A DNA stretch of 45,078 bases from Nocardioidaceae bacterium (GTDB taxonomy: Bacteria; Actinomycetota; Actinomycetes; Propionibacteriales; Nocardioidaceae), in contig JACCWP010000089.1 of the NCBI GenBank assembly GCA_013697585.1, positions 1-45,078 of the forward strand. Reading direction: 5' to 3'. The notes below the pieces were generated by a model. That model saw only the letters and a list, made by a program, of their open reading frames with translations, ran no database searches and was not told the origin of the DNA. The position numbers and the translations under genes are program-made. Positions 1 through 45,078 of the stretch are shown here, piece after piece (within the stretch, counting starts at the first letter, position 1; every line of letters begins with the position of its first letter).

Positions 1-21
1 GTCCGGCTGGGAGAACGGCCG

Positions 22-936
22 GTGACCGATGGGCGCACACTTGGTCCGGACATCGTGATCGCCGGTGCGGCGCGCAGCGGCACCTCCTCGCTCGCTGCCC
101 AGCTCGGCACGCACCCCGATGTGGACCCCGGCAAGGTCAAGGAGCCGAACTACTTCAGCCGCGGCCTCGACAAGGGAGCCCAGTGGTACGACGCCCTCTA
201 TCAGCCTCGCCGCCGGGGCCTGCTCCGACTCGACGCCAGCGTGTCGTACACCTCGCCGCTGCATCCCGAGGCGCTCGATCGGCTCGCTGCGGAATCGCCG
301 TCTGCTTTCGTTGTATATGTCGTCCGCGACCCCATCCAGCGCGCCGTCTCGCATTTCCTGTTCCGCAGGCACTACTTCCACCTCGAGTCGGCTCCCGACT
401 TCGGCACCGCGCTTCGAGGGGGGTCCTACTACGTCGACGGTAGCGACTACTCCCGTTGGCTGACCTTGCTCACCGCGACATTCCCCCCCCAACAGCTGCT
501 GGTCGTACCGTTCGAGGTGGTCACAGCCGCGGTCCTCGAGGTCACGGCCACGATCCATGCTGAACTGAAACTCGACGCCTCGACGGCCGCTGCAGAGCAG
601 GCAGCGCACCACCGCAACCCAGTCGTCGAGTACCGCACCGAGGGCATGCGCCGCGCGGCCAGCCTGCTGCGGCAGAGCAGCCTGTACCCCCGGCTCCGTT
701 CGGCCGTGGGAGGGACCAGACTGCGCCGAATCAGGGGGGTCGTGACTCGCCGAGCCGCGGTGCCGACCGCCGAAGAGGCAATCGCGTCGTGCGCAGCGAG
801 CGAGCTCGAGCAGCTTCGCGAGCTGCAGGTCCGCTCGGGCGCGGCCGTACTAGCCCATCTGGACGAACAAGACCAGCGGCTCGGATTGTCCTGGCGCGAT
901 CGATCGTTTGCTCGGGCTCCCGACGACCATCATTGA
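22..936 (+). CDS. Sulfotransferase family protein (PAPS-dependent type)
   Basis: N-terminal P-loop-like 5'-PSB motif IVIAGAARSGTSSLAAQL, KEPNYFSR, and 3'-PB-like VVYVVRDPIQRAVSHF. Confidence 0.88.
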   Translation: MTDGRTLGPDIVIAGAARSGTSSLAAQLGTHPDVDPGKVKEPNYFSRGLDKGAQWYDALYQPRRRGLLRLDASVSYTSPLHPEALDRLAAESPSAFVVYVVRDPIQRAVSHFLFRRHYFHLESAPDFGTALRGGSYYVDGSDYSRWLTLLTATFPPQQLLVVPFEVVTAAVLEVTATIHAELKLDASTAAAEQAAHHRNPVVEYRTEGMRRAASLLRQSSLYPRLRSAVGGTRLRRIRGVVTRRAAVPTAEEAIASCAASELEQLRELQVRSGAAVLAHLDEQDQRLGLSWRDRSFARAPDDHH

Positions 937-998
937 CCAATTGGCCCCAGCCACGCTCGGTACGACCCCCCATCGACGCAAAGGATGAACGACAGCAC

Positions 999-1796
999 AT
1001 GGCACCCTCACCCGACCACGTCCAGGAACCGTGGGCCCGAAGCGACGCGCCGCTGCTCGCGGGGGGGCGGCGGGTCGCCCAGGCTGTGCTGTCGCGCAAC
1101 ACGCGCTTCGAGCTCTACTTTAGGATGCTCGACACACCAATCATCTCCGAGTTGTACACCCTCGGCCGCGGCCGACTTCGGCACCGTCGTGTCAAGGCGT
1201 CGACTCGGGTCGTCATGGAAGGATTCCCCTCGTCGGGAAATACCTTCGCACGGCAAGCATTCCTGCTCGCGAACCCGCAGGTACATCCCGAAGACATTTG
1301 CAGTCACACGCACGCACCACGGGTCGCTGTCAAGGCAGTCGGAAGGGGCCTCCCGTGCATCGTGCTCGCACGCGACCCGCGCGACGCGGTGGCCTCCACC
1401 GTGCAGCGCTTCACCGGCATCCACCTGCTGAGTGCCTTCTCCTACTACGAGCGCTATTACCGCAAGCTGATGCCGATCAAGGATCGGTTCGTCGTGGCAC
1501 CCTTTCCCACCCTCATCGACGACTTTGGCTCAATCTTGCGACGGTGCAGCGACATGTACGGCGTCGACCTCACCGGGACACAGACCGACGTCTCGAACGA
1601 CGACGTGCTGCAGAGCATCGAGACCCGCACCCTGCGACGGCACGACGGCCGAGTTCCCGAGGAACGAGTATCGCGGCCCTCCAGCAAGAGACTCAAGGCC
1701 GATGAGTTCCTGAAGCACATCACCACTGACGAGCAGCGCGCCCTAGACCGAGCCCTCCTGGTCTTTGCGGAGTTCACAGCAGGGACCCTCACCTGA
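999..1796 (+). CDS. Sulfotransferase-fold P-loop protein (divergent)
   Basis: EGFPSSGNTFARQAF plus IVLARDPRDAVASTVQRF; start refined to ATG at 999 inside the 789-1796 ORF. Confidence 0.7.
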   Translation: MAPSPDHVQEPWARSDAPLLAGGRRVAQAVLSRNTRFELYFRMLDTPIISELYTLGRGRLRHRRVKASTRVVMEGFPSSGNTFARQAFLLANPQVHPEDICSHTHAPRVAVKAVGRGLPCIVLARDPRDAVASTVQRFTGIHLLSAFSYYERYYRKLMPIKDRFVVAPFPTLIDDFGSILRRCSDMYGVDLTGTQTDVSNDDVLQSIETRTLRRHDGRVPEERVSRPSSKRLKADEFLKHITTDEQRALDRALLVFAEFTAGTLT

Positions 1797-1823
1797 CCAA
1801 CCCTCACGATCGGCGCTGCTCCG

Positions 1824-3182
1824 TCAACCTGACGTCTGCCGCAGCAGGCCGATCCGCGGTCGGAGGGTCGGATGGGTCCACATCTGCATCCGCCTGCGGG
1901 TCACAACCCACAGCGTCAGGTAGAGGCAGACTGTCAGGGCGGCCGCACTCGCGCCGAGTCCGACCGCCCCGAAGGTATTGGCCGCCAACACGCCGGCCAA
2001 CACCCTGACCGCGAGAACTATCCATTGGATGGTGGCCACGACGCTCTCGTGTCGCGACATCGTCAGCGCGGTGCCGGACATCCCGGAGAGGACATGGCTC
2101 ATGCTGCCCACCGTGAGCAGCGCCAAGATCGGTGCCGCCTCGGCGAAGCCCTCCCCAAAGACGGCGCTCAGCACCGTTTCCGGCAGAATCAGCATCGGTA
2201 TCCACAGGACGGCGGTCACCACGGTCGCCATCGTGGCCCCGGTGCGCAGCAACTTCTCGAGCCGGGCGTTGTCGCTGTCGACCAGGCGTGAGACGACGGG
2301 CGAGAACACGACCCCCAACGAGACGAGGGGGATCGCCAGCAGCACCGACAACCGCTGGGCAGCGCTGAACAGGGAGGCGTCGAGACTGGTCAGGATGAGC
2401 GCTGCCAGCCAGATCTCCACCGTGCCGTTGAGATAACCGCCGAGCAGGTTGCTGGCGAAGCGCCAGTGCCTGCCAACCACACGCCGCAGGTCGCGAAACA
2501 CCGGGCCACGCCCGCTGACGTGCGACCACACGGGCAACATCCGCCGCCAGGCCACCGTCACCGGGATGGCGAGGCCGACAGCCAGCGCGGCCAGCGCCCC
2601 GGGCAGGCCCCACTCCGGCCGGAACAGCAGCACCGCGCCCAACAACAGCCCCTGGCACGCCGCGGCAAGCGCTCCACCAGACCGGCCCTCCAGAAGGCTG
2701 GCGAAACGTACCTGACCGAACCCACGCAGGTAGTTCGCCCACAGCTTTTGCAGCCCGCCGAACCACACCAGGACACCCATGCCGATGGCGATCGTCCATC
2801 TGGTCGCCGAGTCGACACCGTCGACCACGGCGAACGTGACCGCTGCCGTGACGAGGCTGGTAGACGGCAACAGCACCAGCGCCACGGCGCGCACGCCGCG
2901 ACGCAGCTCGCGCAATCCCTCGTCGTCGCCGGGCTCCAGTCGGGCTGCCTCGCGCAGACCGCCCCGGTGCACTCCCATCAGACCAAGTTGTCCGAGCAGC
3001 GTGGACACCGTAGCCGCCAGCACGAAGTAGCCGAAGGAGTCGTCGAGGAGGCGAGCCGCAAAGGCATTGACCGCGAGATAACCCAGGACTGCTCCGCCAT
3101 ACGAGACGGCGAACCACCCGATGGCGCCGCTCAGGGCGACCTGACCACGGCGGCCCTTCAGGGACGGTAGCGACGCCCTCAT
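1824..3182 (-). CDS. Wzx-like polysaccharide flippase / oligosaccharide transporter
   Basis: About 12-14 hydrophobic segments in a 452 aa protein resembling the polysaccharide biosynthesis (MATE/MOP) family; located in a glycan locus. Confidence 0.8.
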   Translation of the reverse strand: MRASLPSLKGRRGQVALSGAIGWFAVSYGGAVLGYLAVNAFAARLLDDSFGYFVLAATVSTLLGQLGLMGVHRGGLREAARLEPGDDEGLRELRRGVRAVALVLLPSTSLVTAAVTFAVVDGVDSATRWTIAIGMGVLVWFGGLQKLWANYLRGFGQVRFASLLEGRSGGALAAACQGLLLGAVLLFRPEWGLPGALAALAVGLAIPVTVAWRRMLPVWSHVSGRGPVFRDLRRVVGRHWRFASNLLGGYLNGTVEIWLAALILTSLDASLFSAAQRLSVLLAIPLVSLGVVFSPVVSRLVDSDNARLEKLLRTGATMATVVTAVLWIPMLILPETVLSAVFGEGFAEAAPILALLTVGSMSHVLSGMSGTALTMSRHESVVATIQWIVLAVRVLAGVLAANTFGAVGLGASAAALTVCLYLTLWVVTRRRMQMWTHPTLRPRIGLLRQTSG

Positions 3183-3192
3183 CTCCCGCGCC

Positions 3193-4473
3193 TCAGCGTC
3201 GTGCCTCCGTGAGGACCGGTGCCGTCTCCCGCCCCGCGACCTGCGTGCGGACGTGGGTCACGATCCCCATCGCAAAGGCCAGCGCGACCCACTCGATCGG
3301 TGGGATCAGGCCACCACCAGACGTTCCCATCCGGACCAGCGGCAGCGCGAGTGCCGCGGCGACCGGCACCAGCCACTCGGGCTGTTGTGGCAGGCTGATG
3401 ACGAGCCGCACGAACAGGGCAACCACGATCACGAGCATGGCCAGTGCGGGCAGCGCGGTAAAGATGCCTCCCCGCAGCATCGAGTCGACCACGAAGTTGT
3501 GCGAGCTGACTCCCCCCGTCTCGAAGCCACCGGTCAACCAGTGATCCGGAAGAGCCTCGAAGGCGGCGAAGTAGTTCTCGGCACGGGCGTCGTAACCGGT
3601 GGTGTCCGTGGTGAACCGGTTCCAGATCACCAGGCCCACGCCCGAGAAGGCCAGCCCAGCCGCCGCGACGATCGTGCCGGCGAGCCCCGCGACCTGGCCG
3701 GACGTCAAGCCACCGCGGCGCACGGAGCGGCTGAGCGCCAGTGCCGGCCAGACCAGGGCGGCGATGAGCACCGACCTGCTTAGCGACAGCGTGAGCAGGA
3801 CGACACCGGTGATCATCGCCATGCGGTAGGCAACATGCTGTGCCCGGGTGGTGACGGACGGACCGAAGCGCATGGCCCAGGTGGAGATCATCATCGACAG
3901 CAGGAGCGAGCCGAAGATCTCGTGTCGAAGGTTGCCCTTGACCATCTCCTCGTCAAGCCCGAAGCCCGCGAAGCTGGTCTTGAAGACCTCCTTCTGGAAC
4001 AGCTCGGGGTCGGCGGAGGCAATGGTGCGGCCGAGCACGGCGGCGGGGTTGACGCCGTTGACCAGCATGGCAACGGAGAATCCGATAACGACGGATGCGC
4101 ACGCCACCGGGGCGACCCAGCGCAGCGCGGTCGCCAGCCGCGGTTCCTCAGCGCTGGCGCCGCGGAAGAAGCAGGTCGACAAGGCGACAAAGACAGCCAG
4201 GTAGATCAGTTCCTGTACCGAGCCCCTGGGGAGCCTCCCGTTGTAGAGGTCCACAGCCGCCCAGGCGAGCAACCAGTAGAGGCTCATCACGACGAACAGC
4301 GCAGCCGTCCGGAGGACCGGCGCATGGGCTCGCAGTCGGTAGCAGGACAAGACGACCGCGGCGAAGCCCACCAGGGCGACCTGGTGCAACCGACCGGTGC
4401 CGAGCGGCGTGGAGCCGAGCCCGAACCACTGCAACGGCAGCAGCGCGAACAGCACGATCATGGGCACTCTCAC
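3193..4473 (-). CDS. Wzy/O-antigen ligase-like polytopic membrane protein
   Basis: Polytopic 426 aa protein; SHNFVVDSMLRGGIF motif typical of O-antigen ligase/polymerase loops; locus context. Confidence 0.75.
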   Translation of the reverse strand: MRVPMIVLFALLPLQWFGLGSTPLGTGRLHQVALVGFAAVVLSCYRLRAHAPVLRTAALFVVMSLYWLLAWAAVDLYNGRLPRGSVQELIYLAVFVALSTCFFRGASAEEPRLATALRWVAPVACASVVIGFSVAMLVNGVNPAAVLGRTIASADPELFQKEVFKTSFAGFGLDEEMVKGNLRHEIFGSLLLSMMISTWAMRFGPSVTTRAQHVAYRMAMITGVVLLTLSLSRSVLIAALVWPALALSRSVRRGGLTSGQVAGLAGTIVAAAGLAFSGVGLVIWNRFTTDTTGYDARAENYFAAFEALPDHWLTGGFETGGVSSHNFVVDSMLRGGIFTALPALAMLVIVVALFVRLVISLPQQPEWLVPVAAALALPLVRMGTSGGGLIPPIEWVALAFAMGIVTHVRTQVAGRETAPVLTEARR

Positions 4474-5354
4474 GACGACGTCCAGCCCCAGCGCGCCTGC
4501 AGGTCCTGGCCCATCATCTCTTCCAGGCGCTCGATCTCGGGTCGCAGGCGTCCGCGCAGGTAGGCGGCGTCCTCCTCGCGGGGAGTGGGCCGGTCGTCCA
4601 GCTCCGTATACAGCAAGCGCTGCACCGCAGACGACCGCTTGACGCGACCGATGAGGGTGGTGGAACCGTGCTCGCGGGCCCAGTTGGCTCCCCGCTTGGC
4701 CGCCGAGGCCAGGTGCCGCGACCGGGCTCGGCTGGCAGGCAGCCGCGCGGCGAGCAGCTGGTCCTCGAGCCGCATCGGCTCGATGCGCAAGAAGTTCAGG
4801 ACGCCGTCGATGAAGCGCTGGGGATCCTCGACCAGGTCGTCGAAGAGTCCGAAGTGGATCTGGGAGCGGCCGAAGCAGTCGAGGTAGCGATCCAGCAAGG
4901 TGGCATAGCGCGAGTGCTCGAGCATGCCCGGACGGGTCTCCAGGGCCTCGCGGAAGGTTCCGTCGAAGACGCCGTGCTTGCGCATGTAGAGGTAGCCGGA
5001 GAACCCGCGGGCGACGGGGTCGCGAATGGTCACCATCAGGCGAACGTCGGGCCCGAGCAGGTCGTGCATGCGCTGCGGGGCCTCAGGGCAGGACAGGTAC
5101 TCCTGGCACACCTCCCCCACGACCGCGTGCTCGGGGCCGGCGTGCTTGAAGTGCTCGGCGTACCAGTCCGCGCCACGTTCGTAGTAGCGGTCGAAGAAGT
5201 ACAGGTCCTTGGCATCGGTCATGAAGACCTGGGAGTGGACCATCAGCACCTCGTGCAGCCAGGTGGAGCCCGCCTTGCTGGGCCCGATGTAGACGAAGTT
5301 GGGCAGGCGCGCTTGTCCGTGCTGTCTCCAGGAGACGTGGTCGCTGCTGGTCAC
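4470..5354 (-). CDS. Sulfotransferase domain protein
   Basis: FVYIGPSKAGSTWLHEVLMVH, DLYFFDRYYERGADWYAEHF, MVTIRDPVARGFSGYLY; 4-bp overlap with the downstream 3193-4473 gene. Confidence 0.9.
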   Translation of the reverse strand: MTSSDHVSWRQHGQARLPNFVYIGPSKAGSTWLHEVLMVHSQVFMTDAKDLYFFDRYYERGADWYAEHFKHAGPEHAVVGEVCQEYLSCPEAPQRMHDLLGPDVRLMVTIRDPVARGFSGYLYMRKHGVFDGTFREALETRPGMLEHSRYATLLDRYLDCFGRSQIHFGLFDDLVEDPQRFIDGVLNFLRIEPMRLEDQLLAARLPASRARSRHLASAAKRGANWAREHGSTTLIGRVKRSSAVQRLLYTELDDRPTPREEDAAYLRGRLRPEIERLEEMMGQDLQARWGWTSS

Positions 5355-5381
5355 GGTGACATCCCTGTCAGTTGCCGGGGG

Positions 5382-6332
5382 CTACGGCGTCGTGGTGTCG
5401 TCGGCCGCGCCCCGTGCTCGCTCGAGCCAGGGAGGGAGGTCGCCGGACACAAGTGAGGATAGTCTCATGAGGTCGCCGGTGAAGGCGTCCGCGAGATGCG
5501 CTCGGACATCCGGCGGCACGCCGCCCCGGCGCAGGCTCGAGCGGCGGATGCGCTCGCGGAACCGAAAGCTTGTCGTGCCCTTGATTGCGCGGCGCAGGGA
5601 CTCGTTGCGGGTCGCGGCCGCGATCGCCTTCTGCACCGCGGGCAGCCGCGGGGTGCCCGAGACGTTCACCCGGGGGACACCGACGGCCTCCTGGGTTTCC
5701 GGAGGCACCTCCAGCCAGCGAAGGACACTGCTCACGGTGCCGGCATAGTCGGTCTCGAGGTCGTCGTGGAACCAGACGCCCACGCGGTCGCGTCCGAGGC
5801 CCTGTTGCAACGTCGCCACGGCGTCGGCGTAGTGGCTCATCGCCCGGTAGTGCCAGAGGTGGTGCCAGTTCTCGGCGATCCGTCTCGGCTCATCGACCAG
5901 AGCCTGCACGGCGTCCTCGTACGGCTCGAAGCCCCGCGCACGCAGATAGGACCAGCTGGAGTAGGCCCGCTCCACCGGTTCGCGCAAGATGAGAACCACG
6001 CGCATCCGCGGGTTGACCCGCTTGATCTCGTCGACCGCGCGCTCGGCGTAGTAGAGCGTGGAGACCGAGCCATCGCCGAGCGCGAGGAAGTCGTGCTGGC
6101 GGGGGAAGAGGTCGAGGTAGTCGCTGCGGTTGGTCACCGCGACCCGGTTGATGGTGGCCGCGTCGCCGGGTCCGCGAAAGTCGGCAAGCTGTCCGTGCAA
6201 CGCGAAGTAGTGCGGCTCCTTGGGCTGGGTGACGAAGACGCGCGGGTGCGTCCGAAGGCCCTCCACGAGGCCGGTCGTCCCCGACCGGCCCGCCCCTGCG
6301 ACCAGGAAGGTGGGTCCTGCGACGGTCGTCAT
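5382..6332 (-). CDS. Sulfotransferase family protein
   Basis: MTTVAGPTFLVAGAGRSGTTGLVEGL, KEPHYFALHG, VVLILREPVERAYSSWSYL; start refined to 6332, overlapping the upstream GT stop. Confidence 0.9.
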   Translation of the reverse strand: MTTVAGPTFLVAGAGRSGTTGLVEGLRTHPRVFVTQPKEPHYFALHGQLADFRGPGDAATINRVAVTNRSDYLDLFPRQHDFLALGDGSVSTLYYAERAVDEIKRVNPRMRVVLILREPVERAYSSWSYLRARGFEPYEDAVQALVDEPRRIAENWHHLWHYRAMSHYADAVATLQQGLGRDRVGVWFHDDLETDYAGTVSSVLRWLEVPPETQEAVGVPRVNVSGTPRLPAVQKAIAAATRNESLRRAIKGTTSFRFRERIRRSSLRRGGVPPDVRAHLADAFTGDLMRLSSLVSGDLPPWLERARGAADDTTTP

Positions 6333-7480
6333 CGAACGGCCTCCACGGCAGCTTGGTAGGCAGTGTCGAGCCGGTCCACGACGAGCCGGGGCGTGAAGGT
6401 CCCCACCACCCGGTCGCGACCGGCGGCGCCGAGCGCTCTGGCCCGGTCGGGCTGCGCCAGCAGCTCGCCCGTGGCAGCAAGCAGACCGGCAGTGTCGCCG
6501 AGCGAGACGACGACCCCGCCGGCCGGCCACGGTCCGTCGGTGACAGCCATCGCCGTGCCGTTGACCGCGGCAGCGACCACGGGCCGGCCGCACGCCATCG
6601 CCTCGGCCACCACGACCGCGACGGTCTCGTAGCGCGAGGCCAGGACGAGCACGTCGCTTGCCCACAAGAAGGGCCGGACGTCGGCCTGATCGCCGACCCA
6701 GCGCACGGTTTTGTCCCACTGCTGCGGCGCGAGCGCGCGCAGGGGTGCGGGGTCTCCTGGGCCCACCAGGACCAGCTCGGCGTCCGGCAGCGGCTGGCGC
6801 TCCCACTCGGCGACGAGCAGGTCTTGACCCTTCTGGCGGGCCAACCGGCCCAGGCACAGCACCATTCGCGAGGCGGTGGCGCCGGTCTCGGCTCGCCAGC
6901 GGTCGCGCTCGGCGTCGGGTACCAGGTGGAAGCGCTCGACATCGATCGGCACCCCCAAGGCGTGCCCGGGCGTGCGTACGCCGTGGCGCCTGCCCTGGTC
7001 GATCTCGTCGTCGCAGTTGCCCACCAGGACCTGGGTACGCCTGGCTGCCAGCCGCTCCCACAGCTGTGCGAGGGTGCGCGCGGTCGCGCCGCTGAAGGCG
7101 TCGAACGACCAGGCGTGCGGTTGATAGACCACCGGCACCGCACCGGTCAACGACAGCAGCGGCAGCCGTCCGAGGAAGCCGGCGAACGCCGAGTGCAGAT
7201 GGACCACGTCGGGCCGCGTCTGGCGGACCGCGGCGCGCAGCTCACCCAGTGCCCGCCGCCAGGTGGCCGGCCGTCCCCGTTCGATGCCCCACTCCAGCCG
7301 CCGCACGGACGGGTCCGGGAGGTTCGGGAAGGCCGGCGGGGCCAGCAGCGTCACCTCGTGCCCGCGGGCGGCCTGCTCGGACGTGAAGTCGCGCAGCAGG
7401 CTCACCACGCCGCCCCAGGCGACCTCACTCACGTGAAGCACGCGCACCGGGGAGCCTCGCTTCGGCGGAACGATTGCCAC
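6329..7480 (-). CDS. Glycosyltransferase family 4 (GT-B)
   Basis: VLHVSEVAWGGVVSLLRDF, PDVVHLHSAFAGFLGRL, VVAEAMACGRPVVAAAVNGT. Confidence 0.9.
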   Translation of the reverse strand: MAIVPPKRGSPVRVLHVSEVAWGGVVSLLRDFTSEQAARGHEVTLLAPPAFPNLPDPSVRRLEWGIERGRPATWRRALGELRAAVRQTRPDVVHLHSAFAGFLGRLPLLSLTGAVPVVYQPHAWSFDAFSGATARTLAQLWERLAARRTQVLVGNCDDEIDQGRRHGVRTPGHALGVPIDVERFHLVPDAERDRWRAETGATASRMVLCLGRLARQKGQDLLVAEWERQPLPDAELVLVGPGDPAPLRALAPQQWDKTVRWVGDQADVRPFLWASDVLVLASRYETVAVVVAEAMACGRPVVAAAVNGTAMAVTDGPWPAGGVVVSLGDTAGLLAATGELLAQPDRARALGAAGRDRVVGTFTPRLVVDRLDTAYQAAVEAVR

Positions 7481-7488
7481 GCAGCGGA

Positions 7489-8898
7489 CTAGGCCGCGCC
7501 GTCGCGGCGCAGGACGGCATTCACCGTACGTGCCACGATCGACAGGTCACCGGCGAGGGTCCAGTTGTCGACGTAGTCGAGGTCGAGCCGCACGGTCTCG
7601 TTCCAGCTCAGCCGGGATCGCCCGCTCACCTGCCACAAGCCGGTCATGCCCGGCCGGAGGCTGAGCCGACGACGGATCCACGCGTCATACTGGTCGGTCT
7701 CGCGCGGCAGGGCGGGGCGAGGGCCGACCAGAGACATGTCGCCCTTGAGCACGTTGACCAGCTGCGGCAGCTCGTCCAGCGACGATCGCCGCAGCCACCG
7801 ACCCATGCGCGTGACGCGCGGGTCGTGCATCAGCTTGAACAGCGGGCCCGCACCCTCGTTGTGCTTCTCGAGCTCGGCGCGGCGCTCCTCCGCATCGGTG
7901 CACATGGTGCGGAACTTGTACATGATGAACGGTCGTCCGACCCGACCGGCTCGGACCTGACGGAAGATTGCCGGCCCCGGGCTGTCGTTGCGCACGAGCA
8001 CCATCAACGTCGTGAGCAGTGGCGCGAGCAGCACGAGCATGATTGCGGCGACGGTCCGGTCGAAGGCCGACTTTATGAGCACGGCCAGCACGGGGCGCCG
8101 GGTAGGGCGCACCGACAGCAGCAGCCGGCGACCGAGCAGTCGTGGCTCGATCCGCCGTGGGACAGCACCGTGCACCTCGGCCGCCACGGCGAGCTCGACG
8201 TCGGAGTCCTCGAGGGCCCAGCTCAGCCGCCGCACGTCGTAGGCGGTCAGGACCGGCCCCGGCGCGACGACGACCTGCGGGATCTCCTGCGCCCGGGCGA
8301 GCAACGCAACATCCTCGAGGCCACCGACGACGGGGACGCCGCCGATCTGGGTCGGCTGGTCGTCGGCGTCGTCGTCCGGCTCGGCCAGGCAGATGCCGGC
8401 CAGCTGGATCTGGGGACGCGTCGCCCACTGGGTCACCAGGTGTGAGACCGCGACCCGGTCGCCGACCAGCAGGGTGGTGCGAGCAGGGGGGATCAGCTGT
8501 CGCACCCCTCGTACGACGACGGGCAGCACCAGCACAGCCGCCACCGACCACAGGCCCAGGCGCACCTCCGGCACGGTCAGCCACCCCAAGGCGACCAGCG
8601 TGAGCAGCAGCCCACCAGCGAGGGCCAACGTCCTGGCGACCGGGCGAAGCGACGAGTCTCGCTCGTAGGCGGGCAACGCCATGACCTCGGTCAGGAACAG
8701 GGTGCCGGACAGTGCCGGCACCAGCGCGAGCGTCCCGTACTCCCACAACAGCACGGTCGCCGCGGTCGCGACGGCGACGACCGCCGCGGTCTGCACCGGC
8801 ACGCGGCGAAAGCGACGGACGCGCTTGCTGATCGGCTCGGCAGGCAGGTCAACAGGTGCGAGAGCACCTGGCGCCAACACACTGTCGCTGAGAGTCAT
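7489..8898 (-). CDS. Polyprenyl-phosphate sugar phosphotransferase (WcaJ/CpsE-like initiating enzyme)
   Basis: C-terminal FRQVRAGRVGRPFIMYKFRTM..SLDELPQLVNVLKGDMSLVGPRP..RPGMTGLWQVSGRS; N-terminal TM helices; ATG at 8898 preceded by GGAG. Confidence 0.93.
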   Translation of the reverse strand: MTLSDSVLAPGALAPVDLPAEPISKRVRRFRRVPVQTAAVVAVATAATVLLWEYGTLALVPALSGTLFLTEVMALPAYERDSSLRPVARTLALAGGLLLTLVALGWLTVPEVRLGLWSVAAVLVLPVVVRGVRQLIPPARTTLLVGDRVAVSHLVTQWATRPQIQLAGICLAEPDDDADDQPTQIGGVPVVGGLEDVALLARAQEIPQVVVAPGPVLTAYDVRRLSWALEDSDVELAVAAEVHGAVPRRIEPRLLGRRLLLSVRPTRRPVLAVLIKSAFDRTVAAIMLVLLAPLLTTLMVLVRNDSPGPAIFRQVRAGRVGRPFIMYKFRTMCTDAEERRAELEKHNEGAGPLFKLMHDPRVTRMGRWLRRSSLDELPQLVNVLKGDMSLVGPRPALPRETDQYDAWIRRRLSLRPGMTGLWQVSGRSRLSWNETVRLDLDYVDNWTLAGDLSIVARTVNAVLRRDGAA

Positions 8899-9038
8899 TG
8901 TGTGTCTCCGCATGAACGCGTTCTAGCCCTCTCTGACGTGCGACCATGTGAGGAGCACGAAGTCAATCACCCGCGCGGCGATCCGTCAGCGAAAGGCCAA
9001 CAAAAGCAGCCCGAAATGGACACAAGGTCACCGTGCCA

Positions 9039-9638
9039 TCACCCGTTGAACACATTTTGTGCCTGCTCCAGCCCCGAGTGTAGAAGACTGTCAACCGCGT
9101 CGGCCGCGCGGGTGACCAGGTCGGGGAGCTCGCGGCGCTCGGCGGCCGACCACGCGGACAGCACGAAGTCGGCAGGATCCTGGCTTCCGGGCGGCCTGCC
9201 GATGCCCACCCGCAGCCTGCTGAAGTCGCCACTGCGCAGCGATGTCCGCATCGAGCGCACGCCGTTGTGGCCGTTGTCGCCGCCCCCCCGCTTGAGCCGC
9301 AACCGACCGAACGGCAGGTCGATCTCGTCGTGCGCGACGACCACATGGTCCGTGGGGACCCGAAGGTATGCCGCCACCGAAGCCACCGACCCGCCGCTCT
9401 CGTTCATGAAGGTACGCGGCCGCAGGAACACGACCCGCGGGGCGTCGGCATCGCCGGGGGTCCCCAGCCTGGCCTCCACGGTGTCGGCACGTCCCGTCCG
9501 GTGCCGCCGCCACGCCGTCGCTGACGAGTCGCGGGCGCGGTCGGCCAGCTCCTCGACGACGAGCCGACCGACGTTGTGCCGGGTCGCTGCGTAAGCCGAG
9601 CCAGGATTGCCCAGCCCGACCACCAACCACGTCGCCAC
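9039..9638 (-). CDS. pth: Peptidyl-tRNA hydrolase
   Basis: WLVVGLGNPGSAYAATRHNVG, VAHDEIDLPFGRLRLKRGGGDNGHNGVRSM. Confidence 0.97.
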   Translation of the reverse strand: MATWLVVGLGNPGSAYAATRHNVGRLVVEELADRARDSSATAWRRHRTGRADTVEARLGTPGDADAPRVVFLRPRTFMNESGGSVASVAAYLRVPTDHVVVAHDEIDLPFGRLRLKRGGGDNGHNGVRSMRTSLRSGDFSRLRVGIGRPPGSQDPADFVLSAWSAAERRELPDLVTRAADAVDSLLHSGLEQAQNVFNG

Positions 9639-9643
9639 GGACG

Positions 9644-10342
9644 TCAGACGTCGTCCGACCTAGCATCCGTGTCCTCGGCGCCCTGGGTGCTCTCGCCGGC
9701 GCCCTCTCTCGCTTCGACACCCTCGGCAACGTCCGCGTCGGACTCGTCGCGCTCGATGCCGGCCTCGGCCTCGGCCTCGGCCAACTCGGCGTCCAGCTCG
9801 TCGGCGGTCGGCGCGGCGACCACGTTGACGACCAGCACGTCACCGTCGGTGACCAGGGTGGTGCCCTCCGGCAGCTCGAGGTCGGAGGCGTGCAGCTGTG
9901 AGCCCGCCTCGAGGCCCTCGACCGACACGGTGACCGACTCGGGCAGGTGAGTTGCCTCGGCCTCGACGGACAGCTGCCCGGTCTCGGTGACCACCAGCGC
10001 GTCGGACACCACCTGCCCAGTGATGGTCACCGAGATGTCGACCGTGACCTTCTCGCCGCTGCGCACCAGCTGCAGGTCGGCATGCTCGATGAAGTTCTTG
10101 ATCGGGTGCCGTTGCACCTGCTTGGCCAGCGCCAGCTGACCGCCGCCGTCGAGGGCGATGGACAGCAGGGCGTTGGGGTTCTTGAGAGCGAGCATGAGGT
10201 CGTGACCCGGCAACGACAGGTGCACCGGTTCGGACCCGTGGCCGTAAAGAACGGCCGGGACCTTGTCCTGGCGTCGGATCCGGCGGGCGGCGCCCTTGCC
10301 GAACTCGGTGCGCGGCTCGGCCGTGATGGCGATCTCGGACAC
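9644..10342 (-). CDS. rplY: 50S ribosomal protein L25/general stress protein Ctc
   Basis: SEIAITAEPRTEFGKGAARRIRRQDKVPAVLYG, HADLQLVRSGEKV; GTG start at 10342; next to pth. Confidence 0.96.
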   Translation of the reverse strand: MSEIAITAEPRTEFGKGAARRIRRQDKVPAVLYGHGSEPVHLSLPGHDLMLALKNPNALLSIALDGGGQLALAKQVQRHPIKNFIEHADLQLVRSGEKVTVDISVTITGQVVSDALVVTETGQLSVEAEATHLPESVTVSVEGLEAGSQLHASDLELPEGTTLVTDGDVLVVNVVAAPTADELDAELAEAEAEAGIERDESDADVAEGVEAREGAGESTQGAEDTDARSDDV

Positions 10343-10552
10343 GCGTGAACTCCTCGCTGGGTCGTACATCGGTGTGCGCCACGGTCAGGGGCGCGGTCCG
10401 ACCCAGGGGAAACGTCCGCGTCGATCACGGGGAGGACCCTCCCCCTCGCCGAGGCAACCGCAGCAGTCTAGCCGCCCGCTGCCGGGGTGGAGAACGTGCC
10501 GCACGTCCGCAAGTTGTCGCGCCGCCAGGTTCGTCGGCAGGTCGATGCACGA

Positions 10553-10605
10553 ATCTCGAGACATTGCGGTCGTCTGGGCGACCACGATGTCTCGAGATCG
10601 GTGCC
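10553..10605. repeat. Palindromic dispersed repeat, family B copy 1
   Basis: atctcgagacattgcggtcg-tctggg-cgaccacgatgtctcgagat hairpin (18/20 arm matches) followed by cggtgcc; second copy at 32325-32377. Confidence 0.85.
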
Positions 10606-10664
10606 TGGGCTCGCGGCCTGACCCGCGGACGAACTATCGGAGCTGACCACAAGACGCTCGCAGA

Positions 10665-10689
10665 CTGGGGTCGAGAGCTCCGACCCCAG
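10665..10689 (-). terminator. Terminator-like hairpin without U-tract
   Basis: Perfect 9-bp stem ctggggtcg/cgaccccag with 7-nt loop, just downstream of the 10720 stop on the minus strand. Confidence 0.5.
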
Positions 10690-10719
10690 CCTGACGATGT
10701 CGCCTGGACGCTCGGCCTG

Positions 10720-11202
10720 CTACAGCGGACAGCCCAGGTTGTTGTCGTTGTCCAGCCGCGTGGCCAGGTCGAGCATGGTGGCGCGGTCGTCGCTGTCATA
10801 TGCCGCGTTGACGGTCGGGACGAGCGCTGGGCGACCGTCGAGGCCCGGCCGGTTGCGCCGCCACGGATAGCCGACGCCCTCGTGCGCGGCGTTCAGGTAC
10901 GCGGCGGTGGCGGCGCGAGCCAGGATGCGCTCGGCGCCGGAGACGCCGGGACCGCCCCGCAGGCCCAGGGCTTCGAGCATGGTGACCCCCGCGACTGAGC
11001 TCATGAGGACGGCGGAGTACTTGGTGGCAAGCAGATCGGTGGGCTGGGCCTCCTCCCAGTTGTCGGTGTGGTTCTTCCAGTAGCCGGGGGTGCAGCCCTC
11101 GTTGCCGATGTTGCTTGCCTGTGCCGGGGCACCGAACCCGACCAGGGTCACGGCGACAGCGGCCACTGCGAGGATGGTCCCGAGAACTTTGCGCAGCTGC
11201 AC
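10720..11202 (-). CDS. Secreted GCTPGYWKNH-motif protein of unknown function
   Basis: Signal peptide MQLRKVLGTILAVAAVAVTLVGFGAPAQA followed by SNIGNEGCTPGYWKNHTDNW; C-terminal DNDNNLGCPL. Confidence 0.8.
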   Translation of the reverse strand: MQLRKVLGTILAVAAVAVTLVGFGAPAQASNIGNEGCTPGYWKNHTDNWEEAQPTDLLATKYSAVLMSSVAGVTMLEALGLRGGPGVSGAERILARAATAAYLNAAHEGVGYPWRRNRPGLDGRPALVPTVNAAYDSDDRATMLDLATRLDNDNNLGCPL

Positions 11203-11354
11203 GATTGGTCCTTTCGAAGGGTGGTCGACCAGCGTTCAGCGTGCGGCACGCCTCGCCGAAAGGCAGGAGAATGCGCCAAAGAACACGGAGCGGGTGTACG
11301 CGATCACCTACTGCACAAAGTTGTTTCGGGCTGAATGCGACAAGACGCCTCAGG

Positions 11355-12335
11355 TCAGGCGCGGCCGTCGAACAGGCTCGTCACCGAGCCGTCCTCGAAG
11401 ACCTCGCGGATGGCGCGGCTGATCAGCGGCGCGATCGAGAGCGTCGTGAGCGAGTCGAAGTGCCGCTCGGAAGGGATCGGCAGCGTGTTGGTGACGATGA
11501 CCTCGCGAGCCCGGGAGTTCTTCAGCCGGTCGACCGCGGGGCCTGACAGCACCGCATGGGTCGCGGCCACGACCACCTCGGCAGCGCCGCCGTCCAGCAG
11601 CGCCTCCACCGCCTTGCAGATGGTGCTGCCGGTGTCGATCATGTCGTCCACCAGCACACAGGTGCGGCCCCTGATGTCGCCGACGACCCGGTTGGCGCGA
11701 GCCTCGTTGGGATGGCTGACGTCCCGGGTCTTGTGCACGAACGCCAGCGGCAACCCGCCGAGCCGGGCAGACCACTGCTCGGCGACCCGGATCCGACCCG
11801 CGTCCGGCGAGACCACCGCGAGGTCCGACCCGCCGTAGTGCGCGCCGACATAGTCGGCCAGGATCGGCATCGCCATCAGGTGGTCCACCGGGCCGTCGAA
11901 GTAGCCCTGGATCTGCGAGCTGTGCAGGTCGACACTGATCAGCCGGTTGGCGCCCGCCTGGCGGAACATGTCGGCGATCAGCCGGGCCGAGATTGGTTCG
12001 CGGCCGCGGTGCTTCTTGTCCTGCCGGGCATAGGGATAGAAGGGGATCACCACGGTGATCCGCTTGGCTGAGGCGCGCTTGAGCGCATCGACCATGATCA
12101 GCTGTTCCATGACCCACTGGTTGATCGGCGCGCCATGGCTCTGGATGACGAACGCGTCGCAGCCCCGGACCGACTCCTCGAACCGTACGTAGATCTCGCC
12201 GTTGGCGAAGTCGCGCAGCTCCTGCGGCACCAGGCCGCTGCCGAGCAGCGCCGTCACCTCCTCGGCCAGCTCGGGATGGGCCCGGCCCGAGAAGACCATC
12301 AGGTTCTTTTCCGTGGTGCGCTTCATGCCAGTCAC
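11355..12335 (-). CDS. prs: Ribose-phosphate pyrophosphokinase
   Basis: MVFSGRAHPELAEEV, YARQDKKHRGREPISARLIADM, VLVDDMIDTGSTI. Confidence 0.98.
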   Translation of the reverse strand: MTGMKRTTEKNLMVFSGRAHPELAEEVTALLGSGLVPQELRDFANGEIYVRFEESVRGCDAFVIQSHGAPINQWVMEQLIMVDALKRASAKRITVVIPFYPYARQDKKHRGREPISARLIADMFRQAGANRLISVDLHSSQIQGYFDGPVDHLMAMPILADYVGAHYGGSDLAVVSPDAGRIRVAEQWSARLGGLPLAFVHKTRDVSHPNEARANRVVGDIRGRTCVLVDDMIDTGSTICKAVEALLDGGAAEVVVAATHAVLSGPAVDRLKNSRAREVIVTNTLPIPSERHFDSLTTLSIAPLISRAIREVFEDGSVTSLFDGRA

Positions 12336-13900
12336 GGACGGGTCCCCTCGTCGAGAGTGGAGGGTGGCAGACCTCTACTGTGCCCCATCGGGTCGCCCTC
12401 CTCGACACCACTGGTGCGCGCCGCGATCGCCGCCCGCGCGCTTGCGGTGTCCCCCCGCCGCCGCAGCACCCAGTCGTCGATCTGCCGTTGCGTCCCACCC
12501 GAGACGGCCAGGGCCCCCGGCGCGACGTCGCGGCGCACCACGGTGCCCGCCCCGGTCGCGGCACCGTCGCCGATGCGTACGGGGGCGACGAAGACGTTGT
12601 CCGAGCCCGTCTTGCAGTGGCGCCCGACGATCGTGCGGTGCTTGGCGACGCCGTCGTAGTTGGCCGTGATGGTGCCTGCGCCGATGTTCGTGCCATCGCC
12701 GATCTCGGCGTCGCCGATGTAGGACAGGTGCGGCACCTTGGCGCCGCTTCCGATGCGCGCGTTCTTGGTCTCGACGTAGCTGCCGATCTTGGCGTGCTCA
12801 GCCAGCTCGCTGCCGGGGCGAAGGCAGGCAAAGGGGCCGACAGTCGCGCTGGCGCCGATGCTCGCAGCGGATCCGTGCGTGCGTACGACGCTGGCGCGTG
12901 CGCCGACGGTGACGTCGCTCAGCGTGGTGTCGGGTCCGACCATGGCGCCCTCGTCGACCCGCGTCGTCCCGAGCAGCTGCACGCCAGGCAGCAGCGTGAC
13001 GTCGCGCGCGAGCTCGACCCCCACGTCGATCCACGTGGTGGTCGGGTCGACCACCGTGACGCCGGCCCGCATCCAGCCGGCGAGGACGCGGCGGTTGAGC
13101 TCAGCACCCAGCTGCGCCAGCTGCACGCGGTCGTTGACCCCGGTGGCCTCGCACGAATCCTTCACCATCAGCGCACCGACGCCGCGGCCGTCGGCGTGCG
13201 CGAGCGCCACCATGTCAGTGAGGTAGGCCTCGCCGGCGGCGTTGTCCTGGTCGAGCCGCGCGAGGCCGTCGCGCAGCTGTCCTAGGTCGAAGGCGTACAC
13301 GCCCGCGTTGAGCTCGGTGGTTGCCAGCTGCGCTGTGGTGGCGTCGCGCTGCTCCACGATTGCCGTGGGAGTCCCGGACACGTCGCGGATGATGCGGCCG
13401 TACCCGGTCGGGTCGTCGAGCTCGAAGGTGAGCGCGGTGACGGCATTGCCCCCTGCCGCGTGCGCGCTGGCCAGCCGCCGCAGGGTGTCGCCGGTCAGCA
13501 GCGGGGTATCGCCCATGACGACCACGACGATCCCGGCCTCGGCGGCGAGGGCGTCGAGCCCGACAGCAGTGGCGTGCCCGGTGCCCCGCTGGTCGTGCTG
13601 GACCGCCGTACGGGCAGCGGGCTCGCAGTCCGCGACGTGCGAGACGACGAGGTCGCGGCCGTGGCCGACGACGACCACCGTCTCGTGCGGCTCCAGGGTC
13701 GACGCCGCGGCCAGCACGTGGCCGAGCAGGCTGCGCCCACCGATCCGGTGCAGCACCTTCGGGGTGGCCGAGCGCATCCGGGTGCCCTCTCCCGCAGCCA
13801 AGACCACGACCGCGGCGACCGGCGGCGCGACGCGCTCCGGAGCGGACGTGGTGTGCGACGAGGTGGGCGGTCGACCCGGTGGGCGACTCGGAGCGGTCAC
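12332..13900 (-). CDS. glmU: Bifunctional UDP-GlcNAc pyrophosphorylase / glucosamine-1-phosphate acetyltransferase
   Basis: VVLAAGEGTRMRSATPKVLHRIGG and C-terminal left-handed beta-helix hexapeptides; GTG 13900 preceded by AGGAGG. Confidence 0.98.
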   Translation of the reverse strand: MTAPSRPPGRPPTSSHTTSAPERVAPPVAAVVVLAAGEGTRMRSATPKVLHRIGGRSLLGHVLAAASTLEPHETVVVVGHGRDLVVSHVADCEPAARTAVQHDQRGTGHATAVGLDALAAEAGIVVVVMGDTPLLTGDTLRRLASAHAAGGNAVTALTFELDDPTGYGRIIRDVSGTPTAIVEQRDATTAQLATTELNAGVYAFDLGQLRDGLARLDQDNAAGEAYLTDMVALAHADGRGVGALMVKDSCEATGVNDRVQLAQLGAELNRRVLAGWMRAGVTVVDPTTTWIDVGVELARDVTLLPGVQLLGTTRVDEGAMVGPDTTLSDVTVGARASVVRTHGSAASIGASATVGPFACLRPGSELAEHAKIGSYVETKNARIGSGAKVPHLSYIGDAEIGDGTNIGAGTITANYDGVAKHRTIVGRHCKTGSDNVFVAPVRIGDGAATGAGTVVRRDVAPGALAVSGGTQRQIDDWVLRRRGDTASARAAIAARTSGVEEGDPMGHSRGLPPSTLDEGTRP

Positions 13901-13969
13901 GGTGTCCTCCTGAGCACGGCGGATCACGGTCGCCCCGGATCGCTGCTGCCGGCGCCGGTGCTCCCCGGG

Positions 13970-14048
13970 CTCCCCGGGTAGGAGTCGAACCTACGTCGCT
14001 TGTCCGCATTCAAAGTGCGGCGGGCCCTGCCGACAGACCAACCGGGGA
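13970..14048 (-). tRNA. tRNA-Gln(UUG)
   Basis: Acceptor TCCCCGG/CCGGGGA, anticodon arm CCGCA-CTTTGAA-TGCGG, T-arm GTAGG-TTCGACT-CCTAC; variable region unusually long (9 nt). Confidence 0.85.
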
Positions 14049-14099
14049 CGGTGCCGCACACAGTACGGAAGAAGCCGCGCCACCCGCCGTCCGGCTGGC

Positions 14100-14119
14100 A
14101 ACCTACGGACGCGTAGGTT
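14100..14119. promoter_or_regulatory. Operator-like palindrome upstream of the desaturase
   Basis: aacctacg-gacg-cgtaggtt, perfect 8-bp arms; TetR gene lies downstream in the same operon. Confidence 0.5.
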
Positions 14120-14192
14120 ACGGTGGCGTAGGTAGGCCGCTTCGTCGTGATCGCGGCTCATCGTCTCCCCCGTCAGAACTGCGAGGAACCGG

Positions 14193-15206
14193 ATGCCCCC
14201 TCCCACCACCGCCCCCGTGCTCGATGCACCTGCCGGCAGCGCGACCACCGAGACGGTGGCCGCGGTGCCGCAGGCGAGCCCGGGCGAGCCGGCCACGTAC
14301 CCGTCGCGCGGTGAGCAGATCGCCCTCGCGGTGTTCATCGTGGTGCCGTTCCTCGCGATCGTGGCGGCCGTGCCGGTGGCGTGGGGCGGCTGGCTGGGCT
14401 GGAGCGATGTCGTCATCGCCTCCGTCATGTACGTGGTCAGCGGGCTCGGCATCACCGTCGGCTTCCACCGGCTGTTCACCCACAAGGCGTTCAAGCCGAA
14501 CCGCGGCGTCAAGATCGCCCTGGCGATCGCCGGCACCCTGGCCGTCCAGGGCCCCCTGATCCGCTGGGTCGCCGACCACCGCAAGCACCACAAGTTCTCC
14601 GACCGCGACGGGGACCCGCACTCGCCGTGGCGCTACGGCGAGTCCGTCCCGGGACTGCTCAAGGGCCTGGCGTACGCCCACATGGGGTGGCTGTTCGACG
14701 CCGAGCAGACGCCGCACCGCAAGTACGCCCCCGACCTGATGAAGGACCCGGACCTGCTCCGGATCTCACGGCAGTTCCTGCCATGGGTGGCCGTGTCGCT
14801 GATCGCGCCCGCCGTCGTCGGGGGTCTGTGGACGATGTCCTGGCAGGGCGCGCTCACTGCCTTCTTCTGGGGCACCCTGGTGCGCATCGCGCTGCTGCAC
14901 CACGTGACCTGGGCGATCAACTCGATCTGCCACGCCGTCGGCGAGCAGCCGTTTCGCAGCCGGGACCGCTCGGGCAACGTGTGGTGGCTCGCGATCCCGA
15001 GCTTTGGGGAGTCGTGGCACAACCTGCACCACGCAGACCCGACCTGCGCCCGTCACGGCGTGCTCCCGGGACAGGTCGACCTCTCCGCCCGGACCATCTG
15101 GATCCTCGAGAAGCTCGGCTGGGTAAGCGACGTCCGCTGGCCGGTGGCCGAGCGACTCGCCTCACGACGTGCTGCGGCCGACCCGGTCCACGGGCCGGCG
15201 GCGTGA
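14193..15206 (+). CDS. Acyl-CoA / fatty acid desaturase (membrane di-iron)
   Basis: Histidine boxes HRLFTH, HRKHHK, HNLHH; RBS gagga before ATG. Confidence 0.95.
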   Translation: MPPPTTAPVLDAPAGSATTETVAAVPQASPGEPATYPSRGEQIALAVFIVVPFLAIVAAVPVAWGGWLGWSDVVIASVMYVVSGLGITVGFHRLFTHKAFKPNRGVKIALAIAGTLAVQGPLIRWVADHRKHHKFSDRDGDPHSPWRYGESVPGLLKGLAYAHMGWLFDAEQTPHRKYAPDLMKDPDLLRISRQFLPWVAVSLIAPAVVGGLWTMSWQGALTAFFWGTLVRIALLHHVTWAINSICHAVGEQPFRSRDRSGNVWWLAIPSFGESWHNLHHADPTCARHGVLPGQVDLSARTIWILEKLGWVSDVRWPVAERLASRRAAADPVHGPAA

Positions 15207-15216
15207 CGATGCCCGG

Positions 15217-15876
15217 GTGAGCAGGCCCGACGAGGTCCCGACCGACGCGGTCCGTACGCGCCGCGGCTCGCGGCTTCGGATGACCGCGGCCGAGCGGCAC
15301 GAGCAGCTGATCGAGGTCGGCCGCGGCCTGATCGCCGCCCGCGGGGTCGAGGGCACCACGGTCGAGGAGATCGCCGCCAAGGCGGAGGTCTCGAAACCGG
15401 TGGTGTACGAACACTTCGGCGGCAAGGACGAGCTGTACGTGGTCGTGGTCGAGCGCGAGGTCGAGGTGTTGCTGGACATGATGCGCACGGCACTGGGCGG
15501 CGGCACACCGCGCGAGCTGCTCGAGCGGGCGGCATTCACCCTGCTCGACTACATCGAGCAACGCCCGGACGGGTTTCGGATCCTGGTCCGCGACTCTCCC
15601 GTCGGGTCCGCGACCGGCTCCTTCGTGTCGATCATCGGCGACGTCGCCAGCCGCGTGGAGCACATCCTCGCCGGTGAGTTCACGTCCCGCGGCTTCGACG
15701 ACAGGTTCGCCCCCATGTATGCCCAGATGCTGGTCGGCATGGTCGCGACCACCGGGCAGTGGTGGCTGCACGCCCGCCGTCCAGCCAAGGACGTCGTCGC
15801 CGCACACCTGGTCAACCTGGCATGGAACGGGCTGTCCGGCCTCGAGCAGCAGCCCCACCCCCTCCGCCACCCCTGA
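15217..15876 (+). CDS. TetR/AcrR family transcriptional regulator
   Basis: RLRMTAAERHEQLIEVGRGLIAARGVEGTTVEEIAAKAEVSKPVVYEHFGGKDELY. Confidence 0.95.
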   Translation: MSRPDEVPTDAVRTRRGSRLRMTAAERHEQLIEVGRGLIAARGVEGTTVEEIAAKAEVSKPVVYEHFGGKDELYVVVVEREVEVLLDMMRTALGGGTPRELLERAAFTLLDYIEQRPDGFRILVRDSPVGSATGSFVSIIGDVASRVEHILAGEFTSRGFDDRFAPMYAQMLVGMVATTGQWWLHARRPAKDVVAAHLVNLAWNGLSGLEQQPHPLRHP

Positions 15877-15902
15877 CCGCCGCCGCGGCGCCGCGCCGCG
15901 CG

Positions 15903-15990
15903 CTTTTCGCTGGGTTACCAGCAAAAGGTGCGCTTCCCCAGCGTCGTTTCGCCCGGGAGGCGCACCTAACGCTGGGGCAGTGCGGCGCTG
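15903..15990 (+). repeat. Nested-palindrome dispersed repeat, family A copy 1
   Basis: ttttcgctgggttaccagc...ggtgcgcttccccagc...gggaggcgcacct...gtgcggcgctg; homologous to the reverse complement of 21722-21809. Confidence 0.85.
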
Positions 15991-16045
15991 CACGGCCACG
16001 AAGCACTCGGTCGGCGCGGCGACAGCCCCGCGTGCCGCCTGGTCG

Positions 16046-16069
16046 TTTTCGCTGGGTCCCTTGCGAAAA
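16046..16069 (+). repeat. Family A partial copy (head hairpin)
   Basis: ttttcgctgggtcccttgcgaaaa; same ttttcgctggg head as 15903, 7-bp stem. Confidence 0.6.
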
Positions 16070-16089
16070 GCGCGCCAACCGGCGCCCGT

Positions 16090-16455
16090 TCAGCCCGCGG
16101 CGACCATCTCGACCCGATTGCCGTGGGGGTCGGCGGTGTAGAAGCGGCGGAAGCCGGGGAGGTCGTCGTCCCAGCGAACGGGGTAGCCGAGCCCCGCGAG
16201 CCGCAGCGCCACCGCCTCGAGGTCGTCCACGGCGAGAGCCGGGTGCGCCTTGCGAGCGGGGACGAACCTCTCCTCGACACCAACGTGCACCTCCACGGTG
16301 CCCCCGGGGTCGGCAGCACGGAACCAGGCTCCCCCGCGGGCCGCGAGGCCCGGCGGCTTCGCGACCTCGTGCAACCCGACCGCGTCGACCCAGAACGCGC
16401 GGGCGGCCTGCTCGCCACCGGGTGGACACGACAGCTGGACGTGATGGAACCTCAC
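16090..16455 (-). CDS. VOC family protein (glyoxalase/bleomycin resistance fold)
   Basis: VRFHHVQLSCPPGGEQAARAFW...HPALAVDDLEAVALRLAGLGYPVRWDDDLPGFRRFYTADPHGNRVEMV. Confidence 0.9.
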   Translation of the reverse strand: MRFHHVQLSCPPGGEQAARAFWVDAVGLHEVAKPPGLAARGGAWFRAADPGGTVEVHVGVEERFVPARKAHPALAVDDLEAVALRLAGLGYPVRWDDDLPGFRRFYTADPHGNRVEMVAAG

Positions 16456-16907
16456 CGGTCGGCTCCGAGATACAGCTTCATCCCGACATGGGACGCGACG
16501 AAGCCGCACCGCTCGTACCAGCGGTGTGCCTCGGCGCGCTGACGGTTGGTGGTCAGCTGTACACGGACAGCACCGCGGACGCGTGCCGCATCGAGCACGA
16601 CGTCCACCAGCTGCCGACCCAGTCCAGCTCCCCGGTGCTCGGCGGCGACCCGGACCGCTTCCAGCTGGCAGATCAGCCCGCCGTCGTGGGTCAGGTGCCG
16701 CAACCAGTTGACCTGGCACGTGGCAACGACGCGTCCGTCGAGGTCGCCCACCAGCACGTCGGCGTCGGGATCGGCAACCAGCTCGGCCATCGCACGCCGC
16801 TGGGCGTCGGTCACCACGCTCGGCTCGGGGGTGGCCCGCACCACGTCGGCGCGGAGCAGGTCGAGCACTGCCTCGAGATCGGCCTGCGTGGCCTGGCGAA
16901 CGCGCAT
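16452..16907 (-). CDS. GNAT family N-acetyltransferase
   Basis: MRVRQATQADLEAVLDLL, LEAVRVAAEHRGAGLGRQLVDVVL. Confidence 0.93.
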   Translation of the reverse strand: MRVRQATQADLEAVLDLLRADVVRATPEPSVVTDAQRRAMAELVADPDADVLVGDLDGRVVATCQVNWLRHLTHDGGLICQLEAVRVAAEHRGAGLGRQLVDVVLDAARVRGAVRVQLTTNRQRAEAHRWYERCGFVASHVGMKLYLGADR

Positions 16908-17692
16908 CACGCGAACTCCGTCTGCGCCACGCAGAACACTCGACGAAACGGCAGCACGGTCCCGTACGCGCGCGGGGGGTAAGCCGCTCGGAGCGCGGCG
17001 GCGTAGTCGGCCTCGAAACGCGCTCGCAGCGCAGGGTCGACCTCGCCGAGGGCGTCCAGCACGGGCCGGGCGCCGGTGCCTGCGACCCACCGCAGCACGG
17101 GGTCAGGACCAGTCAGCAGGTGCAGGTAGGTGGACTCCCAGGCGTCGACCCGCCACCCCGGCCGCGCCAACGCGTCGAGGTACGTTGCCGGGTCGTGCGC
17201 GGCCGGCCGCTCCAGGCCGGCGGTGTGCGCTGCATAGGGCTCGGCTCCGGCGAGCTCGCGCAGCAGCGCGTGGCTCGGCGCAGCGAAGTTGCCCGGCACC
17301 GAGAAGGCCAGGCACCCGCCGGTCCCCAGCTCGTCGGCCAGTCCCGGCAGCAGATCGAGGTGGCCCGGCACCCACTGCAAGGCCGCGTTGGACACCACGA
17401 GGTCACAGATTGGACCGGCGCGCCAGGCACGCAGGTCGCCCTGTCGGTACGTGACCAGCGGGTCGGTGTTGTCGGCGACCGCCCGCTGCACCATCTCTGA
17501 GGATGCGTCGATGCCCTCGACTGATGCTGCAGGCCAGCGGGAGCGCAGCAGCGGGGTCAGCTGCCCGGGACCGCAGCCGAGATCGGTGATCTGTCGTGGG
17601 TCGACGTCCACCCGGGCGAGCAAGTCGACAAAGGGTCGGCTCCGCTCGTCGGCGAAACGCAGGTACGCCTGCGGATCCCAGTCGGCGGCCAC
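16907..17692 (-). CDS. tam: Trans-aconitate 2-methyltransferase-like SAM methyltransferase
   Basis: DWDPQAYLRFADERSRPFVDLLARV, ITDLGCGPGQLTPLL, VVSNAALQWVPGH. Confidence 0.9.
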   Translation of the reverse strand: MAADWDPQAYLRFADERSRPFVDLLARVDVDPRQITDLGCGPGQLTPLLRSRWPAASVEGIDASSEMVQRAVADNTDPLVTYRQGDLRAWRAGPICDLVVSNAALQWVPGHLDLLPGLADELGTGGCLAFSVPGNFAAPSHALLRELAGAEPYAAHTAGLERPAAHDPATYLDALARPGWRVDAWESTYLHLLTGPDPVLRWVAGTGARPVLDALGEVDPALRARFEADYAAALRAAYPPRAYGTVLPFRRVFCVAQTEFA

Positions 17693-17736
17693 GACACCAC
17701 CTCCGGCGGCGAGTCTCGGCCAAGGATTGTCTCGAC

Positions 17737-17751
17737 GTCAAGACTCTTGAC
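17737..17751. promoter_or_regulatory. Operator-like palindrome at the marR promoter
   Basis: gtcaag-act-cttgac lies just upstream of TAGGCT-N6-GTG(17767), between divergent tam and marR. Confidence 0.5.
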
Positions 17752-17766
17752 TCATAGGCTGCGCCG

Positions 17767-18258
17767 GTGCGCGACGAGGTGGACCGGCTCGTCGAGGCCT
17801 GGTGCCGCGAGCGGCCTGACCTCGACGTGGTGCCCATGCAGGTGCTCAGCCGGGTCACCCGGCTGGCCCGACACCTCGACCGCGCCCGGCGCGGCGCGTT
17901 CGCTGCGCACGGCCTGGAGACCTGGGACTTCGACGTACTCAGCGCCCTTCGCCGCGCCGGCAACCCGTACGAGCTGTCACCCGGCGCGTTGTTGCGGGAC
18001 ACGATGGTCACCAGCGGCACGATGACCAACCGGGTCGATCGGCTCGCCGAGCGCGGGCTGGTCGAACGACACCCCGACCCCGCTGACCGCCGCGGGGTGC
18101 TGGTCCGGCTGACGGCGCACGGTCGTGAGGTCGTCGACGCCGCCTTCGCGGCGCTGCTGGCACGCGAACGCGAGCTGCTGGCCGGGCTCGGTCCCGCTGA
18201 GCAACGTCGGCTGGCTAACCTGCTGCGGATGCTCACCGCGCCCTTCGACGGCAGCTGA
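17767..18258 (+). CDS. MarR family transcriptional regulator
   Basis: ALRRAGNPYELSPGALLRDTMVTSGTMTNRVDRLAERGLVERHPDPADRRGVLVRLT winged HTH. Confidence 0.95.
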   Translation: MRDEVDRLVEAWCRERPDLDVVPMQVLSRVTRLARHLDRARRGAFAAHGLETWDFDVLSALRRAGNPYELSPGALLRDTMVTSGTMTNRVDRLAERGLVERHPDPADRRGVLVRLTAHGREVVDAAFAALLARERELLAGLGPAEQRRLANLLRMLTAPFDGS

Positions 18259-18286
18259 CCCCCGCCCGTGGCCCCCCACCCCCCAT

Positions 18287-18353
18287 CCGCGGAACTGGCG
18301 GCGACACGCCGCCGACACGCCGGTCGAGCCCGGCACCTTCCGCCAGTTCGCGG
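18287..18353. repeat. Long inverted repeat
   Basis: ccgcggaactggcgg (18287-18301) / ccgccagttcgcgg (18340-18353) flanking a GC-rich spacer. Confidence 0.7.
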
Positions 18354-18359
18354 TCGCGT

Positions 18360-18478
18360 GATCGGGCGCAGGGCGGATCGGGCGCAGGGCGCGGGCGCGA
18401 TCGGGCGCAGGGCGGATCGGGCGAAGGGCGCAGGGTGCGGATCAGGCGCAGGGCGCGGTACGGGGCGGCGGATCAGCC
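18360..18478. repeat. Imperfect tandem repeat gatcgggcgcagggc(n)
   Basis: About five degenerate units beginning gatcgggcgcagggcg at 18360, 18376, 18399, 18415 and a gatcaggcgcagggcg variant. Confidence 0.75.
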
Positions 18479-19417
18479 GACGCGTTGCGCGCCGGGGACG
18501 GGGCCAGTCAGCAGGTGCACCCCGTCGACATCGATGCGTCCGAGCAGCTGTGCGGCGAGCCGGCTTGCGTGCGAGCGATCGGCACCGAGGAACAGCACGG
18601 TCGGCCCGGAGCCAGCCAACATGGCCAGCCGGGCGCCGGCCTGGGCGCCGGCGCGCACCAGCTCGCCCAACCCCGGTCGGAGCGCCATCGCGGCGGGCGT
18701 CAGGTCGTTGCGCGCCGTCGTCAGCAACGCATCCACCAGCCCCGCACCGTCGCCACGGAGCGCGTCGAGCAGTGCGGTCGGCAGCTCGGCGACCCGCGCG
18801 CGTTCCCGCCCCCGCAACCGGTCGAGCTCGGCATAGCAACGCGGGGTGGACAAACCCCGGCTGCTGGTTGCCGCCACCCACGTCAACCGAGGCCCGGCAG
18901 GCTGCGCCGTCACCAGCTCGCCGCGACCGGTGCCGGTGCACGTGCCGCCCACCAACGCGAACGGGACGTCACTACCCAGCCGGCGCGCCAGCCCGAGCAA
19001 CGCTTCGAGGTCGAGACCGGTCCTCCACAGCGCGTCGCAGGCGAGCAGGGTGGCCGCAGCGTCGGCCGAGCCGCCGGCCAGGCCGCCCGCGACGGGGATC
19101 CGCTTGAGCACGTGCAGCGCGACCCCGGTCGTGGTCAACCCGGTGTGTGCGCGCAGCAGCAGGGCGGCGCGTACGCACAGGTTGCTGCCGTCACTGGGGA
19201 CACCTAGTACGGGGTCGCCTGCGGCGTCAGCGACCGTCACTGTCACGGCGCCGGAGCCGTCGCGACGCGCGTGGACCGTGTCGTACAGGTCGACCGCCTG
19301 GTAGAGCGTGGCGAGCTGGTGGAATCCATCGGGTCGGGTCGCCCCGACCGCGAGGTGCAGGTTGATCTTGGCGGGCGCGCGCACCTTGACCGCCCGCAGC
19401 GCCGCCACGGCCCTCAT
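18473..19417 (-). CDS. ispE: 4-diphosphocytidyl-2-C-methyl-D-erythritol kinase
   Basis: [53 protein letters not shown]. Confidence 0.97.
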
Positions 19418-20304
19418 GACAAGGCGTCCATGGCTGCAGCCAACGCGATGAACGCGTCGACGTCGAGCTGCTCGCCGCGGCTTGCGGGGTCGATCCCGGC
19501 CTCGTGCAGCGCCGCCTCCGCCGCGGCGGCCGAACCGGCCAGACTGGCCAGCGCCTGACGCAGGGTCTTGCGGCGCTGGGCGAACGCGGCGTCGACGACG
19601 CCGAACACCCGGCTCCGGTCGATGCCCGCCCGCTCGGTGTCGGACCGGCGCCAGGCGACCAGCGCCGAGTCGACCCGCGGCACCGGCCAGAACACCGCGC
19701 GACTGACCTTCCCGACAGGGCGCGCGTGGCCGTACCACGCGGTCTTGACGCTGGGGACCCCATAGGTACGCGAGCCGGGTGCGGCCACGAGGCGGGCAGC
19801 CACCTCGGCCTGCACCAGCACGAGCGCTCGTCGTAGGGTCGGCGACAGCGCCCACAAGTGCAGGAGCACCGGCACCGCGACGTTGTACGGCAGGTTGGCA
19901 ACGAGCGCCGTGGGGGCTTGGCCGGGTATGTGGTCGAGACGCAGCGCATCGCCGGTGACCACCGTGAGCAGGTCCGCGCGGCCGGGTGCCCGCTCGGCGA
20001 CCGTGGTGGGCAGCACCGTGGCAAGCAGCGGATCGACCTCCACTGCGATCACCCGCCCGCGCGGGCCGATGGCGTCGAGCAGCGCCAGGGTCAGCGACCC
20101 GAGGCCCGGCCCGACTTCGAGCACGATGTCGTCGGGGGCGAGGTCGGCCGTGCGGGCGATCCGCCGCACGGTGTTCGCGTCGACAACGAAGTTCTGCCCA
20201 CGCTGCTTGCTGGGCCGCAGGCCCAGTCCGGCGGCCAGCGCCCGGACATCGCCCGGGCCGAGCAGCCTGCTGCTCAGGTGGGCAGACCGAGCTCGGCCGC
20301 GCAC
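19414..20304 (-). CDS. rsmA: 16S rRNA (adenine1518/1519-N6) dimethyltransferase
   Basis: [55 protein letters not shown] start placed at 20304 is tentative. Confidence 0.95.
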
Positions 20305-21503
20305 GCCGGCCACGAACCGTAGCTGCCCCCATTGGCGTCGCGCAGCTTGGTCGCGATCGCGATCTGCTGCTCGCGGGTCGCCTCGTGCGGGTACGCCGCG
20401 TACGCCCCGCCTCCGTACGCCTGCCATGTCGGCAGCGAGAACTGCAGGCCGCCGTAGTAGCCGTTGCCGGTGTTGATCGCCCAGTTGCCGCCCGACTCGC
20501 ACTGGGCGAGCTCGTCCCAGACGCCCGGGTCGGTGACGACCGGGGTCGGCGCTGGAGCGGGCGCGGGGGTCGGCGCTGGCGCGGGCGCGGGAGTCGGCGC
20601 TGGAGCGGGCGCGGGGGCAGGGGCGGGGGCCGGCTCTGGCTCGGGGGCCGGTTCCGGCTCCGGCTCGGGGCGCGCCGCGGTGCCCTGTACCTCGACCCGG
20701 GCCACGGGTGCGGCAACGAGCGTCTTGTCGAGCACGATGCGATCGCGCAGCTTGCCGTTGGCCAGGATCTCGCGAATCTCGATCCGCCGGGTCCCGCTCT
20801 CGCCGTCCCGCACGACGTCGCGCTGGTCCTCGTACAGATCGTCGGAATAGCGCAGCTCGGTCGAGTACGACACCGACTCGGTGATCGAGCGCACCCGCTT
20901 GTCGATCGTGGTCACGACGATCCGGGTCTTGTCAGAGAGCTCGCGCTTGCCGGCCGGCTGCAGCTCGTCGTCGCGGTCGACCTCGACGCCCGCCTCCGCG
21001 ACGGCGTCGGCGACGGTCCTCTCGGTGGTGGAGAATCGACGCTTGCCGTCCATCGTCACCAGCGTGATCGCCTTGGGTGTGGCCACCCTGAGCGACAGAC
21101 CCTCGCGACCGAGGCTGCTGCTGCGGCTGGTCGACAGCTCGGCGCCCGCGAAGCGACGCCCGATCTGGGCGAGCGCGTCGCCGACGTTGGTCGCGGTCAC
21201 CCAGTACGACGCCTGGTCGCCATCGACGTTCAGGCTCAGCTCGCGGGCATAGCGCACGGCGATCTTGGTCCCGTCGCTGATCGAGCTGCCCGGTGCCGGG
21301 AGCACCACGTCGCGGTCCGACAGCTCGATGCCCTCGGCGGCAAGGACGTCACCCACGTCGTCGCCGAAGGTGGTGAGCTCGGTCTCCTCGCCGTCGACCG
21401 AGAGCGTCACGGTCTTGTTCATCGCCGCGTACGCGACGGTGCCGACGACCAGTGCCAGGACGACCGCAACGCTCGCGGTGATGATCAGAACTCGGGTACG
21501 CAC
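20274..21503 (-). CDS. rpfB: Resuscitation-promoting factor RpfB-like (DUF348 repeats, G5, Rpf lysozyme-like domain)
   Basis: Repeated [28 protein letters not shown]-type DUF348 units, G5, then [32 protein letters not shown]. Confidence 0.95.
20548..20619 (-). repeat. 24-bp x3 in-frame repeat encoding the Pro/Ala linker of RpfB
   Basis: ggcgctggagcgggcgcgggggtc at 20548, 20572 and 20596 (variants). Confidence 0.9.
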
Positions 21504-21581
21504 ACTGCTCCAGGAGGTCGGGCTCAGGTGGGCGCGCCACACTCAGACGAGGAGCGAGGGCGACCCTGCGGGCAAGTTCCC

Positions 21582-21599
21582 GACCATAACGAGATGGTC
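21582..21599 (-). promoter_or_regulatory. Candidate rpfB promoter with small palindrome
   Basis: Minus strand ttggcc-N17-tatggt; embedded gaccat-N6-atggtc inverted repeat. Confidence 0.35.
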
Positions 21600-21721
21600 A
21601 CGACGGGCCAAATCGCGCTGCCCCAGTGGTGCGGTTGTGGCGCCAGCGGCCAATGGGAAGCCGAACAGCTGAGTGGAGGGCGCCACGGCGGCCGCCGCCC
21701 GAGGGAAGCCGGCGCGTGCCG

Positions 21722-21809
21722 CCGCACTTCCCCGGCGTACGGTGCGCTTTCCCAGCGCTATTTCGCTGGGGAGGCGCACATGTCGCTGGTATACCAGCGA
21801 AAACGGCGC
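21722..21809 (-). repeat. Nested-palindrome dispersed repeat, family A copy 3 (opposite orientation)
   Basis: Perfect palindrome tcgctggtataccagcga (21783-21800) and gtgcgctttcccagcg/cgctggggaggcgcac arms (21742-21757/21764-21779). Confidence 0.85.
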
Positions 21810-21864
21810 AGGGTGGGCGCGGCCGGGGCCGGGACGCGCGGGACGGAAGCACCCGGCTGCTGGC

Positions 21865-22794
21865 CTACCACCTGCCGCCGAAGGCGGCGTCGGTGTTGGC
21901 ATCCACCGCGGCGCAGACATGGGTCAGGTCGCGTCCGAGCACCTCAGCCATGGCGCGCAGGGTCACCGGGACCAGGTAGGACGCGTTGGGCCGGCCCCGG
22001 TACGGCATCGGGGCGAGGTACGGCGCATCGGTCTCGACGAGCACTCGATCGAGCGGTGTGCCGGCCAGCGCCTCGCGCAGCGCCGCCGCACGGGCAAAGG
22101 TCACTGTGCCGGCGAAGCTCAGGTAGGCGCCGCGGTCGACGCAGGCCCGGGCGAAGTCGGTGTCACCCGAGAAGCAGTGCATGACGATGCGAGGTGGGAG
22201 CTGCTCGTCGTCGAGCACCCGGAGCACGGCGTCGTGGGCGTCCCGGTCATGGATGACGAGGGTCTTGTCCAGCCTGGCGGCCAGGCCGATGTGGGCACGG
22301 AAGGAGCGCTCCTGGTCGTCGCGCCCGTCCGGTCCGGTGCGATAGAAGTCCAGGCCGGTCTCACCGACCGCCCGCACCCGCTCCGACGACGCGGCGAGCT
22401 CCTCGATCTCGGCCATTGCGTCGTCGAGCGCCCCGGCCCTGGCCAGCCGCGGCGCCTCGTTGGGGTGCAGCGCGACCGCAGCAACCAGACCGGGATGGCG
22501 TTCGGCTTGCTCGACCGACCACCTGGCGCCGGCCAGGTCACAGCCGATCTGCACCACGCGCGGCACGCCGACCGACGAGGCAGCCTCGAGCAGCGCCTCG
22601 AGGCTCGGCTGGTCGCCGTCGGCTGCGTCGACGATGTCGAGGTGGCAGTGGTTGTCGACCACGGGGTGCGGCAGCGGGTCAGGTAGCGGCGGACGACTGC
22701 GGTCACGCCGTCGCCCGCTCTTCTCCTCGGTCGCCGCTCGCTGTCGTGGCGGCGCCTCCGGCGACCCCGGGTCGTCGGGGTGCGGCGAGGTCAC
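21865..22794 (-). CDS. tatD: TatD family metal-dependent DNase
   Basis: [58 protein letters not shown] overlap with metG stop. Confidence 0.95.
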
Positions 22795-24587
22795 CCGCCG
22801 GCCTCGCGCTCCAGCATGGCCAGCTCGTCGTCGACGACAGACGGATCGAGCTTGGTGAACACCGGCGTCGGCGTTGGCACGGGGTGGCCGATCTCGACCG
22901 GCTGTGACTCCCACGCGCCCTGGTCGGCGTAGTCGCCGGTGATGACCGGGTAGGACAGCCCGCCGTCGAGGTCGTCCACCTCGCGGATCTGTGGACCCGG
23001 CGACACCTGACCGGACCGGCCGAGCGCCTCGTGGACGTGCTGGGACGAGTGCGGCAGGAACGGTGCCAGCAGCCGATTGGTGTCGTCAACGACCTGCGCC
23101 GCGACGTGGAGCACGGTGCGCATCCGCTCGGGATCGGTGTTCTTGAGCGCCCACGGAGCCTGCTGGCTGAGATAGACATTGGCCTCACTGGCCACCCGCA
23201 TGGCCGCGGCGATGGCCTGCTTCTGTCGGTGCCGCTCGATCAGGCCGCCCACCTCGCCGAACGCGCCCCCCGACAGCGTGAGCAGCTCCCGGTCGCCGGC
23301 CGCGAGCTCACCGGGAGGTGGGATGCTGCCGACATTCTTGGCGATCATCGACGCGGTGCGGTTGACCAGGTTGCCCCACGTGCTGACCAGCTCGTCGTTG
23401 TTCCGCCGGACGAACTCGGCCCAGGTGAAGTCGGTGTCCTGCGTCTCCGGTCCGGCGACCGCGATGAAGTAGCGGAGCGCGTCGGCGTCGTAGCGCTCGA
23501 GGAAGTCGCGGACGTAGATCACGACCGAGCGGCTGGTCGAGAACTTGCGGCCCTCCATGGTGAGGAACTCGCTGCTCACCACCTCGGTTGGAAGGTTGAG
23601 CTTGCCGTGGTCGCCGGGCTTGCCACCCCGGGTGCCGAGACCGTTGTAGGCCAGCAGCTCTGCCGGCCAGATCTGGGAGTGGAAGGTGATGTTGTCCTTG
23701 CCCATGAAGTAGGAGGACCGGGCCGCCGGGTCGTTCCACCAGGCGCGCCAGGCGTCGGGGTCACCGCTGCGCCGCGCCCACTCGACCGACGCCGAGAGGT
23801 AGCCGATGACGGCGTCGAACCAGACGTACAACCGCTTGTTGGCGTTGGTCTCCCAGCCCTCGAGCGGCACCGGTATGCCCCAGTCGATGTCGCGGGTCAT
23901 GGCCCGCGGTCGGACGTCGTCGAGCAGGTTCAGCGAGAACTTCAGCACGTTGGGGCGCCAGCCGGTCCGGGTCTGCAGCCAGGTCCCCAGCGCGTCCGAC
24001 AGCGCCGGCAGGTCGAGGAAGAAGTGCTCGGTCTCGACGAACTTCGGCGTCTCGCCGTTGATCCGCGAGCGCGGGTTCTTGAGCTCGGTGGCGTCCAGCT
24101 GGTTGCCGCAGTTGTCGCACTGGTCGCCGCGCGCGCCGTCGGAGCCGCAGATGGGGCAGGTGCCCTCGATGTAACGGTCCGGCAGTGTCCGTCCGGTCGA
24201 CGGGGAGATGGCGCCCATGGTGCGCTGTTCGACCAGGTAACCGTTGCGGTGCACCGTGCGAAACAGCTCCTGCGCCACCGCGTAGTGGTTGCCGGTGGTG
24301 GTCCGCGTGAACAGGTCGTACGAGAGCCCCAACGCGTGCAGGTCCTCGACGATCACCCGGTTGTACCGGTCGGCGAGATCGCGTGGGCTGACGCCCTCCT
24401 TCTCCGCCTGCACGAGGATCGGCGTTCCGTGCTCGTCGGTCCCCGACACCATGAGCACGTCGTTGCCCGCCATCCGCATGTACCGGCTGAAGATGTCGGC
24501 GGGCACCCCGAAGCCAGACACGTGTCCGATGTGGCGCGGTCCGTTCGCGTACGGCCACGCGACGGCCGTGAGCACGCGACGAGACAT
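22791..24587 (-). CDS. metG: Methionyl-tRNA synthetase
   Basis: [28 protein letters not shown], zinc knuckle [25 protein letters not shown]. Confidence 0.98.
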
Positions 24588-24615
24588 GCCGCGATCCTAT
24601 GGGGGTGGCTCCGCC

Positions 24616-26970
24616 TCAACCCGCAGGTGCCAGCGGCCGGTCCGCGACCGAGGACAGGACCCGTACGGACGGCCGCGGCGCCTCGTCGGCAAGCGTGGCC
24701 AGCGTTCGCGCCAACGGCTCCGGGCGGGCGAAAAGGAATCCCTGGGCAAGCCCGGCCTCGCAGTGCTCGGTGACGTGCGCGAGCTGCGACTCACGCTCGA
24801 TTCCCTCGACCACGACGTCCAGGCCCAGCCCACTGCCCATGAGCACCATGGAGTGCAGCAGGTCGCAGGCTCGACTGTCCGAATCCACCGAGGTGACGAA
24901 CGATCGATCGATCTTGAGGATGCGTACGGGCAGGCGCTGGAGGTAGCCGATGGACGAGAAGCCCACGCCGAAGTCGTCGATCGCAAACCGGACGTCCTCG
25001 GCCGCAAGCTCCTCCATCGTCGCCAGCGCTTGCCCGCCGTCGCCCACGAAGTCGTGCTCGGTCACCTCGATGACCAGATTGAGGTCACGCATCGCCGCGC
25101 GGGTGCGGCGGACAACACCAGCAAAGGAGGGGGAACGCAGCTGTCGAGCTGTGGCGTTGACGGCAACCGTGATCGACCGCCCTGCAGCCGCGCGAATGGC
25201 TGGCGCATCGTCAGCCACGAGATCCAGCACAAGCTCACCGAGCGCCACGATGAGCCCGGTCTCCTCGGCCACCGGGATGAAGACATCTGGGGCGATCAAT
25301 TGGCCGTCGCATCGCCAGCGCACCAAGGCTTCCAGCCCCAGCACCTCGCCGCTGAGTATCGCGACGACCGGCTGGTAGTGCACCTCGAATTCGCCGGCGG
25401 CGATGGCGCGGCGCAGCCGGTCCACCAGCTCGATCCGGTGCAGCCGGTCGTCGAGCAAGGAGACGTGGTAGATCTCCTGCCGGTCCTTGCCCTGGGACTT
25501 GGCGTGGTACATCGCCATGTCGGCGTTGCGCAGCAGCGCCTCGGCGCTCGCCCCCGGCTCGCCATGCGCGACACCGATGCTCGTCGTCACCGCCACCGGG
25601 TGGCTCACCACCACGATCGCCGGCCGAAGTGCGGCCAGGATGCGCTCACCCGTGGCTTGGACGGAAGCGAACTCCACGTCCTCGAGCACTATGGCGAACT
25701 CGTCACCGCCCAGGCGTGCCACCGTGTCGCCATCGCGAACGCAGGAGACGATCCTCCGGCCGACCTCCTGGAGCAGCACGTCTCCGGCGGCGTGACCGAA
25801 CCGGTCGTTGACCTGCTTGAAGCCGTCGAGATCACAAAAGAGGACGGCCAGCCGGCCGCCGGTGGCCCCGTCGGCCGCGAGCGCCTGCTCGACCCGCTCG
25901 AGCAGGCGGGTGCGGTTGGCCAACCCAGTCAGCGCGTCGAAGCGCGCCAGGTGGGACAGCTCGTCGACCAGCCGCAGCCGGGAGAACGTGTCTTCGGCGA
26001 CCGCGACTAGAGCCTGCAACGCCCGCCCGTCCGTCCCCACGGTGGATCGGGCCCCGACCCTTGCCGGTGCGGTGACCCATAGGCCGCGCTCGCCCGGCAC
26101 CACGACGGCACCGATCTCGCCGGCTCCAGGGGGTTGCTCGCGCAGTGCGACCCTGCGATCTCGCAGCAGGTCACGCGCAGCGTCGCGGACCATGGCGAGA
26201 GCGGCGGCCCGGTCGTGGACCGTCTGCGCCCGCTGGGCGGCGGCGAACAGCACGTGCAGGCGACGAGCATGCTCCTCGCCGCGGGAGCGGGCCCGCGCAG
26301 CGAAGAGGATGGTGGCGAGCGGCGCGGCTAGCAGCAGCATCACCCACAGCGGCTGGTTGCGAAACACCAGCGCTGCAAGGTAGCCGAGCGAGTCGATGGC
26401 GACGAAGACAACCAGGCCGCCGAGCACACCAGGTTGGGTCAGCTCAGTGCGGATGCTGGTGCCGTCTTCCAGCGCCACCGAGACCGCCGAGATGACCCAG
26501 TCAGCGCCGAAGTACGCGGCGCAGGCCAGGCCCACGAGCAGCAGCTCTCTCGGGCTGTTGTCGGGTGCGCGCTGCCCCGACCAGAGCACACCGACGGCCA
26601 CCGCCCCGCACAAGGTGGTGAGCCCGCTGTTGAACGCCTTGGCCCGTAGGCGCTTTGACGACAGCAACTGGGCCGCCAGGGACCCGATTGTCCACACGGC
26701 CAGGGACAGGTACGGATCGACCACACAGGCAAGGAAGATCAGCACGCACGACTCGAACCCGATCTCGATGCCGCCCTCACGGCTCATCGGCCATGGGAAC
26801 CGCGCCATGACAGCGACCACGACGATCCCGAGGAGCGCGGCCACGGAGAATCGTTGCGGGTCGTCGACCAGCACGAGGATCGCCCATGCCCCGGGAAGCA
26901 GGCCCGCCACTGCCACGAACGCATCGAAGCCGTTGCTCGCAGCGGGTGGCGAGCTCTCGCCGTCACCCAT
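24616..26970 (-). CDS. Membrane-bound GGDEF-EAL cyclic-di-GMP protein
   Basis: N-terminal multi-TM region; RDGDTVARLGGDEFAIVLE (RxxD I-site and GGDEF); LGLEALVRW EAL motif. Confidence 0.95.
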   Translation of the reverse strand: MGDGESSPPAASNGFDAFVAVAGLLPGAWAILVLVDDPQRFSVAALLGIVVVAVMARFPWPMSREGGIEIGFESCVLIFLACVVDPYLSLAVWTIGSLAAQLLSSKRLRAKAFNSGLTTLCGAVAVGVLWSGQRAPDNSPRELLLVGLACAAYFGADWVISAVSVALEDGTSIRTELTQPGVLGGLVVFVAIDSLGYLAALVFRNQPLWVMLLLAAPLATILFAARARSRGEEHARRLHVLFAAAQRAQTVHDRAAALAMVRDAARDLLRDRRVALREQPPGAGEIGAVVVPGERGLWVTAPARVGARSTVGTDGRALQALVAVAEDTFSRLRLVDELSHLARFDALTGLANRTRLLERVEQALAADGATGGRLAVLFCDLDGFKQVNDRFGHAAGDVLLQEVGRRIVSCVRDGDTVARLGGDEFAIVLEDVEFASVQATGERILAALRPAIVVVSHPVAVTTSIGVAHGEPGASAEALLRNADMAMYHAKSQGKDRQEIYHVSLLDDRLHRIELVDRLRRAIAAGEFEVHYQPVVAILSGEVLGLEALVRWRCDGQLIAPDVFIPVAEETGLIVALGELVLDLVADDAPAIRAAAGRSITVAVNATARQLRSPSFAGVVRRTRAAMRDLNLVIEVTEHDFVGDGGQALATMEELAAEDVRFAIDDFGVGFSSIGYLQRLPVRILKIDRSFVTSVDSDSRACDLLHSMVLMGSGLGLDVVVEGIERESQLAHVTEHCEAGLAQGFLFARPEPLARTLATLADEAPRPSVRVLSSVADRPLAPAG

Positions 26971-27121
26971 TGGACCTCCTCGGTGTCACGACACAGGCGC
27001 AACCTCCAGTGTCGGCAGGCACGGCCCTTGTGGACTACCCACGTGACAGTCCGTGGCCACTCGGTCCATCCCAGGTGGTCCGAACGGGTGACTGCGCCCG
27101 GCCCAGGCGAGGCCTGCGCGC

Positions 27122-27955
27122 TCAGGGCCAGGGCTGGTGCGCTGCGTCATAGACCACGCGCTTGCTGGCGCCGGTCGCCGACACCACGGCCGCGATCGCG
27201 TCGCGCCGGGTCAGGCCGTCGTCCTCGCGCTCGGCAACCAGGTTCCGCAGCGCCGCGGCGTCGAGATCGGACCGGGCGAGGGCGGGGGCGCCGGCCACAA
27301 CGACCGTCACCTCGCCACGGACACCGCTGTCGGCCCAGCCGACGAGCTCGGCCAGGGGGCCGCGACGGATCTCCTCGTGCGTCTTGGTCAGCTCGCGGCA
27401 GACGGCTGCGCGCCGATCGGCACCAAGGGCGTCAGCCATCGACCGCAAGGTGGCGGCGGTGCGGTGCGGCGCCTCGAAGAAGACCATCGTGCGCGGCTCG
27501 GCCGCCAGACCGTCGAGGCGCCGGCGCCGCTCGCCGGCCTTGCGCGGCAGGAATCCCTCGAAGCAGAACCGGTCCACCGGCAGCGCGGACACCGCCAGAG
27601 CGGTGATGACTGCCGAGGGACCAGGCACGGCCGTCACCGGCAGTCCTGCCTCGGCCGCGGCCACCACCAGCCGGTAGCCGGGGTCTGACACGCTGGGCAT
27701 GCCGGCGTCGGTGACCAGCACCACACGGTCACCGACTCGCAGCGCGTCGAGCAGCTCGGGGACCCGCGCCCGCTCGTTGCCGTCAAAGTACGAGACCACG
27801 CGGCCGCCGATCGAGACCTGCAGGTCAGAGCACAACCGCCGCAGACGCCTGGTGTCCTCGGCGGCGACCACATCGGCGGTGGCGAGCTCAGCGGCCAGCC
27901 GAGCCGGGGCGTCGGCCGCTCGGCCGATCGGCGTCGCGGCGAGCACGAGGGTCAC
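27122..27955 (-). CDS. rsmI: 16S rRNA (cytidine1402-2'-O)-methyltransferase
   Basis: LVLAATPIGRAADAP, VAAEDTRRLRRL, LVTDAGMPSVSDPGYRLV. Confidence 0.96.
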   Translation of the reverse strand: MTLVLAATPIGRAADAPARLAAELATADVVAAEDTRRLRRLCSDLQVSIGGRVVSYFDGNERARVPELLDALRVGDRVVLVTDAGMPSVSDPGYRLVVAAAEAGLPVTAVPGPSAVITALAVSALPVDRFCFEGFLPRKAGERRRRLDGLAAEPRTMVFFEAPHRTAATLRSMADALGADRRAAVCRELTKTHEEIRRGPLAELVGWADSGVRGEVTVVVAGAPALARSDLDAAALRNLVAEREDDGLTRRDAIAAVVSATGASKRVVYDAAHQPWP

Positions 27956-27989
27956 CCCCGCAACCTACGGCGCGACCTACGATGCCGCC
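27956..27989. promoter_or_regulatory. Overlapping divergent promoters of rsmI and pmt
   Basis: Minus TAGGTT (27967-27962)-N6-GTG(27955); plus TACGAT (27978-27983)-N6-GTG(27990). Confidence 0.55.
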
Positions 27990-29651
27990 GTGACGGCGAC
28001 CCGGGAGAACGCCGGCGACCTGCGCCCGCTCGGCGTCACCGCCGACGGAAGCCCGCTGCCACCGGTGCGTACCCGCTTCGCGACCGCGGTGGGCGGGTCT
28101 CGCTCGGCCGGGTGGTTCGGCCCGCTCGCCGTGGCGTCACTTGCCCTCGGGCTGCGTCTGGTCGACCTCGGCGAGCCGGACCAGATCACCTTCGACGAGA
28201 CCTACTACGCCAAGGACGCCTACTCCCTGCAGGAGTTCGGCTATGTCCGCGAGTTCGTCGAAGCCGCCGACGACCGGATCAACGCCGAGGACGTCGACGC
28301 GCGATTGTTCAAGGACGGTCCCGCGCAGATCGTCCACCCGGAGGTCGGCAAGTGGCTGATCGCCATCGGCATCCGGATGTTCGGGATGGACCCGTTCGGC
28401 TGGCGGATCGCGGCCGCGGTCATCGGCGCCTTGACGGTGCTGGTCCTCGCCCGGATGGTGCGCCGGCTGGCGGGTTCGACCCTCATCGGCTGCCTGGCGG
28501 GCCTGCTGCTGTGCTTCGACGGGCTGCACCTGGTGATGTCTCGCACCGCGCTGCTGGACGGGTTCCTCGCGTTCTGGTGCGTGTGCGCGGTCGCCTGCCT
28601 GGTCACCGACCGAGACTGGGGCAGGAGGCGGCTGCTGGTGCTGACCGAGCCGTCAGTTGCGGTAGCGGGGTGGGGTCCGGTCCGGGCAACGCTCTGGCGG
28701 CCGTGGCGAATCGGTGCCGGAGTCTGCTTCGGACTGGCCTGCGGCACCAAGTGGAACGGCGTGTTCGTCCTGGCGGCCTTCGGGCTGCTCTGCTGGGCCT
28801 GGGACGCCGGCGCCCGCCGCGCTCTCGGGGTGTCGTGGGCCTGGGCGAGATCGGCCCTGGTCGACGCGGTGCCTGCGTTCGTCTCCCTGGTCGGGGTTGC
28901 CGTCGTGGTCTACCTGGCCAGCTGGGGCGGCTGGTTGGTGCACCACGACGAGATGCAGGACGCGTACGCCGACTACTACGCGTGGGGCTCCTATGCCGAG
29001 GAGGAGCCGGATGCGTGGCCCGCGGAGACCGCGCAGGCACTGCGCGACCTGTGGAACTACCACGAGCAGATCTGGCGGTTCCACACCGTCGACGTGGTCG
29101 ACACCACGAGTGAGGACCCGCATCCGTACGAGTCGTCACCCCGGGGTTGGCTGCTGCTCAACCGCCCCGTCGGCATCGACCTGCAAGGCGACATCAAGCC
29201 CGGCGACCAGGGCTGCACCGCCGCCGAGGGATCGACCTGCCTGCGGCAAGTGCTGGCGCTCGGCAACCCCGCGGTCTGGTGGTTCGGTGCCGCTGCCCTG
29301 GGGGCCAGCCTGTGGTGGTGGTGGGCGCGTCGCGACTGGCGCTTCGGCGTGCCGGTGGTCGCGGTCGCGGCGAGCTGGCTGCCCTGGTTTGCGTTCGACG
29401 ACCGGTCGATCTTCTCCTTCTATGCGGTCACGATCGTCCCCTTCACCTGCGCCGCAACCGCCCTGGTGCTGGGCAAGGCCCTTGGGCCGATCGAGGCGTC
29501 AGTGCGGCGACGAAGGTGGGCCGCTGCCGGTATCGGGCTGGTGCTCCTGGCGGTCGTTGCCTGCTGTGCGTTCTTCTGGCCGATCTGGACCGATCAGCTG
29601 ATCACCAACGATGACTGGCAACGTCGCATGTGGTTGGACCGCTGGATCTGA
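27990..29651 (+). CDS. pmt: Dolichyl-phosphate-mannose-protein mannosyltransferase (GT39)
   Basis: LVDLGEPDQITFDETYYAKDAYSLQEFGYVREF, HPEVGKWLIAIGIRMFGMDPFGWR, polytopic. Confidence 0.95.
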   Translation: MTATRENAGDLRPLGVTADGSPLPPVRTRFATAVGGSRSAGWFGPLAVASLALGLRLVDLGEPDQITFDETYYAKDAYSLQEFGYVREFVEAADDRINAEDVDARLFKDGPAQIVHPEVGKWLIAIGIRMFGMDPFGWRIAAAVIGALTVLVLARMVRRLAGSTLIGCLAGLLLCFDGLHLVMSRTALLDGFLAFWCVCAVACLVTDRDWGRRRLLVLTEPSVAVAGWGPVRATLWRPWRIGAGVCFGLACGTKWNGVFVLAAFGLLCWAWDAGARRALGVSWAWARSALVDAVPAFVSLVGVAVVVYLASWGGWLVHHDEMQDAYADYYAWGSYAEEEPDAWPAETAQALRDLWNYHEQIWRFHTVDVVDTTSEDPHPYESSPRGWLLLNRPVGIDLQGDIKPGDQGCTAAEGSTCLRQVLALGNPAVWWFGAAALGASLWWWWARRDWRFGVPVVAVAASWLPWFAFDDRSIFSFYAVTIVPFTCAATALVLGKALGPIEASVRRRRWAAAGIGLVLLAVVACCAFFWPIWTDQLITNDDWQRRMWLDRWI

Positions 29652-29654
29652 TCC

Positions 29655-29685
29655 TTGACTTCAGGTTTAGTTGAAGTTCTAGCGT
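29655..29685 (+). promoter_or_regulatory. MerR-type promoter/operator candidate
   Basis: TTGACT-N19-TAGCGT with acttca-N8-tgaagt inverted repeat (29658-29677) in the spacer region. Confidence 0.55.
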
Positions 29686-29692
29686 CGTCGGC

Positions 29693-30442
29693 ATGATGAC
29701 AGCACCGACCTTCGACCCAGCTGGCAGCGACGGCACGGTCCACGACGCCCCGCTCGCCCTGATCACCGGCGCCTCCCGCGGTTTCGGCCGTGAGCTGGCC
29801 CGCAGCCTCGCCGCGGACGGCTGGCGACTGCTGCTCGACGCGCGCGGCGCCGACGCCCTCGCGGAGACCGCAACCGAGCTTGGCCCGGCAGTCTGGGCAG
29901 CCATCGCCGGCGACGTCGCCGACCCGAGGCACCGTCGCGACCTGGCCGAGGCGGTCGACGCAGCCGGGCACCTGGACCTGCTGGTGCACAACGCGAGCAG
30001 CCTCGGCGCCAGCCCCATGCGTCGACTCGCCGACCTCGACCTCGGCGCGTTCGTCGCCGCCCACGCGACCAACACCGTTGCCCCGTTGGCGATCACCCAG
30101 ATGCTGCTGCCGCAGCTGCGATCGGCGGGCGGCACGGTCGTCTCACTGAGCTCCGACGCCGCCGTCGAGGCGTACGAGACCTGGGGAGCGTACGGGTCGT
30201 CCAAGGCCGCGCTCGACCATCTGACCCGGACTCTCGGCGTCGAGGAGCCACTGCTGCGCGCCTATGCGTTCGACCCGGGTGACATGCGCACCCAGCTGCA
30301 CCAGGAGGCGTTCCCGGGCGAGGACATCTCGGACCGGCCGTTGCCGGAGGCGGTCGTCCCCGCGCTGCTGCGACTGCTGTCCGAACGCCCGGGCAGTGGC
30401 CGCTACCACGCGGCCGACCTGCTCGCGGAGGTACCGCGATGA
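29693..30442 (+). CDS. SDR family NAD(P)-dependent oxidoreductase
   Basis: ALITGASRGFGRELARSL, VHNASSLG, YGSSKAALDHL. Confidence 0.95.
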   Translation: MMTAPTFDPAGSDGTVHDAPLALITGASRGFGRELARSLAADGWRLLLDARGADALAETATELGPAVWAAIAGDVADPRHRRDLAEAVDAAGHLDLLVHNASSLGASPMRRLADLDLGAFVAAHATNTVAPLAITQMLLPQLRSAGGTVVSLSSDAAVEAYETWGAYGSSKAALDHLTRTLGVEEPLLRAYAFDPGDMRTQLHQEAFPGEDISDRPLPEAVVPALLRLLSERPGSGRYHAADLLAEVPR

Positions 30443-31515
30443 CCGTGGTGGCTCGCGCGCCCGCGACGACGTTCGACCTGCCGGCCGAGCTGTCCGCGAA
30501 GGAACCCGCCGAGGAACGCGGACAGGACCGCTCCGACGTCCGGCTGCTGGTGGCTACCGCGACCGGGGTGGAGCACACCCGCTTCCCGTCGATCGTCCAC
30601 CACCTGCGGTCCGGTGACCTGGTGGTGGTCAACACCTCGGCCACCACTGCGGCAGCCCTCGACGGCGTACGCAGCGACGGGCGCCCCGTCGCCGTGCACG
30701 TGTCCAGCCCGGTGGCCGACGACACCTACGTCGTCGAGCTGCGCTGCGCCGACGGCTCCTGCCGGGTGCTTGACGCCCGGGCCGGCGAGGTCGTCCGGCT
30801 GGTCGATGGCGCGCTGACGCTGCGATCGGCTCACCCCAACGGGCTGGTGCGCGTCGGGTCGCGGCTGTGGCGGGTGTCGTTCGACGTGCCAGGTGGCGTG
30901 GGTGAGCACCTGTCCCGGCACGGCCGACCGGTTGGCTACGGCTACGTCGCACGCAAGTGGCCATTGACGGCGTACCAGACCGTGTTCGCTCGCCACGACC
31001 ATGACGGCGCCAGCACAGGCATGTCGAGCGCGGAGATGCCGAGTGCCGGCCGGCCGTTCAGCGACCGGTTGGTCACCGACCTGATCACCGCAGGCGTGCA
31101 GGTGGCGCCGTTGACCCTGCACACCGGGCTCTCATCGCTCGAGGCGGGCGAGGAGCCGATGCCCGAGCGATACGACGTGTCCGCGAGCACTGCCCGGCTG
31201 GTGAACCAGACCCGCGCCGCCGGGGGGCGAGTGGTGGCGGTCGGCACCACCGTCACCCGGGCCGTGGAGACGGTCGCCGACCTGAACGGCTGGGTCCGCG
31301 CCGGCAGCGGATGGACCGACCTGGTGCTCGGTCCCGACCGGCCCGCCCGCGTGGTGACCGGCCTGGTCACCGGCTGGCACGACCCGCAGGCCAGCCACCT
31401 GCTGCTGCTGGAGGCCGTCGCCGGCGCCGACCTGGTCCAGCGCGCTTACGCCGCCGCGCTCGCCGACGGTTACCTGTGGCACGAGTTCGGAGACAGCGCG
31501 CTGCTGCTGCCGTGA
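30439..31515 (+). CDS. QueA-like S-adenosylmethionine:tRNA ribosyltransferase-isomerase family protein
   Basis: FDLPAELSAKEPAEERGQDRSDVRLLV, HHLRSGDLVVVNTSATTAAAL, PTAGRPFS-like PSAGRPFSDRLVTDL, LHTGLSSLE, AVGTTVTRAVET. Confidence 0.88.
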   Translation: MTVVARAPATTFDLPAELSAKEPAEERGQDRSDVRLLVATATGVEHTRFPSIVHHLRSGDLVVVNTSATTAAALDGVRSDGRPVAVHVSSPVADDTYVVELRCADGSCRVLDARAGEVVRLVDGALTLRSAHPNGLVRVGSRLWRVSFDVPGGVGEHLSRHGRPVGYGYVARKWPLTAYQTVFARHDHDGASTGMSSAEMPSAGRPFSDRLVTDLITAGVQVAPLTLHTGLSSLEAGEEPMPERYDVSASTARLVNQTRAAGGRVVAVGTTVTRAVETVADLNGWVRAGSGWTDLVLGPDRPARVVTGLVTGWHDPQASHLLLLEAVAGADLVQRAYAAALADGYLWHEFGDSALLLP

Positions 31516-31551
31516 GGGGCGGGGCGAAGCGCACCCCTACCGTGGGTCGGC

Positions 31552-32280
31552 GTGACGCAGCCCGAGACGTCCAGCGGCAACCGCCGCGGTCAGGAGCAGT
31601 GGCCGATGACTGTCACGGCGGTCGTCGACCTGCTGCCTCGGCTGCGCCGGATCACGCTCACCGCCGAGGAGTTCCGCGCCTTCGTCCGCGCGGGAGCCGA
31701 CGAGTGCTTCGGGTTGCTGGTACCCGCCGACGGGCGGCCGCACCTGCGCTGGTACACGGTGCGCGAGCACCGGCCAGGCTTGGCTGAGATCGACGTGGAC
31801 GTCGTGCTGCACGACCACGGTGGTCCCGCGGTGCGCTGGGCGCTCGCGGCCCGGCCCGGCACCCGGATCGACTTCCGCCGCAGCGGGGCTTCGTACGCGC
31901 CGCCGCCAGACTGCGGCACCCAGCTGCTCCTCGCCGACGAGACGGCGCTGCCGGCGCTTGCCGCGATCGTCGAGTCGCTGCCGCCTGGCACCGCAGGCGT
32001 GCGGGCCGTGGTCGAGCTGCCGAACACGTCCTGGACGTACGACGTCGGTGGCGACGTGGAGATCGAGTGGCGCCCACGCGACGGCACGGCGCCGGGGACC
32101 CGGCTGCTGGAGGCGGTGGTCGAGCCGGGACGCGTCGGCTACGCGTGGGTGTGCGGCGAGGCCGCTGGGGTCAAGGCGGTGCGGCGCGACCTGATCCGCG
32201 GGTGGGGTCTCGATCGGCGACGCATCACGTTCTCGGGCTACTGGCGCGTCGGCCGAGAAGACGGCTACGACCAGGGGTGA
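31552..32280 (+). CDS. Siderophore-interacting protein / NADPH-dependent ferric-siderophore reductase
   Basis: LLADETALPALAAIVESLP, YAWVCGEAAGVKAVRRDLIRGWGLDRRRITFSGYWRVGREDGYDQG. Confidence 0.93.
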   Translation: MTQPETSSGNRRGQEQWPMTVTAVVDLLPRLRRITLTAEEFRAFVRAGADECFGLLVPADGRPHLRWYTVREHRPGLAEIDVDVVLHDHGGPAVRWALAARPGTRIDFRRSGASYAPPPDCGTQLLLADETALPALAAIVESLPPGTAGVRAVVELPNTSWTYDVGGDVEIEWRPRDGTAPGTRLLEAVVEPGRVGYAWVCGEAAGVKAVRRDLIRGWGLDRRRITFSGYWRVGREDGYDQG

Positions 32281-32292
32281 TACCGCGGCACC

Positions 32293-32377
32293 CCAGATCT
32301 CGAGGCCCAGATCTCGAGGCCCAGATCTCGAGGCATTGCGGCCGTCCGCGCGACCACGATGTCTAGAGATCGGTGCC
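32293..32377. repeat. Palindromic dispersed repeat, family B copy 2, with 3x14-bp tandem expansion
   Basis: ccagatctcgaggc x3 (32293-32334) running into hairpin atctcgaggcattgcggccg-tccgcg-cgaccacgatgtctagagat-cggtgcc. Confidence 0.85.
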
Positions 32378-32425
32378 GGGGGCGCTCGGCATGCCCCCCG
32401 ACGACGCATCGGAGGCGGCAATCGG

Positions 32426-32499
32426 TGGAGCTGAGGGGATTTGAACCCCTGACCCCCTCGATGCGAACGAGGTGCGCTACCGGCCTGCGCCACAGCCCC
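32426..32499 (-). tRNA. tRNA-Ala(CGC)
   Basis: GGGGCTG...CCTCG-TTCGCAT-CGAGG...GGGGTTCAAATCCCC...CAGCTCCA. Confidence 0.96.
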
Positions 32500-32551
32500 A
32501 ACGTAGCCGTGCGAAACTCGCACGACCGCCCGAAACCGTAGCACGCAGCGG

Positions 32552-33496
32552 TCAGTCGCCGACCGCTCGGCGGGGAGGTTCGGAGCCGCCGCCGGCGCCA
32601 GCTGCGACCGGGGCTTCAGCCGCGTCGGCGGCCCCGGGGTCGACCTCGACGTCTGCCCCATTGTCAACCGGGTTGTCGACCGGGTTGTCGACCCCGCTGT
32701 CGACGCCGGTCGTGGCGACTTCGGTGTCCGCGTCGGCGAGCGGCCGACCTGGCGTCCGCGCGCCCTGGCCAGTGAGGTCGACGGTACGGATGCTGCGTTC
32801 GGCGCGAGGTTTGGACACGTACGTCGGAAGCGTGACCGGCAGCGGGTCCCACAGCGCATCGCCGTCGACGGTCAGCACGGCAGCCGCCACCACCTGCCGC
32901 TCCATGAGAACGGCCGCAAGCTCCTCGGTCGGGGCGTCGTCGGGCTGGTCCCCGACTGGCTCGACCGTGACTCGGACCTGCGCGGGTGGCCCGGGCTCGT
33001 CGGTGCGCAGCGCACGTTCCCACGTGCTCATCCGCGCGCGGCGCACCTGGGACCGGGCCACGACCAGGAACACCAGCACGAATCCGCCGGGCACGGCGAC
33101 CGACCACGACGGCAGCAGCCCGATGCCAGCGGCACCGCCGACCGCGCCGGTGGCTGCCAGCAGGACGGCAAGCACGCGTCGCCGGCGCGCAGCAGCAGCC
33201 CGAGCCGCCCGGGTCGCCGCCCTCTTCGAGACCCGGCGAGGATCCCGCGAAGCCTCGGTTGCCGTCCCGTCCACGACGGCTCGCTGCCGGAGCAAGGGTC
33301 GGTGAGCGACCCCGTCACGACGGGTGGCCCATCGGGTCGGCTGCGGGTTGGCGCGGCCAAGAACCCGCATCGCGGAGGAGAACCGGTCGATCGACCTGGT
33401 GCGCGCCGCCTCGTCGTATCGGCGCAGGGCCAGCGGAACGAGATAGCACAGCCACAAGGCGACGATGCCGCCGTAGATGATGCCCGTCAGACCCAC
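32552..33496 (-). CDS. GlpR/SepX-like membrane protein (actinobacterial divisome-associated)
   Basis: N-terminal TM VGLTGIIYGGIVALWLCYLVPLALRRYDEAARTRSIDRFSSAMRVLGR, second hydrophobic region, synteny with RimJ-Glp. Confidence 0.8.
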   Translation of the reverse strand: MGLTGIIYGGIVALWLCYLVPLALRRYDEAARTRSIDRFSSAMRVLGRANPQPTRWATRRDGVAHRPLLRQRAVVDGTATEASRDPRRVSKRAATRAARAAAARRRRVLAVLLAATGAVGGAAGIGLLPSWSVAVPGGFVLVFLVVARSQVRRARMSTWERALRTDEPGPPAQVRVTVEPVGDQPDDAPTEELAAVLMERQVVAAAVLTVDGDALWDPLPVTLPTYVSKPRAERSIRTVDLTGQGARTPGRPLADADTEVATTGVDSGVDNPVDNPVDNGADVEVDPGAADAAEAPVAAGAGGGSEPPRRAVGD

Positions 33497-33557
33497 GGTG
33501 CTGACCGTAGGCCGCCACGCGGCACCGCACGGGCACCGGCGTCGGTGTGTCGCGAGA

Positions 33558-34163
33558 TCAGTCCTGTGACTGGAGTGACTCGAGGGCGCGGACGAGCAGG
33601 CCGCTCGGCACCTCCTCGCGGGTGATGGCAAAGAGCAGATGGTCGCGCCAGTCGCCGTCGATGTGCAGATACCTGGGTGCGGCGCCCTCCTGGCGCAGCC
33701 CGAGCTTGGCAACGACCGCGAGGCTCGCGGTGTTCTCGGGACGGATGGCCACCTCCATCCGGTGCAGGCCCACCACCGTGAAGCAGTGGTCGATCACGAG
33801 AGCGACGGCCGTGGGGGTGATGCCCCTGCCGGCGCATGCGTTGTCGATCCAGTAGCCCAGGTTGGCCGAGCGCGAGGAACCCCACGCGATCCCGGACACT
33901 GTGACCTGACCGACCATGCGGCCGTCGTAGGTCATGACGAACGGCAGCCCGCGACCGGCCCGAGCCTGCCGCCGCAGGTCGCGCGCGGTCACCCGGAACG
34001 ACGGCGGTCGCTGACCGGCACCAGGCGGCAGCGTCGCCTCCCACGGCGTGAGCCAGGCTCGGTTGCGGGCACGGATCTGTCGCCAGACCGGCGCGTCTCG
34101 TACCGAGATCGGCCGGAGCCCGATCCGGCCGTAGGCCAGCTGCGCCGGCCAGCCCTGCGCCAC
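33558..34163 (-). CDS. rimJ: RimJ/RimL-type ribosomal-protein N-acetyltransferase (GNAT)
   Basis: YGRIGLRPISVRDAPVWRQIRARNRAWLTPWEATLP, LGYWIDNACAGRGITPTAV. Confidence 0.9.
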   Translation of the reverse strand: MAQGWPAQLAYGRIGLRPISVRDAPVWRQIRARNRAWLTPWEATLPPGAGQRPPSFRVTARDLRRQARAGRGLPFVMTYDGRMVGQVTVSGIAWGSSRSANLGYWIDNACAGRGITPTAVALVIDHCFTVVGLHRMEVAIRPENTASLAVVAKLGLRQEGAAPRYLHIDGDWRDHLLFAITREEVPSGLLVRALESLQSQD

Positions 34164-34655
34164 CTACCCGCCGCCCGTGCTCGCCTCGTGGTCAACGCCA
34201 CGCAGCTGGTCGACGGCGTGCCGCAGCACCGGCTCCAGCACCGCGAGACCGTCTCGCACGCCACCGGTCGAGCCGGGCAGGTTGACGATCAGGGTGCGAC
34301 CCGCGACACCGGCCAACCCGCGCGACAGCACGGCGGTCGGCACGCCCTGAGCGGCGCCGTGCGCCCGGATCGCCTCCGCCAGCCCGCTGACCTCGTAGTC
34401 GAGCACCGCTCGGGTCTGGTCCGGCGTCACGTCGGTCGGGCTGATGCCCGTGCCGCCCGTCGTCAGCACGACGTCGACGCCGGAGGCAACAGCCTCCTGC
34501 AAGGCATCACCCACCGCAGGCCCATCGGGTACGACTCGCGGCCCGTCGACGTCGAATCCCCACGCCACGAGGCGGTCGACGATCAGCGGACCGCCGGTGT
34601 CGGTATAGACACCGGCGGCGGCCCGGTTGGACGCCGTCACCACGGCCGCCCTCAC
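34164..34655 (-). CDS. MogA/MoaB family molybdopterin protein
   Basis: AAVVTASNRAAAGVYTDTGGPLIVDRL, VLTTGGTGISPTDVTPDQT, NLPGSTGGVRDGL. Confidence 0.94.
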   Translation of the reverse strand: MRAAVVTASNRAAAGVYTDTGGPLIVDRLVAWGFDVDGPRVVPDGPAVGDALQEAVASGVDVVLTTGGTGISPTDVTPDQTRAVLDYEVSGLAEAIRAHGAAQGVPTAVLSRGLAGVAGRTLIVNLPGSTGGVRDGLAVLEPVLRHAVDQLRGVDHEASTGGG

Positions 34656-35164
34656 GCCGGCTCGCTCTCGCGTCGCCACGGGCCACGGCGGCCGCCGTCC
34701 TTGGCCTCCAGCCGGACCCGTTCGACCACGGCGCCGCGGTCGACGGACTTGACCATGTCGATCACGGTGAGCGCAGCCACCGAGACAGCCGTCAGGGCCT
34801 CCATCTCCACCCCGGTGCGGTCGGCGGTGCCCACCGTGGCCGTGATCTCGACTGCGTCGTCGGCCACCTGCAGATCGAGCTCGGCCCGGCTCAGCGCGAT
34901 CGGGTGGCACAACGGAATCAGGTCAGGGGTGCGCTTGGCCGCCATGATGCCGGCGATCCGGGCGATCGCCAGGGCGTCTCCCTTGGGCATGCCGCCGTCG
35001 GGACCGGTGTCGCGCAGCAGCCCGACCACCTCGGTCGAGACTCGCACCCGGCCGGTGGCGGTGGCGGTGCGGCCGGTGACGTCCTTGCCCGACACGTCGA
35101 CCATCCGGGCGGCACCGCGGTCGTCGAGGTGCGTGAGGCGCGCGCCGCCACCACCGTCGGACAT
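34652..35164 (-). CDS. moaC: Cyclic pyranopterin monophosphate synthase MoaC
   Basis: LTHLDDRGAARMVDVSGKDVTGRTATATGRV, GDALAIARIAGIMAAKRTPDLIPLCHPI, VEMEALTAVSVAALTVIDM. Confidence 0.96.
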   Translation of the reverse strand: MSDGGGGARLTHLDDRGAARMVDVSGKDVTGRTATATGRVRVSTEVVGLLRDTGPDGGMPKGDALAIARIAGIMAAKRTPDLIPLCHPIALSRAELDLQVADDAVEITATVGTADRTGVEMEALTAVSVAALTVIDMVKSVDRGAVVERVRLEAKDGGRRGPWRRESEPA

Positions 35165-35179
35165 CGCTCCCACTCCTTG

Positions 35180-36412
35180 TCAGAAGTCTCGGTCGAGCAC
35201 AAGCACAGAGACGGTGTCGTCGGCAGCGACCGCGGTGACGTCCTGACCGATGACCACGAGTGCGTTGGAGTGTGCCAGCCCACCCAACAGGTGGGAACCT
35301 GCGCCGCCCACCGGGGTCACGGTCGCTCCAAGGTGGCCCATGTCGAAGCGAGCACGCAAGAACTGCCGACGGCCGCGCATCGACGCCACGCCCTGGGTCA
35401 GCACCGCCTGTACCAAGGGCCGTCGGTACGGCTGCCGACCCATCAGGCGGCGCAGCGCCGGCACGCAGAAGACCTCGAACGACACGTACGACGACACCGG
35501 GTTGCCTGGCAGGGTGAAGATCGGCGTCACGTCCTCGCCCACGTGGCCAAAGCCCTGCGGCTTGCCGGGCTGCATTGCCACCTCGCAGAACTCCACCGTG
35601 CCGAGCCTCGACAACACGTCCTTCACGACGTCGTAGGCGCCCTTGCTCACCCCCCCGCTGGTGACGACCACGTCGGCGCGGACCAGCTGGTCGGAGAGCG
35701 CATCGGAGAACGTGTGCGGGTCGTCGCCGACCACCCCGACCCGGTAGGGAATCGCCCCAGCCGCTCGCACCGACGCCGCGAGCAGATAGCTGTTCGCGTC
35801 ATAGATCGAGTCGAAGCCCAGCGGTTGACCGGGATCACGAAGCTCGTTGCCGGTGGAGAGCACGACGACGCGCGGCCGTGGACGCGCTCGCACCCGCGGT
35901 CGGCCGACGCCCGCCAGCAGGCCGATCTCGCGCGGGCCGAGCAGCGTTCCCTCCTCCAGCAACAGCTCGCCCTCGGCAACGTCCTCGCCGGTGTGGCGCA
36001 CGTGCTGACCCAGCTCGGGCGGCTGGCGCACCTGGACGGTCGCGGTGCCGTGGTTGGTCCACTCGATCGGCACGACGCTGTCTGCCCCCGACGGCAGTGG
36101 TGCGCCGGTCATGATGCGCATCGCCGTTCCCGGCGGCAGGCCGTACGGTCCCGACGACCCAGCCGCCGACTCGCCGACCACGGGCAGGTGCACCGGTGCC
36201 TCCGATGCCGCCTCGGCGACATCCACATGGCGTACGGCATAACCGTCCATCGACGAGTTCGGGAAGCGGGGCAAAGCGATCGGGGAGCGCACGTCCTCGC
36301 ACAACGGCAGACCCGCAGCGTCGAGCAGTGGCTGGTCGTAGGGCGACAGCGGCGTGATCGCGTCGAGGATGGTGGCCAGGTGGTCGTCGACCGACCGCGG
36401 CCCGATCGTCAT
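35180..36412 (-). CDS. glp: MoeA/gephyrin-like protein (Glp-type)
   Basis: FPNSSMDGYAV, IMTGAPLPSGADSVVPIE, VVLSTGNELRDPG, DANSYLLAASVRAAG, TSGGVSKGAYDVVKDV, LPGNPVSSYVSFEVF; next to GlpR-like gene. Confidence 0.9.
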   Translation of the reverse strand: MTIGPRSVDDHLATILDAITPLSPYDQPLLDAAGLPLCEDVRSPIALPRFPNSSMDGYAVRHVDVAEAASEAPVHLPVVGESAAGSSGPYGLPPGTAMRIMTGAPLPSGADSVVPIEWTNHGTATVQVRQPPELGQHVRHTGEDVAEGELLLEEGTLLGPREIGLLAGVGRPRVRARPRPRVVVLSTGNELRDPGQPLGFDSIYDANSYLLAASVRAAGAIPYRVGVVGDDPHTFSDALSDQLVRADVVVTSGGVSKGAYDVVKDVLSRLGTVEFCEVAMQPGKPQGFGHVGEDVTPIFTLPGNPVSSYVSFEVFCVPALRRLMGRQPYRRPLVQAVLTQGVASMRGRRQFLRARFDMGHLGATVTPVGGAGSHLLGGLAHSNALVVIGQDVTAVAADDTVSVLVLDRDF

Positions 36413-37851
36413 GCCGAGTCGCCGATCCGGGCGCCAGCGGCGACCTCGCCCCTGCCGCCGTCCAGCAGGCCGTTGCCCAGGACGACAACCCCCTCGCCGA
36501 ACGTCCAGTCACCGTGGACGGTCAATGACTCCGCCTGCCGCAGCGACGGCGGACCCGCTGGGAACCGGCGGTCGAACTTCGCGATCGAGGAATAGTGCTG
36601 ACGATCGAGGTCGACCATCGGGATCCGGTCGAGCTGTGTCGAAAGAATGCCGTCGTCACCCAGCACGTACACGTCGGAGCGCATCACGAGCAGGTCGTTG
36701 GTGGTCTTGACCGGCAGGAACCGCGACCGGTCGACCTCGATCGCTCGCGCGCCCGGGAAGACCTCCACGGCCGCGCCCATCGCGGTCTCGACCTGCACCA
36801 CCCCTGGGGACGTGGGGTCTGACGGGTCGACGGTCTTGTCGTTGCGGATCAGCGGAAGCCCAAGCACGCCGTCGCGCTCGGCGAGCGTGGTCGCCAGCAC
36901 CCGCAGGTCGAACCACAGGTTGTTGGTGTGAAAGTACGGATGGCGGTCGATGTCGGCGGCGACGTCAGCGTCCTCGGCCCTGATCTGAGCGGTCTCGCGC
37001 AGCACCAGGCGGCCGTCGCTGCGCCGCCTGACCAGGTGCCCGCCCTTGCGGTCGGCAGGCGTCCGGCGACAGACCTCGGCGGCATACGGTGCCGCGCTGG
37101 ATGCGAACCAGCCAGCCATGGTTGCGTTCGGCGCCGCACCGAGGTTGTCCGCGTTGGACACGCTCGCGTAGCGGTAGCCCGAGTCGAGGAGGGCCCGCAG
37201 CGTCCCAGAGGTCTCGAGCGCGGTGTAGAGATCGCCGTGTCCGGGCGGACACCACTCCAGGGTCGGGTCAGCCGGCCACTCGACCGGGCTCAGATCGTCA
37301 GCGAGCAGCTTGGGCTCGCGGTTCTGGATGAAGTCCATCGGGAGGTCGTCCACGGCGAGCCCGGGATGCTCGCCCAACGCGGCCAGGGTGTCGTCGTGGG
37401 TGCGAAAGCTGTTCATGAACAGGAGAGGCAACTTGACGCCGTAGCGCGTGCGCACGGCGAACACCTGCTGGGCGATCACGTCGAGGAAGGTGTGCTGATC
37501 GCGCACCGTCAGCAGCGACTTGGCTCGCGCCATCCCCATCGACGTGCCCAGTCCGCCGTTGAGCTTGACGACCACGGTCGCCGACAGCGCTTCGCGGGCC
37601 TGCTCCTCGTCGATGTCCACCGCGCTCAAGGACGGGAGGCCGACCACGGGCTCGATGTCGTCCTCGACGATGACGCCCGTCACGCCCGACTCGAGCTGGC
37701 GGTAGTAGTGGCTGAAGACGTCGATAGCGCGGGGATGCACGTCTCCGTCGACCATGACCTGCCGGGCTCGTTCGAGTCCCGACTCAGCTCGCGGACCCGC
37801 GGCCCGGTCGAGCCCGAGATCAGGCCCGGGATCAGGCCCGGGATCAGGCAT
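36409..37851 (-). CDS. UTP--glucose-1-phosphate uridylyltransferase, UDPGP (eukaryote-like) family
   Basis: VVVKLNGGLGTSMGMARAKSLL, LPLLFMNSFRTHDDTLAAL, WCPPGHGDLYTALETSG. Confidence 0.92.
   Translation of the reverse strand: MPDPGPDPGPDLGLDRAAGPRAESGLERARQVMVDGDVHPRAIDVFSHYYRQLESGVTGVIVEDDIEPVVGLPSLSAVDIDEEQAREALSATVVVKLNGGLGTSMGMARAKSLLTVRDQHTFLDVIAQQVFAVRTRYGVKLPLLFMNSFRTHDDTLAALGEHPGLAVDDLPMDFIQNREPKLLADDLSPVEWPADPTLEWCPPGHGDLYTALETSGTLRALLDSGYRYASVSNADNLGAAPNATMAGWFASSAAPYAAEVCRRTPADRKGGHLVRRRSDGRLVLRETAQIRAEDADVAADIDRHPYFHTNNLWFDLRVLATTLAERDGVLGLPLIRNDKTVDPSDPTSPGVVQVETAMGAAVEVFPGARAIEVDRSRFLPVKTTNDLLVMRSDVYVLGDDGILSTQLDRIPMVDLDRQHYSSIAKFDRRFPAGPPSLRQAESLTVHGDWTFGEGVVVLGNGLLDGGRGEVAAGARIGDSA
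37819..37850 (-). repeat. 12-bp tandem repeat at the UDPGP-family gene N-terminus
   Basis: atcaggcccggg at 37819 and 37831, then partial atcaggca; encodes (PDPG)n. Confidence 0.8.
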
Positions 37852-37882
37852 GGCGCTCGCTCATACAAGGGATGCTAGGACA

Positions 37883-38485
37883 GTGGACCAGCAGAACCGC
37901 GGGCCGGACGCCGAGCACCGCGTGCGCAAGCAGTGGGTACGCGACCAGGTGCGGCGACGCCGGATCACCCGCGGCACGGAGGACAACGCCCGGCTGGCGC
38001 ACCTGTTCTGCGCCCGAGTCCTTGCCCTGCCCGAAGTCGACGGCGCGGACACGGTGGCGGCCTACGTCTCCACTGCCTCCGAACCCGGAACCGGGCCGTT
38101 GCGATCGGCGTTGCGCCTGCGCGGCACCCGCGTGCTGCTTCCGGTGCTCCGCGGCGACGACGACCTCGACTGGGCCCTGGACGAGGGGCCGCTGGCACCG
38201 GGTCGCCGACCCGGCATCAGTGAGCCGATCGGGCCGCGACTGGGTCCGCAGGCGCTGGAAGGCGCGGCCGTGGTGGTGTGCCCCGCCACCTCGGCGGCGC
38301 GCAACGGCACCCGGTTAGGCCAAGGCGGCGGGTCGTACGATCGCGCGCTGGCGCGGGCGACGGGATTGGTCGCCGCGCTCGTGCACGACGACGAGGTGGT
38401 CGACGAACTGCCTCGAGCGCCGCACGACCGCCCGGTGGACCTGGTGGTCACACCGACGAGGACGCTGCGGGTCAACCCGTCCTGA
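37883..38485 (+). CDS. 5-formyltetrahydrofolate cyclo-ligase
   Basis: EHRVRKQWVRDQVRRRRIT, VAAYVSTASEPGT, GTRLGQGGGSYDRAL. Confidence 0.95.
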   Translation: MDQQNRGPDAEHRVRKQWVRDQVRRRRITRGTEDNARLAHLFCARVLALPEVDGADTVAAYVSTASEPGTGPLRSALRLRGTRVLLPVLRGDDDLDWALDEGPLAPGRRPGISEPIGPRLGPQALEGAAVVVCPATSAARNGTRLGQGGGSYDRALARATGLVAALVHDDEVVDELPRAPHDRPVDLVVTPTRTLRVNPS

Positions 38486-38511
38486 GGGGTGCGCCAGCAG
38501 AGCCGTACCCC

Positions 38512-41073
38512 CTACGCCTCGGGGACGAGCAGCAGCACATCCTCGCCCGTGGCGTCGACCGCCTCTGCGCTGAACGGCCAGGGCACCGTGTCGCCCGCGG
38601 CCCACCGCTCGGTCTGGTCGTCGTAGTGGTCGGAGAAGGCGTGCCCGGACGCGCCACCCACGACGATCCAGCGAGCGGCACCGAGGTCGTCGAGAGGCAC
38701 GACCATCCGCATCGACGCGACGGCGGTTGCGGCAAACCCCTCGTCGGCCGACCAGGAGGAGGCGTCGACCGCCCCGCTGCCGCCGCTCAACGGATAGGGA
38801 CCACGGTTGAACAACGCCTCCACCGCAGCGACCCCCGACTCGCCGAGCGTCTGGTTGACCAGCGTGAGGTGGTGGATCGCCCCCCAGGTCCAGTCGTCAG
38901 GGTCCTGTGCCTGCAGCCGGGTCAGGTCGTCGCGGGCCTGCTCCATTGCCGCGACGAGCACGTCGTCGCGGTCCTCGCGTACACCGTCGGTGGACACGTC
39001 GTCCCACCACTTCGAGCCCGGCTCGTCCAGCAGCAGCCGCACCACCTCGCACCACCGCTCGTCGCCCTGCGGCCAGGCCGCCTTCGGCAGCTGGTCGGTG
39101 AACGTGAGCAACAACAGGTTTCGCCAGACCACGTTGAAGTACGCCGCCGCGCCGGAGTCGGCGGGTTGGGTCCCGTCCCAGCCGACCAGCAGCTCCTGCC
39201 CCTGCCGGTGGTACGGGGTGCTGAGCGGTTGCCTGAGCAGTGCCGGCACGAGAGCCTCGGCCATCGGGTGCAGGGAGTCGGTCTGCAACGCGGCGGAGGC
39301 CTCGACCGTCCAGTCGTCGCGCGTGGCAAGCAGGTCGACGATGCGTTGCGACCGATAGCCGTACGCGGTGTCCGCACCGAGTTCGAAGCGATACCCGTCG
39401 GGGTCGACCACGGCCTGGTTCGCGGTGACGATGACTCCGCCCGGCGGGTCGAGCGTCCACGGCAGCTGACGGAACGGCACGCTGCCGCTCCACCCGTACC
39501 GCGCGTCCCAGCCCGGCACCGGCCACCTGCCGTCACCGAGCCGTCGGACGGGGATGGTGCCAGGCGCCTGGTAACCGATGTGGCCGTCGACGTCGGCGTA
39601 GACGAGGTTCTGTGCCGGCACCTCGAAGAGCCGGGCGGCGGCACGGAAGTCGTCGAACGACCGGGACAGGTCGAGACCGAACACCGCATCCATGGTTCGG
39701 CCGGGCTCGAGCGCGGTCCACTGCAACGCCACGGCGTAGTCCTCGCCGCCGGCCGGACGCGCCACGGGCGCCTCGTCGGCGACTCGAGCGGCATCGTCGT
39801 CGATGTCCGACAGGAGCGGCCCGTGCCGAGTGGCACGGACGGTCCGGGTCACCGGTTCGTCCTCGCCCGCGACCTCGAACTCCTCCTCGCGCACGCTCAT
39901 CTCGACCCAGCGACCGTCGAACAGATACCTGTTGCCGTCGACCTGCTCGACGTAGAGGTCGGCCACGTCCGCGTACATGGACGTGAGTCCCCACGCGACC
40001 CGGTCGTTGTGACCGACCACGACACCCGGCAGGCCGGAGAACGTCGTCCCCGCGACATCGAACGGGCACTCGGCGGTCAGCTCGCGGCAGTGCAGACCCA
40101 TCTGCTCCCAGACGCCGGGCATGGCAGGCGCGAGGTGGGGATCATTGGCCAGGATCGGGGCACCGCTGGCGGTGTGCTCACCAGAGATGACCCAGGAGTT
40201 GCTGCCGATCCCGTCGCCGGTGCCCAGCAGGGTCGGCACCTGTGCGTCGACCTTGGCTGCCGCGGCCAGGTCGGTGCCGAGCCCGCCCGCGATCGCGGCT
40301 CGCACGGCGGGCGCCAGCGGCGGTCGTGCGGCTGCTGACGAGGGCTCTGCGGAAGGGTCGAAGCGCCCGGCCACAACGGCGCCCGGCTCGAGAATCGGCC
40401 GGTGCTCCTCGGTGGGGTAGTCGGGGTAGAGCTCGCCGATCGCCCCCTGTCCCACCGAGGCCGCGGCCAGCGTTCGGTCGATCTCGTCGCTCACGTTGCT
40501 GCGCAGGTCCCACGCCAGTGCCTTGAGCCAGGCCAACGAGTCGGTGGGCGACCAGGGCTCCGGGACGTAGTCGGGGCCGGTGACGCCCAGGACGGCGTAC
40601 TCCAAGGACAGCTCGGCAGGGGCTCGGTCCTCGACGTAGGCGTTGACGCCGTCGGCATAGGCCTGCAGGTATGTCCGGGAGGACGAGTCCAGCAACGCAA
40701 GCTCCTGCTCGGCCACCTCGTACCACCCGAGCGACCGTACGTAGACGTCGGTGTCGAGACCGCTCGAGCCCACGAGCTCGGCCAACCGGCCCTGGGTCAC
40801 GTGCCGGCGGAAGTCCATCTCGAAGAACCGGTCCTGGGCATGAACGAAGCCCTGGGTGAAGAACAGGTCCTCGGCTGTGTCGGCATAGATCTGCGGGATC
40901 CCGTAGTCGTCGCGGACGACCTCGGCAGCACGCTCCAGTCCGGCGACGACCAGCTCGCCGTCGACCTGCGGGAACGACCGGCGCGCGGTCCACCCGCCCC
41001 AGGCCACGGCCGCGACGAGCAGCACCGCGATGCCGCCGGCGACCCACACGGTGATCCTGCCGGCGCGACCCAC
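38512..41073 (-). CDS. Penicillin acylase family (Ntn hydrolase) protein, N-terminally membrane anchored
   Basis: DDYGIPQIYADTAEDLFFTQGFVHAQDRFFEMDFRRHVTQGRLAE, GIGSNSWVISGEHTASGAPILANDPHL. Confidence 0.95.
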   Translation of the reverse strand: MGRAGRITVWVAGGIAVLLVAAVAWGGWTARRSFPQVDGELVVAGLERAAEVVRDDYGIPQIYADTAEDLFFTQGFVHAQDRFFEMDFRRHVTQGRLAELVGSSGLDTDVYVRSLGWYEVAEQELALLDSSSRTYLQAYADGVNAYVEDRAPAELSLEYAVLGVTGPDYVPEPWSPTDSLAWLKALAWDLRSNVSDEIDRTLAAASVGQGAIGELYPDYPTEEHRPILEPGAVVAGRFDPSAEPSSAAARPPLAPAVRAAIAGGLGTDLAAAAKVDAQVPTLLGTGDGIGSNSWVISGEHTASGAPILANDPHLAPAMPGVWEQMGLHCRELTAECPFDVAGTTFSGLPGVVVGHNDRVAWGLTSMYADVADLYVEQVDGNRYLFDGRWVEMSVREEEFEVAGEDEPVTRTVRATRHGPLLSDIDDDAARVADEAPVARPAGGEDYAVALQWTALEPGRTMDAVFGLDLSRSFDDFRAAARLFEVPAQNLVYADVDGHIGYQAPGTIPVRRLGDGRWPVPGWDARYGWSGSVPFRQLPWTLDPPGGVIVTANQAVVDPDGYRFELGADTAYGYRSQRIVDLLATRDDWTVEASAALQTDSLHPMAEALVPALLRQPLSTPYHRQGQELLVGWDGTQPADSGAAAYFNVVWRNLLLLTFTDQLPKAAWPQGDERWCEVVRLLLDEPGSKWWDDVSTDGVREDRDDVLVAAMEQARDDLTRLQAQDPDDWTWGAIHHLTLVNQTLGESGVAAVEALFNRGPYPLSGGSGAVDASSWSADEGFAATAVASMRMVVPLDDLGAARWIVVGGASGHAFSDHYDDQTERWAAGDTVPWPFSAEAVDATGEDVLLLVPEA

Positions 41074-41164
41074 GCCCCGATTCTGCCTGTCCGGTCTCGT
41101 GGCACCGCTCGCAAGTGGCACACTTGGCAGTCGACGGGTGAGAGTGCCAGACGAGGAGACGGTC

Positions 41165-41596
41165 GTGCCGACCTACCAGTACGCCTGCACCAGCTGCGCG
41201 CGCCCGCACGAGGTGCAGCAGAGCTTCACCGACGCCACCCTCACCCAGTGCCCGCACTGCGAGGGCCGGCTGCGCAAGGTCTTCTCGGCGGTCGGCGTCG
41301 TGTTCAAGGGCTCGGGCTTCTATCGCAACGACAGTCGCGCCGCCGCCGAGACCACGAACGGCGCGGCCGCCGAGTCGGGATCCAGCTCGGATTCGGGCTC
41401 GGGGTCGGATTCGGGCTCGGGGTCGGACCCGGGCACCGGCTCAGGCTCAGGCTCAGGCTCGGACAAGCCGTCCAAGGAACCTGCGGCCGCGGGCAGTGCT
41501 GAGAAGTCGGGCACCGGGTCGAAGCGTTCCTCCGAAGGCTCGACTAGCGCGAAGCCGTCCCGGTCGACCAGCTCGTCGGCCGGCTCGGCCGCCTGA
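41165..41596 (+). CDS. FmdB-family zinc ribbon protein (Ruc-like) with Ser/Gly-rich tail
   Basis: VPTYQYACTSCARPHEVQQSFTDATLTQCPHCEGRLRKVFSAVGVVFKGSGFY; disordered tail from an 18-bp tandem repeat at 41390-41425. Confidence 0.92.
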   Translation: MPTYQYACTSCARPHEVQQSFTDATLTQCPHCEGRLRKVFSAVGVVFKGSGFYRNDSRAAAETTNGAAAESGSSSDSGSGSDSGSGSDPGTGSGSGSGSDKPSKEPAAAGSAEKSGTGSKRSSEGSTSAKPSRSTSSSAGSAA

Positions 41597-41688
41597 CCGG
41601 CCGCCGGTTGGCCGGTTGTCGATGCCAGCCAAGCCATCGCCTGTGGACAGGACCCCCCGGTGGCCGCACAGCCGCCTAGCGTCTGGGG

Positions 41689-42312
41689 GTGGAAGCCCGA
41701 TGGCGCGCCCGGCGCCGTGACCTGTCCCGCACCATCGTGCGTTGGCGACGGCCGCTCGCCGCGGTTGCGGGCGGCCTCGCCGTGCTGAGCGGTCTGGCGG
41801 CCGTCCAACCCCACCCGCTCCCGGTCGAGCAGGTCACGGTGGCAGGCCGCGACCTGCCGAGCGGCACCAGGATCAGCCATGCCGACGTCACGACCGTCGC
41901 GTTGCCGCCCGCGGCGGTTCCTGACGGCAGCTATTCGCCCGGAGACGCACCCATCGGGCGGTTGGTCGCAGCACCGGTCCGACGCGGGGAGCCGCTGACC
42001 GATGCGGGGATCGTCGGACCTGGGCTGGCGGCTGAGCTGGCGGCCGGCGAGGTGCTCACCAGCATCGAGGTGCCGGTGGCAACCGCATGGCTCGTACGGC
42101 CGGGAGACGTTGTCGAGGTGGTCGCAGGCAACCCGCGGGGGGCCGATGCAGCCGACGTGGTCGCGACATCGGCCACCGTCGTCGCAACCCCCCGCGACGC
42201 CGACGGCCCTGACGACCGAGCAGTGGTGCTGGCACTCGACGGCGCGGCGGCGCTCCACGTCGCCCAGGCGGCGCTGGGGTCGCCGCTCGCCCTGCTCGTC
42301 CGCGGGCCATGA
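41689..42312 (+). CDS. SAF domain-containing protein (CpaB/RcpC-like)
   Basis: N-terminal TM; VTVAGRDLPSGTRISHADVTTVALPPAAVP, GRLVAAPVRRGEPLTDA. Confidence 0.88.
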   Translation: MEARWRARRRDLSRTIVRWRRPLAAVAGGLAVLSGLAAVQPHPLPVEQVTVAGRDLPSGTRISHADVTTVALPPAAVPDGSYSPGDAPIGRLVAAPVRRGEPLTDAGIVGPGLAAELAAGEVLTSIEVPVATAWLVRPGDVVEVVAGNPRGADAADVVATSATVVATPRDADGPDDRAVVLALDGAAALHVAQAALGSPLALLVRGP

Positions 42313-42391
42313 GCGCGCCGGTCGGCCAACCGCCCCGGGCCTCACTACGGTGTGCCCGGCGCACGCGGCGCTACCCGTTCCTGGAGGGGAC

Positions 42392-42808
42392 ATGCTCAAG
42401 GGCTTCAAGGAGTTCCTGCTTCGCGGCAACGTCATCGACCTCGCGGTCGCGGTGGTCATCGGCACCGCGTTCGTCGCTCTCGTCACGGCGTTCACGACGT
42501 ACTTGATCGATCCGATCATCGCGGCCGCCGGTGGTGACGACGCGGTGCAGGGACTGGGGTTCGAGATCCGCGACGGCAACGCGGCGACCTTCGTCGACGT
42601 CGGCGCCATCATCACCGCGATCATCACGTTCGTCCTGGTCGCGGCGGTGGTCTACGTCGTGTTCGTCGTTGCGATGAAGCGGCTGACGGCGCTGGTTGCC
42701 AACGCCCCCGAGCCGGCCGCGGCACCCCCAGACGTGCAGCTGCTCACCGAGATCCGTGACCTGCTGCGGCAGCGGCAAGGAGGGGGCGTCCCGCCGCCGA
42801 CGGCCTGA
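42392..42808 (+). CDS. mscL: Large-conductance mechanosensitive channel
   Basis: MLKGFKEFLLRGNVIDLAVAVVIGTAF, VDVGAIITAIITFVLVAAVVY; GGAGGGG RBS. Confidence 0.97.
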   Translation: MLKGFKEFLLRGNVIDLAVAVVIGTAFVALVTAFTTYLIDPIIAAAGGDDAVQGLGFEIRDGNAATFVDVGAIITAIITFVLVAAVVYVVFVVAMKRLTALVANAPEPAAAPPDVQLLTEIRDLLRQRQGGGVPPPTA

Positions 42809-43855
42809 TCAGTGGTGCGGGGGCACCTCGCGGCGCAGGTCGTCGTCGCGGTCGTTCCCGTCCGACCAGCCACCCTCCGACCAGCCCTCGTCGCTGTCAT
42901 CGGCCGAGCGGCTCGCGTACGCGTCGCCCAGGGCTGCCAGCCGTCGACGTCGCTGCCCGGACCGGCCAGGGAGTACCCATTCGGTGGACAGCTCCCCGTG
43001 GCGTGGCTTCCATCCCGTCGCTCGGCAGAAGGCTCGCGAGCTGACCCGGTGCGAACGGGTGAGCATCTCGACCCGCTCGCCGCCGAGCCGCAGCAGGGGT
43101 CGGGTCAAGAACCGAGACCGGTCTCGGCCCACGGCGTGGGTGAGCAGCTGGGCGAGGTCACGGCGGCGCACCGGTTCCGCCCCGACGTTGTAGGTCCCGG
43201 CTGGAGCGGTGAGCGCGGCCAGGACCGCCGTGCCGACGTCCTCGGCGTTGATCACGTGCATCCAGCCGTCCGGAGCGCCGTAGGCGACCGGCTGGCCCGA
43301 TCGGGCACGGGCCAGCCGCCAGCGGGTGTAGTCGTCGTCACCCACGATCGAGCCGAACCGCAGGACCACGTGATGTCGCGTCCCGTCGGTGAACTCCTGG
43401 GCGTGGGTCTCTGCCATCGCCAGCGGCTCGGTTGCTCGGTTGACGGCGATCGGGCTGTCCTCGGTGAGCCATTGGTCGCCACCATCGGCATACAGCAGGC
43501 TCGCCGACTCCTGCACGAACCGCCGGACTCCGGCTGCCCGAGCGGCTTGCGCGACGACTCTGGATCCCTCGCCCCGGATCCGATCACCGACCCGCCACGC
43601 GCCGGGGCGTACGGCAGCGAACCCGGCCGGGACGTGGCTGGCGAGGTTGCAGACGACGTCACACCCCGAGAAGGCGACGACGAGACCGTCGGGGTCGAAC
43701 AGCCCGCCGACGACGGGCTCAACCCCGTCGTCCTGCAGCCGGCCGGCCTGCTCGCCCGAGCGGGCCAGTGCGCGCACGTCGTGCCCGGCGCCCAGCAGCG
43801 CCACCACCACCGAGCGCCCCATGACACCGCTGGCGCCCGTGACAAAGACCTGCAC
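42809..43855 (-). CDS. NAD-dependent epimerase/dehydratase family protein
   Basis: VQVFVTGASGVMGRSVVVALLGAGHDVRALAR; GTG start at 43855. Confidence 0.92.
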   Translation of the reverse strand: MQVFVTGASGVMGRSVVVALLGAGHDVRALARSGEQAGRLQDDGVEPVVGGLFDPDGLVVAFSGCDVVCNLASHVPAGFAAVRPGAWRVGDRIRGEGSRVVAQAARAAGVRRFVQESASLLYADGGDQWLTEDSPIAVNRATEPLAMAETHAQEFTDGTRHHVVLRFGSIVGDDDYTRWRLARARSGQPVAYGAPDGWMHVINAEDVGTAVLAALTAPAGTYNVGAEPVRRRDLAQLLTHAVGRDRSRFLTRPLLRLGGERVEMLTRSHRVSSRAFCRATGWKPRHGELSTEWVLPGRSGQRRRRLAALGDAYASRSADDSDEGWSEGGWSDGNDRDDDLRREVPPHH

Positions 43856-43976
43856 GGTGCTCTCCTCTCGCCACCCCGCGAGCGCGCACGTCACGATCGG
43901 ATAACGCCGAGGTGCACTGTACGCCCCGTGCCCGCGGTTTACGACGGCAGCCGCGACGATAGGCAAGGATGCTGCC

Positions 43977-44648
43977 ATGCGTAGCGAACTGTTCGCCCAG
44001 GACCACCAAGAGCAGCAGACCGTCGAGCGGTGGACCCTGCAGAGCAAGAAGATGCTGCGGGTCGCGCTCGGAGAGGACCTGCTGACCGCCAAGGGCGCGA
44101 TGGTGGCCTTCCAGGGTCAGATCCAGTTTCACCACGAGGGCGCGGGCAGCCTCGGCAAGCTGATGAAACGTGCGCTCACCAGCGAGGACACCCCGCTGAT
44201 GCGGGTGTCCGGCCAGGGCGAGGCGTTCTTTGCCCGCGAAGCGGCCGAGGTCTTCCTCATCCAGCTCGAGGGTGACGGCGTCAGCGTCAACGGCAGCACG
44301 CTGTTGGCCTTTGACGCGGCGCTGCACCATGACATCCACCGCACCAAGGGCGCCGGCATGATGACCGGCGGCTTGTTCAACACCCTGATCCAGGGCCACG
44401 GCACGGTGGCGCTGACCTCCGACGGCGACCCGCTGCTGCTCGACTGCTCGCAGCAGCCGACCTTCGTCGACCCGCAGGCGGCGGTGTGCTGGTCGGCCAA
44501 CCTGGTGCCCGAGGTGGTGAGCAGCATGAACGTCACGTCGCTGTTGCGGGGCGGGTCGGGTGAGGCGTTCCAGTACAAGTTCCATGGACCCGGGTTCGTC
44601 GTGGTCCAGCCCTCCGAAGGACCCACGGTGCCCCCGCACACGCATTGA
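43977..44648 (+). CDS. AIM24 family protein
   Basis: RWTLQSKKMLRVALGEDLLTAKGAMVAFQGQIQFHHEG, LIQLEGDGVSVNGSTLLAFD, GLFNTLIQGHGTVAL. Confidence 0.88.
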   Translation: MRSELFAQDHQEQQTVERWTLQSKKMLRVALGEDLLTAKGAMVAFQGQIQFHHEGAGSLGKLMKRALTSEDTPLMRVSGQGEAFFAREAAEVFLIQLEGDGVSVNGSTLLAFDAALHHDIHRTKGAGMMTGGLFNTLIQGHGTVALTSDGDPLLLDCSQQPTFVDPQAAVCWSANLVPEVVSSMNVTSLLRGGSGEAFQYKFHGPGFVVVQPSEGPTVPPHTH

Positions 44649-44676
44649 TCGGCACCGCGCTAGGGTCCTGGTAAGG

Positions 44677-44693
44677 AACGAAACCGTTTCGTT
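44677..44693. promoter_or_regulatory. TetR operator-like palindrome
   Basis: aacgaaac-c-gtttcgtt, perfect 8-bp arms, upstream of the TetR gene at 44724. Confidence 0.6.
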
Positions 44694-44723
44694 TCAACCA
44701 GGTGAACGCAGGGATGCCAACAG

Positions 44724-45078
44724 GTGCCGCCAGGGCTACGACCTCGGGTGACCGGGGAGCGTGAGGACGAGATCCTCGACGCGACCGTACGGGTGTTGGC
44801 GGAGCTTGGATACGACCGTCTCACCTTCGATCAGGTTGCTGCCGAGGCGCACGCCAGCAAGGCAACGCTCTATCGACGCTGGGACGGCAAGGCGGCGCTG
44901 ATCGTCGATGCGCTCAGCCGGGCCAAGGGCCTGCCCGACCCGGCCGTATCGGATACCGGCTCGTTGCGCGGAGACCTGCTGGCCGTGTTCTGCGGTCCGG
45001 CCGGACTCTCCGAGCGGCTCCCGATGTCGGTGCTGGGTGCTGTGATGACCGCACTGCACACCGATGCAGAGCTGTCCG
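44724..45078 (+). CDS. TetR family transcriptional regulator (truncated by window end)
   Basis: VTGEREDEILDATVRVLAELGYDRLTFDQVAAEAHASKATLYRRWDGKAALIVDAL; open to end of window, so absent from the ORF track. Confidence 0.9.
   Translation, partial: MPPGLRPRVTGEREDEILDATVRVLAELGYDRLTFDQVAAEAHASKATLYRRWDGKAALIVDALSRAKGLPDPAVSDTGSLRGDLLAVFCGPAGLSERLPMSVLGAVMTALHTDAELS

Follow-up and report, generated by a model that had tools for sequence, protein, structure and literature searches.

A sulfotransferase-rich, probably Wzx/Wzy-type locus between pth and mfd in a Nocardioidaceae genome, predicted to make a sulfated cell-surface polysaccharide

A cluster of sulfotransferase, sugar transferase, flippase and polymerase-like genes in a Nocardioidaceae bacterium probably forms the right-hand half of a Wzx/Wzy-type locus situated in the pth-mfd interval, with a sulfated cell-surface polysaccharide as its predicted product. 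The stretch of DNA analysed (the window, 45,078 nucleotides) is the entire contig C189 of a MAG in 299 contigs, and its left end is the end of the assembly contig. A sulfated surface-polysaccharide locus had been proposed in a first-pass annotation of the window, and this is still the best reading now that a further sulfotransferase and a Wzz protein have been found leftwards, PAPS genes elsewhere in the genome, and PAPS motifs in the clear sulfotransferases. The reading is built on observed gene content, gene order, folds, motifs and conservation.

All eight annotated genes are present as open reading frames with intact frames (Table 1). The initiating transferase, GT4 glycosyltransferase and flippase named in the annotation each score above their family cut-offs. 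The six minus-strand genes had also been described as tightly packed with ATGA-type overlaps, and this holds for two of the five junctions, GT4/STa (ATGA) and STb/P0004 (GTGA), whereas the other three are gaps of 8, 27 and 10 nt. The flippase P0003 is taken from its context to be a Wzx rather than a MurJ.

Table 1. Genes of the glycan locus in the window and its right-hand boundary.
Feature	Coordinates	Strand	Evidence
P0001, sulfotransferase STc	22..936	+	Sulfotransfer_3 1.2e-13 and Sulfotransfer_1 1.9e-6, both above cut-off; PDB heparan-sulfate 3-O-sulfotransferase relatives; 50-51% orthologues in three related loci
P0002, divergent sulfotransferase-fold protein	999..1796	+	Sulfotransfer_1 below cut-off; model matches sulfotransferases; basic residue of phosphosulfate loop not conserved
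P0003, MOP-superfamily flippase, Wzx-like	1824..3182	-	PF03023 33.8 bits, cut-off 27.4; 46-61% orthologues in related glycan loci
P0004, Wzy/WaaL-fold polymerase or ligase	3193..4473	-	No Pfam match; model matches WaaL 7tpg
P0005, sulfotransferase STb	4470..5354	-	Above cut-off for Sulfotransfer_3 and Sulfotransfer_1; related to 3rnl and heparan 3-OST in the PDB; GTGA overlap with P0004
P0006, sulfotransferase STa	5382..6332	-	Sulfotransfer_3 and _1 above cut-off; 3rnl E 1.4e-33; 47-79% orthologues in family
P0007, GT4 glycosyltransferase	6329..7480	-	Pfam GT4 domains above cut-off; ATGA overlap with STa
P0008, initiating polyprenyl-phosphate sugar transferase	7489..8913	-	PF02397 5e-65; TIGR03025 341.6 bits, cut-off 295.6
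pth, right-hand core-gene boundary of island	9039..9638	-	Sequence and gene order pth-rplY-prsA-glmU; present in 59/61 family genomes

To the right of the glycan genes the contig continues with pth, rplY, prsA and glmU. Between rplY and prsA (10720-11202, minus strand) lies the gene of a small protein whose start resembles a signal peptide and which contains a GCTPGYWKNH motif; it gave no Pfam match. The window also encodes a fatty-acid desaturase family protein (14217-15206, plus strand), a GGDEF-EAL cyclic-di-GMP protein (24616-26970, minus strand), which could bear on control of a surface polymer, and a penicillin-amidase family protein of 853 amino acids (38512-41073, minus strand).

Four sulfotransferase-fold proteins had been claimed for the window. 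Tested against PF00685 and PF13469 at the curated Pfam cut-offs, P0001 (Sulfotransfer_3, 52 bits, cut-off 27), P0005 (42 bits) and P0006 (44 bits) are above threshold. Placement of at least three of the four in sulfotransferase families by HMM had been set beforehand as the test of the claim, which therefore survives; an NCBIfam search of these proteins gave no real match. In the PDB, P0001 and P0005 match heparan sulfate 3-O-sulfotransferases and 3rnl, and 3rnl is the best match of P0006; these relationships are distant, come from sequence and do not imply the acceptor. The proposed check of the PAPS pocket gave both a 5'-phosphosulfate loop and an R[DE]PxxRxxS (3'-phosphate) motif in all three proteins, and in a fourth sulfotransferase on contig C131 (see below). 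A sequence check for an N-terminal membrane segment found none in the sulfotransferases; P0001 has a single hydrophobic stretch, away from its N-terminus.

P0002, a divergent protein, is the fourth of the set. It scores 14.7 bits to Sulfotransfer_1, below the cut-off of 22, and a profile search of PDB sequences was dropped as a means of placing it, having yielded just a weak match to StaL (E 0.39). In a Foldseek search of the PDB with its AlphaFold model (pLDDT 84), ranks 1-48 are all sulfotransferases (best E 1.1e-5, probability 1.00), and on the strength of this model P0002 is therefore assigned as a divergent sulfotransferase-fold protein, with TM-scores that are low (query-normalised, mostly 0.38-0.46). 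Homologues occur in ten of 200 family genomes, this one counted, and there is a 50% identical paralogue on C131. P0002 keeps RDPxxAxxS. Most of its relatives have RSGNT in the loop, whereas the two copies in this genome have SSGNT (P0002) and SSAST, which makes it uncertain whether P0002 is a working sulfotransferase, a claim that would rest on the fold match.

P0004 has no Pfam match. It had been called a Wzy/ligase-like protein, and its model (pLDDT 72) agrees: the WaaL O-antigen ligase (7tpg) is the sole match at E <= 0.001 (E 5e-5, probability 1.00). The fold does not separate polymerase from ligase. The protein has conserved SLSRS and SSHNF motifs and could be a polymerase, though a ligase could also fit.

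The locus had been expected to continue leftwards, and it appears to do so on contig C131. This contig starts with a truncated sulfotransferase gene (3-782) and a Wzz/BY-kinase gene (TIGR01007, 139.9 bits, cut-off 108), whose membership of the locus hangs on the contig join. Further on are a CysQ-like phosphatase, other genes, a second flippase (59% identical to P0003), a PF04464 (CDP-glycerol-transferase-like) protein with 109 bits, an IspD-family protein, G6PDH and the P0002-family copy, followed by mfd, mazG and eno. Comparison of the ends of C131 and C189 found no overlapping bases, so direct sequence overlap had to be set aside as proof and the join is one that we infer. Two observations argue for it. 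The order from mfd to pth is intact in relatives, as in G057, where mfd, a flippase, Wzz, a sulfotransferase, STa, CysQ, the initiating transferase, pth, rplY and prsA follow one another on a single contig. In addition, the first bases of the window, ahead of P0001, read SGWENGR* in frame 2, which resembles the C-termini of orthologues of the C131 sulfotransferase (LGRDFEWEARYP* in locus L109). The left end of C189 therefore almost certainly continues on C131.

With this join the pth-mfd interval would span about 26 kb and hold four clear sulfotransferases and two divergent sulfotransferase-fold genes besides a single GT4 and a single initiating transferase, so that sulfotransferases outnumber sugar transferases. 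The genome has about 11 sulfotransferase genes in 2.94 Mb; four of HMM grade lie within these 26 kb, three of them inside the window, and this clustering is far above chance. Also within the interval, between both halves of the glycan genes, are a secreted glycerophosphodiesterase-like gene, a DUF1800-DUF1501 pair and a PHP-like protein (L018, 4683-8414 and 8472-10196).

PAPS synthesis genes, suggested as something to look for, are found outside the window, with CysD, CysN and an APS kinase domain (TIGR00455, above cut-off) all encoded on contig C209. In CysH (contig C158) the motifs CC...CxxC and ECGIH are found. They are typical of APS reductases with an iron-sulfur centre, and by sequence CysH therefore looks like an APS reductase. 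Sulfate would then be assimilated from APS, leaving APS kinase and PAPS free for sulfation. The CysQ-like gene scores below the CysQ equivalog cut-off and occupies the pth-mfd interval even in relatives lacking glycan genes. As a core gene of the interval it was ruled out as a specific sign of sulfation and adds little, though it fits removal of PAP.

Two other glycan loci are present in this genome. One (L020, contig C130) has NTP-transferase-like, glycerol-phosphate-dehydrogenase-like, TarF-like, glycosyltransferase and sulfotransferase genes. The other (L023/L024, contig C75) has glycosyltransferases, a second Wzy-like protein (about 25% identical to P0004), ABC exporter-like and Wzz/kinase-like genes and several sulfotransferases.

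A P0006-like match (E <= 0.001) is found in 45 of 61 family genomes, with identities of 47-79% setting apart nine loci from eight relatives. The 4-nt overlap between GT4 and STa recurs in eight of these nine loci, the exception being G057, where no GT4 adjoins STa. The gene set recurs, whole or in part, in G009, G031, G050, G032 and G057, and it adjoins pth in G051, G035 and G015. We also surveyed the mfd-facing side of pth, with a sulfotransferase profile search, in 36 relatives that were not picked for their sulfotransferases. Thirteen gave a match; one (G029) was excluded, its sulfotransferase lying beyond mfd, which leaves 12 of 36 as far as the sequence extends, since mfd is not reached in all. 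In other relatives pth-cysQ-mfd or pth-mfd are closely joined and no glycan genes were found there (for example G012, G019 and G032). Glycan islands of varying content thus recur in the pth-mfd interval. Adjoining sulfotransferases in relatives are kinase/phosphotransferase-like proteins (L108, 11097-12350; L109, 3190-4395; GDWVPWNM...WDWEH) with no Pfam match; the wps-1 cluster discussed below also has a protein-kinase-like protein, WpsI.

Across the phylum, P0006-like matches at E <= 1e-20 occur in 35 of 397 sampled genomes. Many of the loci fetched have matches to an initiating transferase, GT4, flippase or Wzz, and in L194, a locus from a distant relative belonging to another family, the initiating transferase is followed by GT4 and two sulfotransferases, as it is here. 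STa-like genes are thus found in glycan loci of other families too. The first-pass annotation had called sulfated surface glycans rarely well described in actinobacteria outside mycobacterial sulfolipids, and this has to be tempered: Sulfotransfer_3 is present in 82 of 199 sampled Actinomycetota genomes, so sulfotransferases as such are not rare in the phylum, and a Wzx/Wzy cluster with a predicted sulfated EPS has already been published for Actinoplanes missouriensis (PMC13390465).

Substrates, the order of steps and the sulfated product are deduced from these observations, as follows. P0008 would load the first sugar phosphate onto undecaprenyl phosphate and the GT4 P0007 would add the next sugar. 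The soluble cytosolic sulfotransferases, P0006 (probably translationally coupled to the GT4) and then P0005, P0001 and the C131 enzyme, would sulfate the lipid-linked unit with PAPS as donor. The flippase P0003 would turn the unit outward, P0004 would polymerise it, and the C131 Wzz/BY-kinase would set the chain length. CysD, CysN and the APS kinase would provide PAPS, and PAP could be cleared by the CysQ-like phosphatase. PAPS is cytosolic. This, together with sulfotransferases that have no N-terminal membrane segment and the conserved GT4-STa coupling, favours sulfation of the lipid-linked unit in the cytosol, before flipping.

Components of a polysaccharide locus are present in the form of the PF02397/TIGR03025 transferase, the MOP flippase and, via the join, the chain-length regulator/BY-kinase. 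Features of a sulfated-EPS cluster are the sulfotransferases within a Wzx/Wzy cluster, both in the window operon and in relatives, and a PAPS supply in the genome. Counting against this reading, the interval has a single glycosyltransferase, a low number for a polysaccharide; others may be encoded outside it, in the C75 and C130 loci. Four or more sulfotransferases set against a single glycosyltransferase and a single initiating transferase predict a short-repeat, densely sulfated polymer, unless glycosyltransferases of those two loci contribute.

The same genes could instead make a sulfated wall polymer of the teichoic-acid type rather than a free or capsular polysaccharide, with P0004 as a ligase, or with the PF04464 protein adding glycerol- or ribitol-phosphate and the IspD-like enzyme making the CDP-polyol. 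We think this rather unlikely, but several observations point towards it. The PF04464 protein, the IspD-family protein and the second flippase occur together in the C131 interval, the PF04464-IspD-G6PDH trio is also beside the sulfotransferase locus in G032, and G050 has an IspD and SDR fusion with a PF04464-like protein. The C130 locus likewise combines glycerol-phosphate-dehydrogenase-like, TarF-like and sulfotransferase genes, and sulfate and glycerol phosphate are found together on the disaccharide repeat of the Cobetia capsule (PMC11766843). However, the IspD-like protein scores 153 bits to IspD against 72 bits to ribitol-phosphate cytidylyltransferase and may simply be the IspD of this genome, several orthologous loci have no PF04464 match as far as they are sequenced, and the Wzz/BY-kinase points to Wzy-type export. 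Of similarly low probability is a bolder form of the sulfated-polysaccharide reading: a heparin-like, very densely sulfated short-repeat actinobacterial surface polymer, possibly with polyol phosphate, made at a family-wide sulfated-glycan site and involving a new divergent sulfotransferase family (P0002).

It is also conceivable, if very improbable, that the sulfotransferases act on a glycolipid, a protein or a small molecule and are merely near a glycan locus. The Sulfotransfer_1 and Sulfotransfer_3 families act on many acceptors, and P0001 and P0002, encoded on the other strand, have a lower GC3 (0.79-0.80 against 0.85-0.91). The GT4/STa overlap, here and in eight of nine related loci, and the STa-like genes in glycan loci of other families speak against such unconnected targets. 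Variation of the interval among relatives, some of which have pth-cysQ-mfd closely joined, and the P0002 copies without the basic loop residue common to most of their relatives would fit a decaying or laterally acquired island with partly inactive sulfotransferase genes. We give this scarcely any credence, as the eight frames in the window are intact and both PAPS motifs are kept in the clear sulfotransferases.

If a sulfated polysaccharide is the product, this locus, the related loci at a constant chromosomal position and the sulfotransferases in glycan loci of other actinobacterial families suggest that the trait is far more widespread in Actinomycetota. The conserved GT4-sulfotransferase pair is a defined enzyme couple for testing, and such loci could help to explain sulfated glycans that have been measured in sludge biofilms and have no known producer (PMC10483923).

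The locus is of a kind that is already known, as synechan and as predicted for wps-1, and is distinct in gene make-up. The synechan xss cluster of Synechocystis sp. PCC 6803, for which sulfate in the product has been measured, is likewise of the Wzx/Wzy type and encodes a polysaccharide co-polymerase along with sulfotransferases of distinct subfamilies (PMC8205485). It differs in having eight glycosyltransferases, two sulfotransferases and Gram-negative export with an OPX protein; the present locus, from a Gram-positive lineage, combines at least four sulfotransferases with one glycosyltransferase and one initiating transferase. The wps-1 cluster of Actinoplanes missouriensis (2026) is a closer parallel in lineage, being an actinobacterial Wzx/Wzy/Wzz cluster with an O-antigen-ligase-like polymerase and a predicted sulfated EPS (PMC13390465). 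Its two sulfotransferases, of different families, and an adjacent ATP-sulfurylase/APS-kinase-family gene are needed for normal sporangia (PMC13390465). Compared by gene make-up rather than by sulfotransferase sequence, wps-1 has GT2, GT26, GH26 and two sulfotransferases, whereas here PF02397 and GT4 are found. Both reports present sulfated polysaccharides among bacteria as exclusive, or nearly so, to cyanobacteria (PMC8205485, PMC13390465). This is contradicted by the capsule of Cobetia marina KMM 1449, whose solved structure is a disaccharide repeat with sulfate and glycerol phosphate (PMC11766843). The Cobetia system resembles ours, for which sulfation is predicted, in combining a sulfated polysaccharide with PAPS genes, cysQ and a sulfotransferase, and differs in its ABC-transporter (kps) export and in belonging to the Gammaproteobacteria (PMC11766843).
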